A stretch of DNA of 64,000 nucleotides from Phycisphaerae bacterium (lineage in GTDB: Bacteria > Planctomycetota > Phycisphaerae > Phycisphaerales > UBA1924): contig JAEUIZ010000022.1 in NCBI GenBank assembly GCA_016793805.1, positions 62,001-126,000 of the forward strand. Direction: 5' to 3'. This document shows positions 1 to 64,000 of the stretch, one piece after another (the first letter of the stretch is position 1; each line of letters starts with the position of its first letter). The notes under the pieces are model-generated. The model searched no databases and was not told where the DNA came from. It saw nothing but the letters and a program-made list of their open reading frames with translations. The position numbers and the translations under genes are program-made.

Positions 1-1
1 A

Positions 2-223
2 TGCGTCGGCGGCTTCTGGGCGGGCGTCGTCGTGTCGTGCTACGCCAACTGCGACGGATCGACGATCGCGCCCGTCCTCAACGTCAACGACTTCACTTGT
101 TTCCTGAATCTCTTTGCCGCGGGCAGCCCTGCCGCCAACTGCGACGCGAGCACGAATCCGCCCGTGCTCAACATCAACGACTTCACGTGCTTCCTCAACC
201 GCTTCGCGATCGGCTGCCCGTAG
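2..223 (+). CDS. C-terminal end of a GC-type dockerin secreted protein (5' truncated)
   Basis: The reading frame is open from the left edge and ends at TAG 221-223, so only the last 73 codons are present. They hold two dockerin-like repeats: CYANCDGST then LNVNDFTCFLN, and ANCDAST then LNINDFTCFLN, ending in AIGCP. Each repeat has an Asp/Asn-rich loop that could bind calcium as in dockerins. The module matches those at 446-1720, 11887-13152 and 61960-63396, so this is the anchoring end of an exported protein. The functional N-terminal part lies outside the window, and nothing can be said about its activity. Confidence 0.85.
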   Translation, partial: CVGGFWAGVVVSCYANCDGSTIAPVLNVNDFTCFLNLFAAGSPAANCDASTNPPVLNINDFTCFLNRFAIGCP

Positions 224-445
224 CCCTCGCCGCGGCCGGGCTCGCGGGCGGCACCAACCCGCTCCGCACGTCGCCCGACGTCCCACCCCCTTCGACGCCA
301 CTCGCGCACGCACGCGGGTGGCGTCTTTCGCATCGTCGCGGCGCATCGAGCCCGGCACGGGCGGGGCCGCTGCGCGCGCAAGAACGCCCCCCCGAGGTAC
401 GCTCCGTCGGGGGAGCGGTGTCAAGGCCGAGTTGATCCCCACGCG

Positions 446-1720
446 TTACGGCGCCGAGCAGCCCGCCGCGAACGCGTTGTTGAAGCAGATGAAGTCGTTC
501 ACGTTGAGCACCGGCGGATTCGTGCTCGCGTCGCAGTTCGCCCGCGTGTCGCCGGCGGCAAAGAGGTTATTGAAGCACACGAAGTCGTTGACGTTCAGGA
601 ACGGGACCGAGGTCGAGCCGTCGCAGTTGGCGTAGCAGGTGCTCGTGGCGGGGGGGATTCCCGCGGCCACGTCCATCCCGCTGAACGACGCCGGGATCGG
701 CGAGGTCGTCACCACCACCGACGAGTTGTCCACCAGGCCCGCCGGGTTGGTGACGTTCGCGAGTTTCTGGAGCGTCGCGATGATGGTCGCGTTACCCACT
801 GTGGTGAAGTAGAGGTCGCCCGCGGTGGAGAGCCCGATCTCGCGCATCGTGTTGGCCGAGGTCGAGAGGTCCACCTCCTTGACCACGACCCACGGGCTGA
901 CGCGCGGATCGACGACGTACAACTTGTTCGTGGTGGTCTGCGTCGCCGAGGCGAAGTTGCTGTACTGGCAGTAGAGGTACGGGGCGATGGTCGGGTTGTA
1001 GACGAGCGACGTGAACTCGGACTGCCCGAGCCCCGCGCCCACGTCGATCTGGGCCGTCTCGGCCATCGTGGTCGCGTTGATCGTCCACAGTTGTCCGCTG
1101 CTGGAGAACGCGACGACCGTGTCGTCGTCGAGCCATGCCGTGCCCGACGAGTCGAGCGTCGTGAGCACGCCCCCGAGCGTCAGAGTCTGCCGCGCGCCGG
1201 TGATCGCGCCCGTGCCCGTGTCGTAGTCAAAGACGATGACCTGTCCCGAGTCATACCCCGCGATCGCGATCCGCTGGTTGTTGGGGCTGACCGAGAGCCC
1301 CGCCGCCCGCGTGATCGTCAGGTTGATGTACGTCCCGAATCCCGGCGCGATCGACGCGGCGTCGTTGAAGAACGGCTGCGCCGCCCAGCCCGTGGCCGAC
1401 TCATACCGATAGATCCGGCACCCCGTGCCCGCCGCCCCGAAGTCCATCCCGAACAGGTGGCCGTTGGGGTTGTGACGGATCCCGCCCGTGTTGTCCCACT
1501 CCACGCTCTGCACGAACGCGTACTGGTTCCACGAGTCGGGCTTCTGCACGCCGGCCTGCGTGAAGAGTTGGATCGTGTCCTCCAGTTGCTGCGGGGTGGG
1601 CGTGGCCGAGCCGCGGCTCCACCCGATCACGATGTCGCCCGGGCCCACGAAGGGCTGGGCCAGGGCCTGTCCCGCCGTCGCTGCGAGGAGCGCCGGCACG
1701 AAGATGCGCGTCAGGTTCAT
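446..1720 (-). CDS. Secreted beta-propeller-like protein with GC-type dockerin C-terminus
   Basis: A 424-residue exported protein. I start it at ATG 1718-1720 because a GGGAGAG ribosome site lies just before it and a clear signal peptide follows (MNLTRIFVPALLAATAGQALA, cut before QP). The longer upstream reading frame is Arg/Ala-rich and looks like shadow sequence. The central ~300 residues are rich in beta strands with repeated 'VFDYDTGTGA' and 'LYVVDPR' style segments, suggestive of a propeller, but I recognise no catalytic motif. The last ~60 residues are two dockerin-like repeats (CYANCDGST, LNVNDFVCFNN, ANCDAST, LNVNDFICFNN) ending AAGCSAP. Function unknown; probably extracellular or surface-held. 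Confidence 0.85.
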   Translation of the reverse strand: MNLTRIFVPALLAATAGQALAQPFVGPGDIVIGWSRGSATPTPQQLEDTIQLFTQAGVQKPDSWNQYAFVQSVEWDNTGGIRHNPNGHLFGMDFGAAGTGCRIYRYESATGWAAQPFFNDAASIAPGFGTYINLTITRAAGLSVSPNNQRIAIAGYDSGQVIVFDYDTGTGAITGARQTLTLGGVLTTLDSSGTAWLDDDTVVAFSSSGQLWTINATTMAETAQIDVGAGLGQSEFTSLVYNPTIAPYLYCQYSNFASATQTTTNKLYVVDPRVSPWVVVKEVDLSTSANTMREIGLSTAGDLYFTTVGNATIIATLQKLANVTNPAGLVDNSSVVVTTSPIPASFSGMDVAAGIPPATSTCYANCDGSTSVPFLNVNDFVCFNNLFAAGDTRANCDASTNPPVLNVNDFICFNNAFAAGCSAP

Positions 1721-1913
1721 GATTCTCTCCCGAGGGCTGTTCGCCGATGGACGCCGCTCCCCGGCGTCCGACCCCCAAGCATTGGCGCGCCGCCCGCGCG
1801 GGGCGCTCAGACCGCGTGAAGTTGGGGAACCGGCCCGAGCCGCCTCACGCGCGCTCGCCAACACACACCCCCATGTCCACTCCCTCACCGCAGCGGTCGT
1901 CGGCACTCCCGCT

Positions 1914-3260
1914 CTACGGGCACCCGGCGGCGTACTTGGCCATGAAGCAGGCGAAGTCCGTTGGATCGACGACCGCCCCGACATCGCAGTTCGCATAGGG
2001 ATCCTGCTGCGCGTACTTCGTCATGAAGCACACGAAGTCGTTCACGTCCAGGCGATGGTTGTTGTCGCAGTCGGCGTAGCAGTTCGGACAGCCGACGAGT
2101 TGGATCAGCCCGGGGCCGGGATTGCCGCCGCAGCACACGTCGCCAGGGCCCGAGAGGAACAGGCTCGGCCCGCGCCCATCGTCGAACACCGCCATGGGTC
2201 CCATCCGCTTCGGCCCCGGCTCGACCGCGTGCCACGATGTGCCGTCGAACTTGCCAAGGTAAACCGCGGGGACGGACCCGATGCTGAAAAAGAGCCCCGA
2301 GACGTACAGCGCCGGACCAGAGCCGTCGTCGAACACCGCGAGGTAGCGCATGTCCTCGTCGTTCTGCCCCGGCACGCGCGACCACGCCTTTCCGTTCCAT
2401 CGGGCCAGGCCACGCACCTGTACACTTCCGGCCTCGGCGAGGTAGCCCGCGACGTACAACTCCTTACCCTGGCCTGAGTCGAAAACCTCCATGTCAAAGA
2501 CCGTTCCCGAGAGAATGCCGTCACCGAACGCCTGCCACGACTGCCCGTCCCACATCGCGATCCCGCGGAGGCTCCGCCCGTCGATCCCGCTGAACTGCCC
2601 CGCCACCACCAGCCGCGGCCCCAGGCCCCAGTCCAGCGTCTCCATGTGATAGGACAGGCATTGCTCAAGATGCCCGATCGCCGTCCACGACTGGCCATCC
2701 CAGCGGCCGACCCTGGTCTGCGAGAACACGCCCGTTGTGCCATAGATCACCGCGCCGTTTCCGTCGTCGAATGAAACGAGCGGCCTGGCCGAGTTCTGCG
2801 GATTCGATTCGTTGAAGTAATACAGCCCGGCACGAGCCGGCTTCCATCGAGTTCCATCCCACTCGAAGTCACGAGTCCGTTGCGGGTTCGAAGCCCACCG
2901 AAACAGGAGGGATGGATGTAACCCGACGTTGGCGTAAAGCCAAGAGCCCGACGCATCGGACAGCGGCAGCAGGTACCAGATATTGCCGAGCTGGCCGATC
3001 CCAGCGACCAGAGGCTCCCAGCCCTGCCCTCGCCATCGGCGCACTTGAATCATGTAGTTTGGGTTGCTTTCAACATATCCGTTCGACGCGCGAGCGTAGA
3101 GCGCAGGTCCGCTCCCATCGTCGTAGACGAAAGGACTGTAGTAACTCCACCCATCGAACTGGCCAGGCTTGGTCCAATACGGATTGCACGGCTGCGCAAC
3201 CGCGGTCGCCGAGGCAACGCTCGTGGCGTACGCCGCGCACCATGAACGCAGGTGAATCAT
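1914..3260 (-). CDS. Secreted repeat protein with divergent dockerin-like C-terminus
   Basis: A 448-residue exported protein starting at ATG 3258-3260, with GGAGG 8 bases upstream and an N-terminal signal sequence (MIHLRSWCAAYATSVASA...AQP). The body carries at least five copies of a ~45-residue unit whose core reads FDDGSGPALYVSG (variants: YDDGSGPALYARA, FDSGQGKELYVAG, FDDGRGPSLFLSG), each followed by a WDGxxW segment, as expected of propeller blades. The C-terminus is a dockerin pair that departs from its neighbours (CYADCDNNHRLDVNDF and ANCDVGAVVDPTDF) but keeps the final AAGCP. It lies 20 bases after the gene at 3281-4991 and is probably co-transcribed with it. No enzymatic motif seen. 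Confidence 0.85.
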   Translation of the reverse strand: MIHLRSWCAAYATSVASATAVAQPCNPYWTKPGQFDGWSYYSPFVYDDGSGPALYARASNGYVESNPNYMIQVRRWRGQGWEPLVAGIGQLGNIWYLLPLSDASGSWLYANVGLHPSLLFRWASNPQRTRDFEWDGTRWKPARAGLYYFNESNPQNSARPLVSFDDGNGAVIYGTTGVFSQTRVGRWDGQSWTAIGHLEQCLSYHMETLDWGLGPRLVVAGQFSGIDGRSLRGIAMWDGQSWQAFGDGILSGTVFDMEVFDSGQGKELYVAGYLAEAGSVQVRGLARWNGKAWSRVPGQNDEDMRYLAVFDDGSGPALYVSGLFFSIGSVPAVYLGKFDGTSWHAVEPGPKRMGPMAVFDDGRGPSLFLSGPGDVCCGGNPGPGLIQLVGCPNCYADCDNNHRLDVNDFVCFMTKYAQQDPYANCDVGAVVDPTDFACFMAKYAAGCP

Positions 3261-3280
3261 GGCAGGTCCTCCACATCCGC

Positions 3281-4991
3281 CTATGGCCTTGTTTCGATGA
3301 TGAACTGCGTCGCCCAGTCGTCCGCTGAACTGCCTCCGGCGGAGGTGCCCGTATGGATCAGGAACCGGGACTGCCCCTGACCGAGCGCCTGGCTGTGCTG
3401 GGCGAAGAGGCGGATCGGGATGTCATTCCCATTGACCGTGGCGTTGTTGTAGAACGGCGTCTGTGCGAAGGTCCATGCAGTGCCCTTGTTTGCACCCGTC
3501 CCGATGGCATCATACTTCAGGTAGACATAGTCCGCACCGACGCCGGCTTTGGTGCTCCGGCCCGTGACATACAGATTGCACGCACTGTTCGCGATCTCGT
3601 TCGAGGCCTCGATGAACTGCAATCTCACCCCGCGATCGTCACCGCTGCCGTCCTGGCGGTCCCAGATCGCGCCGATGTCCCAGATGCGACCGTGCGAAAT
3701 CCCGTTGTACATCATCGTCGCGATCTTGTAGGTCGAGCCGACGCGGCTCCACCCCGTCATCGCGGCAAACGTGCCGCCGCCCGTGAAGATCACGTCCAGA
3801 TCCGTCACGACGTCCTCGCCGAGCACATTCCCCGCGTCCCACGTGTCGAAGGACGCCGGTGGAAAGGTTGTCGGGCTCGTCGGCAGGTACACCCAGTAGA
3901 CCATGTCGCGCGACGCCGTGATGTCAAACCCGATCGGCAACGCCGAGCCGGCCAGATAGAGCATGCCCTTCACGTACTTCATTCTCGCGGGGAGGCACTC
4001 GACGCCCACGTAGTTTGGGGGCAGGTTCGTTGTGTCCGCGCCGCGGAACAGCCTCGGCCAGTGGAGTGCCACGTTCCCCTGCCCCGCTGTCAGGCACTCG
4101 GTTGAAGGGATCGTGTACGCGGTCGTGTAGAACCAGGGGAGCGTGCCGTTGCCCGCGGCGGGCAGCGCGCCGGTAACGAAGATCGACGGCACGCCCTGCT
4201 GCGAGATCGGGTCGGTCGCGATGCCGACCACGACGTCGACCGGCACGTCGTCGTGGTCCCCGTTTGAACTGAGCCGCTTCGCGGGCATGAGCGGGCACCC
4301 GTCCGAACTCCGATAGCACAGGGTCACGAAGTCTTTCCCTGTGTCAAGGCCCTTGGACGACCCGAGTACCGCCACGAAGGAGTACTCGATGCCCTCGTAG
4401 TTGGGATCGCCGGTCTGGTCGGTGGTGATGGCGACGGGCACGTCGTCGCCGTAGAAGATCGGGTTGGGGCTGTAGTCGTACGTCCGCATCCACTTGAGAT
4501 TGAGGTTGAAGTCGTAGCAGAGCACGACGATGTCCGTCGTCGCGAGCCCGGCCTCAGCGGTCCCGGCGACGTAGATCCTCCCGTTGTCTGCCGTCGTCTG
4601 CTGTGGCACGACGGGAACGACCATCGCCTTGGCCTCGTTGAGCGTTCCGACGTACTCGTCGTTGGTCGGCGTTGGCGGCCACGTCACAGAGACCTCGGCC
4701 GCACCGCCGGCGAGAGCGTATCGCGTCAGTGTGATGTACGTGCCCGTGTCGTTGCGGGTCGTCCCGAGCACGAACGTCCTTTTCGGCTCGAGGATCCCAC
4801 TACCGACCTGCTCTTGCCAGACGCCCATGTCCACGGCTTTGTCCGAGAAACCGGCCGGCGGCGAGGCCGGGAAGCGCGACACCGAACTTGAAGTGGGCGC
4901 GGGCTGTGCCTGGGCTTTGTTATCCCCCCCCCCCCCCGAACGCACAGATCGCGAACGCCGCGAGCGCGGCACGCCAGATCGTCTTCGCCAT
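3281..4991 (-). CDS. Secreted protein of unknown function; signal peptide out of frame across a poly-G tract
   Basis: The mature part (about 550 residues) is a beta-rich protein with segments such as TFVLGTTRNDTGTYITL and a 'TGRSTKAGVGADYVYLKYD' strand typical of propeller-like planctomycete secreted proteins. The proper start is ATG 4989-4991: AAGGAG lies 9 bases upstream and it encodes a signal peptide (MAKTIWRAALAAFAICAFG). That frame runs into 14 consecutive G (coding strand, 4924-4937) and stops at once at TAA. With 13 G, or 16, the signal peptide would read straight into GDNKAQAQPAPTSSS and the mature protein. The alternative start at 5008 in the mature frame gives an Arg-rich N-terminus without secretion features and would place the ribosome site inside the coding region. 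Either an assembly error or a switchable tract. No dockerin end. Confidence 0.75.
4924..4937. repeat. 14-base poly-C/G homopolymer inside a signal-peptide coding region
   Basis: Fourteen consecutive C on the + strand (G on the coding strand) sit between the signal peptide codons and the mature codons of the gene at 3281-4991. The observed length puts the two halves out of frame; one base fewer restores the frame. Confidence 0.9.
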
Positions 4992-5093
4992 GTCGTGGCT
5001 CCTTGCATGTCCCACCTTCGGCTCGTGGGCAGGCCTCGATCCGCTCGCCAACGTCATCACGCCGCGACGCTGGCAATCTCATGTCGACAATCC

Positions 5094-5112
5094 AATATAC
5101 ACCCGCTGTCAA
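5094..5112 (-). promoter_or_regulatory. Candidate promoter with short spacer, TTGACA-N7-TATATT
   Basis: On the minus strand a perfect TTGACA (5112-5107) is followed after seven bases by TATATT (5099-5094), about 100 bases before the start of the secreted-protein gene at 4991. No better -10 is found 16-18 bases from TTGACA. A similar arrangement occurs at 61923-61941. The short spacer is not that of a classical housekeeping promoter, so this call is tentative. Confidence 0.35.
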
Positions 5113-5202
5113 GCCCGAGTTGCACCCACACTCGGGAATCTCACTCCGGCGCCGTGCGACCATCCCCCCCCACACCTCCGCCACCACCCCGCCGAGCGCC
5201 GC

Positions 5203-5820
5203 CTACGGCATCGGCCTCCCGCCCGCGAGCGACAGTTCCGCTTGCAGAGAGCGCTCCTCCCCGCCGAGCGAATCGGGCGTGAAGACCGCACGCAGCCGTG
5301 CCGTGGGCGCGTCGCCCGCCGCCGGCGTGCCGACCCATTCCGGGACGGAGTCGAGCACAAGCCGATACAGCCGCGTCGCACGGTCGTAGAGGTCGCGCTG
5401 GCGATCCGCTATGCGAAGGTCGGCGTCCCAGACCAACTCCTGCACCCCCAGCCCAGACGCGCGGCCGCCGCGACCATCCACCGGACGATACAACTGCACC
5501 TGCAACTGCCCCACGGCCTTGCACGAGTCGCTCCACTGATCCAGGAACTCGATGTAACAAATGATGACGGTTCGCCCGCGCGCGTCGCGATCGACTCGTG
5601 TGAGCGGATGGATCCGCACCCGATCCGGCGCGAGCAGGCCGGTCGCCGAGGCGTCCGCGCCGTGCGCTCCCGGCGCCTTCGGGCGGATCGCGCACCCCGG
5701 ACCGGCGCCCAGCACGATCCCCGCGCAGAGCGCCGCGCCGATCGCCGCGCCGGCTGCTCGCGGATTCGAGTTGGCTCGCGCCTCACGTCGCACGCCGCGA
5801 TCGTACATCGGACGAGGCAT
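5203..5820 (-). CDS. Putative exported lipoprotein, unknown function
   Basis: A 205-residue protein with a basic N-terminus, a hydrophobic stretch (AAIGAALCAGIVLGAG) and a Cys shortly after it (GPGC), a loose lipobox. After the anchor comes a compact domain beginning around DRVRIHPLTRVDRD and containing YIEFLDQWSDSCKAVGQLQV. I do not recognise a named family. It starts 12 bases after the SDR gene at 5833-6621, so the two are probably one transcript. The ATG at 5820 has no good ribosome site; an ATG six codons in (MYDRGV) is an equally possible start. Confidence 0.6.
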   Translation of the reverse strand: MPRPMYDRGVRREARANSNPRAAGAAIGAALCAGIVLGAGPGCAIRPKAPGAHGADASATGLLAPDRVRIHPLTRVDRDARGRTVIICYIEFLDQWSDSCKAVGQLQVQLYRPVDGRGGRASGLGVQELVWDADLRIADRQRDLYDRATRLYRLVLDSVPEWVGTPAAGDAPTARLRAVFTPDSLGGEERSLQAELSLAGGRPMP

Positions 5821-5832
5821 GGACGCACCGTG

Positions 5833-6621
5833 TCAGAGGCTCTGCGTCCGTCCGCCGTCCACCGGCAGGTTGATCCCGTTGATGTAACCCGCCGCGGGCG
5901 AGGCCAGGAACGCGACCGCCGCGGCGATCTCCTCCGGCCTGCCCAGCCGCCCCGCCGGGATCGTCGCGATCGCCTCGTCCACGACCTGCTGGTAGGGCTT
6001 GCCGGTCTTGGCCGCGCGGGCCTTGAAGAGTTCCGCCAGCCGTGCCGTGTCGGTGAACCCGGGCAGGATGTTGTTGACCGTGATCCCGAAGGGCCCGAGT
6101 TCGTGCGCGAGCGTCTTGCCCCAGTTCGCCACGGCCGCGCGGATCGTGTTCGAGACGCCCAGGTTCGGGATCGGCGCCTTCACGCTCGTCGAGATGATGT
6201 TGATGATCCGCCCATATCCGGCGGAGCGCATCCCCGGGATCAGCGCCTTGACCAGCACCTGGAACGAGACCAGGTGCGTCTTGAACGCGACGACGAACGC
6301 ATCCGGGGCGGCATCGTGGGCCGGGCCTCCGGGCGGGCCGCCCGTGTTGTTCACGAGGACATGGAACGGCCTGCTCGGGTCGATCTCGGCCCGAATCGCC
6401 GTCCCCACCGCCTCGGGGTTGGCAAAGTCCGCGACAACGATCCCGTGCGCCTGCCCCACGGGCCTGGGCAACTCCGCCGCCACCGCCGACAGGGCCTCGG
6501 CGTTCCGCGCGATCAGCGTGACCGTCGCCCCCAGCGAGGCCAGTTCGACCGCGGCAGCCCGCCCGATGCCCTGGGTCGATCCGCCGACGAGCGCCCGCTT
6601 GCCAGAGAGGTTCATGTCCAT
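5833..6621 (-). CDS. SDR-family protein with non-canonical active site
   Basis: A 262-residue short-chain dehydrogenase/reductase fold: the cofactor motif GGSTQGIG near residue 14, a NNTGG segment near residue 92, and a C-terminal PVDGG. The catalytic Tyr-x3-Lys is not where it should be: the helix reads VSNTIRAAVANWGKTLA, so Ser and Arg occupy the usual Tyr and Lys positions. This occurs in one FabG-like SDR subgroup, and the reaction is unclear. The start is ATG 6619-6621 (MDMNLSGK); a second ATG two codons later is possible. There is no Shine-Dalgarno sequence, but TAGGCT lies eight bases upstream. It is divergent from the HlyD-like gene at 6712. Confidence 0.8.
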   Translation of the reverse strand: MDMNLSGKRALVGGSTQGIGRAAAVELASLGATVTLIARNAEALSAVAAELPRPVGQAHGIVVADFANPEAVGTAIRAEIDPSRPFHVLVNNTGGPPGGPAHDAAPDAFVVAFKTHLVSFQVLVKALIPGMRSAGYGRIINIISTSVKAPIPNLGVSNTIRAAVANWGKTLAHELGPFGITVNNILPGFTDTARLAELFKARAAKTGKPYQQVVDEAIATIPAGRLGRPEEIAAAVAFLASPAAGYINGINLPVDGGRTQSL

Positions 6622-6699
6622 TCGGGCCGAGCCTAGCCGATCGGGCCGATTCGTTCCACCTCGCCGCGGTCGGTGAAACCGAACGCCCCCCATCCTTCA

Positions 6700-6705
6700 T
6701 ATAGT
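6700..6705 (+). promoter_or_regulatory. -10 box TATAGT, probable leaderless start
   Basis: TATAGT ends six bases before ATG 6712. No ribosome-binding site lies between them and no consensus -35 is seen, so transcription would begin at or beside the start codon. Confidence 0.45.
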
Positions 6706-6711
6706 CTGGAC

Positions 6712-7641
6712 ATGAAGCGACCCTTGACGACCGCAATGGCCGTGCTCATGGGGATGGTCACCGGGGGACTGGCGGGGGAATCGGCGATGCAGGCAGGAAC
6801 CGGCCAGGCCGCGCGCCCCGCCGATCCGCCCACGACCGACCCCGCCGCCGCCTTCCAGGGCGAGCGTGGCGTCACGCGCCCGAGCCGCGACTCGACGCTG
6901 GGCTTCACCATCCCCTCCGAGATCGCACAGGTGCTGGTCAAGGGCGGCGCGATGGTCAAGAAGGGCGAGGTCCTGGTGCGGGCCCGCGACGAGGAACTCC
7001 GCCTGCAGCGCGACCTCCAGCGGATGCTCGCCGAGTCGGACCTTCCGGTGCAGCGCGCCGCCGCCGCGGTCGAGCAGGCCCAGGTCGAGTTCGACGCGCA
7101 GGAGGCGCTGGTCGAGAAGAACAAGGGCACCTCGCGGATCGAACTCGACCGATCCCGCGCCCAACTCAAGGCCCGGAAGGTGGATTGGGAGATCGCCAAG
7201 CACGAACTGGCCCAGCAGCAGGTGCAACTCGCCTTCCGCGAGGAACAACTCAAGCGCATGACGATCCTCGCTCCCTTTGACGGGCGCGTGGACCGCGTGA
7301 CGGCCGAGGTCGGGGAGGTGAAGCGCGACACCGATCCGGTGATCCGCGTCGTCTCGATCGACCCGCTCTGGATCGACGTGAAGGTCCCCACGACGCGCAC
7401 GCTCACGACCGGGCTGCGGGTGGGCGACCGCGCCTGGGTCCTCCTCGACACCCCCGGCGAGCCCGAGGTCTCGCAGGGCACCATCATCGAACTCGCCGCG
7501 GAGGCCGACTTCGGCAGCGGGACCCGTCGCGTTCGCGTCGAGGTCCCGAATCCGAAGCAATGGCCCGCCGGCCTGGCGGGTTGGGTCCGCTTCGCCGAGC
7601 CCCCCGCCGGATTCCGCGTCGCGCAGGGGGCCAAGCCTTGA
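6712..7641 (+). CDS. HlyD-family periplasmic adaptor-like protein
   Basis: A 309-residue membrane-fusion-type protein and first gene of a three-gene module. The order is: signal/anchor helix (residues 4-22), a lipoyl-like half (FTIPSEIAQVLVKGGAMVKKGEVL), an alpha-helical hairpin of about 100 residues rich in Gln/Glu/Arg, the second lipoyl half (MTILAPFDGRVDRVTAEVGE), then a beta-barrel segment (IRVVSIDPLWIDVKVP). Such adaptors bridge an inner-membrane transporter to an outer component. ATG 6712 is chosen because a signal helix follows directly. The stop overlaps the TTG start of the next gene (TTGA, 7638-7641), indicating translational coupling. No ABC or RND pump gene is adjacent. Confidence 0.85.
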   Translation: MKRPLTTAMAVLMGMVTGGLAGESAMQAGTGQAARPADPPTTDPAAAFQGERGVTRPSRDSTLGFTIPSEIAQVLVKGGAMVKKGEVLVRARDEELRLQRDLQRMLAESDLPVQRAAAAVEQAQVEFDAQEALVEKNKGTSRIELDRSRAQLKARKVDWEIAKHELAQQQVQLAFREEQLKRMTILAPFDGRVDRVTAEVGEVKRDTDPVIRVVSIDPLWIDVKVPTTRTLTTGLRVGDRAWVLLDTPGEPEVSQGTIIELAAEADFGSGTRRVRVEVPNPKQWPAGLAGWVRFAEPPAGFRVAQGAKP

Positions 7642-9581
7642 TCGACCTCTCCAGCGTCAAGACGCCCGGCTGGCAGCGCGTCGTCGCCGAACTCCACGCC
7701 CCCGCGCCCGACGACGGCGCCTTCCTCGGCAAACTCGCCAGTGTCCTCGCGCAGGTCTCCGGGGCGCGCCAGGCGATCGTCTTTGGCGTCGATCGCGCCG
7801 AGGGCGACCAGGCCGGACTCGCCGAGCCGCGGGCCCTGGGCGCCTGGCCCCCGCAGCAAGGACCGGTGCAGGCCAGCGCCGAGGCCAAGGCCGCCGCTCG
7901 CGGCGCCGCCGAAGCCGCCCAGGCCCGCCTCTTCGGGCAGGAGCGACCCGACTCGTTCTATGGAGAGGGCGAGCGCGGCACCTTCGCCGCCGTCCCCATC
8001 ACCATCGGCGAGCCGCCCGAGCCCCGCCACGTCATCACCCTCGACCTCGAACCCCGCTCCCGCCAAGCGCTCCAAACCACGATGGCGATGGTCGAGGTGA
8101 TCGCCGGGTACGCGCTGCTCCACTCGACCCGGCAGCAACTCGAGCGCACCAAGTCGGCCTCCGCCGCCCTCGACCTGGCGGGCCGGCTCATCGCCGCGAT
8201 CAACGCCGCACCCTCGTTCCGCGGCGCGGCCCTCCAACTCGTCAACGACCTGGCACGCCAGGCCAAGGCCGATCGCGCCGCGATGGGATGGGTTCGCGCC
8301 GTCGGGCCCTCGGGCGTCGTGCGCGTCGTCGCGCTGAGCGACACCGAGCACGTGGATCGCCGCATGGCCATGGTCCAGAAGATCGAGGCCGCGATGGACG
8401 AGTGCCTCGACCAGGAGCAGCCGGTTCTCTACCCGCCCCCCTCGGGCGCCGAGGCCGACGTGTTGCTCGCCCAGGCCATCACCCACGCCCATCGCGACCT
8501 CGCCTCCGCCGACGCGAGGCTCTCGGTCGTCTCGCTCCCGCTCCGCGACGGCGACGACGTTGTCGGCGTCGTCACAACCGAGTCCACCTCCGGTCCGTTC
8601 GACCTCGACGACCTCGAACTGATCCAGGCCGCGCTCGACCTCGTCGCCCCCGTGCTCGTGCTCCGCCGCTCCGACGATCGCCTCGTCGTCACCCGCGCCT
8701 GGTTCGCCTCGCTCAAGGGCGCCCGCTGGCTCGTGGGCCCCCGGCACACGGGCTGGAAACTCGCCGGCGTCGTCCTCGTCGTGGCCACGGCACTCGCCGC
8801 CCTCGTGCGCCTTCCGTTCCGCGTCGATGCGCCGATGGAGATCCAGCCCCGCAACCGCTGGATCCTCGCCGCACCGTTCGAAGGCGTCATCGGCGCGCTG
8901 GGCGAGGGCGTCGCCCCGGGCCGATCCGTCACCAAGGGCCAGGTGCTGTTCCGCATGGCGACCGAGGAGCAGGCGCTGCGTGCGGCGGACTTCCGCGCGC
9001 GCAAGATCCAGGCCCAGACCGAGGCCGATGCCGCCCTCAAAGCCGGGGACAAGGACGCCGAGGCTCAGCAGGCCCTCGCCCGCGTCGCGCAGGCCGAGGC
9101 CGGCCTCGCCCTCGCCCAGTACAACCTCCAGCGCGCCGAGGTCCGCGCCCCGGTTGATGGCGTCATCATCACCGGCGACCCCTCCGACAAGATCGGCGCC
9201 GCCGTCAAGATCGGCGACCCCATCTTCCAGGTCGCCTCGTTGGACGACATCGTGATCCTCGCGCGCGTGAGCGACCGCGACATCTCGCTCCTGCGCGGGA
9301 AGGAGATCCGGGGCCAGATCGCCACCAAGGGCGACCCGGGCCTGGCCCTCCCCTTCGTCGTCGAGCACGTCGTCCCGCTCGCGCAGGCCAAGGACGGGAA
9401 GAACACCTTTGAGGTGCGCGCGCGGCTGGACGCCTCGGACCCCGCCGTGCGCGCGCGGGCCGCCGAGGTCCTCCGCCCCGGGATGGAGGGCGTGGCCAAG
9501 TTCGACGTGGATCGCCGATCGCTCCTGCGCATCGCCACCCGCCGGTTCCGCGACCAACTCCGCCTCTGGTTGTGGTGGTGA
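7638..9581 (+). CDS. Double-GAF, single-TM, HlyD-like adaptor protein
   Basis: A 647-residue protein of unusual build. Residues ~25-165 and ~180-345 look like two GAF sensor domains (the second ends VSLPLRDGDDVVGVVTTES then a Phe-Asp-Leu-Asp-Asp helix). A membrane helix follows (VVLVVATALAALV, ~378-390), then a HlyD-like lipoyl/hairpin/lipoyl and barrel region to the end (LAAPFEGVIGALGEGVAPG near 410; VRAPVDGVIITGDPSDKIG near 500). The cytoplasmic GAF pair would sense a ligand and the outer half would be an adaptor. The TTG at 7638 overlaps the previous stop and has a GGGGG purine run 8 bases before it; no ATG lies nearby. It runs directly into the M50 gene. Confidence 0.85.
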   Translation: MIDLSSVKTPGWQRVVAELHAPAPDDGAFLGKLASVLAQVSGARQAIVFGVDRAEGDQAGLAEPRALGAWPPQQGPVQASAEAKAAARGAAEAAQARLFGQERPDSFYGEGERGTFAAVPITIGEPPEPRHVITLDLEPRSRQALQTTMAMVEVIAGYALLHSTRQQLERTKSASAALDLAGRLIAAINAAPSFRGAALQLVNDLARQAKADRAAMGWVRAVGPSGVVRVVALSDTEHVDRRMAMVQKIEAAMDECLDQEQPVLYPPPSGAEADVLLAQAITHAHRDLASADARLSVVSLPLRDGDDVVGVVTTESTSGPFDLDDLELIQAALDLVAPVLVLRRSDDRLVVTRAWFASLKGARWLVGPRHTGWKLAGVVLVVATALAALVRLPFRVDAPMEIQPRNRWILAAPFEGVIGALGEGVAPGRSVTKGQVLFRMATEEQALRAADFRARKIQAQTEADAALKAGDKDAEAQQALARVAQAEAGLALAQYNLQRAEVRAPVDGVIITGDPSDKIGAAVKIGDPIFQVASLDDIVILARVSDRDISLLRGKEIRGQIATKGDPGLALPFVVEHVVPLAQAKDGKNTFEVRARLDASDPAVRARAAEVLRPGMEGVAKFDVDRRSLLRIATRRFRDQLRLWLWW

Positions 9582-9583
9582 GC

Positions 9584-11785
9584 ATGAACGAGCGTCCCAC
9601 CTTCTCCCCGCTCTGGCACCGCGTCCGCGCCCTCAAGCCCCGCCTGAGGCCCCACGTCCAGATCACCCGCCAGCACTACCGCGGACGCCGCTGGCACGTC
9701 GTCCACGACCCGTCCTCCAACCAGTTCTACCGCCTCAGCCCCGTCGCCCACGAGTTCGTCGGGCTCCTCGACGGCAATCGCTCCGTCGAGGAGGTCTGGA
9801 ACATCTCGCTGGGCACCCACGGCGACCACGCCCCCACCCAGCACGAGGTCATCGAACTCCTCGGGCAACTCTACAACTCCAACCTCCTCGCCCTTGACGC
9901 CTCGCCCGAGACCGAGCAACTCCTCTCGCGCGGACGCGAACGCGTCAAGAGGCGCATCACCCAGCAGGCCATCGGCATCATGTACTTCAAGATCCGGCTC
10001 TTCAATCCGGATCGAATCCTCGCGTGGATCGAGCCCATCCTCCGGCCCCTCATCAACCGCTGGGGGCTGCTGCTCTGGGTGCTCTGGGTCGGCTATGGCA
10101 TCGCCAGCGTCGTCCCCCACTGGGACAGCCTCATGGCGTCCTACCGCGACGTGATGGCCCCCGCCAACTGGCTCGCCCTCGCCGTCTCCTTTGTCGTCGT
10201 GAAAGCGATCCACGAGTTGGGCCACGGCGTGATCTGCCGCCGCTTCGGGGGCCACGTCCCCGAGTTCGGGTTCATGCTCCTGGTGATGTTCCCCTCGCCC
10301 TACGTGGACGCCTCGGCAACGTGGGCCTTCCCCAGCAAGTACCGCCGCATGGCCGTCGGCGCGGGCGGGATGCTCTTCGAACTCGCCGTGGCCGCTGCCG
10401 CCGCCCTCGTCTGGATCGACTCGCTCTCGGGCGGGTCGGCGCTGGTCCGGCAACTCGCGTTCAACGCGATGTTCACCGCCAGCGTCTCGACCATCCTCTT
10501 CAACGCCAACCCGCTCATGCGCTTCGACGGCTATTACATCCTCTCCGACCTCATCGAGGTCCCCAACCTCATGCAGCGCTCGGGCAAGATGCTCCAGCAC
10601 CTCGTCCAGCGCTTCGTGCTCCGGCTCGAGTCCTCCCGCTCGCCCTCCAACTCGCCGGCCGAGCGCGCCATCCTCATCGTCTACGGCATCGCGTCCATGG
10701 CCTACCGCATCTTCCTCTTCTTCGCGATCACGCTCTACGTCATGGGTCAGTTCTTCGGGCTCGGGGTGTTCCTCGCCGCCTGGACCGCCGCCGCCTGGTT
10801 CATCCTGCCCGCGGGCAAACTGGTGCACTGGCTGGCGACGAGCCCGCAACTGGGCGAGAAGCGGAAGCGCTCGATCGCCCTGCTCGGGTCCTCCGTGCTC
10901 GCGTCCGCGCTGCTCCTGGGCGCCGTGCCCTTCCCGGATCACCGCCGCGCCTCGGGCGTGGTCGAGAGCCTGTCGCGCACGGGCGTGGCCTTCGGGACCG
11001 ACGGCTTCATCGTCGCGGCCCACGTGCGACCGGGCGACGCCGTCAGGGCCGGCGATCCGCTCGTCACCCTCGAGAGCGCCGACCTGACGGCCCGACTGCG
11101 CGAGGCCCAGGGCCAACTCGTCGAGTACGAGAGCCGCGAGCGCCAGTACTCCGCCCTCCCCGACACCGAGGGCATCGCGATCTCGCTCCGCCAGCACGTC
11201 GGGAGCCTGCGCGGGCTCATCGACGAGGTCAACCGCCGCATCGCCGAACTCGTCGTCCGCGCCCCGCACGACGGCGTGGTCGTCGTCGGCGTCGCCGGAT
11301 CCGATCCCCAGACTCTGGTGGGCATGTTCGTCCGCCGCGGGCAGTTGCTCTGCGAGGTCGTGGACACCACGCGGGTCCGCGTCGCCGCACCGCTCGACTC
11401 GGCCAAGGCCCAGGCCCTTCTGCTCGCCGGTCCGGGCCGCACGGGCGTCCGCCTCCGTCCGCTCTCCGAGCCCGACACCCTCCTGACCGCTGCCGCCTTC
11501 CGCCTTCGTCCCGCGGGCGACCGCCTCCTCCCCCACCCCTCCCTCGGCTTTGCCGGTGGGGGTGCCATCGAAACCGAACCCGCCGACCGCCTCGGCCTGG
11601 CCTCCAAGACCCCCCGTTTCACGCTCGAGGCCGAGGACGTGCATCCCGTCGATGCCCCGAAGTCCCCCTGGGCCGCACTCCCCGGCGAGCGCGTCGCCCT
11701 CCGCTTCACCCTCCCGGCCCGACCGCTCCTCGACCAGTGGATCCAGCGCCTCCGCCAGATCATCCAGGAACGCGTCCACCTATAA
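9584..11785 (+). CDS. PqqD-like / M50 zinc metalloprotease / HlyD-like fusion membrane protein
   Basis: A 733-residue polytopic protein. Residues 20-105 resemble a PqqD-type peptide-recognition winged helix (VHDPSSNQFYRLSPVAHEFV). The M50 (site-2-type) protease core has the zinc motif HELGH at 210-214 and the second ligand region NANPLMRFDGYY at 307-318, both within predicted membrane helices. After more helices comes a lipoyl/hairpin adaptor half (GFIVAAHVRPGDAVRAGDPL near 480, VVRAPHDGVVVVG near 565). The layout recalls YydH-like peptide zinc metalloproteases annotated near RiPP-type peptides. The start is ATG 9584, two bases after the upstream stop; GTG 9572 or 9575 is possible. This is the probable catalytic and transport heart of the module. 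Confidence 0.85.
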   Translation: MNERPTFSPLWHRVRALKPRLRPHVQITRQHYRGRRWHVVHDPSSNQFYRLSPVAHEFVGLLDGNRSVEEVWNISLGTHGDHAPTQHEVIELLGQLYNSNLLALDASPETEQLLSRGRERVKRRITQQAIGIMYFKIRLFNPDRILAWIEPILRPLINRWGLLLWVLWVGYGIASVVPHWDSLMASYRDVMAPANWLALAVSFVVVKAIHELGHGVICRRFGGHVPEFGFMLLVMFPSPYVDASATWAFPSKYRRMAVGAGGMLFELAVAAAAALVWIDSLSGGSALVRQLAFNAMFTASVSTILFNANPLMRFDGYYILSDLIEVPNLMQRSGKMLQHLVQRFVLRLESSRSPSNSPAERAILIVYGIASMAYRIFLFFAITLYVMGQFFGLGVFLAAWTAAAWFILPAGKLVHWLATSPQLGEKRKRSIALLGSSVLASALLLGAVPFPDHRRASGVVESLSRTGVAFGTDGFIVAAHVRPGDAVRAGDPLVTLESADLTARLREAQGQLVEYESRERQYSALPDTEGIAISLRQHVGSLRGLIDEVNRRIAELVVRAPHDGVVVVGVAGSDPQTLVGMFVRRGQLLCEVVDTTRVRVAAPLDSAKAQALLLAGPGRTGVRLRPLSEPDTLLTAAAFRLRPAGDRLLPHPSLGFAGGGAIETEPADRLGLASKTPRFTLEAEDVHPVDAPKSPWAALPGERVALRFTLPARPLLDQWIQRLRQIIQERVHL

Positions 11786-11886
11786 CGCCGAGGCCCCCCG
11801 GCTCCGGCCCACCTTTCACCCTCCGAGCGTTCAGACCTACCCCCCTCCATCGAAGTCATGGTGTTCCCTTACCCCGGAGGATCACC

Positions 11887-13152
11887 ATGAACCGAACCGC
11901 TCTGCTCGCGTCCCTCGCCCTTGCCGCCGGCAACGCCCTTGCCGGGCCCTCCTTCTACAACCTCGGCGTCATGCCCATGGGCGGGACTTTCACCCGCGCC
12001 GGGCAGGTCAGCGCCGACGGCTGGGTCGTCAGCGGATTGGGCGACATCAACGGCGACGAGCAGTGGGGCAACCGCGCCTTCCGTTGGACCCTCCAAGGCG
12101 GCTTCCAGAACCTCGGCGTGCCCATCGGCTCGTCCTGGTCCGCCGGCAACTCCATCTCCGCCGACGGCTCCACCGTCGCCGGCAACCTCGGCGTCCGCCC
12201 CTTCCGCTGGTCCAGCCAGACCGGGCCCCAGAACCTCGGCACCCTTCCCAGCGGCACCGTTTCTATCGCCTATGGCGTCAGCGGCGACGGCTCCATCGTC
12301 GTCGGCGACAGCAACGACGGCTTCACCTACCTCGCCTTCCGATGGACCGCCCAGGGCGGCATGCAGAGCATCGGCACCCTCCCCGGCGGCTACACGAGCG
12401 GCGGCTCCGGCGCCCACGGCATCAGCGCCGACGGAACCACCATCGTCGGCGTCAGCGCCTGGACCGGCGCCAACGGCCGCGCCTTCCGTTGGACCCAGGC
12501 CGGAGGAATGCAGAACCTCGGCGTCCTCCTCGGCGGGGACCACTCCTACGCCTATTCCTGCAGCGCCAACGGCTCGGCCGTCACGGGCTTCAGCCGATGG
12601 GTCGGCGACGAGTCCATGGGCGACCGCGCCTTCCGTTGGACCCAGGCCGGAGGCATGCAGAACCTCGGCGTCATTCCGGGCATGCTCCACTCCTACGGCA
12701 ACGTCATCAGCGGTGACGGGCTCGTCGTCGCGGGTCGTTGCAAGTTCAACGCCAGTAACACTCCCGGCCGCGCCTTCATCTGGCGCGCCCAGACCGGCAT
12801 GGTCGACCTCAACACCTGGCTCCCCACCCAGGGCGTCGACCTCGCCGGATGGGTCCTCACCGACGCTACAGGGCTTTCCTACGACGGCTCCGCCCTCTGC
12901 GGGACGGGCTTCTACAACGGGCAGGAGCGCGCCTTCCTCATCCGCGGGCTCTTCGGCGTCGCCACCTGCTACGCCAACTGCGACGGCTCCACCGTCGCCC
13001 CGGCCCTCAACGTCAACGACTTCCAGTGCTTCCTCAACAAGTTCGCCGCCGGCGACCCCTTCGCCAACTGCGACGGCTCCACCGTCCCGCCCGTCCTGAA
13101 CGTCAACGACTTCCAGTGCTTCCTCAACAAGTTCGCCGCGGGTTGCCCGTAA
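11887..13152 (+). CDS. HAF-repeat secreted protein with GC-type dockerin C-terminus
   Basis: A 421-residue exported protein. GGAGG lies seven bases before ATG 11887 and a signal peptide follows (MNRTALLASLALAAGNALA, then GPS). Residues ~25-340 are at least six ~45-residue repeats of the extracellular HAF type: a GISADGTTIVG-like strand, AFRWT, then GGMQNLGVLPGG-like turns. The end carries two dockerin-like repeats (CYANCDGST/LNVNDFQCFLNKF twice) and AAGCP. It begins 101 bases after the M50 module on the same strand and might be read through from it, so it could be a substrate of that module, though its own ribosome site suggests independence. HAF repeats have no known catalytic role. Confidence 0.88.
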   Translation: MNRTALLASLALAAGNALAGPSFYNLGVMPMGGTFTRAGQVSADGWVVSGLGDINGDEQWGNRAFRWTLQGGFQNLGVPIGSSWSAGNSISADGSTVAGNLGVRPFRWSSQTGPQNLGTLPSGTVSIAYGVSGDGSIVVGDSNDGFTYLAFRWTAQGGMQSIGTLPGGYTSGGSGAHGISADGTTIVGVSAWTGANGRAFRWTQAGGMQNLGVLLGGDHSYAYSCSANGSAVTGFSRWVGDESMGDRAFRWTQAGGMQNLGVIPGMLHSYGNVISGDGLVVAGRCKFNASNTPGRAFIWRAQTGMVDLNTWLPTQGVDLAGWVLTDATGLSYDGSALCGTGFYNGQERAFLIRGLFGVATCYANCDGSTVAPALNVNDFQCFLNKFAAGDPFANCDGSTVPPVLNVNDFQCFLNKFAAGCP

Positions 13153-13200
13153 CACGCGATCGCCGCGGGCGGGTGCTCCCTCACGCCTTCGCAGCCGCTG

Positions 13201-14121
13201 CTACGGCATCAGCATCACCATGATCGTCACCAGGATCGCCATCTTCACGCCCCAGCACAGCAGCCCCATGATCACCGCGTCCACCATCTCCAAGTCCAGC
13301 GACTCCATCATCATCCCGACATACACGAACACCAGCACCGCCATGACCGCGAACCCCGGCAATGGCGTCATCCCAAGCACCGCCCGCACCAGGTCCGTCA
13401 CCGCGTAGATCCCCGCCAGCCGCAGCCCCGTCAGGTGGAACGGCGCATCGAACCCGAGCCACAACAGGCACGCCACAAAGAACACCACCACGCCGATCGG
13501 GATCGAAACGCCCCAATAGATGAGGTAGAACAGGAACTGCTTCATCTCGCCCTGGCCGAGGTAGACCGCCGCCAGGCCGCCCAGACCGATCGCGATGTGG
13601 ATCAGCGGCTTGAGGTACTCCATCCGCCGGATCGCCGCCGAGTCTGCCGCATACTTCTCCGCCTTGCGCTCGGGCCGCAGCGGCGACCCGCACTCCGGAC
13701 ACCGCATCGCCTTCAGCCCTTTGAGGCTGTACCCGCACTTGCCGCACTTCCCGCCCTTCACCCGCGTCGGCTCGATCGGATCGTCCTCGCCCACGGCCGT
13801 CCGCACCACGCCCCCGCTCAGAAGGTTCCGGCCGCACTGCACGCACAGCCTCGAGCCATGCGGGACCGAACTCTGGCACCCCGGACAGATCGTCGGCGCC
13901 GCCACGGGCTGCGCCGGCCCGTCCTCCAGGCCGATGATCCCCGCCAGATCCTCCACCGGCGCGGGAGCCTTCGGTCCGCTCGCCTTCGGTGCCGCCTTCT
14001 TCGCCGACGCGTCGAGGCACGACCTGCAGGTGTAGCGCCCGTTGGGGTCGCGCATCCGCGGCCGGTTCGAGCAGTCCTGCCCGCAGACGACGCACACCTT
14101 CGCCGACGGCGCCTGGCTCAT
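13201..14121 (-). CDS. Zinc-ribbon membrane protein
   Basis: A 306-residue protein with four Cys pairs in its first half: CVVCGQDC, CRSC, CPGC...CVQCG and CGKCGYS...CPECGSPL. These make two or three zinc ribbons. The C-terminal ~140 residues form four or five membrane helices (starting LIHIAIGLGGLAAVYLG and ending MAILVTIMVMLMP). Such Cys-rich plus membrane proteins are common in planctomycetes and their role is unknown. The start is firm: GGAGG lies eight bases upstream of ATG 14119-14121. It converges with the dockerin gene at 11887-13152. Confidence 0.8.
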   Translation of the reverse strand: MSQAPSAKVCVVCGQDCSNRPRMRDPNGRYTCRSCLDASAKKAAPKASGPKAPAPVEDLAGIIGLEDGPAQPVAAPTICPGCQSSVPHGSRLCVQCGRNLLSGGVVRTAVGEDDPIEPTRVKGGKCGKCGYSLKGLKAMRCPECGSPLRPERKAEKYAADSAAIRRMEYLKPLIHIAIGLGGLAAVYLGQGEMKQFLFYLIYWGVSIPIGVVVFFVACLLWLGFDAPFHLTGLRLAGIYAVTDLVRAVLGMTPLPGFAVMAVLVFVYVGMMMESLDLEMVDAVIMGLLCWGVKMAILVTIMVMLMP

Positions 14122-14142
14122 GGCGGCACCTCCTCGGCGACC

Positions 14143-14171
14143 AATCTAACACAACACCCCCGAACCAACAA
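14143..14171 (-). promoter_or_regulatory. Candidate housekeeping-type promoter, TTGTTG-N17-TAGATT
   Basis: On the minus strand TTGTTG (14171-14166) and TAGATT (14148-14143) are 17 bases apart. They lie 22 bases ahead of the ATG of the zinc-ribbon gene, leaving room for its GGAGG site. Confidence 0.45.
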
Positions 14172-14224
14172 ACCCCGCGCCGCACGAGGGCACAGGCGTC
14201 AGAGGCCCGACCCCCGCGCCTCCG

Positions 14225-15310
14225 CTACCACTTCCAGAGCGACATCCCGACCTCGAACGCGATGAGCAGGATGATGATCCACTCGAGCAGTTCCATCCGC
14301 CGATTCGCCCGCTGGTCCATGAGCCGCTGGTAGATCCCGTCGAGCGTCTCGAGTTTCCGCAGGATGCTCGCGTCCCACTCGGGCAGGTGGAGCCGGTGCG
14401 CCGCGAGGCGGTACAGCCGCGCCAGGTACTGATCGCCCAGCAACTTGACCGCGTTGTTCACACCCTCAAAGAGCAGCGCGCTGTCCATCTGCATCCGCGC
14501 CAGCCGCCGGGCCTCTCGCCCCGTCGCCATCGCCAACCGCCTGAGCCACGACCGCCGCGTGAGCATGTGGTACGCCCGGTCGAGCACCCCGTCGAGCTGG
14601 TCGTCGAGCGTCCGCATCTCCAGCAGTTCGACGTTGGCGTACTCGAGCACCGCCATGGCGTCCTCGGCCTGCCGCTGGATCAGGATCGCCGCGTTCCAGT
14701 CGATCAGCACCACCTCCCCGCGCGCATACGCGATCCGGCACGCCAGCGCGTCCGCCTCCTCGTCCGCCGAGAGCATCCCGCGCTCCGACCGCAGCACCCG
14801 TGCCAAGAGCGACCGCTCACGCTCCACCAGCGCCTCGGCGTCCTCCGTCGGATCCAGGCGGAAGATCACATAGTCCTCGACCGGCGCCGCCAGTTCCGGC
14901 TTGACCACCGCGGGCCGGATCGCCTCCAGCAGCCTCTCGACCCGCCGCCGCGCGTCGGCCATCAACTCCTTGTTCTCATACAGCCCCTCGCTCAGGTCGA
15001 GCAGGTCCCCCAGCCCACCCCTGATCGCAAACCGATACGCCACCGACGCCGCCCCGAAGTCGAACAGCAGGCACTCGACCCGGTCCTCGCACGCCCGCCC
15101 CGCGACCCGCGGCACCTCGCCCTGCGCCGATTCCACCACCCGCAGCGGCGCGGGGCGATACTCGAACGCCTCGGGAGTCTGCCGGCCGTGACGGATCGTC
15201 TCGCGCTCCGTCCGTCGGCCCGCCAGCGTCTGGGCACGGTCCAGGTCGATCGCGAACCCCGCGTCGAACGCGAACAGCGCCACACACTCGCCCACGACCC
15301 GCGGCTCCAT
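14225..15310 (-). CDS. DUF155 (RMD1/SIF2-like) family protein with C-terminal membrane anchor
   Basis: A 361-residue protein matching the DUF155/RMD1 layout: an N-terminal domain with a 'VECLLFDFGAASVAY' strand pair (first ~140 residues), a conserved middle with LIDWNAAILIQRQAEDAMAV and LEYANVELLEMRTLDDQLD, a helical region, and one C-terminal membrane helix (LEWIIILLIAFEVGMSLW). Eukaryotic relatives are mitochondrial membrane proteins; the bacterial role is not established. It sits 20 bases after the lipoprotein gene at 15331-15927 and is probably co-transcribed. The start at 15310 (MEPRVV) lies inside that gap. Confidence 0.75.
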   Translation of the reverse strand: MEPRVVGECVALFAFDAGFAIDLDRAQTLAGRRTERETIRHGRQTPEAFEYRPAPLRVVESAQGEVPRVAGRACEDRVECLLFDFGAASVAYRFAIRGGLGDLLDLSEGLYENKELMADARRRVERLLEAIRPAVVKPELAAPVEDYVIFRLDPTEDAEALVERERSLLARVLRSERGMLSADEEADALACRIAYARGEVVLIDWNAAILIQRQAEDAMAVLEYANVELLEMRTLDDQLDGVLDRAYHMLTRRSWLRRLAMATGREARRLARMQMDSALLFEGVNNAVKLLGDQYLARLYRLAAHRLHLPEWDASILRKLETLDGIYQRLMDQRANRRMELLEWIIILLIAFEVGMSLWKW

Positions 15311-15330
15311 GCGCCCAGCATACGGCCCCG

Positions 15331-15927
15331 CTACCGCCCGCGCAGCCGCTCGTACACCTCCGCCGCCAACCCCGTCAGTTGTGGCCTTGATCCCAGCCGG
15401 TGCAATGCCTCCTCCCGCTTCCCGCGCTGCACCAGCACCACCGCCACCAGCGCGTCATGGTCCGGGTATCGAATCCAATACGCCTCGGTCTGCCACCGCG
15501 CCGGCCCGGCGAGCATCAGCGACTCGGCCTCCTCCAGCCGACCGTTCGACACCGCCTCGTCCGCCGACCGGAACGCCAGCCGACCCATCTTCATCCAGAA
15601 CAGTTCCAACTCCCCGCTGGTCGGCAGTTTCGCCGAGACCATCGAGGCCGCATCGAGCACGCCCCCGGCCAGCGCGGTCGCCGCCTGGCTCGTCGCCGCG
15701 CCGCCCGGCTTGGCTTCCTCAGCCTCCAGCCGCGTCGCCGCCAGGTCGATCATGTCCCCGATCGTCACGCGCTTGGCGTCGAACGCCTCGGCCACCACCT
15801 TCGCCACCGCCGCCCGACCGCCCGCTCCCGCCGCCGCGGCCTGCGCGTCCTTCATCGGCCGTGCCTTCGAGTCGCACCCCCACACCGCCAACACGCTCAC
15901 CAGCGCGACCACCCACGTGCGCACCAT
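15331..15927 (-). CDS. Small lipoprotein, unknown function
   Basis: A 198-residue protein. ATG 15925-15927 has GGAGGAG seven bases upstream and is followed by a lipoprotein signal (MVRTWVVALVSVLAVWGC), so Cys would be lipidated. The mature part is helical and ends with a possible TPR-like pair (AYWIRYPDHDALVAVVLVQRG, then REEALHRLG). It is followed closely by the DUF155-like gene. No known family recognised. Confidence 0.75.
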   Translation of the reverse strand: MVRTWVVALVSVLAVWGCDSKARPMKDAQAAAAGAGGRAAVAKVVAEAFDAKRVTIGDMIDLAATRLEAEEAKPGGAATSQAATALAGGVLDAASMVSAKLPTSGELELFWMKMGRLAFRSADEAVSNGRLEEAESLMLAGPARWQTEAYWIRYPDHDALVAVVLVQRGKREEALHRLGSRPQLTGLAAEVYERLRGR

Positions 15928-15996
15928 CGCGGCTCCTCCACGCCCCGCCGATCCTCCTACAGCCCGCGCCCCGCGGGGTTGCACCCCGACGCCGCC

Positions 15997-17445
15997 CTAC
16001 GCCCGCGCCGCGCCGGTGAGCAACTCGCCGATGAACGCCGCGTGCGACCGCTGCCCGAGCCAGAAGCAGTCCAACTCGAACTTCTCGTTGGGCGAGTGCA
16101 CCCGATCGTCGTCGAGCCCGAAGCCCATGAAGATCGTCTCCATCCCCAACTCCGCCTTCAGCAGCCCCGCCACCGGGATCGAGCCCCCGCTCTTGATGAG
16201 CGCCGGGCGCTTCCCCGACGCCCGCTTGATCGCCCGCTCCGCCGCCGCGAGCAACGGCGAGTCCGTGCGCACCGTCGCGCCCCAGCCCCCGTGATGGTCC
16301 GTGAGTTCCCATCGACACCCGGGCGGCGTCCGATCCCGCAGCCACTTGAAAAACATCTTCGTGATCCTCGCCGGGTCCTGGTCCGCCACCAGTCGGAAAC
16401 TCACCTTCGCGCTCGCCTTCGCGGGGATCACCGTCTTGGCCCCGGCCCCCGTGTACCCGCCCCAGATCCCGTTGATCTCCGCCGTCGGCCTCCCCCACTC
16501 CCGCTCCAGCGCCGTGTACCCCGCCTCCCCGATGTCCGCGGCCCTGGGTAGCCCGATCTTCTTCAACGCCGCTGCCGCGTTGAACTTCAGCCGCTTCCAC
16601 GCCTCGCGCTCGCTCCGCGCCAGCGGCCGAACCGCGTCATAGAACCCCGGGATCGTCACCCGCCGCTCCTTGTCCCAGAGTTGCGCCAGCACCTTCGCCA
16701 GTTCGTTGTTCGGGTTCGGCGCCCGCCCGCCCCACAGGCCCGAGTGCAGATCCTGGTTCGCCGCGTGCAGCGTGACCTCGGTGTACGCCAGCCCGCGCAC
16801 CCCGTACGTGATCGCCGGCTTCCCGCGCCCGAGTTGCCCCGTGTCCGAGATGAGGCAGATGTCGCACCCGCCGAGCCGCTCCCGGTGCGCGCGCACGAAC
16901 GCCGGCAGCGACACCGACCCGCACTCCTCCTCGCCCTCGAGCAGCACCGTGAACCTCGCCCCGCCCGCGGGAAGCCCGCTCACCTTCTTCCACGCCCGCA
17001 GCGCCTCGAGGAACGTCATCACCTGGCCCTTGTCGTCCACCGCCCCGCGGGCCACGACTCGCTCCCCGATTGCGCCCTCCGCCGGCTTCCGCACCGGCTC
17101 GAACGGCGGGCTCTCCCAGAGGTCCAACGGATCGGCCGGCTGCACGTCGTAGTGCCCATAGAACAGGACGTGCGGGCCCTTGTACCCCGGGCCACCGCCG
17201 CACTCCGCGAGCACGATCGGATGCCCCGGCTTGCCGCCCGGCGCCGTCGTCTCGTGGATCTCGACTGCGAACCCCAGATCGCGGAGTTGGTCCGCCGCCC
17301 ATGTCGCCGCCTGCCGCGTCTGCCCCGCGTACGCCGGATCCGTGCTGATGCTCGGGATCCGCAGCCAGTCCATCCACCGCCCGATCGCGCCCTCCTCGTC
17401 GGCATTGAGTTGCGCCAGCACCGCGTCCAGCATCACATCGGACAT
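15997..17445 (-). CDS. M20-family dipeptidase/deacylase
   Basis: A 482-residue zinc peptidase of the M20 dipeptidase type. Metal ligands are visible in order: His in LFYGHYDVQP, Asp in VDDKGQ, the Glu-Glu pair in LLEGEEECGS, Asp in LISDTG and His near the end in VHSPNEKF. A dimerisation domain (~residues 215-390) is inserted between the two halves, as normal. It probably cleaves small dipeptides or acylated amino acids in the cytoplasm. ATG 17443-17445 is preceded by GGAGAAGG. The length is typical (450-490). Its neighbours give no pathway context. Confidence 0.9.
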   Translation of the reverse strand: MSDVMLDAVLAQLNADEEGAIGRWMDWLRIPSISTDPAYAGQTRQAATWAADQLRDLGFAVEIHETTAPGGKPGHPIVLAECGGGPGYKGPHVLFYGHYDVQPADPLDLWESPPFEPVRKPAEGAIGERVVARGAVDDKGQVMTFLEALRAWKKVSGLPAGGARFTVLLEGEEECGSVSLPAFVRAHRERLGGCDICLISDTGQLGRGKPAITYGVRGLAYTEVTLHAANQDLHSGLWGGRAPNPNNELAKVLAQLWDKERRVTIPGFYDAVRPLARSEREAWKRLKFNAAAALKKIGLPRAADIGEAGYTALEREWGRPTAEINGIWGGYTGAGAKTVIPAKASAKVSFRLVADQDPARITKMFFKWLRDRTPPGCRWELTDHHGGWGATVRTDSPLLAAAERAIKRASGKRPALIKSGGSIPVAGLLKAELGMETIFMGFGLDDDRVHSPNEKFELDCFWLGQRSHAAFIGELLTGAARA

Positions 17446-17503
17446 GGCCCTTCTCCCAGTGGCGGCGGGTCGGCCCGCCGCGCCGGGAGGATAGCGGGCG
17501 CGG

Positions 17504-18247
17504 TCAGTCCGAGGGCGGCTCGCTTGGCGCGCCCGCCAGGGGCGGCTCCCCGCGCACCCGCCGCGCGATGTCCACGGCGATCAGCCCGTCCAGCGAGATC
17601 GTCTGGTGTGCCAGCACGATCGGCCCGGGCTTCCAGATGAGGGGCCACCCCGGCGGGGCGCAGTTCCTCGCCCCCACCCACGAATCCCGGAGCCTCGCGT
17701 AGCAGACCAACTCGTACCCCGCCCCGCTCAGGCCCTCGTCGAGCCGGGCCAGCAGCGCCGACCCGGGCCGCATGGCGCGCACCGCCGCGTCCACCGGGAA
17801 CCACCGCGCCAGCCTCGCCCCGCGATGCGGAGTGCCGAGGGTGAACAGCCGCGCGATCGCCAGCCCCTGGATCGCCGCCAGACGTGCCGCGAGCCCGCCC
17901 ATCGAGACGGCCACGATGTCGATGGGCGTCTCGCCCCAGCGCGCGCGCGCCGCCGTCCGCACCCGGTCCCCCGCCGACTCGAGGCTCCAGCACGGCGCGA
18001 TCCCACATCCGGCGAACTCGCCCCCTCCCACCAGCCGCGCCAGACGAGACGCCAGCCCCCGCGCCGCCAGCGCCGGCGCCCGCCACCCTCCGACCACCAG
18101 CACCGGACGCGCCGCGGACACCGGCGCGCGCACCATCCTGTCCATCTCCCGCCTCAGCCCGCCCTCGGGCGGCCTCAGCGGAGGCACGATCTCACCCGGC
18201 AGGACGGGACCCGGCGTGGTCGGGCTCGTGGGTGCAGGGGCGGTCAC
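17504..18247 (-). CDS. Alpha/beta hydrolase, lipase-like
   Basis: About 247 residues from GTG 18245-18247, with a Pro-rich N-terminus then an alpha/beta hydrolase core. VLVVGGW marks the first strand and IDIVAVSMGGLAARLAA the nucleophile elbow (Ser after AV, a variant of GxSxG). FTLGTPHRG follows, as in esterase/lipase-like hydrolases acting on hydrophobic esters. The frame is open to an ATG at 18296-18298, but that codon lies inside the start region of the divergent DUF1015 gene, so I prefer the GTG. ATG 18134-18136 with GGGAG upstream is another option. Substrate unknown. Confidence 0.65.
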   Translation of the reverse strand: MTAPAPTSPTTPGPVLPGEIVPPLRPPEGGLRREMDRMVRAPVSAARPVLVVGGWRAPALAARGLASRLARLVGGGEFAGCGIAPCWSLESAGDRVRTAARARWGETPIDIVAVSMGGLAARLAAIQGLAIARLFTLGTPHRGARLARWFPVDAAVRAMRPGSALLARLDEGLSGAGYELVCYARLRDSWVGARNCAPPGWPLIWKPGPIVLAHQTISLDGLIAVDIARRVRGEPPLAGAPSEPPSD

Positions 18248-18296
18248 GGCAGGCAGCGTATCGGGGTATGCTGACGGGTCCACTTGGAGCGCTCCC

Positions 18297-19643
18297 ATGC
18301 CCTCTGTGTTCCCGTTCTCGGCCGTTCAGTTTCGCCAGGGCCGCGGCGACGTGAGCCCCCTGATCGCCCCGCCGTACGACGTGCTCGACGCCGCCGGCAA
18401 GGCCGCACTCCTCGCCAAAGACCCGCGGAACGTGGTGGCCATCGACCTCCCGCACACCCCGGCGAAGGAACTCGGTCCCCCGTCGGCCTACGAGTCGGCG
18501 GCAACCACCTACCAAGCGTGGCTCAAGGACGGGACGTTGACCCGTCGGTCGACGCCGGCGATGTTCGCGTATCGCCAGACGTTCACCCAGCCCGACGGAA
18601 CGCGGGTGCAGCGCTGCGGGATGGCCGCCACGGTCGAGGTCGTCCCGTTCGGTCCGCGCGCCGGGGGCGGGATCCTCCCGCACGAGGAGACGTTCTCCGG
18701 CCCCAAGGAAGACCGCTTCGCGCTGATGAAGGCGACCAAGGCCCAACTCTCCCCGATCTTCGGGCTCTTCGCCGACGACTCGGGGCGGGCGACCGCGATC
18801 GTGCGCACGATCATGGCCTCCCGCGGGCCGGACATGACCGCGACCAGCGGCGAGGGCGTGGTACATGAGGTGTGGACGGTCGCGGACGAGCCGACGATCA
18901 AGGCGTACCAGGACGCGCTGGCGACCGAGGACATCTTCATCGCCGACGGGCACCACCGGTACACGACCGGGCTGAACTACCTCAAGTCGCTCGAATCAGC
19001 CGGGCCCGTGCCGGCGGACCACCCCGCGCGGCGGTCGATGATGGTCCTGGTTGGCATGTCGGACCCGGGGCTGGTCATCTGGCCGACGCACCGCGTCCTG
19101 GGCGGGATGGCGTCGTACACGTTCGACAAGTTCCTGGCGTCGGCGGGGTCGCACCTGCGCGTCGAGCCGATCGCGGGCGATCTGCGGGCGCTCGGCGCCG
19201 CCCTCGATCGCGCCGGCGCGATGGGCGAGCAGCGGTTCGCGCTCTGGGACTTCCAGACTTGCCGCGGCGTGCTGGCGACTCCCGCGAACGCGGACGCGCT
19301 GGCCTCGCGGTTCCCCGAGAAGCCCAAGTCATGGCGGGAGTTGACGGTCGCGTTCTGCCAGTACGTGATCGTCGAGGGCGTGTGCCAGCCCGCGCTCAAC
19401 GGGGGCCAGCCCGTGAAGTGGGCGTTCCCGCACACGATCGCCGAGGTCGAAGAGATCGGGAAGGGGGCCGAGACGGGCGCCGGCGGGGGCAAGGGATTCT
19501 TGCCGCAACTGGCGGTGATCGTTCGGCCCACGCCGCTCGCGGCGGTGCGGGCGGTGAGCAAGGCGGGCCAACTCATGCCGCAGAAGAGCACGTTCTTCTA
19601 CCCGAAACTGGCGACGGGGCTGTGGATCAACCCGCTGGCGTAG
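18297..19643 (+). CDS. DUF1015 family protein
   Basis: A 448-residue protein matching the DUF1015 family (broad, function undefined, sometimes annotated near sugar or serine metabolism). Typical landmarks are the N-terminal LIAPPYDVLDA, the mid-protein IADGHHRYTTGLNYL, and the C-terminal LMPQKSTFFYPKLATGL. GGAG sits nine bases before ATG 18297, and TATGCT lies 24 bases upstream as a possible -10. Its stop lies 17 bases inside the convergent thioredoxin-like gene. Confidence 0.85.
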   Translation: MPSVFPFSAVQFRQGRGDVSPLIAPPYDVLDAAGKAALLAKDPRNVVAIDLPHTPAKELGPPSAYESAATTYQAWLKDGTLTRRSTPAMFAYRQTFTQPDGTRVQRCGMAATVEVVPFGPRAGGGILPHEETFSGPKEDRFALMKATKAQLSPIFGLFADDSGRATAIVRTIMASRGPDMTATSGEGVVHEVWTVADEPTIKAYQDALATEDIFIADGHHRYTTGLNYLKSLESAGPVPADHPARRSMMVLVGMSDPGLVIWPTHRVLGGMASYTFDKFLASAGSHLRVEPIAGDLRALGAALDRAGAMGEQRFALWDFQTCRGVLATPANADALASRFPEKPKSWRELTVAFCQYVIVEGVCQPALNGGQPVKWAFPHTIAEVEEIGKGAETGAGGGKGFLPQLAVIVRPTPLAAVRAVSKAGQLMPQKSTFFYPKLATGLWINPLA

Positions 19644-20091
19644 GGGCCTTGGCGCTCTTGTCGAGCCACGCGAGGAGGTCCTTGGCGCGGACGGCGCCGG
19701 TGAGCCTCGCGACGACCTGCTTCTGCCGCATGAGGATGAGGTCCGGGTAGGCGGTGGTGCCGAGGCGCAGCAGGAGCAGGCTGGTGTCGTCGCCGTCGCG
19801 GACAGACGTGGCATCGACGTAGACCGCGACCGCGTTCTCGCGCACCCACTTCTCGACGCGGCGATCGGCCAGCGCGCCGCCCTTGAGCGTCTGGCACGGG
19901 GGGCACCAGTCCGCGCCGACGTACACGAGCACGGGCTTGCCCAGGGCCGCGGCCGAATCGACGGTGAGCGTGCGGTCGAAGTACGCGGGGAGTGGATGCT
20001 TGGCGCCCCCGCAACTCCGCGTGAGCATGGCAAGGAAGGCGATGCCGATGACGGCGATGACGGCGAAAAGGAAGTTGATGTTCGAGTTCAT
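19627..20091 (-). CDS. Membrane-anchored thioredoxin-like protein
   Basis: A 154-residue protein: an N-terminal membrane helix (NFLFAVIAVIGIAFLAML, residues 5-22), then a thioredoxin fold with the active site WCPPC in VLVYVGADWCPPCQTL, and a cis-Pro region TTAYPDLIL. It is probably a periplasm-facing disulfide reductase/oxidase. ATG 20089-20091 overlaps the stop of the J-protein gene upstream (ATGA-type overlap), so the two are translationally coupled. The 3' end overlaps the convergent DUF1015 gene by 17 bases. Confidence 0.85.
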   Translation of the reverse strand: MNSNINFLFAVIAVIGIAFLAMLTRSCGGAKHPLPAYFDRTLTVDSAAALGKPVLVYVGADWCPPCQTLKGGALADRRVEKWVRENAVAVYVDATSVRDGDDTSLLLLRLGTTAYPDLILMRQKQVVARLTGAVRAKDLLAWLDKSAKAPTPAG

Positions 20092-20612
20092 CGCGCGGGT
20101 CCCTCGCGGGCGGGGTCGAGTTGCTCGATCAGGCGTTCGAGATATCGCCAGGCGTTGAGGCGCGTGCGCACGTCGCGCAAGGCCTCTGGCGAGGGCTCGG
20201 CGACGGCACGCGCGAGCAGGACGGCGACGCGCTCGATCGTCGCACGCCGCTCGGCGTCCGCCCACGCGGACCATCGCGCGCGGGCCGCGTCGCCTCGGGC
20301 CGAGCCCATCTCCTCCTCGATCCGCTCCCGGAGCTCGAGGGTCTCGGCGAGGAAGCCCTCGGGGAGCGAGCGGTCCTGCTCCTTGGTCGGCCCGCCGAGC
20401 CGCAGAAGCAGGGCCTCCGCCCGCTTCTCGGGGTCTTCCAGGATGAACTTCGCCTGGTTGAGCCGCGCCATCGCGCGGGCGCTCTCGTTGTCGCTGCCTG
20501 CGATATCGGGATGCGCAAGGGCGGCCCGCGCGAGATAGGCCGCACGGATCGCGGGCGCATCGAGCGCGAACGTCGGGGGCAGGCCCAGCGTGTCGAAGGG
20601 GTCGTCGCGCAC
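20088..20612 (-). CDS. HscB-like J-domain co-chaperone
   Basis: A 174-residue protein with an N-terminal J domain (DPFDTLGLPPTFALD, then HPD in ALAHPDIAG) and a C-terminal helical domain with FLAETLELRERIEEEM, the pattern of HscB, which delivers IscU-bound Fe-S clusters to HscA. The length (~170) fits HscB. The start is GTG 20610-20612; no ATG is close. No other isc/suf genes are in the window, so the Fe-S role rests on the C-terminal domain alone; a general DnaJ-like protein is the alternative. Confidence 0.7.
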   Translation of the reverse strand: MRDDPFDTLGLPPTFALDAPAIRAAYLARAALAHPDIAGSDNESARAMARLNQAKFILEDPEKRAEALLLRLGGPTKEQDRSLPEGFLAETLELRERIEEEMGSARGDAARARWSAWADAERRATIERVAVLLARAVAEPSPEALRDVRTRLNAWRYLERLIEQLDPAREGPAR

Positions 20613-20629
20613 GAGGGACTGTAGCGTGA

Positions 20630-22228
20630 CTACCTGATGAGCCCGATGGTGCGCACCGACGCGGTTCCCTCGGCCTCGAAGCGCACCTCGAGGACCTCAA
20701 GGTCGGAAGGAAGCGGGATGACCGCCGCGCCGAGTTTGGCGACCGATTCGAGCCGGGCCTTGTGGACGCCGTTGATCGTGATCGAGACCTTGTCGCTGGG
20801 GTTGAGCCCGCGGAAGTAGATGCCGGAGCCCTTGACGGGCTCGGCGAGGCGGAGCAGCACGACCTCGCCGTTGCGCCAGAGGTACTGCCCGCGGCCCTTG
20901 AGGTCGCCGGCGAACATGGGATTGACCCGGGCATCGACGCGGTTGCGATAGACGACGGTGCCGGTGAGCGGCGCGAGTTGAAGGTTGGCCTCGCGGGCGG
21001 TGGCGGCCGCAGGGTCGAGGACCTCGGGCGCGATCGAGGCCGGAGCGGCCGAACCAAGGCGCTTGCCCAGCGCGATGGTCGCGTCGAACTTCGCGCGATC
21101 CTCCGGGGAGAGGGGCGAGAGGACCAGGCCCGCGCCGGAGAGGGTGCCGTTGGCGCCCGCGCGGAGCGCCGCCGGATCCTTGGACGCGGGCGAGGCGAGG
21201 TTGAGCAGCCCGCGATCGTCGGGCGTGCCGGTGAACGAGAACTCCTTGAACGGCATCTCGCGCAGGTCGATGCCCGTGCCCTTGACCGTGAACTTCTCGT
21301 CGTCGGCCTCTGCGGCGAGCAGGACGAGCGGGAGCGTCGGCCCGAGGTCCGCGGGCAGGAGCAGGCCCGAAGCGCTCTTGAACGGGGCGATGAGCGGACG
21401 AAGCCGGGCCTGGCGCGCCTCCTCGGCGCGACGGGCGGCATCCTCCTGGGCCTTCTTCTGGGCCGCCTCGTACGCCTCCCGTTGTTGGCGCTGCCGTTCC
21501 TCGTACTCGGCCTGCTGCTGCCGCTGACGCTCGGCCTGCTCCTCCATGCGCCGCTTCTGCTCGGCCTCGGCGGCCTTGCGTCGCGCCTCGGCGGCGGCCT
21601 GGGCCGCCTCCATCGCCTTGCGCTGCCGCTCCTGCTCGTCGGCGATCATCTTCTTGTGCTCGGGCGACCCGGCAACGACGCACGGCTTGAGTTTGCTCAA
21701 GGGCACGAAGGTGGTGTTGCGGAACGCGACGTTCATCCCCCCGCGCGAGTCGTAGACCTTGTAGCCCATCGTGATCGGCCCGGTCTTCTCGAAGGTCTCC
21801 TTCCATGCCTCGCCCTTGGCAAAGGCGTGGACCTCCCACTTGCCGTCCGCCTTCATGCCCGAGATCACTCCCTCGAACGGGATCTCGGCGCCCTTCTCGA
21901 GCGCGACGCCGGCGATGGTGGTCCCGTCGAAGACCTCGATGATCACCCCGAGTTGCTCCTTGGTGCGAAGTTTCGCCTTCCACGTCGACTCGTACATCGT
22001 CGGGAGCCCGGCGTCGGCACGCCCCATGCGCTCCGCCTTCTTCCACGGGCCGACCTGAATCCCAACGACCTCCGCGCCCACGTCGCCATGGCTGTACATC
22101 TGGGAGTTGGCGGTCAAGACCCCCTCGACGATGGCCTTGTTCGCGTCGGCCGAGGGCACGCCCCCGCCGCCGCAGCCCGCCACCACGATCACCGTCGCTG
22201 CCGTGAACAGCCCAAGGGCGCTTCGCAT
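20630..22228 (-). CDS. Large coiled-coil lipoprotein
   Basis: A 532-residue lipoprotein. ATG 22226-22228 has an excellent AAGGAGG site and a lipobox signal (MRSALGLFTAATVIVVAGC). Residues ~40-190 form a folded domain (VVGIQVGPWKKAERMG, then KVYDSRGGMNVAF). About 85 residues of charged coiled coil rich in Glu/Arg/Gln follow (EQAERQRQQQAEYEERQRQQ). The C-terminal ~250 residues are beta-rich and end with a possible carbohydrate-binding-like fold (GIYFRGLNPSDKVSITING). I recognise no named family. It lies 18 bases before the J-protein gene and may share its transcript. Confidence 0.8.
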   Translation of the reverse strand: MRSALGLFTAATVIVVAGCGGGGVPSADANKAIVEGVLTANSQMYSHGDVGAEVVGIQVGPWKKAERMGRADAGLPTMYESTWKAKLRTKEQLGVIIEVFDGTTIAGVALEKGAEIPFEGVISGMKADGKWEVHAFAKGEAWKETFEKTGPITMGYKVYDSRGGMNVAFRNTTFVPLSKLKPCVVAGSPEHKKMIADEQERQRKAMEAAQAAAEARRKAAEAEQKRRMEEQAERQRQQQAEYEERQRQQREAYEAAQKKAQEDAARRAEEARQARLRPLIAPFKSASGLLLPADLGPTLPLVLLAAEADDEKFTVKGTGIDLREMPFKEFSFTGTPDDRGLLNLASPASKDPAALRAGANGTLSGAGLVLSPLSPEDRAKFDATIALGKRLGSAAPASIAPEVLDPAAATAREANLQLAPLTGTVVYRNRVDARVNPMFAGDLKGRGQYLWRNGEVVLLRLAEPVKGSGIYFRGLNPSDKVSITINGVHKARLESVAKLGAAVIPLPSDLEVLEVRFEAEGTASVRTIGLIR

Positions 22229-22299
22229 GTTGTCCTCCTTCGTCTGGAAGAGCATACCACGCCGATCGAGCGCCTCACCCGTTGGATACTCTTGGGACC

Positions 22300-22560
22300 A
22301 TGACTACGCCCGAACCCGGCACGCCCGCGATCCCGCCCGAGCAACTCAAAGCAGCGTTCACGGTTTTCAAAAAGCGATTCAAGTTGACGCGGCTCGACGA
22401 CGAGTCGCGGCTGGGCGGCGGGCGGCCCACGACCACGGGCCGATCGTCGCAGATCGCGGGGATCGTGCCACCCAATGACTTCCCCCCGGCGGTCTGGAAG
22501 GAACTGGCGCGTCAGGGACGGATCAAGGATCTGGGAGGCGGGTTCTACGGGATGCCGTAG
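22300..22560 (+). CDS. Small conserved hypothetical protein
   Basis: An 86-residue protein with the look of a short conserved planctomycete family: basic helix FTVFKKRFKLTRLDDESRL, Gly-rich linker, then PPNDFPPAVWKELARQGRI and a C-terminal GGGFYGMP. There is no membrane segment or known motif. No Shine-Dalgarno sequence is seen; TACTCT lies seven bases before ATG 22300, fitting a leaderless start. Divergent from the coiled-coil lipoprotein. Confidence 0.7.
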   Translation: MTTPEPGTPAIPPEQLKAAFTVFKKRFKLTRLDDESRLGGGRPTTTGRSSQIAGIVPPNDFPPAVWKELARQGRIKDLGGGFYGMP

Positions 22561-22600
22561 AACGCCCTGACCTTCGCACGCGAGCGTCGCCGACGGGGCC

Positions 22601-23635
22601 CTATGGGATCTTTCGGCTGATGCCGGGCTGGCTGTAATAGGCGATGGACTCGGGCGTGGCGCCCCCGCCGTTGAACACGCTCCCGCCGGGGTACCAAGGC
22701 GAGGCATCGCGATAGGCCTCTTCCGCCTTCATGCGGCTGGCGTGTCCATCAAAGTAGACCACGTCGATGGCCTGCCCGGTGTGACGGAACGAGAGGAGGT
22801 GCCGCCCCTGGGCCGCGCCGGAACTGGCGCCGCGCCCGTAGGCCGTCCCGCCGTGGAAGATCGGGCCGGAGTCGGTGAAGGAACTGAAGTAGCGCGGGGT
22901 GCAGTCGATATCGAAGTCGAGGAGCGCGCCCGAGCCCTGCGTGGCGAGATATCGCGTGCCGTCGGCGGCAAGGACCTTCTTGGCGGCGTTCTGCCCGATC
23001 ATGTCGAGCCGCGGCTTGTAGGTTCCCGGGACGCTGACCGGGGTGTCAAAGCCAATGGTGGCGTTATTGTTGCAGAGGGCGTTGAGTTGGGTCTGGAGTT
23101 GCTGGGGCAATCGCGCGGGCCAGTCGTGGAAACTGGCGGGAGCGAGGAAACTGACCTGGCGGATGCCGTCGCGGTTGAGGATGGTGTCGAACTGGGCGGC
23201 GTCTCCCATGCCGGCGGCGTTGAAAATCTTGGCGTTGAAGTTGCGGGCCGAGGGGCACCCGAACTGGTTGAAGATCTGGGCGGTGCGCTGGGCGCGGTTG
23301 GCCGAGAGCCCGAGGCTCTCCCCGAGCGTGGGGCTGATCCAATCAAAGGTGGTGGTCGGGGTCTCCGGGCTCTTGTCGAACGTGTAGAGCGTGTCGCCCG
23401 CCTGCCCGACCTGCCCGCGATACCCGGACGTCGTCGGGCCGGCAAAGAAGTCCTTGTGCTGGCTGGCGTAGATCGACTGCCCCTGGCCCGCGCCGCGCAG
23501 ATTCCCGGAGCAGACCACGGCGCGAGCGGCCTCGCGCGCCTGCCCGAGCGTCGGGAGGAGCAGGGAGATGAGGATCGCGATGATCGCGATCACCACCAGC
23601 AACTCGATCAGCGTGAACGCCGACTTGGTCTTCAT
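22601..23635 (-). CDS. Type II secretion/pilus-like pseudopilin
   Basis: A 344-residue prepilin-like protein. The N-terminus [19 protein letters not shown] is the class III signal cut before Phe by prepilin peptidase, with Glu at +5. The C-terminal part is an extended planctomycete-type domain with [17 protein letters not shown], common in the large pseudopilin families of the phylum. AAGGAA lies seven to twelve bases before ATG 23633-23635. It follows the gene at 23651-24043 by 15 bases and is likely its operon partner. No pilus assembly genes are adjacent. Confidence 0.88.
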
Positions 23636-23650
23636 GCCCGTTCCTTCCGC

Positions 23651-24043
23651 CTATTTCATCCGCTTCGGTTGCTCGCTCGACACCCGTACCTCGCCGGTCC
23701 TGCGGTCCACGAGCGCCTTGGGTTCGCCCTCGATCTGCTTGAGCGCCGGCAGATCGCGCGGCCCGACGATCCACTTGCCCTCCGGTGACTTGTCGACCGA
23801 GAGCAGCGCGACCTTCCCGGTCTCCGGGTTCTTGGCGGGGATCATGATCCCGCGCTTCCCGCCGACGGGGTAGGAGAAGAGGTCTCCGGTGGTCACGTCG
23901 ACGAGGAGCACCTCGCCGGCGAAGTTGACCTGCTCGCGCGACCCGAACATGTAGTAGGCCGAGGCGCCCCCGACCACAAGGGCTGCGACCAGGACCACGA
24001 TCTGCCAGGGCTTGACCGTCGAACTCGCCACGCGTGACTCCAT
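23651..24043 (-). CDS. Small single-TM protein upstream of the pseudopilin
   Basis: A 130-residue protein: basic N-terminus, one membrane helix (WQIVVLVAALVVGGASAYYMFG), then a ~95-residue exposed domain (EVLLVDVTTGDLFSYPV, then GKWIVGPRDLPALKQIEG). It is likely an accessory to the adjacent pseudopilin. The longer upstream frame is Arg-rich shadow, so I start at ATG 24041-24043, although its ribosome site is weak. A possible -10 TATACT lies about 50 bases upstream on this strand. Confidence 0.7.
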   Translation of the reverse strand: MESRVASSTVKPWQIVVLVAALVVGGASAYYMFGSREQVNFAGEVLLVDVTTGDLFSYPVGGKRGIMIPAKNPETGKVALLSVDKSPEGKWIVGPRDLPALKQIEGEPKALVDRRTGEVRVSSEQPKRMK

Positions 24044-24263
24044 CACGGGCCGCGAAGGGGCCCCGTCCACCCTCCGGGCGGCCGACCAGAGTATACCTCG
24101 CGGGTGCGCTCGATCGGAGTTCGCGAATCTCTTTGTCAACACTTCATGTTGTCGGACGCTCGCGGGCTTCGGCCGATCGGAGCGCGGGGGGCGGCGTGCG
24201 TCGAAATCGGACCTCGCGGAGGTCTGGAGCGCACCCGCCGGACGTTCGGCCGTACCATCGAGC

Positions 24264-25346
24264 ATGCGGGTCGTTCTGACGAATCCACGCGGGTTCTGTG
24301 CGGGCGTGCGGATGGCGATCGAGGTCGTCGATCGGGCCGTCGGGCTCTTTCCGGACCGTGCGTTCCATGTCTACCACGAGATCGTGCACAATCGGCACGT
24401 GGTCGGGCGGTTCCGGGATCGGGGCGTGGTCTTTGTGGATAACCTGGCGGATGTCCCGCGCGGGGGGATCGTCGTGTTTTCGGCCCACGGCGTCAGCCCG
24501 GCGATCCGTCGGCAGGCCACCGACCTCGGCCTCATCGCCATCGACGCGACCTGCCCGCTGGTCACCAAGGTTCACTCGGAAGCGGTGCGGTACGCGCGGC
24601 AGGGGTACCAGATCCTGCTGATCGGGCACGCGGACCACCAGGAGGTCGTCGGGACGCGCGGCGAGGCGCCCGACGCGATCCAGGTCGTCGAGCGCGTCGA
24701 GGACATCCCACGGCTGGTGATCCGCGACCCCGCGCGGCTCGTGTACCTGACGCAGACAACGCTCTCGACCGACGACGCGGCCGTCATCATCGACGCGCTG
24801 CGTGCGGCGTTCCCCGGGATCAAAGCACCGCCCACCGAGGACATCTGCTACGCGACGACGAACCGCCAGCACGCGGTGCGGCAGTTGGCGCCCCAGTGCG
24901 ACCTGGTGCTGGTCGTCGGGTCGCGCAACTCGTCGAACTCGGTTCGGCTCACGGAGATCTCGCGGAACGTCGGGACGCCGGCGTTCCTGCTCGACGACGT
25001 GACGGAACTGCGCGAGGAGTGGTTCGTGCCTCGAGCGGATGGGCGACGCGGCGAGGGCGATCGCTCGGACGAGTTGGTGGTCCTGCTGACGGCCGGCGCG
25101 TCGGCGCCGGAGGACCTGGTGGCGGGCATCTGCCGGCAACTTCTGGCGACGCACGGCGGGACGGTGGAGCAGTGGGACGTGTTCGACGAGGACGTGGAGT
25201 TCGCGCTGCCGGTGGCGCTGCGTCGGCTGATGACGGAGCGCGGGGTGGAGCCGCCGGCGGGCGGGATCCGGGTGGGCAAGCCGGTGGTAACGGAGGCGGC
25301 GTACGGGGGCGTGCCGCTGACGGTGAGCGCGGGGCGGCGGGCGTAG
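24264..25346 (+). CDS. ispH: 4-hydroxy-3-methylbut-2-enyl diphosphate reductase
   Basis: IspH makes isopentenyl and dimethylallyl diphosphate from HMBPP, the last step of the MEP isoprenoid pathway, using a [4Fe-4S] cluster. The 360-residue protein has the three cluster Cys motifs in order: RGFCAGV (Cys12), DATCPLVTK (~98) and DICYATTNRQ (~195). It also has FSAHGVSP (His, HMBPP binding) and the substrate-binding VVGSRNSSNSVRL. The length is typical for the longer bacterial form. ATG 24264 lacks a Shine-Dalgarno sequence; TACCAT lies five bases upstream. It converges with the LolA-like gene. Confidence 0.95.
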   Translation: MRVVLTNPRGFCAGVRMAIEVVDRAVGLFPDRAFHVYHEIVHNRHVVGRFRDRGVVFVDNLADVPRGGIVVFSAHGVSPAIRRQATDLGLIAIDATCPLVTKVHSEAVRYARQGYQILLIGHADHQEVVGTRGEAPDAIQVVERVEDIPRLVIRDPARLVYLTQTTLSTDDAAVIIDALRAAFPGIKAPPTEDICYATTNRQHAVRQLAPQCDLVLVVGSRNSSNSVRLTEISRNVGTPAFLLDDVTELREEWFVPRADGRRGEGDRSDELVVLLTAGASAPEDLVAGICRQLLATHGGTVEQWDVFDEDVEFALPVALRRLMTERGVEPPAGGIRVGKPVVTEAAYGGVPLTVSAGRRA

Positions 25347-25353
25347 GGCCGCT

Positions 25354-26100
25354 CTACTTGGCCTTGCGGACCTCGTCGGGCGGGTCGATGTTGGGCATCG
25401 TGAGGACGTTGGCGTTGATGTCCGTGATCGTCGTGACGGTCTCGGAGCGGGTGTCCTTCTGCGTGATCTTGGTCGCGTGCGTGACGGCGCCGAACTGCTT
25501 GTAGTCGGTGAGGATCATGGTGCGCTCGTTGGCGGGGTCGGCCGAGGGCCCGGGCGACTTGACCCCGATGAGAAAGCCCTTCTCGGCGTCGAAGTAGAGC
25601 GTGCGCTCGGCGCCCTCGGTGGTCGTGGCCTTGACGGCGTACACGGGTCGATCGGCGAACGTGGACTTCTCCTGCGTTGTGAGGCTGGAATAGCGAGCGC
25701 GGAAGTTGGCCTCGCCGAGGAAGTCGGCCGAGCGTCGGATCTCGACGAGCCCCTCGCCGGAGAGTTTGCGTGTGCCGGCGTTGGAGTCGCGGAGCCACGC
25801 GGACTCACCGTCGAACCAGGTTTCGAGGGTGGCGATGCCGGGAAACTCGACGAGCGAGTACATCCGGTTCGGCGCGACGCGCCAGGTCGTCAGAAGGCCG
25901 TCGGCGGATCGGCCCATCATCGAGATCTTTCCGCGGACGACGCGGTTCTTCTCGGCCTTCATCGCCTCCTCGCCCCCGATGGCCTGGACGTGCTTGGCGA
26001 AGAGGGCCTCGCCCGTGGGCAGGGCCGCGGCATCCTGGCTCCACGCCGGAGCGACAAAGGAAGCCAATCCAAGCGAGGCGACGAGGGCGAATCGAGTCAT
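25354..26100 (-). CDS. LolA-like exported protein (outer-membrane lipoprotein-sorting type)
   Basis: A 248-residue protein with a signal peptide (MTRFALVASLGLASFVAPAWS, then QDA). Its beta-rich body resembles LolA/LolB-like half barrels: HVQAIGGEEAMKAEKNRVVRG at the start, then repeated strands including LETWFDGESAWLRDS and RTLYFDAEKGFLIGVK. Proteins of this kind bind hydrophobic ligands in the periplasm. GGAG lies nine bases before ATG 26098-26100. Whether it works with the LolCD-like ABC genes at 36.8-39.1 kb is only a guess. Confidence 0.7.
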   Translation of the reverse strand: MTRFALVASLGLASFVAPAWSQDAAALPTGEALFAKHVQAIGGEEAMKAEKNRVVRGKISMMGRSADGLLTTWRVAPNRMYSLVEFPGIATLETWFDGESAWLRDSNAGTRKLSGEGLVEIRRSADFLGEANFRARYSSLTTQEKSTFADRPVYAVKATTTEGAERTLYFDAEKGFLIGVKSPGPSADPANERTMILTDYKQFGAVTHATKITQKDTRSETVTTITDINANVLTMPNIDPPDEVRKAK

Positions 26101-26256
26101 CGAACGGGCTCCAGATGGGCGGAAAGGAAAGCGGCGAGAGGGCATCGGGGGGAGACGCCCGGCCCTTGATACGCCGGGCGAACGTTCCGTGTGCGGTTTG
26201 ACGTGCGGCGGGCCATGTCGTTCCCCCACCCCTGGCCCCCTTCTCCCGCGTCCGAA

Positions 26257-26330
26257 TATCCCCGCCGCGAGTCGAACGCGGAACCTCTGCCTTCGGAGGG
26301 CAGCGCTCTATCCAATTGAGCTACAGGGAC
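26257..26330 (-). tRNA. tRNA-Arg (anticodon CCG)
   Basis: A complete cloverleaf on the minus strand. The acceptor stem GTCCCTG pairs with CGGGGAT with two G-U pairs. The D arm is GCTC...GAGC, the anticodon stem CTGCC/GGCAG has loop CTCCGAA, and the T arm contains GTTCGACTC. The anticodon CCG reads CGG, a common codon in this GC-rich genome. The CCA tail is not encoded. Confidence 0.95.
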
Positions 26331-26361
26331 GATCGGTGGATGCTACGATGGCTGGCCCCGG

Positions 26362-27660
26362 ATGGCAACGCCGCTCCGTGGCGTTCCCGCCGTGCCCACT
26401 CCAACCGCCACCCAAGTGCCGACGCCCCGCGCCGCGGGCGATCGTGCCGTGCCCCTGGGCACGGTGTTGGCGCTGGCGTTCCTCGGGAGTCTCGGGACTG
26501 GGATCGTTACGACGGGGATTTATTTCCTGACCAAGGAGTCATTCCGGTTCTCGCGCGACGCGAACTTCGGGCTGGGTTTGTTGCAGGGATTCACGTACGT
26601 CGTCGGGGCGATCGCGGCGGGTCCGGCGGTTCGGGCGGCGCGGCGGGCGCTGGGCGTCTCGACGCGGACGGTGCTCGCGTTCATCCTGATCCTATTGGGG
26701 GCGTTGTGCGCGCTGCCTTGGATCGGCGGGACGCTGAGCCCGGGTCGGACATGGCCGGTGTGGGTGATGATCGGGCTGTACAGCCCGATCACGGGGACGC
26801 TCTGGCCTGTGGTCGAGGGGTATCTGTCCGGCGGACGCAGCGGGGCCTCGCTGCGGACCGCACTCGGGGCGTTCAACGTGACCTGGGCCGGGGCGATCGT
26901 GGTCGGGCTGGCGTCGATCGGCGGGCTGGTGGAGCGCCACGCGGTGGAGTTGCTGCTGGGGCTGGGCGTGCTGCATCTGGCGACGCTGGTCGTCGTGGCG
27001 TGCCTGCCGCGAGAGCCGGGCCGACACCCGGAAGAGCACCACGACCCGCATCCGCCGGTTTACTTTGGCCTGCTGACGACGTTCCGGGTGCTGCTGCCGA
27101 CGAGTTACGTGGTCTCGACGGCGCTGGGGCCGTACCTGCCGACGGCGCTCTCGAACCTGGGCGTGTCGAAGGAGTGGCACACGCCGATCGCGTCGTCGTG
27201 GTCGGCGGCACGGGTCGTGGTCTTCCTGGCGCTGCTGCGCTGGCACGGGTGGCACGGGCGCTGGTATCCGGCGGTGCTCGCGATGCTGCTGCTGCTGGGT
27301 GGGTTCGGAACGGCAATCCTCTCGCCCGTGCTGCTGGGGGGCACGGTGGGCGTGGCCGCGACGATCGCGGGGCTGGTGATGTTCGGGACGGGCATGGCCG
27401 CGGTCTACACGGCGGCGCTGTACTACGCGATGGAAGTCGGCAAGGCCGAGGTCGATGCCGGCGGGACGCACGAGGCGCTCATCGGCGTGGGATACACGAT
27501 CGGGCCGGTGTGCGGGCTGGTCTCGGGCGGGTTCGTGGCGTCGGCGGGGCTGTCGGGGGGCGCGTTCGAGCCGACGATGGTGGTGTTCGTGGCGGTGGTG
27601 GCGCTGGTCGGCGCGGGGGTGGCGTGGCGCAAGGCGAAGGCCGCGATCGCCGAGGCGTAG
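26362..27660 (+). CDS. Major facilitator superfamily permease
   Basis: A 432-residue membrane protein with about twelve hydrophobic helices and a cytosolic loop near the middle (CLPREPGRHPEEHHDPHP, ~residues 215-232). The small-residue-rich helices and the 6+6 layout fit MFS; substrate unknown. The N-terminal ~30 residues are Pro/Thr-rich and cytosolic. ATG 26362 lies 32 bases from the divergent tRNA-Arg and has no clear ribosome site; TACGAT is 12 bases upstream. It converges with the large glycosyltransferase gene. Confidence 0.8.
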   Translation: MATPLRGVPAVPTPTATQVPTPRAAGDRAVPLGTVLALAFLGSLGTGIVTTGIYFLTKESFRFSRDANFGLGLLQGFTYVVGAIAAGPAVRAARRALGVSTRTVLAFILILLGALCALPWIGGTLSPGRTWPVWVMIGLYSPITGTLWPVVEGYLSGGRSGASLRTALGAFNVTWAGAIVVGLASIGGLVERHAVELLLGLGVLHLATLVVVACLPREPGRHPEEHHDPHPPVYFGLLTTFRVLLPTSYVVSTALGPYLPTALSNLGVSKEWHTPIASSWSAARVVVFLALLRWHGWHGRWYPAVLAMLLLLGGFGTAILSPVLLGGTVGVAATIAGLVMFGTGMAAVYTAALYYAMEVGKAEVDAGGTHEALIGVGYTIGPVCGLVSGGFVASAGLSGGAFEPTMVVFVAVVALVGAGVAWRKAKAAIAEA

Positions 27661-27665
27661 GGCTG

Positions 27666-30600
27666 CTAGGCGTGCGCCGGCGCGGGCTTGGGCTCGACGA
27701 CCGTGGCCGAGGGCGTCGCGGGCAGGACGCTGATGCCGGTGACGAGCATGGCCAGGGGGCGCGGGCCGTCGGCCTTCCAGCGCCAGAAGTGCAGGTCGAG
27801 CGTGGCCGGGCCGCGGGGGAGCGCGGCCTCGAACACGAGAACCTGGTCCGAAGTCCCGGCGTGCGGAGCAACCTCTCGCTCGCCGAGCGATTGCCCGGCG
27901 TGGACGAGTCGGACACGCTGCCCGGTCTCGTGGTTGCGTCCGGCGATGAGGATTCGCACGGGGCCGCCGGGGGCCTCGATGGCGATTCGAGCGATCGGCC
28001 CGCGCGCCCATCGGCATCGTCCGAGCCCGCGATCGGGATAGGGGCCTTCCCACCAGTCGAAGCCATCGACGGCGCGCCACGCGGGGGCGCCCGGCGCGGC
28101 CAGCACCGGCTCGGGCGCGCGGGGGTCGTCGAAGGCGAGGCCGAGTTTCGGCCCGATCCCGGCGCGAGCGGCGAACCCCTGCTTGCGGAGGACGACGGCA
28201 AGCCGGCGGGCCGATGCGGACATCGACCAGTGGTTCTCCGCCCAGGCTCGCGCCCAGCCGCCCATCGCCCGGCGGAGATCGGCGTGGACGTACAACTCGC
28301 GGATCGCCTCGGCAAGGGCGGCGGGATCGACGCTCGACGCGAGCCGGCCGCTGATCCCGTCGGCGATGGCCTCAACCTTGCCGTCCACGGCGTACCCGAC
28401 GCTCGGCGTGCCGCACGCGGCGGCCTCGACATAGACCTGGCCGAAGGCCTCTTCGAGACTGGGGCCGACGAAGAGGTCGGAGGCGGCGTAAAGGTCGGCG
28501 AGGCGCGCGGGGTCGTCGATGTAGCCCATGGCGCGCATGCCGGGGATCGGGGGCTGCTGCCCGTCGGCGAACCACCCGACGCAGACGACCTGCGCATCGG
28601 GCAAATCAAGGAGCCGCATCGCCTCGGCGAGATGGGCCAGGCCCTTGCGCGGATCGGCGAGCGAGGACGACGACGACATGATGAGGAACGCGTCGCGCGG
28701 GAGCCCGAGCCGCTCGCGGGCGTCGGCCTTGTCGCGCGGGCGGAACGTGTCGAGTTCGACGCCGAAACTGATCCAGTCGATCGGGGGCGTTCGCCCGGCA
28801 TGGGCGGCGGCGGTCAGGGCCTGGCGCGCCTTGCCCATCGCCCATCGGCTGTTGGCCCACAGGTGCACGTTCGGGAGCGAGAGCACGCGGCGCTTGGCGT
28901 CCCACGCCTGCGCGACGAGCCCGCGATCCATCGCCGGGTACTCGGCCTGGCAGGCGCACTGGGCGTCGCATCGGCGGAGGTACTGGTCGCACCCGCCCGG
29001 ATACGCGCAGCGCCCGGTGAGCCACCAGAGGTCGTGGAGGAGGATGGCCGTGGGCCAGCGGGCGGCGATCGCGCCGACGACCTCGGGATCGACATTGGCG
29101 CCGTGCAGGTTGCCCACCACGACCAGATCGGGATTGCCCTCGGCGAGACGATCCACGACGGCCTGCGCGGTGCAGCGCGGGGCGGCGGAGTGGATCTCGG
29201 CGCCCGAGGCGGCGATGGCGCGCACCTCGTGCCCGCAGAGCCGGAGCGCCGCGGCGATCCGGCGGTGCGCGATGCCCGCGCCATACGCATAGCCCAGGTC
29301 GTTGAAGAGCGCGACGCGCAGGCGGTCTCGCGTGGCCGCGGGAGCCGAAGGGGGCACCGCGCGCCCCAGCGCGGCGGCGGCCTCGTCGCGGGCCTTGGGG
29401 AGTTCGACGCGGAAACCCCCGCCGTGGTTGTTCGCGGTCTTTTGTTCCTGGTGGGCGCGGAAGAGCGCGAGTGGCCGACCCACGACCCGCAGGCGCGCGC
29501 CCTGGGCGGCCATGCGGATCCAGAGGTCGTAGTCCATGCTGAAGTAGAGGTCCTCGCGGACGCTCGCGCCGGCCTTGTCCCACGCCTCGCGCGAGAAGAA
29601 GACCTCGGGCTGGTAGAAGAACTGGCCCTGAAGCCAGCGCGAGTCCACGTCCATGAGATCGTCGAGCGGGAGCGGACCGTCGTCGCAACTGGTGAGGTGC
29701 CGCTGCCAGGGCGTGCCGTCGCGATGGACGTGGCACTCCCCCACGACGAGGTCGGCGCCGCCCATGTGGAAGGCGAGGGCCACGGCGGCCAGCGCGCCCG
29801 GGGCGAGCATGTCGTCGCTGTTGAGCCAAGCCATGATCTCGCCGGTGGCGAGGCGCATCCCCTTGTTGATCGCGTCGGACTGCCCGCGATCGGGCTCGGA
29901 CACGACCGCGGCGAGGGCGTCGCGGTGACGCTCGAGGATGGCGAGCGTCTCGTCGGTCGAGCCGCCGTCGATGACGATGTGCTCGACGTTGGGGTAGTCC
30001 TGGTGGCGGACGGAGAGGAGGGTCTCCTCGATGAAGGGGCCCTGGTTGAATGTGGGCGTGACGATCGAGATTCGGGGCCACGGGAGCCCGCCGGGCAGGG
30101 TGGGCGGCAGGGGGGGCGTCGAGGGGCGGGCGTAGGGCCAGCGGCCGCGAGCGCTGGCAACGTGCGCATCGCGAGGCCCGCGGAGGTCCGCGGTCGCCTC
30201 GGCGGTCAGGTCGCGGACGGGCGTGTAGTGCGCGTCGCGCCGAAGCGTCGGAGGCGTGGGGCTGGTGTATCGCGCGCGGAGGGCGTCGCGGAGGGCAGCA
30301 AAGCGAGGCGGCGCGAGCCCGCGGGCCACGCGGGGCACGTCGCGGCCCGGACGATCGGCGACTCGCAGGAGGATCGAGCCGGCGAATCGGCCCATGCGAA
30401 CGAATCGGCCCGTGGCGATCCACTCATCGACCGCACGCCGCACGCCCGGGATTCCGCCGTAGTCGTGGCACAGGACGGGCGTGCCCGGGGCGAGGGCGTC
30501 GGCGAGTCGGGCGAGGTCGGACCAGCATCCGGGGTAGCGGTGGTCGCCGTCGACAAAGACCATCGTGGGAACGATGGGAAACTCGTCGAGGAATCGGCCC

Positions 30601-30998
30601 AGGTCGCCGTGGAAGAGGGCGGCGTGGCCGGCGAGGCCCGCGGCATCGATCGAGGGATAGGAGCGCTCGAGGTAGAAGGGATCGACGTCGACGCCGAAGA
30701 ACTGCGGCGCAGGCCCCCCGCGAGCCGCGGCGCCGGCGAGGGCGCCCCGCAACTCGACGACGGCGGAGCGGCCGCCGAAGACGCCGACCTCGAGGATGAC
30801 GCTCCCGGCGTGGAAGCCCATCTCGTAGAGTTTGAAGGAGTCGGGCGGGTCCTGCCAGCCCGGGAGATGCTTGGTCGCTTCGAAGATGCCGCGGTGCTCG
30901 TCGCCGAGGAAGTCGGCGTCGGCGGGCCAACTGGGGGCGTGGGCGAGGTCCGGGCGATCCGGGACGAAGAGGGTGGGTGGGTGGATGGGGATGGGCAT
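27666..30998 (-). CDS. Methyltransferase-GT2-GT4 fusion glycosyltransferase
   Basis: A 1110-residue protein with three enzyme domains in a row. Residues ~55-215 are a CmcI/TylF-type class I methyltransferase (ILEVGVFGGRSAVV, then FFGVDVDP, VFVDGDHRY). Residues 309-530 are a GT2 glycosyltransferase (ISIVTPTFNQGPFIEETL, DGGSTDET at 344-351, WLNSDD at 391-396). Residues ~560-930 are a GT4 retaining enzyme (nucleotide-sugar site around GPSLEEAFGQVYVEAAACG, 845-863). The last ~150 residues are a beta-rich module. It probably builds and methylates a surface or protein-linked glycan. It follows the GT9 gene by seven bases, forming a pair. Confidence 0.88.
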   Translation of the reverse strand: MPIPIHPPTLFVPDRPDLAHAPSWPADADFLGDEHRGIFEATKHLPGWQDPPDSFKLYEMGFHAGSVILEVGVFGGRSAVVELRGALAGAAARGGPAPQFFGVDVDPFYLERSYPSIDAAGLAGHAALFHGDLGRFLDEFPIVPTMVFVDGDHRYPGCWSDLARLADALAPGTPVLCHDYGGIPGVRRAVDEWIATGRFVRMGRFAGSILLRVADRPGRDVPRVARGLAPPRFAALRDALRARYTSPTPPTLRRDAHYTPVRDLTAEATADLRGPRDAHVASARGRWPYARPSTPPLPPTLPGGLPWPRISIVTPTFNQGPFIEETLLSVRHQDYPNVEHIVIDGGSTDETLAILERHRDALAAVVSEPDRGQSDAINKGMRLATGEIMAWLNSDDMLAPGALAAVALAFHMGGADLVVGECHVHRDGTPWQRHLTSCDDGPLPLDDLMDVDSRWLQGQFFYQPEVFFSREAWDKAGASVREDLYFSMDYDLWIRMAAQGARLRVVGRPLALFRAHQEQKTANNHGGGFRVELPKARDEAAAALGRAVPPSAPAATRDRLRVALFNDLGYAYGAGIAHRRIAAALRLCGHEVRAIAASGAEIHSAAPRCTAQAVVDRLAEGNPDLVVVGNLHGANVDPEVVGAIAARWPTAILLHDLWWLTGRCAYPGGCDQYLRRCDAQCACQAEYPAMDRGLVAQAWDAKRRVLSLPNVHLWANSRWAMGKARQALTAAAHAGRTPPIDWISFGVELDTFRPRDKADARERLGLPRDAFLIMSSSSSLADPRKGLAHLAEAMRLLDLPDAQVVCVGWFADGQQPPIPGMRAMGYIDDPARLADLYAASDLFVGPSLEEAFGQVYVEAAACGTPSVGYAVDGKVEAIADGISGRLASSVDPAALAEAIRELYVHADLRRAMGGWARAWAENHWSMSASARRLAVVLRKQGFAARAGIGPKLGLAFDDPRAPEPVLAAPGAPAWRAVDGFDWWEGPYPDRGLGRCRWARGPIARIAIEAPGGPVRILIAGRNHETGQRVRLVHAGQSLGEREVAPHAGTSDQVLVFEAALPRGPATLDLHFWRWKADGPRPLAMLVTGISVLPATPSATVVEPKPAPAHA

Positions 30999-31005
30999 GG
31001 CGGTG

Positions 31006-32787
31006 CTAGTGCTGGCCGTTGCGGGCCTCGCGCTCCCAGGGGAGTGTCATGACGATCCCGAGGCGCTGCCCGTACTTCCGCCAGCGTGAAGCCATCAGGT
31101 CGGCCACCCGCACGCGGAGGGTCTCGGTCTCGGTCTCACGCTGTCGGCAGAGCGAGGCGAGAACGGCGAGGTCGGCCTCGGCCTTGGCGAGCCGCACGCG
31201 AAGATCCGCGGCCTGGTTGCGGGCGTCGGTGAGTTGCTGCTGGGCGGGGGTGAGGGACTCGTGCGCGCGAGCCAGCCGCGCCTCGAGGTCGGCGATCTGG
31301 CGCTGGTGCTCGGCGGCGGCGGCGGCGAGGCGCTGCTCCGCCGCGGCGACCAGGGCGCTGGACGCCGTTGCCGATTTGGCCTCGGCTTCGAGGGCCGCGA
31401 TGCGTGCTTCGAGTTCGGCCTCGCGCGCGCGCAACAGGGCCTCGGCCGCGGCGATCCGCTGTCGGAGCACGGACTCCCGCCGCGAGGCTTCGGCACGGGC
31501 GGACTCCAGGTCGGCGGCCAGGATCTCGGCGCGTGCGGCGTCCTTGATCGCACGCTCGAGGCTGGCGGTGAGTGTGGCGGTGGTTTCCATCGCGTTCCTC
31601 CGCGAGAGCGAGAGCGAGACGAGGCGCTCGCGTGCGGCCGACGTGCTCTCACGTCCGATGCGCGCGAGCAGGGCCGGATCGGGCGCGAGTTGGCGGACCT
31701 CGCCGGCCGGCACGCGCCCGGATTCCAGATCGTCGGCGGCAGCGAGAACCTCGGACGCGGGCACCGACTTGATGCAGTACGAGTCGGGAAGGTGGCACGT
31801 CCACCCGCAACCCGCGCACGGCACGCCCACGGTGATCGCGACGCTCGGCGCGCGGCCGGCGGGGATGAATCGGGGCCAGGTGCCCCCGCCGAAGACGGCA
31901 AGGACGGGCTTCCCGATGGCGGCGGCCAGGTGCATCGGGCCCGTGTCGCGTCCGACGTATCCGAGGGAGAGTTCGATGAGCCCGAGCAGGGTGTCGAGGT
32001 CGCCCTCGGCGTGCCCGGTCCAGGTCGCGCAGCGCGAGCCAGACTCGCCCATGAGGGCGCGAACCCGCTCGCAGGACTCGGCCTCTTCGTCGCTGCCGAT
32101 GAACAGGAATCGGCGGCCGTGGCGCCGCGACCAGCCGGCAAGGGTCTCGGCCCAGGCCTCGGGCCGCCAGTTGCGGACATGGGTGAATGGTCCGCTGCCG
32201 ACGCAGGCGACCCAGTAGTCGCCGGGCTCGAGGCCCAGGCGCGCGAGCGCGGCCCGTGCTGCGGCGCGCTGCGGATCGCTCACGCCGAGCGCGGGCGCGG
32301 GAAGCGCGACGGCCCGGCCGAGGATCTCGCCGGCGAGGAGTTCGTTCTTGCGGGTCTCGGGCGCGTCCTCGGCCACGGAGACGGCCCGCGGGGGCGACCA
32401 GGACGGGTCGGCGGTCGGCCCGCGGTCGAGGGCGACGAACCGGCGGCCGGTCATGCCCACGGTGGACACGCCCGGAAGCGAGCGGGCGAGACGTTCCTCG
32501 AGGGCGGTCCACTGGAAGGGCGCCACGACGAACAGATCGGGGCGTTCGGCGGCGGCGAGGGCGGCGATGTCGTCGAGGGCCGGGGAGTCGGCGCGAAGGT
32601 CGGGGTCGTAGACGTTGGCCGAAAGCGGAATCACCCGCGCGCCGGGAGCGAGGATCGAGACCAGGGGCGTCACGAGCGGGCGGACGATCAGAGCGAGGTC
32701 GTGGCCTGCGTCGCGCAGGGCAGCGAGGAGCGGCTGGCGGAGCACCACATCGCCGATCGTGTCCGGGTTGGAAAGGAGGATCCGCAT
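31006..32787 (-). CDS. GT9 glycosyltransferase with long C-terminal coiled coil
   Basis: A 593-residue protein. The first ~390 residues are a GT9 (heptosyltransferase-like) fold: N-terminal RILLSNPDTIGDVVLRQPLL, ACVGSGPFTHVRNWRPEAW, and the sugar-nucleotide site YVGRDTGPMHLAAAIGKPV near 280. Residues ~405-565 are coiled coil, Ala/Glu/Arg heptads (e.g. LRAREAELEARIAALEAEA), ending in a short basic tail. The extension is not part of normal GT9 proteins and may tether the partner fusion enzyme encoded directly downstream. ATG 32785-32787; TACAAT lies 12 bases before it. Confidence 0.85.
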   Translation of the reverse strand: MRILLSNPDTIGDVVLRQPLLAALRDAGHDLALIVRPLVTPLVSILAPGARVIPLSANVYDPDLRADSPALDDIAALAAAERPDLFVVAPFQWTALEERLARSLPGVSTVGMTGRRFVALDRGPTADPSWSPPRAVSVAEDAPETRKNELLAGEILGRAVALPAPALGVSDPQRAAARAALARLGLEPGDYWVACVGSGPFTHVRNWRPEAWAETLAGWSRRHGRRFLFIGSDEEAESCERVRALMGESGSRCATWTGHAEGDLDTLLGLIELSLGYVGRDTGPMHLAAAIGKPVLAVFGGGTWPRFIPAGRAPSVAITVGVPCAGCGWTCHLPDSYCIKSVPASEVLAAADDLESGRVPAGEVRQLAPDPALLARIGRESTSAARERLVSLSLSRRNAMETTATLTASLERAIKDAARAEILAADLESARAEASRRESVLRQRIAAAEALLRAREAELEARIAALEAEAKSATASSALVAAAEQRLAAAAAEHQRQIADLEARLARAHESLTPAQQQLTDARNQAADLRVRLAKAEADLAVLASLCRQRETETETLRVRVADLMASRWRKYGQRLGIVMTLPWEREARNGQH

Positions 32788-32815
32788 GGTCCCGCGAGGA
32801 TTGTATTCGACGGGG

Positions 32816-33556
32816 TCAACGGACCGCGGCCTGCGTGGCGGGGACGGGCTCGTAGGCCATGGTGATCGGGGCGTTGCGGCGCGTGGGATCGACCTCGAGG
32901 GTGGTGATGGAGACGGTTCGAGCGTCGGCCCGCGCCATGAGGACGCTGATCTCGGGCCGATCGGGCCACTGGTGTCGGTGGAACTCGTCCTGGCGGTCGG
33001 GCGTTGGGCCGGGAGAGGCGACCATCTCGTCGAAGAGGTCGAGGCGCGGGGCGGCGAGGGAGTCGCCTAACCCGGAACTGACGAAGCATGCCGCGGCCCC
33101 GGAACGCCAGGCCACGTTGAGCGTCGAGCGGTCCCAGCGGAGTTCGGCGACGTCGGCGCCGGCGCGGGAGCCGAGCATGGCCAGCAGCCGGAACGGGGCG
33201 AATCGCTTCAGAGAGGTCTGGGTGAGCCGGCGGACAACGGCCTGCGGACTCCGGAGCCCGATGAGGGAGGGGATGACCAGCCCGCGCGACTCGAGGCCCG
33301 AGCGCGGGAGCCGGGGCGGGGGTTCGGGGTTCACGTTGAGGAGGCAGAGGACGAGGCCGGAGTCTGCGGCGGCGATCCAGGTCCCCCCGGCTTCGAGGTC
33401 CATGGGCCAGATGGCGCGAGCCCCGGGGCTGCCCTCGATCTCACGCCACTTGGGTGGCATCGCCGGGGGACGTGATCGGGACTCGTCGCGGTTGCAGACC
33501 ACGCGCACGACGCCCGACTGGCCTGCGCCCCCCGAGATGATGGTCACCGTACACAT
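32816..33556 (-). CDS. NRDE (TANGO2-like) family protein
   Basis: A 246-residue protein beginning MCTVTII, with the family-naming NRDES motif at residues ~22-26 (VVCNRDESRSRPP). GTWIAAADSGLVLCLLN follows, then a helical middle. TANGO2/NRDE proteins are Ntn-hydrolase-like, with Cys2 as possible nucleophile, and are linked to heme or lipid trafficking in eukaryotes; the bacterial role is open. AGGAAG lies about ten bases before the ATG. It is followed 28 bases later by the GT9 gene. Confidence 0.8.
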   Translation of the reverse strand: MCTVTIISGGAGQSGVVRVVCNRDESRSRPPAMPPKWREIEGSPGARAIWPMDLEAGGTWIAAADSGLVLCLLNVNPEPPPRLPRSGLESRGLVIPSLIGLRSPQAVVRRLTQTSLKRFAPFRLLAMLGSRAGADVAELRWDRSTLNVAWRSGAAACFVSSGLGDSLAAPRLDLFDEMVASPGPTPDRQDEFHRHQWPDRPEISVLMARADARTVSITTLEVDPTRRNAPITMAYEPVPATQAAVR

Positions 33557-33571
33557 ACGGTCGGTTGCTTC

Positions 33572-34138
33572 CTATTGGCCCGACCGATCGAAGTTGATCG
33601 TGGACGGCGCCTTGCCGAACTCGGGATGGGTGCGCACGCCGAACTCGGCGGCGATCGCGCCCATCATGGCGTGGTGGTGGACGGCGTGGTGGGCCGCGAA
33701 GGCCAGTTCGCGCCCGAGGGTGGATCCCAGGGCGGCCTCGGCGCCGTCGCCGGTGATCATCACGCGGACGCGAACGGGACGATCGACCATCGCGGGCGTG
33801 ACAGCCGCGAGGCGGTCGCGGAGTTCGCGGATCGAGTCGAGCGCGGCAGCGCGGTCGGTCTCCATCGGGACGTTGCGCTCCCGATGGTCATAGTCGATCT
33901 CGACCGACGGATCGTCCGCGGCATCCAATGCGGCGCGGAAGTGATCCAGAACGTGGCGGACGTGCTTGCCCAGGGTGCCCCCGCGGATCGTGGCCGACTC
34001 GCCGCAGTAGCAGCGGGCGTCGGCGGACTGGATGAGCGACGCGCATTGGTCCAGCAGGGCTGCAGCGGCCAGCGCGACTGGGGCGATGATCTCGGAAGCG
34101 GGGGGAGCCGAACGCGGGCTGGCTGTTGGGAAGGTCAT
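33572..34138 (-). CDS. DinB-like four-helix protein
   Basis: A 188-residue helical protein with the His pattern of the DinB/YfiT superfamily: LGKHVRHVLDHF near residue 55 and AFAAHHAVHHHAMMGAIA near residue 155, which would give a metal site. Such proteins are metal-dependent thiol transferases or hydrolases of unknown substrate. I start at ATG 34136-34138 because the upstream extension is Arg/Gly shadow sequence. It lies 15 bases before the NRDE gene and is probably co-transcribed with it. Confidence 0.8.
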   Translation of the reverse strand: MTFPTASPRSAPPASEIIAPVALAAAALLDQCASLIQSADARCYCGESATIRGGTLGKHVRHVLDHFRAALDAADDPSVEIDYDHRERNVPMETDRAAALDSIRELRDRLAAVTPAMVDRPVRVRVMITGDGAEAALGSTLGRELAFAAHHAVHHHAMMGAIAAEFGVRTHPEFGKAPSTINFDRSGQ

Positions 34139-34223
34139 GCGTGATCCGCGGGATGCGGGCGGGATGGTACCGCGCTTGAGCCATCGACGCCCGGCTGTCG
34201 TTCCGGGACCTCCGAGGTCGGTT

Positions 34224-35900
34224 TCATGGGGTAAGTCCCCCGTTCGCCGACCTAACCACGGCATCGAGGATCTCTCGGCCGTTGGCGCACCGAGGGCACT
34301 TGTGCTGTCCGCCGAGTTTGCCCTTGGATTCCATCCAGCGGTGGAAGGTTCCCAGTGGCAGGGGGGTGACGGTGGGCGGGGCCATCCCGAGGTCGTCGGT
34401 GCGTTTGACGCCGTAGTCCACGCATTGGGCCTTCAGGGCGAGGTCGAAGCGATCCCGGAAGGCGTGGAGGGCGGCGTCCGCGGGCTCGGCCTCGACCTCG
34501 ACCGCGAGTTCGACGGCGCCGCGCTGGCCCTCCCTGGGGTAGAGCGGGGCAGCGGTGAACTCGCCGACGACGAGGCCGGTCTCGCGCGCGGCCTGGGCGA
34601 CGGCGTTCTCGATGTGCTCGACAATAAGGTTCTCGCCGAAGGCGTTCATGAAGTGGCGGTGCCTCCCGACGATGCGAAGCCGGGCGGGGCCGTCGCCGGT
34701 GCGGGTGGGTCCGCTCGGGACGGTGTCGAACTCGACCACGTCGCCCAGCACGTAGCGCCAGAGGCCGGCGCACGTGGAGAGGACGACCACGTACCGCTGG
34801 CCCTTCTCGACCTCGTCGAGAGCGTGGGCGCGCGGGGCGGATGTGTTGATCTCGTCGAGGGGGACGAACTCGAGGAAGTTGCCGATGTCCACGAGCGCCC
34901 GGAGGCCGGGGTCGCCCGGGGTGTCCTGCATCGCGACGAACCCCTCCGAGGCGGGATAGAGCTCGATGCGGACGGGCACGTCGGGTCCCTGCGCGTCGCC
35001 GGAATAGAAGCGGCGGACGCGGGCGTCGAAGGGCGTGTATTTCACGCCGCCGTGGACGAAGACCTGGAAGTTGGGCCAGAGGTCGCGAATGGTCGTGGCG
35101 TCTCGGCCCTGCTCGCGCGCGAGGGCGAGGACACGCTCGAACAGGACGATGGCCCAACTCGGCATGCCGCTGACCATGCGGATGTCCTGGTCGATGCAGG
35201 CGCGGGCCATGGCGTCAATCTTCGAGGGCCAGTGGCTCATCAGGGCGATCTTCGGGCCGGGGGAGTAGATCTCGGTGATGGGCCAGCGGATGAGCGGCGT
35301 GACGATCCCCGAGAGGTCCCCGGTGCGGATGCCCTTGTCGCTCTGGGCAAGGTCGGAGGATCCCCCGAGGAACAGGATCCGGCCCGCGGTGATGCGGCTG
35401 AGCGGGACGCCAAAGCGTACGAGGTTGGCGAAAATGTCGAGCGAGGCGCGGAAGTTGGATCGGAGCATCGCCTTGGAGACGGGGATGAACTTGTCGCCGG
35501 CGGTCGTGCCGCTGGTCTGCGCGAAATCGCGCACGAGCCCGGGCCAGAGGACATCGGGCTCGGCCCCCTCGCGCATGCGGGCGATCTGGTCGCGGAAGGC
35601 GTACCAATCGGCGACGGGGACGGCGTCGCGGTAGGCGGCAACAAGTTGGTCATCGGGGAGCGAGGCGAGGCGCGCAAAGCCGTGCTCACGCCCGAAGACC
35701 GTGCCGGCGGCGCGGCGGACCAGGGCGCGAAGTTGGCGGCGTTGGATCGCGCCGGTATCGCGGATCCAGGCGCGGGTGTCGGAGAGGCGCGGGACGCGAC
35801 GCGCGAGCCGGACGCGCAGGCCGGAGCCGACGATGGAGGTCCAGCGACCGCGGCCCGACGACACGGCGACGGTTGGCGCCACGCCCCCGCGGGATGTCAA
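34224..35900 (-). CDS. GH3-family acyl-acid amido synthetase-like ligase
   Basis: A 558-residue member of the GH3 branch of adenylate-forming enzymes. Landmarks are the P-loop-like DFAQTSGTTAGDKFIPV (~130-147), the substrate region MVSGMPSWAIVLFERVLAL (~235), the adenine-site YPASEGFVAMQDTPGD (~325), YVVVLSTCAGLWRYVLGDVV (~385) and the hinge RIVGRHRHFMNAFGENL. Plant GH3 enzymes join amino acids to hormones; bacterial substrates are unknown. The TTG start at 35898-35900 overlaps the stop of the hydrolase gene (TTGA), showing coupling. A 35-base Arg-rich N-terminal stretch is unusual and the true start could be later. Confidence 0.88.
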   Translation of the reverse strand: MTSRGGVAPTVAVSSGRGRWTSIVGSGLRVRLARRVPRLSDTRAWIRDTGAIQRRQLRALVRRAAGTVFGREHGFARLASLPDDQLVAAYRDAVPVADWYAFRDQIARMREGAEPDVLWPGLVRDFAQTSGTTAGDKFIPVSKAMLRSNFRASLDIFANLVRFGVPLSRITAGRILFLGGSSDLAQSDKGIRTGDLSGIVTPLIRWPITEIYSPGPKIALMSHWPSKIDAMARACIDQDIRMVSGMPSWAIVLFERVLALAREQGRDATTIRDLWPNFQVFVHGGVKYTPFDARVRRFYSGDAQGPDVPVRIELYPASEGFVAMQDTPGDPGLRALVDIGNFLEFVPLDEINTSAPRAHALDEVEKGQRYVVVLSTCAGLWRYVLGDVVEFDTVPSGPTRTGDGPARLRIVGRHRHFMNAFGENLIVEHIENAVAQAARETGLVVGEFTAAPLYPREGQRGAVELAVEVEAEPADAALHAFRDRFDLALKAQCVDYGVKRTDDLGMAPPTVTPLPLGTFHRWMESKGKLGGQHKCPRCANGREILDAVVRSANGGLTP

Positions 35901-36760
35901 CGCGCCCGCTCCCGCCGATCGAGTTCATCGGCGAAGTCCATGATGGCCTGCGCAAACTCCTCCGGCTTCTCGATCATCGGAGCGTGCCCGCAGCGATCGA
36001 ACCACACGATGCGAGCGTCCGGGAGCAGGGACATGAACTGGTCCGCGGCCTCGGGCGGCGTCACGATGTCGTTGCGGCCCCAGATGAGGAGCACGGGGGA
36101 CGTGATCCCGGGGATGCGGCTGCCGAGGTGGTTGCGGCGGGCGGACCGGGACAACTTGATCATCGCGCGCGCACCGGAGCGCTCAGAGAGTTCGCGATGG
36201 GCGCGGTCGAGATCGGCCTCGCGCATGTGCGTCGCGGGATCAAAGAAGAGTTCGCCGATCTTGCGGCGGAGCCACTCGCGGCTCGGCCTGATCTGCACGT
36301 CCGCGACCATGGTTTTTTCGATCAGCCCCGAAGCCCCCGCCAGCACGAGCGCGCCCACGAGGTCGGGGCGGTTCAACGCGAGGCGCAGCGCGACGTGCCC
36401 GCCGAAGGAGTTGCCGACCAGGACGGGCGGGGGCGTGCCCGGCGCGAGGGCATTGGCCAGGAACCGCTCGGTCAGGACCTCGACGCCCTGGATGGAGCAG
36501 TCGTCCCCGCGTAGCCGCAGGAGCGGGAGTTCGAGCATGATGCAGCGGACGCGATGGCGGGCCCGCTGGACGACCTCGTCCCAGTGGTCGTTGAGGCCGA
36601 CGAGGCCATGAAGGAAGATCACGGGGCGTCCCTCGCCCACGTCCACAACCTTGGCCACCACCTCTTCTTCCGCGAGTCCGCGGAGCATGACAGTCTGCGG
36701 AACGATGTCCGTCGCGGCGGAGCCCGAACTCGTCGGCATGGATGTCAGGGCACGCTCCAT
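35897..36760 (-). CDS. Alpha/beta hydrolase
   Basis: A 287-residue alpha/beta hydrolase with oxyanion motif FLHGLVG, nucleophile GNSFGG (~residue 117), acid LLIWGRNDIVTPP (~235) and His in FDRCGHAPM (~262). The sequence resembles ester and C-C bond hydrolases of the MhpC group. It is translationally coupled to the GH3 ligase that follows, so the pair may act on the same acyl compound, for example one making and one cleaving an acyl amide or ester. ATG 36758-36760; no clear ribosome site. Confidence 0.88.
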   Translation of the reverse strand: MERALTSMPTSSGSAATDIVPQTVMLRGLAEEEVVAKVVDVGEGRPVIFLHGLVGLNDHWDEVVQRARHRVRCIMLELPLLRLRGDDCSIQGVEVLTERFLANALAPGTPPPVLVGNSFGGHVALRLALNRPDLVGALVLAGASGLIEKTMVADVQIRPSREWLRRKIGELFFDPATHMREADLDRAHRELSERSGARAMIKLSRSARRNHLGSRIPGITSPVLLIWGRNDIVTPPEAADQFMSLLPDARIVWFDRCGHAPMIEKPEEFAQAIMDFADELDRRERAR

Positions 36761-36835
36761 TCGGTTCGGTGGGCATCCGGCCCAACCCTCTGGCTCATCG
36801 TGGCATGATACGCCAATCCCGCGCGACGCGACGGG

Positions 36836-37576
36836 TTATCCGCCCACCACCCGCCCGTCCTCCAAACGAACGACCCGATCGGCCCGGGCCGCGACCTCGG
36901 GATCGTGGGTGACCATCACGATCGTCTGTCCCCCCTTGGCCCGCCAGGCCGAGACGGCGTCGAGGATCCTCTGCCCCGTGGCACGGTCCAGGTTGCCCGT
37001 CGGCTCGTCGGCCAGAAGCGCCATGGGCTCGTTGACCAGAGCACGGGCGATGGCGACTCGCTGGCGTTCGCCCCCGGAGAGTTCGGCGGGCCGGTGCGCA
37101 AGCCGATGCTCGAGCCCGAAGGCGGCCAGGAGGGCGCGGGCACGATCGCCCACTCGCTCGGCCCGGAATCGACCGCGACGGCGGTGCAGCACCATCCCCG
37201 CGATACCGACGTTCTCAAGCACCGTCAGTTCGGGCAGGAGGTGGTAAAACTGAAAGACAAATCCGACGCTCTTGGCGCGGAAGCGATCGAGGTCTCGCGG
37301 CGAACGATCGGCAAGAGACCGGCCTTCGAACACGATCTCGCCCCCAGCGCCGCCGCTCCCGCGCTGGCGATCGGGGCGGTCGAGCCCGCCCATGAGGTGC
37401 AGGAGCGTGGACTTGCCCGAGCCGGAGGCCCCGAGGACGGCGACCCACTCACCCGGCGCGATCGAGAGGTCCACCCCGCGAAGCACGGGCACGTCGACCC
37501 GCCCAAGGCGGTAGGTCTTTTTCAGGCCGGTGATGGTGATGAGCGGCACGGGTCGGTTACTCGAATCGGAGGGCAC
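36836..37576 (-). CDS. LolD/MacB-type ABC transporter ATPase
   Basis: A 246-residue ATP-binding subunit with Walker A GASGSGKST (~49-57), Q-loop FVFQFYHLLPELTVLENV, signature LSGGERQRVAIARALV, Walker B ALLADEPTGNLD and His switch VMVTHDPE. The Tyr-His-Leu-Leu Q-loop and LSGGERQR are typical of LolD/FtsE/MacB ATPases that drive lipoprotein release or mechanotransmission. It follows the permease gene, overlapping its 3' end by 20 bases if GTG 37576 is used; a GTG eight codons later (VPLITITGL) avoids most of that. Confidence 0.9.
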   Translation of the reverse strand: MPSDSSNRPVPLITITGLKKTYRLGRVDVPVLRGVDLSIAPGEWVAVLGASGSGKSTLLHLMGGLDRPDRQRGSGGAGGEIVFEGRSLADRSPRDLDRFRAKSVGFVFQFYHLLPELTVLENVGIAGMVLHRRRGRFRAERVGDRARALLAAFGLEHRLAHRPAELSGGERQRVAIARALVNEPMALLADEPTGNLDRATGQRILDAVSAWRAKGGQTIVMVTHDPEVAARADRVVRLEDGRVVGG

Positions 37577-39083
37577 GGATCGGGTCCATCCGGGCGGCCT
37601 TGACGGCGGGGACCAGCGCGCCCGCCACGCTCGCGAGCACGCCGCCCGCGAGCACGATCGCGGCCTTGAGCGGCTCGAAGCGGCTTGGGATCTCGTTGAA
37701 GTAATACACGCGGGGATCCCAGACCGTGACGTGGAGGTTGCGCCCGAGCCACTCGTGGATGGGATTGATGTTGGCGATGATGAGCAGGGCGGTCGCGCCC
37801 CCCAGCGCCGAGCCGACGACGCCGATCGCCAGCCCGTAACGAAGCCAGAGCCAGGCGACCCCCAGGCGCCCCGCGCCGATAGCGCGGAGGATGCCGATGT
37901 CCTTGGTCTTCTCGCTCACCATCGCCCAGAAGATCGCCAGGACGAGGAACACCGCGGTCAGCGAGATGATCCCGAAGATGAACAGGACGAGATAGATTTC
38001 CTTCTCCACCGCCGCGATCAGCGTCATGTTGCGGTCGCGCCAAGTCAGGATGCGCACCCCTCCGCCCTCGGGCGGGGGCGGGTCGAAGTCGGCCGCGTGG
38101 GCGCGCTGAAACTCGCGATACACGGCCTTGCACCGGTCGCGGAGCGTGTCGGCATCAATCCCGGACTTGGCCCGGACGAGGACGTGCGTGATGCGGGCGG
38201 GGGCGAGCCGCGTTGCCGCGGGCTGGTTGAATGACTCTCGGCCCGTGGCGGGATCGCGCGAAGTGACCGAGGCGGCCCGGGTGGACGGGTCGATCGCCGC
38301 CGTCGCCTCCATCTTCAGGAGTTTCTGGAGCACGTCGAGCCGCACGAGCACCGTGTTCGCGTCGATGTCGTACAGGCCCGATCGAAAGTGGTTGGCGATC
38401 GGGAGCACCTTGGTCGCCTGGTCCGGGATCACGCGCCCCCGGCGGTCCAGCGGGAGCACGCTGAGCGTCGCGGTGTCGCCCGGGAGAAAGACCACCGGCG
38501 AGTACCAGCCCTCGACCTGCCGGGCGTTGTAGCCCCCCACCTCGACGCCCAGGACCATCGCGCCGACGGGGTCGCCGGCGCGAGAGCGAGCCGTGAGCGT
38601 CGAGCCCTCGGCGAAGAATCGCGCGAACTCCTCGCGGCGATCGGGCGAGAGGCGCGGGTCCTGACGCTTGGCGTCCTTCGGCAGCGGCTTGTCGAGCGGC
38701 CGCCACCAGAGCGTCGACGCGTACGAGGTGACGCGCTCGAAACTCGGACCGTCGACGCCCTTGATGACGACCGTCTCTGGGCCGCTGGAGGCCGGGAGTT
38801 GCAGGAGCCCGTAGCCCTCGATCATCGGGGTCGCGGCGTCGACGGCGGGATCGGCCTCGAGACGCTTGATGAGGTCGTCGTAGTACGCGAACCCGGTGCC
38901 GGGGCTGCTGATGGACACGTCGCCGATGAGCGTCCGCCCCGATTCCATGAGCATGACCAGGAACCCTCCCATGACGGACCAGACGATGAGCACCATCGCG
39001 GTGCAGAGCATGACCGCAAGGGCCGCGAGCAGCGGCATCACCTTGCTCGTCAGGTATCGTCGGGTCAGCAGGGCCTGGTACAT
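37557..39083 (-). CDS. LolC/E-like ABC transporter permease
   Basis: A 508-residue permease: one N-terminal membrane helix (MPLLAALAVMLCTAMVLIVW, ~16-35), a large periplasmic region (~60-350), then three helices in the FtsX-type domain (LFIFGIISLTAVFLVLAIFW; TKDIGILRAIGA coupling loop; C-terminal VLAGGVLASVAGALVP), ending ALRFE. It forms an ABC transporter with the adjacent ATPase. The long periplasmic part matches LolC/LolE-like lipoprotein extractors more than FtsX. ATG 39081-39083 has TATTCT six bases upstream and no Shine-Dalgarno sequence. Confidence 0.88.
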   Translation of the reverse strand: MYQALLTRRYLTSKVMPLLAALAVMLCTAMVLIVWSVMGGFLVMLMESGRTLIGDVSISSPGTGFAYYDDLIKRLEADPAVDAATPMIEGYGLLQLPASSGPETVVIKGVDGPSFERVTSYASTLWWRPLDKPLPKDAKRQDPRLSPDRREEFARFFAEGSTLTARSRAGDPVGAMVLGVEVGGYNARQVEGWYSPVVFLPGDTATLSVLPLDRRGRVIPDQATKVLPIANHFRSGLYDIDANTVLVRLDVLQKLLKMEATAAIDPSTRAASVTSRDPATGRESFNQPAATRLAPARITHVLVRAKSGIDADTLRDRCKAVYREFQRAHAADFDPPPPEGGGVRILTWRDRNMTLIAAVEKEIYLVLFIFGIISLTAVFLVLAIFWAMVSEKTKDIGILRAIGAGRLGVAWLWLRYGLAIGVVGSALGGATALLIIANINPIHEWLGRNLHVTVWDPRVYYFNEIPSRFEPLKAAIVLAGGVLASVAGALVPAVKAARMDPIRALRFE

Positions 39084-39089
39084 CGGCCA

Positions 39090-39095
39090 AGAATA
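39090..39095 (-). promoter_or_regulatory. -10 box TATTCT, probable leaderless start
   Basis: On the minus strand TATTCT ends six bases before the ATG of the LolC/E-like permease, with no ribosome site in between. Confidence 0.45.
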
Positions 39096-39149
39096 GTCGG
39101 CGCGACAGCGCTTCCGCCCCCAGCATTTGCCGCAGGATCACGCCGACCC

Positions 39150-39722
39150 ATGCTCACCAACCAGATGTTCCGCGATTCCTTCGCCCGCGCCCTGCCCTAC
39201 GACCCCTACCTCGCGACGGGGAAGCCCCACCACCGCGAGGCATGGGCCCGCGCCGACGCGGCGGTCTCGCTCCACACGGCCCAGCGCGACCTGCTCGCCT
39301 CGTTCGTCCGCCCGATCCGTGTGCTCGTGATCAGCGGAACGTGGTGCGGGGACTGCGCGGCCCAATGCCCGATCCTGCGACACATCGCTTCGGCCAATCC
39401 GCGCGCGATTGACCTGCGGTTCGTCGACCGTGACCGCGAGCCAGCGCTGGCCGAGGCCGTGCGGATCTGCGGCGGGCTGCGGGTGCCCACGGCGATCTTT
39501 GCCAACGAGGACGACGACTTCGTGGCGATCCTGGGAGACGGGACGCTCGCTCGCTATCGCGCCAAGGCCGCCGCCCACCTCGGGTCGGCGTGCCCGTTGC
39601 CCGGCGCCACGGTGCCGACGGCGGAGTTGGCAGCGACCATCCAAGACTGGGTGGACGAGTTCGAGAGGGTGCACCTGCTCCTGCGGCTGAGCCCGAAACT
39701 GCGCGAGCGGTACGCGGACTAG
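39150..39722 (+). CDS. Thioredoxin-fold protein, cytoplasmic
   Basis: A 190-residue protein with an N-terminal helical part and a thioredoxin fold. The redox motif WCGDC occurs in VLVISGTWCGDCAAQCP (~65), followed by FVDRDREPALAEAVRICGG and the cis-Pro GLRVPTAIF. There is no signal peptide. A third Cys follows the CxxC (CAAQC). It resembles the thioredoxin-family proteins that use a CGDC pair. The start is ATG 39150; the only purine stretch upstream is AGGA. Confidence 0.85.
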   Translation: MLTNQMFRDSFARALPYDPYLATGKPHHREAWARADAAVSLHTAQRDLLASFVRPIRVLVISGTWCGDCAAQCPILRHIASANPRAIDLRFVDRDREPALAEAVRICGGLRVPTAIFANEDDDFVAILGDGTLARYRAKAAAHLGSACPLPGATVPTAELAATIQDWVDEFERVHLLLRLSPKLRERYAD

Positions 39723-39773
39723 ACCCCGTCGCCCTCCCCGGCCCGCGGCCCGTTCCCGGCTAGGATTCCGCCG

Positions 39774-40748
39774 ATGCCCGACTCGACCTTGACGCCGCCG
39801 TCCTCACCCTTGTTGCTGCTCTGCCCCGGCCAGGGGGCGCAGGCTGTGGGCATGGGCAAGGCTTGGCTGGAGCGATCGCCAGAAGCCCGCGCGACCTTTG
39901 AGGCCGCCGATCGGCTGCTGGGCTCGCGGCTGCCCATGCCGCTCTCGCAGGCGTGCTTCGCTGGCCCGGCGGAGACGCTCAACCGGACGGACATCTCGCA
40001 GCCGGCGATCTACGTCACATCCGTGGCCTGCTGGCGGGCCCTGAACGCGCAGTGGGGCTTCGGCACGGGCGAGGCGAACGTCGCAGCCGCCGCGGGCCTT
40101 TCGCTCGGGGAATACACCGCGCTGCACCTGTCGGGCGCGTTCTCGTTCGAGGACGGGCTTGAACTCGTGACCCTCCGCGGGCGCGCGATGCAGGACGCCG
40201 CCGAGAGCCAGTCAGGCGGGATGCTGGCGCTGATCGGCGCGGACGACGCGCAGGCCGAGGAGGTCTGCACCGCCGCCCGGGAGTCCGAGGTGCTCGTGTG
40301 CGCCAACTTCAACGCGCCGGGACAGGTCGTGCTCTCGGGCCGCAAGTCCGCGTGCGAGCGCGCGGCAAAGGTCGCCTCCGAGCGCGGGCTGCGATCGTCG
40401 ATGCTCGCGGTCGCGGGCGCGTTCCACTCGCCGCTCATGGCGCCCGCGGCGGATCGGCTCCGCGAGGCGCTCGCCAAGACCCCGATCCGCGAGCCGCGGT
40501 GCCCGGTCGTCTCCAACGTGACGGCACGCCCGCACGCCGCCGATGGCTCGAGGGCGATCGACGCGACGATCCGCGACCTCCTGGCGCGGCAGTTGACCAG
40601 CCCGGTGCGCTGGGCGGCGTCATGCCAATGGCTGCTCGCGAGCGTCAAGGCCGAGCCCCACGAACTCGCCCCGGGCACGACCCTCGCCGGGCTGATGCGC
40701 CGGATTGACCGTTCCGCCAAGGTGATCTCCCATGACCAACCCCAATAG
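39774..40748 (+). CDS. fabD: Malonyl CoA-acyl carrier protein transacylase
   Basis: FabD moves malonyl from CoA to ACP to supply fatty acid synthesis. The 324-residue protein has the N-terminal LLLLCPGQGAQAVGMG, nucleophile Ser in AGLSLGEYTAL (~108), an Arg in VTLRGRAMQ and catalytic His in VAGAFHSPLM (~218). The usual GHSLGE is GLSLGE here, a common variant. ATG 39774 has no ribosome site, but TAGGAT lies seven bases upstream. fabG follows after one intervening gene; fabH, fabF and acpP are not in the window. Confidence 0.94.
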   Translation: MPDSTLTPPSSPLLLLCPGQGAQAVGMGKAWLERSPEARATFEAADRLLGSRLPMPLSQACFAGPAETLNRTDISQPAIYVTSVACWRALNAQWGFGTGEANVAAAAGLSLGEYTALHLSGAFSFEDGLELVTLRGRAMQDAAESQSGGMLALIGADDAQAEEVCTAARESEVLVCANFNAPGQVVLSGRKSACERAAKVASERGLRSSMLAVAGAFHSPLMAPAADRLREALAKTPIREPRCPVVSNVTARPHAADGSRAIDATIRDLLARQLTSPVRWAASCQWLLASVKAEPHELAPGTTLAGLMRRIDRSAKVISHDQPQ

Positions 40749-41469
40749 GCCGTCGCTGATTCGCTCCGTCCTTCTGGTTGCCGCGTGCGCGGGCGTGACG
40801 CTCGGCGGGTGCGAGAAGAAAAAGAAGCCCGCGCCGCCTCCGCCGCCCCCGCCCAAGCCCGTGGCGGTGATCCCGGACCCGGTCGACATCAGCGCCGTGT
40901 TGCAGCAGGCGAAGGCGGACGCCCGCGTGCAGTTCCCGCAGTCGCAGGCGCCCGCGGACCGATCGCTCGCCGAGGGCGTCATCCGGCTGGCCAGCGCGCT
41001 GGCGGCCGGCGACGCCGCGGCCATGCGCGGGATGCTCGCCCCCGGCGCGCGGGACGTCCTCGAACAACTCGTCGCCAGCGGCGGATGGGAGGAGGGAACC
41101 AAGGAGATCGGGCAGGTCCGCGTGGTGTCGCTGAGCAACGCGACCGAGGCCGAGCCGACCGCCTCGCTCGTGGGCTTTGCGATCCAGGAGCCGGGCCGGG
41201 CCCGGCTGCTCGCGTGGACGGCGACGCGCGCGGGCGACCGGTGGGTGTTCGCGAATGAACTCTGCCAGGCCGACACCAAGCCACGGGCGTCGGACTTCGA
41301 CGGGGTGTCGCTCGACACGTCGATCGGGGCCTCCGAGTCGGACATCCGCGAACTGCTCAACCCAGAGCGGACGCAGGCGCCCCGTCCGACGACGCCCGCG
41401 CCCTCCGGCGGCGGTGGCGGCGGCAGCCCGCAACCGGGCCGCGGAAACACGCCGGGGTCCGGCTCGTGA
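40732..41469 (+). CDS. Lipoprotein between fabD and fabG
   Basis: A 245-residue lipoprotein: basic N-terminus, signal SVLLVAACAGVTLGGC (Cys lipidation), then KKKKP and a seven-Pro stretch that spaces it off the membrane. A compact middle domain (~65-195) reads RSLAEGVIRLASALAAGDAAAM with a following strand pair, reminiscent of NTF2-like folds. The end is a Gly/Pro/Ser-rich tail. It overlaps the 3' end of fabD by 17 bases and uses AAGGTGA before ATG 40732. The function is unknown; its position inside the fab cluster is odd. Confidence 0.75.
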   Translation: MTNPNRPSLIRSVLLVAACAGVTLGGCEKKKKPAPPPPPPPKPVAVIPDPVDISAVLQQAKADARVQFPQSQAPADRSLAEGVIRLASALAAGDAAAMRGMLAPGARDVLEQLVASGGWEEGTKEIGQVRVVSLSNATEAEPTASLVGFAIQEPGRARLLAWTATRAGDRWVFANELCQADTKPRASDFDGVSLDTSIGASESDIRELLNPERTQAPRPTTPAPSGGGGGGSPQPGRGNTPGSGS

Positions 41470-41564
41470 ACGCTCCGTGCCTCTCGCCTCTTCCGTAACG
41501 GACGCGGCAAACCCGAGCCGATCGTCGGCATCCGCCCTCTCCCCCACCCTCGAAGGAACCACCT

Positions 41565-42311
41565 TTGCCCACCTCTGATCGTCGCGTCGCTCTCGTCACC
41601 GGCGCCAGCCGGGGCATCGGCAAGTCCATCGCCCTCCGCCTCGCGCGCGACGGACGCCACGTCGTCCTCGCCAGCCGCAGCGCCCCGCCCCTGAACGACC
41701 TGAAGTCGCAGATCGAGTCGAGCGGGGGCTCGGCGTCGGTGCTCGCGGTCGACGTCGCCGACGCGCCGGCCTGGGGCAAGGCCGTCGAGTCCGTCGCCGA
41801 CCAGTTCGGCCGCCTCGACATCCTCGTCAACAACGCGGGCATCACCAAGGACGGGCTGGTGCTGCGCATGTCCGACGAGGACTGGAACCAGGTCATCCAG
41901 ACCAACCTCACCTCCGCGTTTGTGGCGATCCGCGCCGCGGCCCGCGCCATGATGAAGGGCCGCTTCGGACGCATCGTCAACATCGGATCAACCAGCGGCG
42001 TCGTCGGGAACGCGGGCCAGGCCAACTACGCCGCCGCCAAGGCCGGGCTCATCGGGCTCACCAAGACCATCGCCCGCGAACTGGGCTCCAAGGGCGTGAC
42101 GTGCAACCTCGTCGCGCCAGGCTTCATCGAGACCGACATGACCGCCAACCTCCCGCAGCCGATCAAGGACGGGGTGCTCCAACTCATGGCCGTCAAGCGG
42201 CTGGGACAGGCCGACGACATCGCCGCGGCGGTCGCCTACGTCTCCAGCGACGAGGCCGGATTCCTCACCGGGCAGGTGCTGTGCGTCGACGGCGGGATGA
42301 CGATGTGCTAG
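41565..42311 (+). CDS. fabG: 3-oxoacyl-ACP reductase
   Basis: FabG reduces beta-ketoacyl-ACP with NADPH in fatty acid elongation. The 248-residue protein has VTGASRGIG (~11-19), NNAGITKDGLVLRM (~87-100), Ser in VNIGSTSGVVG, the catalytic Tyr-x3-Lys in QANYAAAKAGLIG and C-terminal VDGGMTM. All active-site residues are present, unlike the SDR at 5833-6621. The start is TTG 41565 with AAGGAA eight to ten bases upstream; no ATG is available. FabD context supports the assignment. Confidence 0.93.
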   Translation: MPTSDRRVALVTGASRGIGKSIALRLARDGRHVVLASRSAPPLNDLKSQIESSGGSASVLAVDVADAPAWGKAVESVADQFGRLDILVNNAGITKDGLVLRMSDEDWNQVIQTNLTSAFVAIRAAARAMMKGRFGRIVNIGSTSGVVGNAGQANYAAAKAGLIGLTKTIARELGSKGVTCNLVAPGFIETDMTANLPQPIKDGVLQLMAVKRLGQADDIAAAVAYVSSDEAGFLTGQVLCVDGGMTMC

Positions 42312-42368
42312 CGGCTCCTTCGCCGCGCCGGATGCCCTGAGCGCACTCGAGCGGGATGGTCGCCGATC

Positions 42369-43754
42369 TCAAACCATGCCCAGCCGCCGCTCCCACGCCG
42401 CGAGCGAGGAGGCCACCGCCCGCGGAGCCGTGCCCCCGAGCACCTCGCGCCGCGAGAGCACCGAGTCCAGCGTCAGCCACCCGCCCACGTCCTCGCCGAT
42501 CGCCGGCGCGACGGCCCGGAGTTCGTCGATGGGCATCTCCTCGAGCCGCCGGCCCAGTTCGATCGCGCGCCGCACGATCCGCCCCGTCGCGTCGTGCGCG
42601 TCGCGGAAGGGCACGCCCTTGCTCACCAGGTAGTCCGCCAGTTCGGTCGCGTTGGAATACCCGCCCAGCGCCGCCTCGCGGCACCTCGCCCGATCCACGC
42701 GCAGCCCCTCGCACACGCGCGGGACGATCCGCAGGCACAACGACAGCGACCCCATCGCGTCGAACAGCGGCTCCTTGTCCTCCTGCATGTCCTTGTTGTA
42801 CGCCAGCGGCAGCCCCTTGAGCGTCGTCGCCAGCGACACCCACGACCCGAGCACGCGCCCGCACTTGCCCCGCACCAACTCCAGCGCGTCGGGGTTCTTC
42901 TTCTGCGGCATCAGCGACGACCCGCTCGTGACCGAATCATCCAGCGCCACGAACGCGAACTCCGACGAACACCACAGGACCAACTCCTCGGCGAAGCGCG
43001 AGAGGTGGACCGCCGTCGTGCCCGCCGCGGCGAGCGTCTCGAGCACAAAGTCGCGGTCGCCCACCGCGTCGAGGCTGTTGGCCGTCGGCGCGTCGAAGCC
43101 CAGGTCCTTCGCCAGCGCCTCGCGGTCGATCGCGTAGGCCGTGCCCGCCAGCGCGCCCGAGCCCAGCGGGCACCGATTCACCCGCCGCCGCGCGTCGGCG
43201 AGCCGCTCCGCGTCGCGCTCGAGCATCTCGACATAGGCCAGGGCCCAGTGCGACAGCAGCACGGGCTGCCCGCGCTGCAAGTGCGTGTACCCGGGCATGG
43301 CGGTGGCGAGTTCCCGCCGCGCCAGCGACACCAGCGACCGCTGGGCCACGCGGACCTCCCCGAGGCGCACGTCGATCGCCCCGCGGCACCACAGCCGCAG
43401 ATCGGTGGCGACCTGGTCGTTGCGGCTCCGCCCCGTGTGCAACTTCTTGCCCAGCGCCCCGACGCGGGCGACGAGTTCCGCCTCGACCCACGAGTGGATG
43501 TCCTCGTGGCCCGTGCCCCCAGGAGCCGACGGATCCCGTGCGATGATCCCGGCAAGGTCCCCAAGGGCCGACTCGAGCCGCGCGAGTTCCCCCGCGTCGA
43601 TCACCCCGGCGCGATGGATCGCGCGGGCCCAGGCCGCCGAGCCCGCGATGTCCTGCGTCGCGAGGCGAACGTCGAACGCCAGCGAGTCGTTGATCTCGCG
43701 GAAGAGTGGATCGGCGTCCTTCTCGAATCTGCCCTGGGCGAGTCCTCGTGCCAT
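42369..43754 (-). CDS. argH: Argininosuccinate lyase
   Basis: ArgH splits argininosuccinate into arginine and fumarate, the last step of arginine synthesis. The 461-residue protein has the family signature GSSLMPQKKNPDALELVRG (~280), the substrate regions LHTGRSRNDQVATDLRLW (~105) and MPGYTHLQRGQPVLLSHW (~150), and a catalytic His in HEDIHSW. It begins 14 bases after the mraY stop, so it is the last gene of a murE-murF-mraY-argH run. It is not with argRCBF at 58.5-61.9 kb. ATG 43752-43754. Confidence 0.96.
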   Translation of the reverse strand: MARGLAQGRFEKDADPLFREINDSLAFDVRLATQDIAGSAAWARAIHRAGVIDAGELARLESALGDLAGIIARDPSAPGGTGHEDIHSWVEAELVARVGALGKKLHTGRSRNDQVATDLRLWCRGAIDVRLGEVRVAQRSLVSLARRELATAMPGYTHLQRGQPVLLSHWALAYVEMLERDAERLADARRRVNRCPLGSGALAGTAYAIDREALAKDLGFDAPTANSLDAVGDRDFVLETLAAAGTTAVHLSRFAEELVLWCSSEFAFVALDDSVTSGSSLMPQKKNPDALELVRGKCGRVLGSWVSLATTLKGLPLAYNKDMQEDKEPLFDAMGSLSLCLRIVPRVCEGLRVDRARCREAALGGYSNATELADYLVSKGVPFRDAHDATGRIVRRAIELGRRLEEMPIDELRAVAPAIGEDVGGWLTLDSVLSRREVLGGTAPRAVASSLAAWERRLGMV

Positions 43755-43768
43755 GCCTGATCGTTGGC

Positions 43769-44935
43769 CTACCGCACCTTCAGCGACGCCAGCCCGACGA
43801 CCGCGAGGATGATCGACACGATCCACGCCCGGGCCACGACCTGCTGCTCGGTCCAGCCCCCGAGATGGAGGTGGTGGTGGAACGGCGCGACGCGGAAGAT
43901 CCGCTTGCCACCGCTCAGCCTGAAGTACCCGACCTGCAACGCCACCGACCCGATCTCGATGAGGAACACCCCGGACATCAGCAGGACCACGGCCTCCTGA
44001 CGGATCACCACCGCGATGTAGCCCAGCAGTCCGCCCAGACACAGCGCCCCGGTGTCGCCCATGAACACCTGCGCCGGCGAGCAGTTCCACCACAGGAACC
44101 CCAGGCACGACCCCGCCATCGCGCCCGCCACCACCGCCAACTCGTCCGCCGCCGGAACATGCGGGACCAGGAGGTACTGCGCGGCCTTGAGCGAGCCGGC
44201 GATCAGCGCCAGCACGCACACCGCCAGCGAGACCGCGACCGTCACCCCGCTCGCCAGACCGTCCATCCCGTCGGTCAGGTTCACCGCGTTGCTCATCCCC
44301 GCCACCATGAGCACCGCGAACACGATGAACGCCCAGCGCGGAAGGAAGAAGAGCGAGGGGTTCGCCTGCCCCGTCCCCACGTACGTCTTCTGGAACGGGA
44401 GGTTCAGGACGTGCGCCATGTCGGCGGGGGCGGACGTGTCCCCGTGGCGATACGCGAAGAGCGCCACGAGCAGCCCGATCCCGAGTTGGAAGACGAGTTT
44501 CTCCCAGGCGTGCAAGCCCTGCCGCCCCCCCCCGCGGCGGGCCCCGGTGAGTTTGAGCCAGTCGTCCACGCCCCCCAGCGCCGCGAGCCACGCCAGCACC
44601 ACCAACGCCGCGACCACGTAGAACTCGCGCACATCCGCCAGGAGCACGACGCTCACCGCGATCGCCCCGGCGATCAGCACCCCGCCCATCGTCGGGGTGT
44701 TGGCCTTCGAGACCGCGGCCTTCTCCAGCGCCCTCGCGTCGGTCAGGCCCGTGTCCCCGATCTTCAGCCGCGTCAGCACCCGGATCGCTCGCTTGCCCAG
44801 CAGCAGCACGATCGCGAACGAGAGCCCGGCCGCCGCCAGCGCCCGGAACTGCACCTGGTAGAAGATCGTGAACGCCCAGTCGAGGTTGTTCTCGACGAGC
44901 CACCCGCTCGCGGACCGTGCGAAGAAGTAGAGCAT
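43769..44935 (-). CDS. mraY: Phospho-N-acetylmuramoyl-pentapeptide transferase
   Basis: MraY transfers phospho-MurNAc-pentapeptide to undecaprenyl phosphate to make lipid I in the inner membrane. The 388-residue protein has ten hydrophobic segments, TPTMGGVLI (~80), the Asp pair LGGVDDWLKL, NLTDGMDGLA (~220), FMGDTGAL (~290) and PFHHHLHLGGW (~350), all MraY hallmarks. Its ATG directly abuts the murF stop. Its presence supports a normal peptidoglycan pathway in this organism. Confidence 0.96.
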   Translation of the reverse strand: MLYFFARSASGWLVENNLDWAFTIFYQVQFRALAAAGLSFAIVLLLGKRAIRVLTRLKIGDTGLTDARALEKAAVSKANTPTMGGVLIAGAIAVSVVLLADVREFYVVAALVVLAWLAALGGVDDWLKLTGARRGGGRQGLHAWEKLVFQLGIGLLVALFAYRHGDTSAPADMAHVLNLPFQKTYVGTGQANPSLFFLPRWAFIVFAVLMVAGMSNAVNLTDGMDGLASGVTVAVSLAVCVLALIAGSLKAAQYLLVPHVPAADELAVVAGAMAGSCLGFLWWNCSPAQVFMGDTGALCLGGLLGYIAVVIRQEAVVLLMSGVFLIEIGSVALQVGYFRLSGGKRIFRVAPFHHHLHLGGWTEQQVVARAWIVSIILAVVGLASLKVR

Positions 44936-46315
44936 CTAGCGCGCTCGCAGCGCCGCCTCCACGCGTTCGAGCCGCATCCGCCGAGACCCCTTGAGCAGCA
45001 CCACGTCCCCGGGTTCGAGCATCGCCGCCACGCGCGACGCCCCCTCGCCCTCCAGGTCCGCCACGCGGCGGGCACGCCCATCCAGCGTCTCCCCGGCCAG
45101 TTGCATCGATTCCCCGACCAGCACCACGACATCCACCTCGCGCATCTGGGCGAGCACGGCCCCGATCTCGCGATGCACCGCCTCGCGGTGCGCGCCCATC
45201 TCCAGCATGTCGCCCAGCACCGCCACACGACGCCGCGCCCCCGCGCCGACTTCCACGAGCGTCGCCAGCGCCGCCCGCATCGAGTCCGGGTTCGCGTTGT
45301 ACGCGTCGTTGATCACGCGGACCCCCGCGATCTCGTGCGCCTGGAGCCGCATCTCCGCCCCGCGCACCCCCAGCAGACCGCGCGCGATCGCGCCCTCTGG
45401 CACACCCAATCGCCGACCGACCGCCACCGCCGCCGCCGCGTTGAGCGCGTTGTGCCGACCCAGCAGCGGGACCTCCCACTCGCTGCGGTCGTTGAGGCGG
45501 AACCGCTGCCCGCGAGCGGTTGCTTCGACCCCCACAACACGCACGTCGGCACCGGGGCCCGCGCCAAAGCGGATGATCGTGCCCGGGCGGCGTTCCAGAC
45601 CCGCGATCGCCTCGTCCAGGTGCGGCGCCTCGGCGTGAACCACGCCCGCGCCCCCGGGACGCACCGGCTCGAGCAGACTCGCCTCCTCCTGCGCCACCTC
45701 GCGCACGCTCCCCAAACGCTCCAGATGCTCGCGCCCGATCGACACAACCACCGCGATGTCGGGCATCAGCAGCGACGCCAGAGGCCCGATCTCCCCGCGC
45801 GCGTTCGTCCCGACCTCCGCCACCAGGTACTGGTCCCCGGGGCGGGCGGCCAGCACCGTCAGCGGGACGCCGATGCTGTTGTTGAAACTCTTGACCGACG
45901 CCGACCCGCGCAGGCTCTGCCCCAGCACCGCGTCGATCAATCGCACCGTCGTCGTCTTCCCGTTCGATCCGCCCACCGCGATCACACGCGTCGCGTCCAG
46001 CACGGTCCGCCGATAGCCCTCCGCCAGCCGCAGCAGCGCCCGCCGAGTGTCGCCCACCCGGAGCAGCCCCAGCCCCTCGGGCACGTCGCGCACCGCGGCC
46101 GGATTGTCGATGATCGCCAGCGGGCTCCCGCGGTGGGCCGCGTCCGCCAGCATCGCGTGCCCGTCGAATCGCTCCCCCGCCAGCGCCACGAACGCCTGCC
46201 CCGCGCCAATCTCGCGCGTGTCCGTCGAGACCCCGCTCACCTCCGTGCGCGCCGGCGGCGACACCCACGTCCCGCCCAGCAGCGCACGCAGCGACTCCGG
46301 GTGCCAGAAGTTCAT
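44936..46315 (-). CDS. murF: UDP-MurNAc-tripeptide-D-Ala-D-Ala ligase
   Basis: MurF adds D-Ala-D-Ala to UDP-MurNAc-tripeptide. The 459-residue protein has the Mur-ligase order: N-terminal STDTREIGAGQAFVAL, ATP loop AVGGSNGKTTTVRLI (~112), VAEVGTNARGEIG, central HNALNAAAAVAVG and the C-terminal VINDAYNANPDSM typical of MurF. Its ATG overlaps the murE stop (ATGA). A frame extending far upstream is a high-GC shadow; ATG 46313-46315 is the real start. Confidence 0.95.
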   Translation of the reverse strand: MNFWHPESLRALLGGTWVSPPARTEVSGVSTDTREIGAGQAFVALAGERFDGHAMLADAAHRGSPLAIIDNPAAVRDVPEGLGLLRVGDTRRALLRLAEGYRRTVLDATRVIAVGGSNGKTTTVRLIDAVLGQSLRGSASVKSFNNSIGVPLTVLAARPGDQYLVAEVGTNARGEIGPLASLLMPDIAVVVSIGREHLERLGSVREVAQEEASLLEPVRPGGAGVVHAEAPHLDEAIAGLERRPGTIIRFGAGPGADVRVVGVEATARGQRFRLNDRSEWEVPLLGRHNALNAAAAVAVGRRLGVPEGAIARGLLGVRGAEMRLQAHEIAGVRVINDAYNANPDSMRAALATLVEVGAGARRRVAVLGDMLEMGAHREAVHREIGAVLAQMREVDVVVLVGESMQLAGETLDGRARRVADLEGEGASRVAAMLEPGDVVLLKGSRRMRLERVEAALRAR

Positions 46316-47829
46316 CCGCGTCGCTCCTGCAGCGCCGCCCGCGCGGCCTCCCGATCGTCGAACCGCAGCCGACGGAGCCCGCCCGACCCGTCCGACACGA
46401 TCTGCTCCGCCTCGTGACCCTTTCCCGCGATCAGCAACAAGTCCCCCGGCCCAAGCCCGCGGATCGCCCGCGCGATCGCCGCCGCCCGGTCCACCTCGAC
46501 CTCCACCGCACCACGTCGCTCGTACGGAACGCCCGCGACGATCTCGCGGATGATCGACGACGGGTCCTCCGAGCGCGGATTGTCCGAGGTCACCACCACC
46601 CGATCCGCCAACTCCGACGCCACCGCCCCCATCCGCGGCCGCTTTGTCCGGTCCCGGTCCCCGCCGCACCCGAACACGACCACCAGCCGGCCCCCCGGCC
46701 CGCGCAGCGGCGAGAGCGCCGTCAGCACCTTCCCCAGCGCGTCGTCCGTGTGCGCATAGTCCACCAGCACCTGGAACGGCGAGCGCCGAGACGTCACCGG
46801 CTCCAGCCGACCGGGCGGTGCCGACGCCCGCGACAGCCGTTCCGCCGCCTCCCCCATCGGCACGCCCAGCGCCCAGCACGCGCCCGCGGCCTGCAACGCG
46901 TTCATCGCGTTGTGCGCCCCGATCAGCCCCACCTCCGCCCGCACCTCGCCCCAGGGCCCGATCAGCCCCAGCGTCATCCCCGACATCGACGCCCGCTCGA
47001 TCGTCGCCCGCGCTCCGCCCGCCGGCGCGTCCGTCCCGACCGTGCAGCGCAGCACGCGCGCCCGGCAATCGCGGATCATCCGGCCGTGCCACGGGTCCTC
47101 GGCGTTGACGATCGCCCATCCGTCCTCGGGCAGCATCGCGAACAGCCGCGCCTTGGCCTCCGCGTACGCCGACATCGTCTTGTGGTAGTCCAGGTGGTCC
47201 CCGGTCAGGTTCGTGAAAATCCCCACGTCGTACCGCAACGCCGAGACCCGACCCTGATCCAGCGCGTGGCTCGACGCCTCCATCACCGCCGCCTCGCACC
47301 CGTTCTCCACCATCGTCGCCAGCGTCCGGCTCAGTTCCCACGCGGGCGGCGTCGTCAGCGTCGCCGCCGCGACCTCCCGCCCGTCGTCGATCTCGACCGT
47401 CCCGATCAAACCGCACCGCCGACCCGATGCATTCAGCAGTTGGTGAATCAGGTGGGCCGTGGTCGTCTTGCCGTTGGTCCCCGTCACCCCAACCAGGTCG
47501 AGCCTCGAACTCGGCTCGCCATAGAACCGCTCCGCGATCGCGGCCCCCACCCTCGCCACGTCCGCCGTCACCAGCACCGTCGCGCCCGCAGGACCCACGC
47601 CGCCCCCGCTCCCGTCCCCCTCGCCCGACAGCACCGCCACCGCGCCCGCTCGGATCGCCTCGCCCACGAACTGCCGCCCGTCGGTCTTCGTCCCCGATCG
47701 TGCGACGAACAGCGACCCCGGCACCACCGTTCGGCTGTCGTCGGTGACATCGCAGACCCGAACCCCGCGCGGCCCGGGACCGCCCGTCGCGCGAACCTCC
47801 AGCCCCGCGATCAACTCCGACAGGTCCAT
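46312..47829 (-). CDS. murE: UDP-MurNAc-L-Ala-D-Glu ligase, meso-DAP type
   Basis: MurE adds the third residue of the peptidoglycan peptide. The 505-residue protein has [14 protein letters not shown], the ATP loop [15 protein letters not shown] (~115), [13 protein letters not shown] and DHLDYHKTM, with the C-terminal substrate motif DNPRSEDP, whose Asn/Arg pair selects meso-diaminopimelate. So the cell wall should be DAP-type. GGAGGGG lies ahead of ATG 47827-47829. It opens the murE-murF-mraY-argH run, 59 bases after queA on the same strand. Confidence 0.95.
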
Positions 47830-47888
47830 CGCTGCCCCGTTCCCCTCCCGATCGACGGGCAAGTATCGGTGCGACGACCGCGACGCCT

Positions 47889-49031
47889 TCACACGATCAG
47901 CATCGCGTCGCCATAACTGTAGAATCGGTACCCCTGCGCCACGCCTTCCGCATACAGCGCCCGCAGCCGCGCCACCCCGCCCCCTCCTTCCAGGAACGCC
48001 CCCACCATCGCCATCAGCGTCGATCGCGGCAGGTGGAAGTTGGTCAGCAGCCCGTCCACGAACCGAAACCGCCACCCGGGCGCGATCAGAAGCCGCGTCT
48101 GCCGCCACCCCGTCTCGCCCTCCATCGACTCCACGCTCTCCAACGCCCGCACCGTCGTCGTCCCGACCGCGATCACCCGCCGACCCTCGGCCCGCGCCCG
48201 CGCGATCGCCCCTCGCGTCGCCGCGGGCACCTCGAACCACTCCGCGTGCATCGCGTGCTCCTGCACCGTCGCCGTCTCCACAGGCCGAATCGTCCCCATC
48301 CCGACCCGCAGCACCACCTCCCGCCGCTCCACCCCCATGGCATCCAATCGCGCCAGCAGGCCCTCCGTGAAATGCAACCCGGCCGTCGGAGCCGCCACCG
48401 AACCCCCGGCCTCGGGCTCGCATCCCGCGTACACCGTCTGGTACCGCGCCCGATCCGCCACCTCTTCCTCCGACTCGCCCCGATGCTTGCGAGCCCGGCG
48501 TATGTACGGCGGGAGCGGCACGCGCCCCATCGCTTCGAGGATCGCCTCGCTCGACCTCCCCCCCGCACCAGCAACCTCCACCTCCCACCCCTCCGGCTCA
48601 CGCTCGCTCCGACCCAGCACCCGCAACCGAACGCCCGCCCCAACATCCACCTCCGCGCCCGCGCGAAGGTGCCCGCCCTTGAGCATCACGACCCACCTCA
48701 CTCCCCCACCTTCGCCGCGCGAAGTCATCCTCGCTTCGCTCCCGGCCTCGCCCCGCTCCGCGTCGTGCAGGTACAAGCCCTCGACGCGGCCCCCGGTGCC
48801 CACGCGCGTTCCCTGGAACCGCGCCGCGACCACTCGCGTGCGGTTGAAGACCAGCACGTCCCCCGCGCGCAGATGCTCGGGCAGGTCACGGACGACGCCG
48901 TGCCGAACCCCACTCCCCCCGCGCTCGACCACCATCAGGCGCGCCGCGTCGCGCGGCTCGGCCGGCCGCGTCGCGATCGCCGACTCCGGCAGGTCATAGT
49001 CGAGTTCCTCGATGCGCAGCGGCTCGCCCAC
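47889..49031 (-). CDS. queA: S-adenosylmethionine:tRNA ribosyltransferase-isomerase
   Basis: QueA moves the ribosyl part of SAM onto preQ1 in tRNA position 34, giving epoxyqueuosine. The 380-residue protein has [19 protein letters not shown] at the start, [28 protein letters not shown] (~230), [16 protein letters not shown] and [12 protein letters not shown] near the end, all typical. The start is GTG 49029-49031, with GGGAG just upstream. No other queuosine genes are nearby. It is divergent from the Gfo/Idh gene. Confidence 0.95.
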
Positions 49032-49067
49032 GCTCCCATTGTCGCCTCCCCGGCCCGACCCCGCTCG

Positions 49068-49073
49068 TACACT
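49068..49073 (+). promoter_or_regulatory. -10 box TACACT, probable leaderless start
   Basis: TACACT ends six bases before ATG 49080 of the Gfo/Idh gene; there is no ribosome site and no consensus -35. Confidence 0.45.
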
Positions 49074-49079
49074 CCGTCC

Positions 49080-50258
49080 ATGCCACCTCCCTTGAAACTC
49101 GGGATGGTCGGCGGGGGCCGCGACGCGTTCATCGGCGCCGTCCACCGCCGCGCCGCCTCGCTCGACTCCCGCTTCGTCCTCGTCGCCGGCGCCCTCTCCT
49201 CAAACCCCGACAAGGCCCTGGCCTCCGCCCGCGATCTGGGCCTCCCCCGCGCCTACCCAACCTGGAAGCACATGCTCGAAGCCGAGCGAGCCCGGCCCGT
49301 GGGCGATGCCCCCGAGTCCCGCATCGACGCCGTCTCGATCGTGACCCCCAACCACGAGCACCATCCCGTCGCGCGGGCCTTCACCGAGGCCGGCCTCCAT
49401 GTCATCTGCGACAAGCCCCTCTGCCTCGACTCGGCCCAGGCCGATGACCTCGTGCGCGCCGTCGATCGCGCGGGCACCGTCTTTGCCGTCACCTACAACT
49501 ACACCGGCTACCCCCTCGTCAAGCAGGCCCGCGCGATGGTCCGCCGCGGCGACCTCGGCCCCATCCGCAAGGTCGTCGTCGAATACAACCAGGGCTGGCT
49601 CGCCACCGCGCTCGAACGCTCCGGGCAAAAACAGGCCGACTGGCGCACCGACCCGGCCCGCTCCGGCGCGGGCGGCGCGATCGGCGACATCGGATCCCAC
49701 GCCGAGAACCTCCTCCACGCCATCACCGGGCTCCACGTCCGCGCCGTCTGCGCCGATCTCGCACGCTTCATCGCCGGACGCCGACTCGACGACGACGCCA
49801 ACGTCCTGCTCCGGCTCGCGCCCGCCGCCGGCGCCGCCCCCGATGCCGAGCCGCGCGGCGTGCTCATTGCCTCCCAGGTCGAGGTCGGGCACGAGAACGA
49901 CCTCCGCATCCGAATCCACGGCGAGCGCGCCTCCCTCGACTGGCGACAGGAAGATCCCGACTCCCTCTGGTTCCGGCCCCTCGACGGCCCCGCGTCCCTG
50001 CTCCGTCGCGGCCACCCCTACCTCCACGAGGACGCGGCCCAAGCCTCACGCCTCCCCCCGGGGCACCCCGAGGCGTTCATCGAAGCCTTCGCCAACGTCT
50101 ACGCCGCTGCTGCCGACGCCATCGTCGCCCTTCGCGCCGCAACGCCGCTCGCCGCGCCGGACTTCCCGACCGTTCGCGACGGCGCCCGCGGCATCCGCTT
50201 CATCGAGGCCGTCGTCCGCAGCGCCGACTCCGACGCTAAGTGGACTTCCGTCGAGTAG
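49080..50258 (+). CDS. Gfo/Idh/MocA-family oxidoreductase
   Basis: A 392-residue NAD(P)-dependent oxidoreductase. The Rossmann start reads [38 protein letters not shown] lies near 90, the family Lys in [11 protein letters not shown] near 112, and a substrate His-containing [13 protein letters not shown] near 205. These enzymes act on sugars, inositols or related alcohols; planctomycetes carry many. Its neighbours do not reveal the substrate. ATG 49080 is likely read from a leaderless transcript. Confidence 0.9.
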
Positions 50259-50282
50259 CGCCCACCGCCAGTTCGTGCCCCG

Positions 50283-50738
50283 CTACGGTCGCTCCAGTTC
50301 CGCTCGAACCTTCGCGATCGCTTCCTTCGCCGATGCCTCCATCGTCGCGCGCGACTTCCGCATCGCCCCGCGCCACACCCACGGGATCGGCACCACCGTC
50401 AGCGGCAGATACCACCACCACGTCGGGATCCAGCCCCACTCGCCAGGGATCAGTTGATCCGTGAAATACACCCCAGGCCAGACCGTCGCCGCCAGAACCA
50501 CTGCGAAGATCACCGGCAGCCGGCGCTTCATCCGCAGCGCAAACCGCAACCGCCCGCCCGACGCATCGCCCTGCCATCTCGCCTCAACGACCCCATCAAA
50601 CGGCGAGCCGAACGCATCGACCACAAACAGCACCTCGCCGCCCGGCCTCTCAAAGCCCGCCAGCCGACCGCGCCTCGACGCCGTCGTCAACCGCTCCACG
50701 ATCGCCTCGGAACCCAGTGATGTCGCGATCTCGTCCAC
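50283..50738 (-). CDS. Small membrane protein, unknown function
   Basis: A 151-residue protein: an N-terminal soluble part (VDEIATSLGSEAIVERLTTA, then a short beta segment), two membrane helices (LPVIFAVVLAATVWPGVYF and WWWYLPLTVVPIPWVW), and a short charged C-terminal helix. I start at GTG 50736-50738, since TACAGT lies six bases upstream and the longer frame is Arg-rich. It converges with the Gfo/Idh gene. Confidence 0.7.
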   Translation of the reverse strand: MDEIATSLGSEAIVERLTTASRRGRLAGFERPGGEVLFVVDAFGSPFDGVVEARWQGDASGGRLRFALRMKRRLPVIFAVVLAATVWPGVYFTDQLIPGEWGWIPTWWWYLPLTVVPIPWVWRGAMRKSRATMEASAKEAIAKVRAELERP

Positions 50739-50744
50739 GCGGGC

Positions 50745-50750
50745 ACTGTA
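50745..50750 (-). promoter_or_regulatory. -10 box TACAGT, probable leaderless start
   Basis: On the minus strand TACAGT ends six bases before GTG 50738, matching the spacing at 6700, 39090, 49068 and 52382. Confidence 0.45.
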
Positions 50751-50837
50751 TCGGCCCGACGCGCCGAGCGCATGATCCGTTCGGGCCCGGTTCGCCGTCC
50801 ATCGCGCGGCACGCCGCGTGCTCATACGCTTGGTCGT

Positions 50838-51314
50838 ATGCCTGGTGGGAGGCAGAGCGGTCCCGTGTTGCGTCTGGTCAGCGCCGATGATGCCGGCGAG
50901 GGCGGGACGTTGCCGCGCGACCACGGCGGCCCCATCGCCCGCGTCCGCCAGGCCAACCTCGACGCCGCCTCCTTGCCCGCGCTCGACGCCCGCTGGGTGC
51001 TCGCTTCTCGGGCGTCGCGCCTCATCGAGGGCGGCCGGGCCGCGGTCCTCTCGCCCGAACGCCGCGAGCGTCTCCGCCGACTCGCCACCGACCTCGGGCT
51101 CCGCCCCTTCGACGCCGGGCTCATCATCGCCATCGTCCAGGACGCCGCCCGCGCCGGCGAGGACCCGCTCGGGCGCGACGCCGAATCACGCCTGCGACTC
51201 GTCCGCCCCGCCGAGGTCAACGCCGACTCGCCCCAACGCCTCGCGCGCCTGCTCCTGCTCTCCGCGCTCCTCGGCGCCGCCGCCTTCCTCGCACTCGTCC
51301 TCTGGCTCCGCTAG
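50838..51314 (+). CDS. Small tail-anchored membrane protein
   Basis: A 158-residue protein with a soluble helical part (LSPERRERLRRLATDLGLRP, then DAGLIIAIVQDAARAGEDP) and one C-terminal membrane helix (LLLLSALLGAAAFLALVLWL). I do not recognise the family. ATG 50838 lies at the end of a small inverted repeat, CATACG-N6-CGTATG (50823-50840), which might be an operator or chance. Its stop shares the palindrome CTAG with the stop of the convergent hydrolase gene. Confidence 0.65.
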   Translation: MPGGRQSGPVLRLVSADDAGEGGTLPRDHGGPIARVRQANLDAASLPALDARWVLASRASRLIEGGRAAVLSPERRERLRRLATDLGLRPFDAGLIIAIVQDAARAGEDPLGRDAESRLRLVRPAEVNADSPQRLARLLLLSALLGAAAFLALVLWLR

Positions 51315-52375
51315 GCCTGCACCGGCTCGCGGCTCGGGTCCAGAAACTCCTCCGCCATGCGCTCGAACTCCGCATGCCGGCGGAGGTCCGCCAGCCCCCC
51401 GTCAAAGTGCCCGTAGCGCGTGACGAAGCGCCACTTCAGGCCCGGATCCGTGCCCAGCGCGTTGTAGACCGCCGCCGCCGCCGGCGCGGGCACCGCGTCG
51501 TCACGAAGCGCCAACTTGCACAGCACCGGGCACCGCACGCGCCGCGCCGCCACCGCCGAGTCAAACGCCCGGAGCAGCGCCACGATCGCGTCCTCGCGCT
51601 CGCGATGGTCGGTGATGAACCGCCGAACCACGCGCCCCGTCCCGCCGCACCGATCACCCTGCTGCGCCAGCCGCCACGCCCAGTCCCCGAGGCTCGGGAG
51701 CCCGATGGCGAGCCGATCCGGGCCCGCCCCTCGATCGGCCAGCGCCCCCGCCGCCAGCACCGCCAGTCCACCGCCGAACGACTCGCCGCGCACGAACACC
51801 GGCGGACGCTCCACCCCGTGGCGGACCAGATAGTCCCGCAGCGCGCGCACGGCATTGGTCGCGTCCGCCACCGCACCCGCCAGCGCCCACGCGCACCCCA
51901 GCCCTCGATCCGACGCCGGCTCCTCCAACCCATCCACGATCCACTCGCCCCCGCCCCCGGGCCCCGTGCGGGCCGCCAGCCGCGGACAATCCGCCTGCGA
52001 ACCCGGAAAACCGCGCACCCGCACCGCCAGCACCGCCGCGCCCCGCTCCACCAGCCCCTGTTGCTCCTCCAGCGTCCGCGCCAGCGCCGGCACGCCCTCG
52101 TAGCCGTGCAGCACCACCACTCCCGCCCGCGGCTGCCTGGGCATCGCCAGCCCGCACCCGATCCGCACGCTCAGCGCCGATTCGAACTGGTGCGTCGCCG
52201 ATGGGTCGCTCGGGTCCGACTCCGCCGGCGACCGCGGCGCGAGCCTCGGCGTGCCCGAGAACACCGCCGCCTGCCACGCCTTCCAGACCGTCCCGTGCTG
52301 CGAGGAACGAGCCCCGTCGGCCACGTGCGCCAGCGTCGCCACCTCGCCCAGGCCGAAGTCCTCCGGCTCGATCAT
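51311..52375 (-). CDS. Acetyl-xylan-esterase-like alpha/beta hydrolase
   Basis: A 354-residue alpha/beta hydrolase. VVVLHGYEGVPALA near 88 is the oxyanion loop, VFVRGESFGGGLAVLAAGA near 195 the nucleophile elbow, LALRDDAVPAPAAAAVYNAL near 292 the acid, and YGHFDGG the His. The order and spacing resemble the AXE1/cephalosporin-C deacetylase group. There is no signal peptide, so it is likely cytoplasmic, acting on small acetyl esters. ATG 52373-52375 is chosen over the TTG two codons earlier because TAGACT sits six bases upstream of it. Confidence 0.8.
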   Translation of the reverse strand: MIEPEDFGLGEVATLAHVADGARSSQHGTVWKAWQAAVFSGTPRLAPRSPAESDPSDPSATHQFESALSVRIGCGLAMPRQPRAGVVVLHGYEGVPALARTLEEQQGLVERGAAVLAVRVRGFPGSQADCPRLAARTGPGGGGEWIVDGLEEPASDRGLGCAWALAGAVADATNAVRALRDYLVRHGVERPPVFVRGESFGGGLAVLAAGALADRGAGPDRLAIGLPSLGDWAWRLAQQGDRCGGTGRVVRRFITDHREREDAIVALLRAFDSAVAARRVRCPVLCKLALRDDAVPAPAAAAVYNALGTDPGLKWRFVTRYGHFDGGLADLRRHAEFERMAEEFLDPSREPVQA

Positions 52376-52381
52376 GGCCAA

Positions 52382-52387
52382 AGTCTA
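52382..52387 (-). promoter_or_regulatory. -10 box TAGACT, probable leaderless start
   Basis: On the minus strand TAGACT ends six bases before ATG 52375; no ribosome site is present. Confidence 0.45.
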
Positions 52388-52406
52388 CGGGCTCCCGAGC
52401 GGACGC

Positions 52407-53114
52407 CTACGCCACGCCCAGGTACGCCTTCCGCACCTCGTCCGACGCCGCCAGGTCCGCCGCGGGGCCCTCCATCTCGATCTTGCCCACCTCCAGCACG
52501 TACGCCCGGTGCGCCACCTTCAGCGCCATGTGCGCGTTCTGCTCCACCAGCAGGATCGTGGTCCCTGCCGCGTTGATCTCCCGGATGATCTGGAAGATCG
52601 TCCGCACCACCTGCGGCGCCAGCCCCAGCGACGGCTCATCCAGCAGCAGCAGCCGCGGACGCGTCAGGATCGCACGCCCGATCGCCAGCATCTGCTGCTC
52701 CCCGCCCGAGAGCGTCCCCGCGCTCTGCCGAAGCCGCTCGCGCAACCGCGGGAAGAGCGTCAGCGCCCGCTCGTGGTCCGCCGCGATGCCCTCCGCGTCG
52801 TCTCGCGTGAACGCCCCCAGCCGCAGGTTCTCCTCCACCGTCATGTTCGCGAAGATCCCACGCCCCTCCGGGCAGTGCGCCATCCCCAGACGCACGATCT
52901 CGTGCGGCTTCATCCGCGCGATCGACCGGCCCTCGAACTCGATCGTCCCCGACGCCGGCCGCACCATCCCCGACACCGCCCGCAGCGTCGTGCTCTTGCC
53001 CGCGCCGTTGCACCCGATCAGCGTCACGATCTCGCCTCGCTCCACGCGCAGCGACACCCCGTGCAGCGCCCGCACCGCACCGTACGACACCACCAGGTCG
53101 CGAATCTCCAGCAC
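52407..53114 (-). CDS. LivF-type branched-chain amino acid ABC transporter ATPase
   Basis: A 235-residue ATPase with LEIRDLVVSYGAVRALHGVS at the start, Walker A GCNGAGKST (~34-42), CPEGRGIFANMTVEENL (the LivF-type Q-loop neighbourhood), signature LSGGEQQMLAIGRAIL, Walker B LLLLDEPSLGLAP and LLVEQNAHMAL. These fit LivF, which powers uptake of branched-chain amino acids or amides. LivG, LivH, LivM and the binding protein are not in the window, so it is an orphan here. GTG 53112-53114 has GGAGGG upstream and a possible -10 TAGGAT. Confidence 0.88.
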   Translation of the reverse strand: MLEIRDLVVSYGAVRALHGVSLRVERGEIVTLIGCNGAGKSTTLRAVSGMVRPASGTIEFEGRSIARMKPHEIVRLGMAHCPEGRGIFANMTVEENLRLGAFTRDDAEGIAADHERALTLFPRLRERLRQSAGTLSGGEQQMLAIGRAILTRPRLLLLDEPSLGLAPQVVRTIFQIIREINAAGTTILLVEQNAHMALKVAHRAYVLEVGKIEMEGPAADLAASDEVRKAYLGVA

Positions 53115-53234
53115 GCTCGGCCCTCCGTCGCCGATCCTAGTGCGCCCGCGTCGCAGACGGCACCCGCCCGCGCGTCACCTCTCCGCCCCCCGCCTCCGAT
53201 CTCGCTGCCATCGCCCGGACCCATACCCTCGATC

Positions 53235-53909
53235 GTGATCCTCGCCATCGAGACCAGCAACCCCTCCGCCCGCCCGGACGCCGCGGGCGTCGCGATCCTC
53301 AGCCCCGACGGCGGCGTGCGCGCGCTCGAGCCCCTCCGCCCCATCGACCACCACGACGACGCCCTCCTCGCCTCGATCGACCGCGCCGCCCGCGCCGCCG
53401 CAATCTCGCCCCGCGACCTCTCGCTCGTCGCCGTCTCGATCGGCCCGGGGGGCTACACCGCCCTCCGCATCGCCGTCGCCACCGCCAAACTCATCGCCGA
53501 GGCCACGGGCGCACGATGCGTCGGCGTCCCGACGGCACGTGTCGTCGCCCGCCGCGCTGCGTGCCCTGCGCCCTTCGCCGTCGCCCTCGCCTCCAAGGCC
53601 GACACCACCCACCTGACCCGCTTCTCCGGACCGGGCGACACCACGGGCACAACCGTCGGCATCTCGCGCGCCCACGACCTCGCGGGTCTTGGCATCGCCG
53701 CCCTCGTCGCCGATCGCTTCCTGCCCGCGCCCTTCGCCGACGAGTGCCGCCGACTCGCGCTCGAACTCCATCCGCCGCGGTTCGACCCCATCGCCTGCGC
53801 CGAGATCGCCCGCGCCTCCGAGCCGATCGACCCCGCCGCCCTCCTCCCGATCTACCCGCGCGAGCCCGAGGCCGTCGCCCTCTGGCGCGCCCGCGGCGGG
53901 GCGACCTGA
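53235..53909 (+). CDS. tsaB: tRNA threonylcarbamoyladenosine biosynthesis protein TsaB
   Basis: TsaB is the scaffold partner of TsaD in making t6A at position 37 of ANN-decoding tRNAs. The 224-residue protein has the N-terminal ILAIETSNPSARPDAAGVAI, VSIGPGGYTALRIAVATAK (~65), a central Asp/Lys-containing segment (ALASKADTTHLT) and PIYPREPEAV near the end. Length and order fit TsaB; key residues for kinase activity are lacking, as usual. GTG 53235 has no ribosome site; TACCCT lies five bases upstream. tsaD, tsaC and tsaE are not in the window. Confidence 0.9.
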   Translation: MILAIETSNPSARPDAAGVAILSPDGGVRALEPLRPIDHHDDALLASIDRAARAAAISPRDLSLVAVSIGPGGYTALRIAVATAKLIAEATGARCVGVPTARVVARRAACPAPFAVALASKADTTHLTRFSGPGDTTGTTVGISRAHDLAGLGIAALVADRFLPAPFADECRRLALELHPPRFDPIACAEIARASEPIDPAALLPIYPREPEAVALWRARGGAT

Positions 53910-54149
53910 CTACTCGTCCGCCCGACCCCGAGATTCTCCGGCCTCCGCCCCTCCCCTGATCGCTCCTTGCCTTGGGGCCGGGTTGCGGATTCGCGTCCGT
54001 CGCTTCCACGCAATGGAGGGAGTGCGCGGCCTGCGGCAGCCCGGTCCCCTGACATCCGTGGCGCCCCCCCCCCCGTGCGCCGCCCACACCCAAGCCCGCT
54101 GCCGCACCAGCGGGTGATCGCGACCCCCATCCGCTGGGGAATCGCGTAC
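53910..54149 (+). other. Intergenic region, possible small RNA
   Basis: I see no credible gene here. It contains a possible long stem: GGGGCCGGG (53973-53981) can pair with CCCGGTCCCC (54039-54048) with one bulged base. An 11-base poly-C tract lies at 54064-54074. It ends at a strong terminator. A small RNA ending there is possible, but nothing matches SRP RNA, tmRNA, RNase P or 6S motifs that I know. Confidence 0.25.
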
Positions 54150-54187
54150 GACCCCCGGGAGCGCACGACTCCCGGGGGTCTCTTCTT
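54150..54187 (+). terminator. Strong stem-loop terminator
   Basis: A perfect 12-bp stem GACCCCCGGGAG/CTCCCGGGGGTC with a 7-base loop, followed on the + strand by TCTTCTT. It lies 240 bases after tsaB, so it ends either a long tsaB trailer or a separate small transcript. Confidence 0.75.
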
Positions 54188-54230
54188 TCCACCCCGATCC
54201 CGCAAGTCCGCCACTTCCGCTCGCACGCCC

Positions 54231-56114
54231 CTACTTCTTGGGCGGGTCCTGCTTGGGCTGGTCCTTCGCCGGGGGCTTGTCCTTCCCGGGCAACAGGTTC
54301 CCCAGCCCGCCCTTGAGTTTGTCCCCCACCTTCTCCTCCAGCACCTTCGTCGCCTTGTCGGTCGCCTTCTGCGCGGCCTTCTCGGCCTCGCCCCGCGCCC
54401 GCGCCGCCAACTCGTTCGCACCCGCCTTCGCCAGCGCGTCCGCGAACGCCTTCCCGTCAAACTCGATCCGCGGGTCGTCCAGCCGCCCTTTCACCCCGAT
54501 CGGGAACGCCAGTTCCTTCACCGCCGCCGACCCGGCCCCGGCCAGCGTCACCGTCGTGTCCCGCACCACCACCGCCAGCGGCAGGTCCACCGCGCCGGTG
54601 TCCCCCAGCACGCCCGACAGCGTCGCGTCGATCGTCCCGCCCTTGATCGGCGCCCCCCCTCCCTGCATCGCCAGCGCGCTCCCGATCAGGTCCGCCGGCA
54701 GCCCGCGATACGCCAGCCGCAGCGTGCTCGCCCCCCCGCCCGCCGAGACGCCCGCCAGCGCCGCGTCGAAGTCCAGCGCGGTATCGCGCGACTTCACCGT
54801 CACCCGCGGGCCGCCCGCCACCAGCCACGGCTGCGTCGACACGTTCTCCAGCCGCACGTCGATCTCGCCCGGCCCAGCCTGCCCGGGAAGCGGGTCCGTC
54901 TTCAGCCCCTTCACCTCGACCACCTTCACCAGCACCGTCGGCGAGCCCTCAACCAAATGCGTCGCCACCACCTTCGCCCAGCCCTTCTCTCTCGCCTCCC
55001 GCGCCAGCCGCTGCCGCAGCGTCTCCTTCGGCTTCCCCGAGGGGGGGGGCTCCGTCCCCGTTGTCCGCCGACGGTTGATCTCGTCCAGCCAGCGCTTCGC
55101 CTGCGCCAGCCGATCCTTCCACGCCTTCGCGTCCTTCAGGTAATCGTCCAGCGTCTTCTCGTCCGGCTGCTTCGGCGGCGGCGCGGGGGCGGCCCGCAGC
55201 AGTCTCCCCGGGATCAGCCGCTTCTGCCCCGTTGACGCCGAGTCCGACGCCACCCGGTCCAGCGTGATCCGCTTCCGCAACAGGTCGCGACCGCTCACGT
55301 CCGCCGTCAGTTCCTCCGCCCGGAAAATGTCCGTGTCGAGTCTCGACGGGTCCGCCATCGCCAGCCCGGCGATCGTCAGCCGCCCCGCGCGCACGTCCAG
55401 CGACGACTTCCGCACGTCCACCGTCGCCCCGTTGGCCTCCTCCAGACCCCGCCGCAGCGCCGAGGTCACCAGCGCGTCGCCGAAGAACTGCACCACGACG
55501 TAGCACAGCCCCGCCAGCAGCACCGCAAAGACCACCCCGATCGGGCGGATCGGGTTCCCGAAGCGACGGTTGATGAGGTCGGCGTACTTCGCCTTGCCCT
55601 TGCCCGGGCCGACGAGCAGCCACGACAGCGCCCGCACCCAGCCCTTGGACGCGAACTTCTTGTACCGCTCCGAGCCGTCCTCGAGCCCGGACATGATCCG
55701 CCGGAACCGCCCCACGATCGCGATGACCACCACCGACCACGCCAGCCCCGCCGCCACCCCGACCACCAGCCCGCCCGTGGTCGCGTAGTGCTCCAGGCCC
55801 AGCAGCGCCGTCCCCGGGCCGTTGATCGCCTTCTTGAACGTCGCCTGCGCCGGCCCCTCCAGGACCTCGACGCCAACCCGGAACGTCACCGGCATCAGCG
55901 CCAGCGCCGCCAGCCGCGCCAGCCCCGCCGTCACCGCGAACACCGCCAGGTTCGCGTTGAGCACCGCCACCAGCATGAACAGAACCACCACCAGCCCCGG
56001 GCCCGCCCAGAACTCCGGCACGAACCCCAGCGCCGACCCCAGCACGCACGCCATCCCCAGCTGCAACGGCGTCGCCCGGCCTCGAATCGCCTTCCCGATC
56101 GATCGAATCAGCAT
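54231..56114 (-). CDS. TIGR03545/TIGR03546-like fused membrane protein (AsmA-like)
   Basis: A 627-residue protein. The first ~160 residues resemble the TIGR03546/DUF2062 type: ATPLQLGMACVLGSALGFVPE followed by several membrane helices. A soluble segment (GKGKAKYADLINRRFGNP) leads to another helix (GVVFAVLLAGLCYVVVQFF, ~205). The large C-terminal region (~240-600) is beta-rich, with LDVRAGRLTIAGLAMADPSR and repeated strands like TIGR03545/AsmA proteins that handle lipids across the envelope. The two parts are usually separate neighbouring genes; here they are fused. It ends in a Lys/Pro/Asp-rich tail. AAGGAGA precedes the ATG. Confidence 0.75.
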   Translation of the reverse strand: MLIRSIGKAIRGRATPLQLGMACVLGSALGFVPEFWAGPGLVVVLFMLVAVLNANLAVFAVTAGLARLAALALMPVTFRVGVEVLEGPAQATFKKAINGPGTALLGLEHYATTGGLVVGVAAGLAWSVVVIAIVGRFRRIMSGLEDGSERYKKFASKGWVRALSWLLVGPGKGKAKYADLINRRFGNPIRPIGVVFAVLLAGLCYVVVQFFGDALVTSALRRGLEEANGATVDVRKSSLDVRAGRLTIAGLAMADPSRLDTDIFRAEELTADVSGRDLLRKRITLDRVASDSASTGQKRLIPGRLLRAAPAPPPKQPDEKTLDDYLKDAKAWKDRLAQAKRWLDEINRRRTTGTEPPPSGKPKETLRQRLAREAREKGWAKVVATHLVEGSPTVLVKVVEVKGLKTDPLPGQAGPGEIDVRLENVSTQPWLVAGGPRVTVKSRDTALDFDAALAGVSAGGGASTLRLAYRGLPADLIGSALAMQGGGAPIKGGTIDATLSGVLGDTGAVDLPLAVVVRDTTVTLAGAGSAAVKELAFPIGVKGRLDDPRIEFDGKAFADALAKAGANELAARARGEAEKAAQKATDKATKVLEEKVGDKLKGGLGNLLPGKDKPPAKDQPKQDPPKK

Positions 56115-56127
56115 CGCCGTCTCCTTG

Positions 56128-56195
56128 CCCCCCCCCCCCTCCCCTGCCCCCTCCCTGCCCCCTCCCTGCCCCCTCCCTGCCCCCTCCTTGCCCCC
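56128..56195. repeat. Poly-C tract and 12-bp pyrimidine tandem repeat
   Basis: Twelve C (56128-56139) directly precede, on the minus strand, the ribosome site of the gene at 54231-56114. They are followed by about four copies of a 12-base unit CCCTCCCTGCCC. Confidence 0.8.
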
Positions 56196-56260
56196 GCGTT
56201 CACAATCCTAGAACAACCTCCGTCCTGCCGTGACACGGGCGCCCCGCCTGCGCGACCGGC

Positions 56261-56345
56261 CCAAGCCTCGGAGAACGCAGATGACGCCGAGGAAACGGAG
56301 GAGCGCGGAGGGGAGGGGGGGGGTGGGGGGGTGGGGGGGTGGGGG
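56261..56345 (+). repeat. Left arm of an imperfect inverted repeat bounding a non-coding element
   Basis: The segment reads AAGCCT, then GAGAACGCAGA, CGGAGG and GCGGAGGGG, and runs into a G-rich tract. The same ordered blocks occur on the minus strand at 56770-56875. The stretch resembles the degenerate intergenic repeats common in planctomycetes. Confidence 0.6.
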
Positions 56346-56402
56346 GGTGGGTCGGGGGGTCGGGGGGTGGGGTGGGGGGTGGGGTGGGGGGTGGGGTGGG
56401 GC
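56308..56402 (+). repeat. G-rich low-complexity tract
   Basis: About 95 bases that are almost only G and T (GGGGGGGT units, then GGGGTGGGGGGT units). Many runs of at least three G in close spacing could form G-quadruplexes. No gene reads through it credibly. Confidence 0.85.
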
Positions 56403-56429
56403 GAAGCCACGTTCCTCGGGCCAGCAACC

Positions 56430-56726
56430 ATGTATTCAGTGTCCCGCCACTCCTTGCCCCCGCATCCAAGCGGCTCCAATCTGGCACCTGTTAGCGCCGA
56501 TCAAGCCCCCGCCAACGACGGTTCGGCTCCCGCTCGCTCCAATCCGGCTCCCTTTTCCTCCAATCCGGCTCCCTTTTCCTCTAATCCGGCTCCCTTTTCC
56601 TCTAATCCGGCTCCCTTTTCCTCCAATCCGGCTCCCTTTTCCTCTAATCCGGCTCCCTTTTCCTCTAATCCCGTCCCCGATCGCTCCGATGTGGCTCCCG
56701 AGAACGACCATCCGGCTCCGGGCTGA
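56430..56726 (+). other. Intergenic open stretch carrying 21-bp periodicity
   Basis: From ATG 56430 to TGA 56726 a + frame would encode 98 residues with a heptad xSNPAPx repeat. All frames on both strands stay open because the 21-bp unit has no stop, there is no ribosome site, and the sequence sits between two arms of an inverted repeat. I treat it as repeat DNA, not a gene, though a small repetitive protein cannot be excluded. Confidence 0.3.
56541..56666. repeat. 21-bp tandem repeat, six copies
   Basis: Six head-to-tail copies of a 21-base unit beginning AATCCGGCTCCC and ending TTTTCCTC followed by T or C. Copies differ only at the last base (C or T). More degraded copies extend on both sides, from about 56467 to 56720. 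Confidence 0.92.
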
Positions 56727-56769
56727 CCCGCCTTGCCGCTCTGCTCTCTTGCTTCTTTGCTGCCTTTCC

Positions 56770-56875
56770 GCCTTGCTGCTTTGCCCCCCTCCCCCCCCCT
56801 CCCCCTCCCTCCACCCCTCCGCGTTCCTCTGCTCCCTCCGAGCCCTCTGCGTTCTCTTCGCCGGTCCTAGGCTTC
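56770..56875 (-). repeat. Right arm of the imperfect inverted repeat
   Basis: Read on the minus strand it gives AAGCCT, GAGAACGCAGA, CGGAGG and GCGGAGGGG followed by a G-rich run, mirroring 56261-56345. Translated on the + strand it gives the hydrophobic Cys/Leu-rich nonsense often seen from planctomycete intergenic repeats. Confidence 0.6.
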
Positions 56876-56897
56876 CCCGCGCGCCGGGTTGCGCACA

Positions 56898-56909
56898 CCC
56901 CCCCCCCCC
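56898..56909. repeat. 12-base poly-C tract before the YceI ribosome site
   Basis: Twelve C end one base before AAAGGAG, the ribosome site of the YceI-like gene. Length changes would alter spacing upstream of the site or within its promoter. Confidence 0.85.
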
Positions 56910-56925
56910 AAAGGAGACTCCTGTC

Positions 56926-57534
56926 ATGCGTCGATTCGTCCCCGTTGCCGGCCTGTCCGCCCTTGTCGCCCTGGCCGCCCTCTCGGGCGCCGCCCCCGCC
57001 CCCGCCCCGACCGCCGCGCCCAGCCAGAGCGCCGACACCTACACCATCGACCCGGTCCACTCGACCGTGCTCTTCCGCTGCAAGCACCTGAACACGTCGT
57101 ACTCCTATGGCCGGTTCGACGAGGTGAGCGGGACGATCGACTTTGACGACGCCAACCCCGCCTCGTCGTCGCTGACCGTCACGGTGAGCACCAAGAGCGT
57201 GAGCACGGCGAACGCGAAGCGCGACGGGCACCTCCGCTCGGCGGACTTCTTCAGCGCGAGCGAGTTCCCGACCGCGACCTTCAAGAGCAAGTCGTTCGCC
57301 AAGGCCGACGGGAACAACTTCGACGTGACCGGCGACCTGACGATCAAGGGCGTGACCAGGCCGGTGTCGTTCAAACTCGAGAAGACCGGCGCGGGCAAGG
57401 GCCCGGGCGGCCCGATCATCGGGTTTGAGGGCACGGTCGCGATCCAGCGGGCCGACTTCGGGATCAACTACATGCCCGACGGCCTGGGGGCCGAGGTGCG
57501 GCTGACGTTCTCGTTCGAGGCCGGGAAGAAGTAG
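56926..57534 (+). CDS. YceI-like periplasmic lipid-binding protein
   Basis: A 202-residue exported protein with signal peptide MRRFVPVAGLSALVALAALSG, an Ala/Pro linker, then a YceI lipocalin-like domain: YTIDPVHSTVLFRCKHLN, GRFDEVSGTIDFDDANP, FPTATFKSKSF, GDLTIKGVTRPVSFKL and IQRADFGINYMPDGL. YceI proteins bind isoprenoid or other long-chain lipids in the periplasm. AAGGAG lies nine bases before ATG 56926. It is followed nine bases later by a membrane protein gene. Confidence 0.92.
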   Translation: MRRFVPVAGLSALVALAALSGAAPAPAPTAAPSQSADTYTIDPVHSTVLFRCKHLNTSYSYGRFDEVSGTIDFDDANPASSSLTVTVSTKSVSTANAKRDGHLRSADFFSASEFPTATFKSKSFAKADGNNFDVTGDLTIKGVTRPVSFKLEKTGAGKGPGGPIIGFEGTVAIQRADFGINYMPDGLGAEVRLTFSFEAGKK

Positions 57535-57543
57535 CCCGCGCCC

Positions 57544-58476
57544 ATGCCGATCCTGACCGCCCTCGCCGGCGTCGTCCCCCCGCTGCTGGTTTCGGCCCTG
57601 CTGGTGCTGGCGGCGTGGCGGCCGTGGCGCGCGTCCGCGCCGACCGCCGGCGCGCGCGCCGGGGGGGGGGGAGGGGGGTGGGCGGCGTCGGGTGCGGTCG
57701 GGCTGTCGCTGGCCGTCGCGTTCCCGCTGATCACCGGCGAACTGTCGCTGCCGCCGCGGACGGCGACGGGGTACCTGCCGTTCATCGGCGCGGCGGCGTG
57801 GGTGATCGGTGCGGGATGTTCCACGTGGAACAAGTCCACGCTCGTGCGCGCGCTGGTGGCCCTGGTCGCGTGCGGTCTGGTGGCGTTCGTGGTGCTGAGG
57901 CCGATGCTTCGGCACGCGTGGCCCGGCGCGGGCGGGTGGTTGCGGGTGGGCGGGCTGGGCGCGGCGGCGGCGGCGGTGTGGGTGGTGCTGGCGCCGCTGG
58001 AGGGCGTGGGCGGAAGCGGGAAAGGAGGAGGGATGGGAGGGGGGTCGGGAGGGGGGTCGGGCGGGGGGACAGGAGGGGGGGCGCGTGTGAGCCTGGCGCT
58101 GTGGGCGGGGTCGGTGGCGGGAGCGGTGATGCTGCTGCTGGCCGAGTCGGCGTCCTTGGCGCAGGCGGCGGGGTCGGTGGCGGTGGGGCTTGGGGTGCTG
58201 GTGGTGGTGTCGTGGTGGAGGCCGGTGCTGGCGGTGGGGGCAGGGGCGGCGGGGGCGTGGTCGATGGCGATGGGCGGGGTGCTGCTGGCGGGGCACGCGT
58301 ACGCGGGGACGCCGCCGGGGGTGGCGTCGGTGGTGCTGGTGCTGGTGTCGCCGCTGGCGGCGTGGGCGGGGCGCGTGGGGTTGGTGTCGCGTCGTCCCGG
58401 GTGGCAGGGGACGCTGGCGACGACGGCGCTGGCGGGGGCGGTCGGCGGTGCGGGGGCGGCGCTGGCGGCGGCTTGA
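57544..58476 (+). CDS. Gly-rich polytopic membrane protein, unknown function
   Basis: A 310-residue protein with about eight hydrophobic helices (LTALAGVVPPLLVSALLVLA at the start; ALVALVACGLVAFVVL; a run of helices to the end). Two Gly-rich loops stand out: one coded by an 11-G tract (57661-57671) and one around SGKGGGMGGGSGGGSGGGTG (~160-180). I recognise no family. It follows yceI by nine bases, and its stop codon lies within the TTGACA of the argR promoter. Confidence 0.65.
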   Translation: MPILTALAGVVPPLLVSALLVLAAWRPWRASAPTAGARAGGGGGGWAASGAVGLSLAVAFPLITGELSLPPRTATGYLPFIGAAAWVIGAGCSTWNKSTLVRALVALVACGLVAFVVLRPMLRHAWPGAGGWLRVGGLGAAAAAVWVVLAPLEGVGGSGKGGGMGGGSGGGSGGGTGGGARVSLALWAGSVAGAVMLLLAESASLAQAAGSVAVGLGVLVVVSWWRPVLAVGAGAAGAWSMAMGGVLLAGHAYAGTPPGVASVVLVLVSPLAAWAGRVGLVSRRPGWQGTLATTALAGAVGGAGAALAAA

Positions 58477-58504
58477 CATGAGTATTCACTGATCGAATAC
58501 TCAT
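58473..58504 (+). promoter_or_regulatory. argR promoter with overlapping ARG-box-like operator
   Basis: TTGACA (58473-58478), a 17-base spacer and AATACT (58496-58501) form a promoter whose start site would fall on or beside ATG 58508. Across it lies a perfect 10-bp inverted repeat ATGAGTATTC-N7-GAATACTCAT (58478-58504). Its arms contain TGAGTATTCA-like sequence close to ArgR boxes. ArgR binding here would block its own operon. Confidence 0.75.
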
Positions 58505-58507
58505 GCG

Positions 58508-58966
58508 ATGACGACGCGGTCGCACAGGCACGAGCGGATCCGCCGGGAGATCGTGGCGGGCGGGGTGGCGAGCCAGGAGGACCTGGCGCGGCGTCTGCGG
58601 GCGGCGGGGATCCGCGCGACGCAGGCGACGCTCTCGCGTGACCTTCGGACGCTGGGGGCGGTGAAGGGCCCGCGGGGCTACGCGCTGCCGGGCGAGGAGT
58701 CGGCGCCGGAGCCGGCGCGGAGCGGGGCGTTGGCGGAGGCGTTGCGGTCGTTCCTGGTCTCGGCGGAGGCCGGGGGGAACCTCGCGGTGCTTCGGACGGG
58801 ACCGGGGCGGGCGCAGGCGCTCGCGCTGGAGATTGATCGGGCGTCGCTGGCGGGTGTGGTGGGGACGGTGGCCGGGGACGACACGGTGTTCGTGGCGTCG
58901 CGCACGGCGCGGGAGGCGGAGCGGTTGTGCCGACGGTTCCGGTCGTTGGGGGGGATTCATCGATGA
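58508..58966 (+). CDS. argR: Arginine repressor
   Basis: A 152-residue ArgR: the N-terminal winged helix ([20 protein letters not shown], then [20 protein letters not shown]) binds DNA, and the C-terminal domain ([20 protein letters not shown], then [12 protein letters not shown]) binds arginine and forms hexamers. TVAGDDT carries the Asp pair that holds arginine. It lacks a Shine-Dalgarno sequence. Its stop overlaps the argC start (ATGA), so repressor and enzymes are made from one mRNA under the operator at 58478-58504. Confidence 0.95.
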
Positions 58967-60039
58967 GCGTGCCGGTTGTGGTGGTGGGCGCGACGGGGTA
59001 TAGCGGCGCGGAACTGGTCGAGGTGATCCTCGGGCATCCGTCGGCGCACCTGGTCGGACTGTTCGGCTCGTCGCGTCGGGCCGAGGGCGAGGCGTCGATG
59101 GGGGAGATGTTCCCGCGGCTTCGAGGCCGGGTGGAGTTGCCGATCCGGCCCGCGGAGGTGGGGGCGATCCTGGAGTTGGGCCCGCGGGCGGTGTTCCTGG
59201 CGACGCCGCACGAGGCGAGCATCGAGTTGGCGGCGGGGCTGCTGCGTTCATCGGGGAGCGGCGCGACCCGTGGCGGCGCGGTGGTGTTCGATCTGTCGGG
59301 GGCGTTCCGGCTGCGGCCGGCGTCGCTGTACCCGAGGTATTACGGGTTCGAGCACGAGCATCCGGAGTTGCTGGAGTGGGCGGTGTACGGGCTGCCGGAG
59401 GCGAACCGGGCGGCGATCGCGGGGGCGGAACTGGTGGCGGTGCCCGGGTGCTATCCGACGTCGGCGATCATCCCCTTGCGGGCGCTGTCGCGGGCGGGGG
59501 TGCTGTCGGGCGCGGGGCGTGTGGTGGTGGATTCGATCAGCGGGGTGAGCGGGGCGGGGCGCACGGCGGCGGTGAAGTCGCTGTTCTGCGAGGTGAGCGT
59601 GCAGGCGTACAACGTGATGCGGCATCGGCACAACCCGGAGATCGACCTGCAGAGCGGGGTGCGGACGGTGTTCACGCCGCACCTGGGGCCGTATGACCGC
59701 GGGATCGTCTCGACGATGCACGCGGAGGTGGGGGCGGAATGGACGTGGGAGCGAGTGGGCGCGGTGCTGCGCGAGGCGTACGGGCGTGAGCCGTTCGTGC
59801 GCTTGATGCCGAGCGGGACGTGGCCGAGCGTGGCGGGAGTGCGAGGGACGAACTACTGCGACATCGGGTGGGCGGTGGAGGAGGTGGCGGAAGGGCCGAG
59901 GCACCTGGTGGTGAGCAGCGCGATCGACAACCTGCTCAAAGGGGCGGCGGGGCAGGCGGTGCAGTGCATGAATATTCGGTTCGGGCTGGGGGAGACATCG
60001 GGCCTGCTCGGGCGGGGCGTGCCGGGAGGAGGGGCGTGA
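58963..60039 (+). CDS. argC: N-acetyl-gamma-glutamyl-phosphate reductase
   Basis: ArgC reduces N-acetylglutamyl phosphate to the semialdehyde in arginine synthesis. The 358-residue protein has [19 protein letters not shown] at the start, catalytic Cys in [15 protein letters not shown] (~165), [10 protein letters not shown], and HRHNPEI with [15 protein letters not shown] in the active site. ATG 58963 overlaps the argR stop; the stop overlaps the argB GTG (GTGA). Confidence 0.96.
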
Positions 60040-60827
60040 GCGGGATGGTGGTGAAGATCGGTGGCGCCGGGGTGGACTCGCCGCACGAGTCCGGGGCGCT
60101 GTGGCGTGCGCTGGAGCGGGCGCATGCGGCGAGCGCGGGGCGGCTGGTGCTGGTGCATGGGGGCGGGCGGGCGGTGGACGAGCACCTCGCACGGCTGGGG
60201 ATCGTCAGCGAACGTCGCGAGGGGATTCGGATCACGTCGGAGGCGGAGATCGGCGAGGTCGTGGCGGTGCTGGCGGGACGGGTGAACAAGGCGGTGGTGG
60301 GCGCGATCCACGCGACGACGACGCTGCGGGCGGTGGGCCTGTGCCTGGGCGACGGGCGGATGCTGGAGTCGGTGAAGCACGACGGGTTCGGATTCGATCC
60401 CGGGCGCGTGGGGCGGGTGGTGGGCGGCGACGCGGCGGTGGTGTCGCTGCTGATGCGAGAGGGCTACCTGCCGGTGCTCTCGACGATCGGGATGGACGCG
60501 GGCGGGCGGGCGCTGAACATCAACGGGGACGAGGGGGCGGCGGGACTGGCGCGGGCGCTGGGCGCGCGGTCTCTGGTGCTGTTGACGGACGTGCCGGGGG
60601 TGAGGGACGAGGCGGGCCGCGTGATGCCGATGCTGCGTGCGGGGGAGATCGCGGGGCTGGTGGAGCGTGGGGTGATCCACGGCGGGATGATCCCGAAGGT
60701 TCGAGCGGCGGCGGAGGCGGCGCGGGCGGCGGGAGTGCCGGCGACGATCGCGGGCTGGAACGACCCGGAGGACCTGGTTCGGCTTGCGCAAGGCGAGGCG
60801 GTGGGGACGCGGGTGGTGGCGGAGTGA
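60036..60827 (+). CDS. argB: Acetylglutamate kinase
   Basis: ArgB phosphorylates N-acetylglutamate. The 263-residue protein has the N-terminal Lys in MVVKIGGAG, the Gly loop LVLVHGGGRAVDEHL (~37), substrate Arg region RITSEAEIGEV, ALNINGDEGAAGLA (~160) and LLTDVPGVRDE. It lacks a long N-terminal helix, so arginine feedback of the PII-linked type is not obvious. The start is GTG 60036, overlapping the argC stop with GGAGG upstream; ATG 60045 is the alternative. Confidence 0.94.
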   Translation: MSGMVVKIGGAGVDSPHESGALWRALERAHAASAGRLVLVHGGGRAVDEHLARLGIVSERREGIRITSEAEIGEVVAVLAGRVNKAVVGAIHATTTLRAVGLCLGDGRMLESVKHDGFGFDPGRVGRVVGGDAAVVSLLMREGYLPVLSTIGMDAGGRALNINGDEGAAGLARALGARSLVLLTDVPGVRDEAGRVMPMLRAGEIAGLVERGVIHGGMIPKVRAAAEAARAAGVPATIAGWNDPEDLVRLAQGEAVGTRVVAE

Positions 60828-60880
60828 GGCGAGCGACTCGCAAGGGGCGTGAGCCTCCTCGAGCGCGGATCGGAACGGAC

Positions 60881-61879
60881 ATGGGAACGAGGACGAAGAT
60901 GGCCACGCTGACGGAATCGCTGTTGGGGTCGGACCTGTTGACGCTGGCGGCGCTGGACGCGCGGGGGATCGGGGCGCTGTATGAGACGGCGGCGGCGACG
61001 AAGGCCGAGCCGGAGCGGTTTCGCGAGTCGCTGCGCGGGCGGTCGATCATCCTGCTGTTCGAGAAGCCGTCGCTGCGGACGCGGGTGACGTTCGAGGTTG
61101 GCCCCGCGCGGATGGGGGCGCACGCGTTCTATTTCGATCACTCGAAGGAGCGGATCGGGGCGCGCGAGGCGGTGAAGGACTATGGGCGGAACCTGGAGCG
61201 GTGGGTGGACTGCGTGGTGGCGCGGGTGTTCTCGCACGGGGTGCTGGAGGACCTCGCGGCGTCGGCGGCGATCCCCGTCGTGAACGCGCTGTCGGACCGG
61301 TTCCATCCGTGCCAGGCGCTGGCCGACTATTTCACGCTCGCGGAGCGGCTGGGCGGGGAGGACGGACCGTCGGCGGGGCTCGATCGGCTCGCGGGGTTCC
61401 GGCTCGCGTACATCGGGGACGGGAACAACGTGTGCGCGTCGCTCATGCACGGGGCGGCGATCCTGGGCGTCGAGATGACGGTGATCGTGCCCGAGGGCTA
61501 CGAGCCGGATCCGGGGGTGCTCGAGGAGTGCCGGGGGCTGGCGCGACGCGGAGGGGTGAGGCGCGGGGCGATCCGGGTGACGCACGACCCGGCGGAGGTT
61601 CGCGGGGCGCAGGCGGTCTATACGGACACGTGGGTCTCGATGGGCGACGAGGCGGAGAAGGTCGCGCGGATGGCGGCATTCGCGGCGTATCGGGTGGACC
61701 AGCGGCTGATGTCGCTGGCGGGCCGCGCGGCGGTGTTCATGCACTGCCTCCCGGCGCACCGGGGGGCCGAGGTGACGGACGGGGTGATCGACTCGAAGCG
61801 GTCGGTGGTGTACGACCAGGCCGAGAACCGGATGCACGTCCAGAACGCGCTGCTGCTGCACGTGCTCGGGTCGGCGTGA
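60881..61879 (+). CDS. argF: Ornithine carbamoyltransferase
   Basis: This enzyme makes citrulline from ornithine and carbamoyl phosphate. The 332-residue protein has the carbamoyl-phosphate loop EKPSLRTRVTFEVG (~60), HPCQALADYFTLAE (~145), the ornithine site DTWVSMGDE (~247) and VFMHCLPAHRG (~286). The length is usual. Two in-frame starts exist, ATG 60881 and ATG 60899; a purine run (GAGGACGAAG) precedes the second. It ends the argRCBF run; argG, argJ and argD are elsewhere. Confidence 0.95.
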   Translation: MGTRTKMATLTESLLGSDLLTLAALDARGIGALYETAAATKAEPERFRESLRGRSIILLFEKPSLRTRVTFEVGPARMGAHAFYFDHSKERIGAREAVKDYGRNLERWVDCVVARVFSHGVLEDLAASAAIPVVNALSDRFHPCQALADYFTLAERLGGEDGPSAGLDRLAGFRLAYIGDGNNVCASLMHGAAILGVEMTVIVPEGYEPDPGVLEECRGLARRGGVRRGAIRVTHDPAEVRGAQAVYTDTWVSMGDEAEKVARMAAFAAYRVDQRLMSLAGRAAVFMHCLPAHRGAEVTDGVIDSKRSVVYDQAENRMHVQNALLLHVLGSA

Positions 61880-61922
61880 GCGCGGCGGGGAGGGCGCAAC
61901 GAGCCGCCGCGCGGGCGGAGCC

Positions 61923-61941
61923 TTGACAGGCCCGATAGGCT
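61923..61941 (+). promoter_or_regulatory. Candidate promoter with short spacer, TTGACA-N7-TAGGCT
   Basis: A perfect TTGACA is followed after seven bases by TAGGCT, then a short leader with GGAGG before ATG 61960. The same odd spacing occurs before the secreted protein gene at 3281-4991. Confidence 0.4.
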
Positions 61942-61959
61942 GAGGGGCGGAGGTGCGCG

Positions 61960-63396
61960 ATGAGCACGGCACGATGGCTGGCAATGGCGGCGGGTGCGGC
62001 GGTGGCGGCGAGCGCGGGCGGGGCGGACAACTGGTCCAACAGCGGGGGCAATGCGGGCCGAAACGGGCTGACCGCTGAGATCGGCCCGGACGCGGCGACG
62101 GTGCTGTGGTCGGCGGGCCGGCCCTCGATCATCGCGTGGCAGCCGGTGATCGACGGGGGCCGGGTGTTCAGCGTTCGGCAGAGCGGATTCCCGCCCGAGC
62201 CGGGGTCGAATCTGTCGCCGGTGGTGGGGCAGAACCTGGACACGGGTGCGGAGTTGTGGCCGCCGATCCATGTGCCGTTCAACACGGGGGACTGGACGAC
62301 GTTCGTGGCCGGGGCGCGCGACGGGCGTGTGTACGCGTCGCGGTCCGGCGGCGGGGGCAACGTGTCGCCGTTCCCCAACGGGCAGGCGAAGATGCACGCG
62401 TATGACGCGACGACGGGGATGGTGTCGTGGTCGTCGGTGGCGACGACGTGCGCCGGGCCGTATGACGGGGTGGTCTTTGCGGGCAACGGGGACCTCATCG
62501 TCGGGGACTTCCTGAACGTCACGCGGATCCGCGCGGGGGACGGGACGACGGCTTGGCGTGTGAATCGCGTCGGGTCGGTGAGCGGGACGTGCGGGGCGGC
62601 GGTGAACAACGCGGCGAACGCGGTGTACGTGGCGGACGCGGCCGCTGGGGGGACGGTCATCAAGCGGTTCGACCTCGACACCGGGGCGTTCCGCTACCAG
62701 TCCCCGGTGATGACGGGGTTCACGATCCAGAACACGCCGTTCGTGACGCCGGATGGGTCGGTGTGCCTCTCGCGGACGCAGAACAACGCGGGGACGGACT
62801 TTTTCTACGTGTTTGACGACACGGGCGCGGCGCTGACTCAGCGGTGGTTCGCGCCGGCGGCGTGGACGACGACGAGCGAGTTCGCGGCGGACGCGGGGTC
62901 GGTGGTGATGGTCGCTCCGGGGTATCTGATCGAGCGGCGGCGACTCTCGGACGGCATGGTCCTGGCGACCTCGGCGGTGGTCGTCAACGATTACTCGCAG
63001 CGGATGGCGGTGGACGCGCTGGGTCGGCTGTTCTATTCGAACGGCGAGTTCGGGGTGAGCCGGTTCCACTCGTTCAACGCGGACCTGACGGAGCGGTGGA
63101 GCGTGCCGATCCCGAACGTGAACATCGGAGCGCCGGCGATCGGTCGGGACGGGACGCTGGTGATCGCGGGGACGGACGTGCTGCGGGCGTATCGCACGCC
63201 TCGGCCGGCGTGCGATGCGAACTGCGACCAGAGCACGACGCCGCCGGTGCTGAACGTGAACGACTTTGTGTGCTTCAACATTCTGTTCGCGGCGGGCGAC
63301 GCGCGGGCGAACTGCGACGCGAGCACGTCGCCGCCGGTGCTGAACGTCAACGATTTCACGTGCTTCCTGAACGCGTTCGCGGCGGGATGCACGTGA
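61960..63396 (+). CDS. PQQ-propeller-like secreted protein with GC-type dockerin C-terminus
   Basis: A 478-residue exported protein. GGAGG precedes ATG 61960 and a short signal (MSTARWLAMAAGAAVAASAGG) follows. Residues ~25-400 form a propeller with PQQ-type blade motifs such as GNLIV/GDLIVGDFLN and WSSVATT, with 'LDTGAELW' and 'YDATTGMVSW' turns. The end is a dockerin pair (CDANCDQST/LNVNDFVCFNI and ANCDAST/LNVNDFTCFLN) ending AAGCT. No enzyme active site recognised; probably a binding or scaffold protein outside the cell. Confidence 0.88.
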   Translation: MSTARWLAMAAGAAVAASAGGADNWSNSGGNAGRNGLTAEIGPDAATVLWSAGRPSIIAWQPVIDGGRVFSVRQSGFPPEPGSNLSPVVGQNLDTGAELWPPIHVPFNTGDWTTFVAGARDGRVYASRSGGGGNVSPFPNGQAKMHAYDATTGMVSWSSVATTCAGPYDGVVFAGNGDLIVGDFLNVTRIRAGDGTTAWRVNRVGSVSGTCGAAVNNAANAVYVADAAAGGTVIKRFDLDTGAFRYQSPVMTGFTIQNTPFVTPDGSVCLSRTQNNAGTDFFYVFDDTGAALTQRWFAPAAWTTTSEFAADAGSVVMVAPGYLIERRRLSDGMVLATSAVVVNDYSQRMAVDALGRLFYSNGEFGVSRFHSFNADLTERWSVPIPNVNIGAPAIGRDGTLVIAGTDVLRAYRTPRPACDANCDQSTTPPVLNVNDFVCFNILFAAGDARANCDASTSPPVLNVNDFTCFLNAFAAGCT

Positions 63397-63446
63397 GAGG
63401 AAACCGGGTTCGAGCCCGCGAGAGCCCGACCCGGGCAGTGATCGGA

Positions 63447-64000
63447 TCAGGCGTGGCGTCGGCGCCGCGGCGCCAGGAGGACCCCGAGCAGGGCGAGGGA
63501 CGCGACGCCGGGTGCGGGCACGAGGTTGTCCCGGACCCACTGGACGGCTGCCTCGTGCTCGGGCTCGGGCATGTCGTAGTTGAGGACGACCCAGAACGGG
63601 AGTGAGGCGGCCACGCCCGGGGCGTCGGTCCAGAGTTCGAGTTCGAGGAGGTAGACGCCCGGGGTGCTGTCGCTGAGGGTGTGGTCGAAGTGGAAGTCGA
63701 GGCCGGCGGCGGGGACGAGGACGGAGAGTCCCGGGATGGGGGCGGGCGGATCGACGACGGGCGTGGTGATCATCCCGACGAGGGGTGCGGAGATGGTGAT
63801 GGTTTGGGTGGGCGGACCGGTCATGGATTGGGAGGGCACGTCCCAGGCGCGGAGCGCCCGACGGACATTGAACCCGAGGCGTTGGCCGGCGAGGGTGCCG
63901 GGCTCGCCGAAGTATCCGGGCTCGTCGCCCGTGATGACGCCGCCGAGGTCGAGGAGTTCACCCTCAAAGACGCGCTCGGGATCGAGGAACTGACCCGAGA
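63447..64000 (-). CDS. Secreted protein with PEP-CTERM-like C-terminus (5' truncated at window edge)
   Basis: The frame is open from the right edge to TGA 63447-63449, about 184 codons. The C-terminus is a sorting-signal type: a PAP motif, a hydrophobic segment (GVASLALLGVLLA), then PRRRRHA, as in PEP-CTERM/exosortase substrates. Upstream is a beta-rich region with FDHTLSDSTPGVYLLELELW and LPFWVVLNYDM, plus a segment GYFGEPGTLAGQRLGFNV beyond the GTG at 63839. So the gene starts outside the window. It uses a different anchoring signal from the dockerin proteins nearby. Confidence 0.8.
   Translation of the reverse strand, partial: SGQFLDPERVFEGELLDLGGVITGDEPGYFGEPGTLAGQRLGFNVRRALRAWDVPSQSMTGPPTQTITISAPLVGMITTPVVDPPAPIPGLSVLVPAAGLDFHFDHTLSDSTPGVYLLELELWTDAPGVAASLPFWVVLNYDMPEPEHEAAVQWVRDNLVPAPGVASLALLGVLLAPRRRRHA

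Follow-up and report, generated by a model that had tools for sequence, protein, structure and literature searches.

Three consecutive genes on the forward strand of the 64-kb stretch of Phycisphaerae DNA analysed here (hereafter the window) probably code for the envelope components of a type-I-like exporter that is driven by SecA and would handle proteins with an LEPR-XLL leader. LEPR-XLL is an N-terminal motif (NCBIfam NF012209, cut-off 17 bits), and the proteins that carry it are often 4,000-15,000 aa long, surface-type, giant repeat proteins. They are the likely cargo, since they travel with the module and often adjoin it across hundreds of genomes, and the link is statistically strong.

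The gene cluster itself is not new, because a locus around "secondary SecA_DEAD" proteins, consisting of a SecA_DEAD paralogue, M50-HlyD, GAF-HlyD and HlyD, was already reported (Kamneva, Poudel & Ward 2015; PMC4452313); the initial annotation was therefore mistaken in calling the system undescribed. The M50-HlyD, GAF-HlyD/biotin_lipoyl and separate HlyD genes, as well as the phyla, are all shared between that locus and the window, and a secondary SecA_DEAD is also present in the window genome, yet unlinked to the module; such proteins are sometimes not co-encoded with their partners (PMC4452313). The authors proposed secretion with SecA as the ATPase, regarded the broader role of the locus as "completely unknown" and named no cargo, and neither PqqD nor DUF3467 occurs in their text. 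Methylobacterium extorquens AM1 is reported there to carry the operon. No paper on the cargo of an M50+PqqD+HlyD(+GAF)/SecA-like locus was found in the literature searched, namely open-licence PMC papers, nor was an assigned export route for LEPR-XLL proteins or a statement of their link with the module. It is the LEPR-XLL cargo link that appears to be the new result.

Three adaptor proteins with PqqD, M50 and GAF parts

All three genes are intact. The first one (6712..7641) starts with ATG, and its TTGA end overlaps the TTG start of the second (7638..9581, stop codon at 9579-9581), while the third (9584..11785) starts with ATG two bases past that stop. Re-reading of the window bore out this layout as initially annotated, and the HlyD adaptor half assigned to each product was confirmed as well, with HlyD_3 above the Pfam cut-off in all of them (5.7e-12, 8.3e-13 and 1e-7 for genes 1, 2 and 3, respectively). 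The product of gene 1 is a HlyD-type periplasmic adaptor of 309 aa, which also matches RND_mfp above cut-off (6.9e-33) and has a single, N-terminal hydrophobic stretch with no further transmembrane (TM) segment.

Gene 2 encodes a protein of 647 aa, for which the AlphaFold model (mean pLDDT 87.9) predicts a tandem GAF, one TM helix (374-392 in the numbering of the hydropathy profile) and an adaptor. Of the two GAF domains that had been proposed (7653..8681; model residues about 6-157 and 194-348), one passes Pfam (5.5e-8), and the first is visible only in the predicted structure; the GAF profile is matched by 27 of the 28 homologues at E<=0.01. Residues 6-357 of the model resemble the tandem GAF A-B of PDE5A (Z 16.9 over 305 residues, with an rmsd of 13.0 over the pair), and a single GAF resembles 3ci6 (Z 16.3, rmsd 3.1). 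The HlyD half (8808..9521; model residues 391-628), recognised by profile and structure matches, is similar to MacA/EmrA-type adaptors in the fold search.

The product of gene 3, as described by profiles, homologue alignments and structure, is a PqqD-M50-HlyD protein of 733 aa. The PqqD and M50 assignments are supported by the family, with PqqD matched by 26/31 and M50 by 29/31 homologues at E<=0.01, although the window protein itself falls just under the Pfam cut-offs for both (PF05402: 1.4e-4, 22.6 bits vs. 23.4; Peptidase_M50: 6.6e-5, 22.8 bits vs. 27.2). In the predicted structure (mean pLDDT 86.8), an N-terminal domain with three strands and three helices is followed by a bundle of membrane helices and then by an adaptor. 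The strand-helix order of the N-terminal domain (aa 20-102, 9641..9889) fits a PqqD-like fold, and the domain is putatively peptide-binding. Both the HExxH and the Asp zinc ligands of the predicted M50 protease are present: the HELGH site lies at 10211..10225 (H210, E211 and H214 invariant), and NANPLMRFDGYY, the second M50 motif with the metal-ligand Asp, at 10502..10537 (N307, N309 and D315 invariant). Alignments of 14 and 31 sequences show no variation in HExxH, in the NxNPL stretch or in the Asp that serves as third ligand. The HlyD half (aa 449-714, 10928..11725) is supported by profile, structure and sequence matches. In PDB sequence and fold searches with the module proteins, it was mostly the adaptor and GAF parts that were matched; the M50/PqqD parts gave one marginal match to 3b4r and an 86-residue match to GdmN. 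According to hydropathy, the PqqD and GAF domains lie ahead of all TM segments and the HlyD halves come after them, an order that would suit a reading head in the cytosol and a conduit in the periplasm.

Conservation of the module and its SecA-like ATPase

Orthologues of the M50 gene were found in 48 of the 61 relatives (window genome included); five further relatives, which match the M50 protein through the adaptor part alone, are outside the 48. Among the loci of 39 relatives, 38 have a clustered GAF-HlyD gene; a separate HlyD gene is present in 28 and a DUF3467-type gene in 15, and a SecA-like ATPase is encoded immediately downstream in 33. Across phyla, among them Planctomycetota, Verrucomicrobiota, Pseudomonadota, Nitrospirota, Desulfobacterota and Fibrobacterota, the neighbours at 80 loci are GAF-HlyD (adjacent, 74), SecA-like ATPase (72), HlyD (61) and DUF3467 (17). 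The expected joint conservation of the genes was thus confirmed, with GAF-HlyD next to M50 in 74/80, and the initial idea of an export machine with PqqD, M50, GAF and HlyD parts is supported, the module being conserved as a unit across phyla. A TolC-like gene cluster is present at 13/80 loci, two members of which were confirmed as OEP family, and OEP proteins are also encoded in the window genome. SapC genes occur at 10/80 loci, in Pseudomonadota and relatives, for example at L214:12203-13066 (PF07277, 1.3e-74). An ABC ATPase-like cluster is found at only 8/80 loci, at scattered positions, and neighbourhood clustering of the 39 relatives' and 80 cross-phylum loci revealed no conserved module-linked ABC family.

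Is the machine then without a motor, as was first suggested? There is indeed no SecA-type gene in the 64-kb window, and both SecA-like genes of the genome are located on other contigs. However, in most relatives the module is directly followed by a gene for a dedicated SecA-like ATPase, and a paralogue is encoded elsewhere in the window genome (G000:C26:12432-14399, SecA_DEAD 3.8e-79); the motorless reading was rejected on these grounds. This paralogue is distinct from the canonical SecA on contig C42, is 69% identical to that of one relative, and has SecA_DEAD, P-loop and preprotein-binding (SecA_PP_bind) domains. It is present in 48/48 M50-positive and 0/13 M50-negative relatives.

The place of the relatives' SecA-like gene is taken in the window by a gene at 11887..13152 on the forward strand, whose product is a HAF-repeat, GC-dockerin protein (NCBIfam HAF_rpt 3.1e-21, dockerin_GC 1.9e-8). 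We judged it incidental and outside the machine, since it is not conserved at that place in relatives; it was also considered and rejected as cargo, as it has a hydrophobic signal-like start and its place is unconserved. Genes of the same kind, sharing sequence with the dockerin-type proteins of the window, are found downstream of the window genome's SecA paralogue (L108:10927-19901). In addition, a second module subtype with DUF3467 and no adjacent SecA occurs at three loci (L067, L069 and L070), two of which have a membrane-like protein of ~420 aa after M50. The genomes of this subtype encode an unlinked SecA paralogue of ~627 aa in a conserved neighbourhood (L122, L123 and L124), beside an ArgJ-like gene of ~395 aa and an aminotransferase-like gene.

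LEPR-XLL proteins as candidate cargo

Large LEPR-XLL proteins were first met adjoining several modules, and the link was then tested. Among the 61 relatives, NF012209 is above cut-off in 40. LEPR-XLL proteins are encoded in 43/48 module-positive vs. 1/13 module-negative relatives (p=4e-8), the lone match among the latter being weak, internal and sub-cut-off, and within a single family in 26/30 vs. 0/7 (p=3e-5). The weak matches in module-negative relatives, where read, appeared to be internal or in short frames. Four module-positive relatives other than the window genome have no LEPR protein at E<=0.1. Among 148 Planctomycetota, the M50 protein is encoded in 18/19 LEPR genomes (p=1.5e-10), and about 25 genomes have the M50 family without an LEPR match.

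The largest sample comprises 397 Pseudomonadota genomes drawn irrespective of LEPR, of which 59 have both, 26 M50 only, seven LEPR only and 305 neither (Fisher p=1.4e-41); that is, the module is present in 59/66 LEPR-positive vs. 26/331 LEPR-negative genomes. It should be noted that the loose M50 profile picks up paralogues too, which bears on the M50-positive, LEPR-negative genomes; where the best M50 match is below 1e-180, LEPR is present in 35/35. Several of the seven LEPR-only matches are short frames of 48-549 aa, which may be due to chance. Since the species are related, the Fisher values treat them as more independent than they are. Physical linkage is free of this problem: 36 of the 72 listed Pseudomonadota LEPR ORFs are located less than 6 kb from a module M50 gene, with about 1% expected for each. 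In a further set of 21 genomes from the locus scan, selected partly for a giant ORF flanking the module and therefore supporting evidence only, LEPR is over cut-off in 20, and at 15/15 loci measured the giant ORF lies directly against the module, with the same orientation.

The leader motif can be written as [FL]E-x-LEPRxLLS(A/G)D within a basic leader. By a crude measure, the best 12-residue hydropathy, the median is 1.18 for 56 LEPR N-termini vs. 1.80 for only 10 controls (p=0.003); the leaders look unlike Sec signals and do not look like a classical TM segment. At the other end, a pattern picked after inspecting the giants, [ILVM]-[DNATS]-W-[SGRA] within the last 80 residues, is found in 7/18 listed giants vs. 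27/1120 background ORFs. The seven are upstream of the module at L170, L193, L202, L207, L214, L217 and L220, and the pattern could be a retention or anchoring signal. The C-termini of the giants at L193, L202, L214 and L217 also contain an HExGHxxxxxH metalloprotease-like stretch.

In the window genome, NF012209 has no match at cut-off. Two proteins with a readable N-terminal motif (LEPLEPRTLMSGA and IESLESRVLFAGD) score 14.6 and 12.1 bits against the cut-off of 17, and are therefore termed LEPR-type here, not members. One (L256:1821-4532, minus strand) is a 903-codon ORF, 898 aa long if read from a later Met, which has a subtilase domain as well as HYDIN-like Ig and Golvesin domains; the other (L257:2946-9149, minus strand) has 2067 aa and weak PPC similarity. 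Both are extracellular-looking, and no classical Sec signal is seen at the start of either. Four separate contigs carry the module, the SecA paralogue and these two proteins. A pattern search of the 64-kb window gave no convincing LEPR-like ORF; the single match, near 50982, was rejected, as it sits well inside a frame of 197 residues, at residue 87.

Proposed mechanism and comparison with known systems

In the exporter that we favour, the PqqD domain of the M50 protein would bind the basic LEPR leader in the cytosol, the SecA-like ATPase, encoded here on another contig, would push the unfolded chain, and the M50 site would trim the leader at the membrane. The HlyD halves of the three proteins could form a conduit that spans the periplasm and leads to an outer-membrane channel of the TolC type, and the cytosolic GAF pair may gate the machine or couple it to a signal. 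We infer leader recognition, trimming, SecA translocation and GAF gating from the domain families. The chances are about even for the full picture, that is, a phylum-crossing Gram-negative system in which the LEPR leader is read by PqqD and removed by M50, and a second SecA exports proteins of up to ~15,000 residues.

The usual cutting site of M50 enzymes is inside a TM helix, whereas the LEPR leader is no classical TM segment. It is thus conceivable, though rather unlikely, that LEPR-XLL proteins are the true cargo but the PqqD and M50 parts act elsewhere, for example in activation of the machine, the leader being cut otherwise or kept. Against this stand the M50 catalytic residues, invariant in all aligned homologues, the fusion of M50 to a leader-binding-type domain, and the LEPR motif as the one feature common to the cargo candidates.

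PqqD domains bind RiPP leaders, and in NCBIfam the M50 part is matched best by the daptide (NF041824, covering aa 19-404, 2e-51) and YydH/LiaK (NF058609, 9e-11) metalloproteases, as if PqqD bound a short precursor, M50 cut it and HlyD exported it in a RiPP-like maturation pathway. We rejected this as very improbable: both scores are far below cut-off (175.3 vs. 300 bits and 41.9 vs. the equivalog cut-off of 225 bits, respectively), no short precursor or RiPP-modification gene came out as conserved when the neighbourhoods were clustered, the sole recurrent small gene being DUF3467 of about 117 aa, and the module is tracked by large LEPR-XLL proteins. The peptide cargo of the initial annotation gives way to large, often giant LEPR-XLL proteins as the associated candidates. 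GAF-controlled efflux of small molecules or ions, with M50 in regulated proteolysis and an indirect LEPR link, is hardly to be expected either, since, despite the resemblance of the HlyD parts to the MacA, MexA and EmrA drug-efflux adaptors, the loci have no conserved pump gene of the RND, MFS or ABC type, the ATPase that they do conserve is homologous to the SecA preprotein translocase and includes SecA_PP_bind, and the LEPR linkage is physical.

With LEPR-XLL proteins as the cargo of the SecA-driven exporter, two orphan families, the 2015 locus and proteins that are among the longest made by bacteria, would be joined into one testable system, whose cargo could be predicted from sequence by the LEPR signal. 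This suggests that a second SecA may serve giant surface proteins outside Gram-positives too.

Among known systems, type I secretion (HlyB-HlyD-TolC) has HlyD adaptors in common with the module, some loci of which also include a TolC-type OEP gene. However, type I has an ABC motor and a C-terminal signal, whereas the module loci have a SecA-like ATPase and no conserved ABC transporter, the candidate cargo signal is N-terminal, and M50 and GAF parts are fused to the adaptors. The M50 fold is shared with the YydH/LiaK epipeptide and daptide systems, from which the module differs in having no peptide precursor and in its association with large proteins. The accessory SecA2 of Gram-positive bacteria is a second SecA for selected, often large surface proteins; likened to it by description, the module shares the second SecA, but its partners are HlyD and M50 proteins, not SecY2/Asp.
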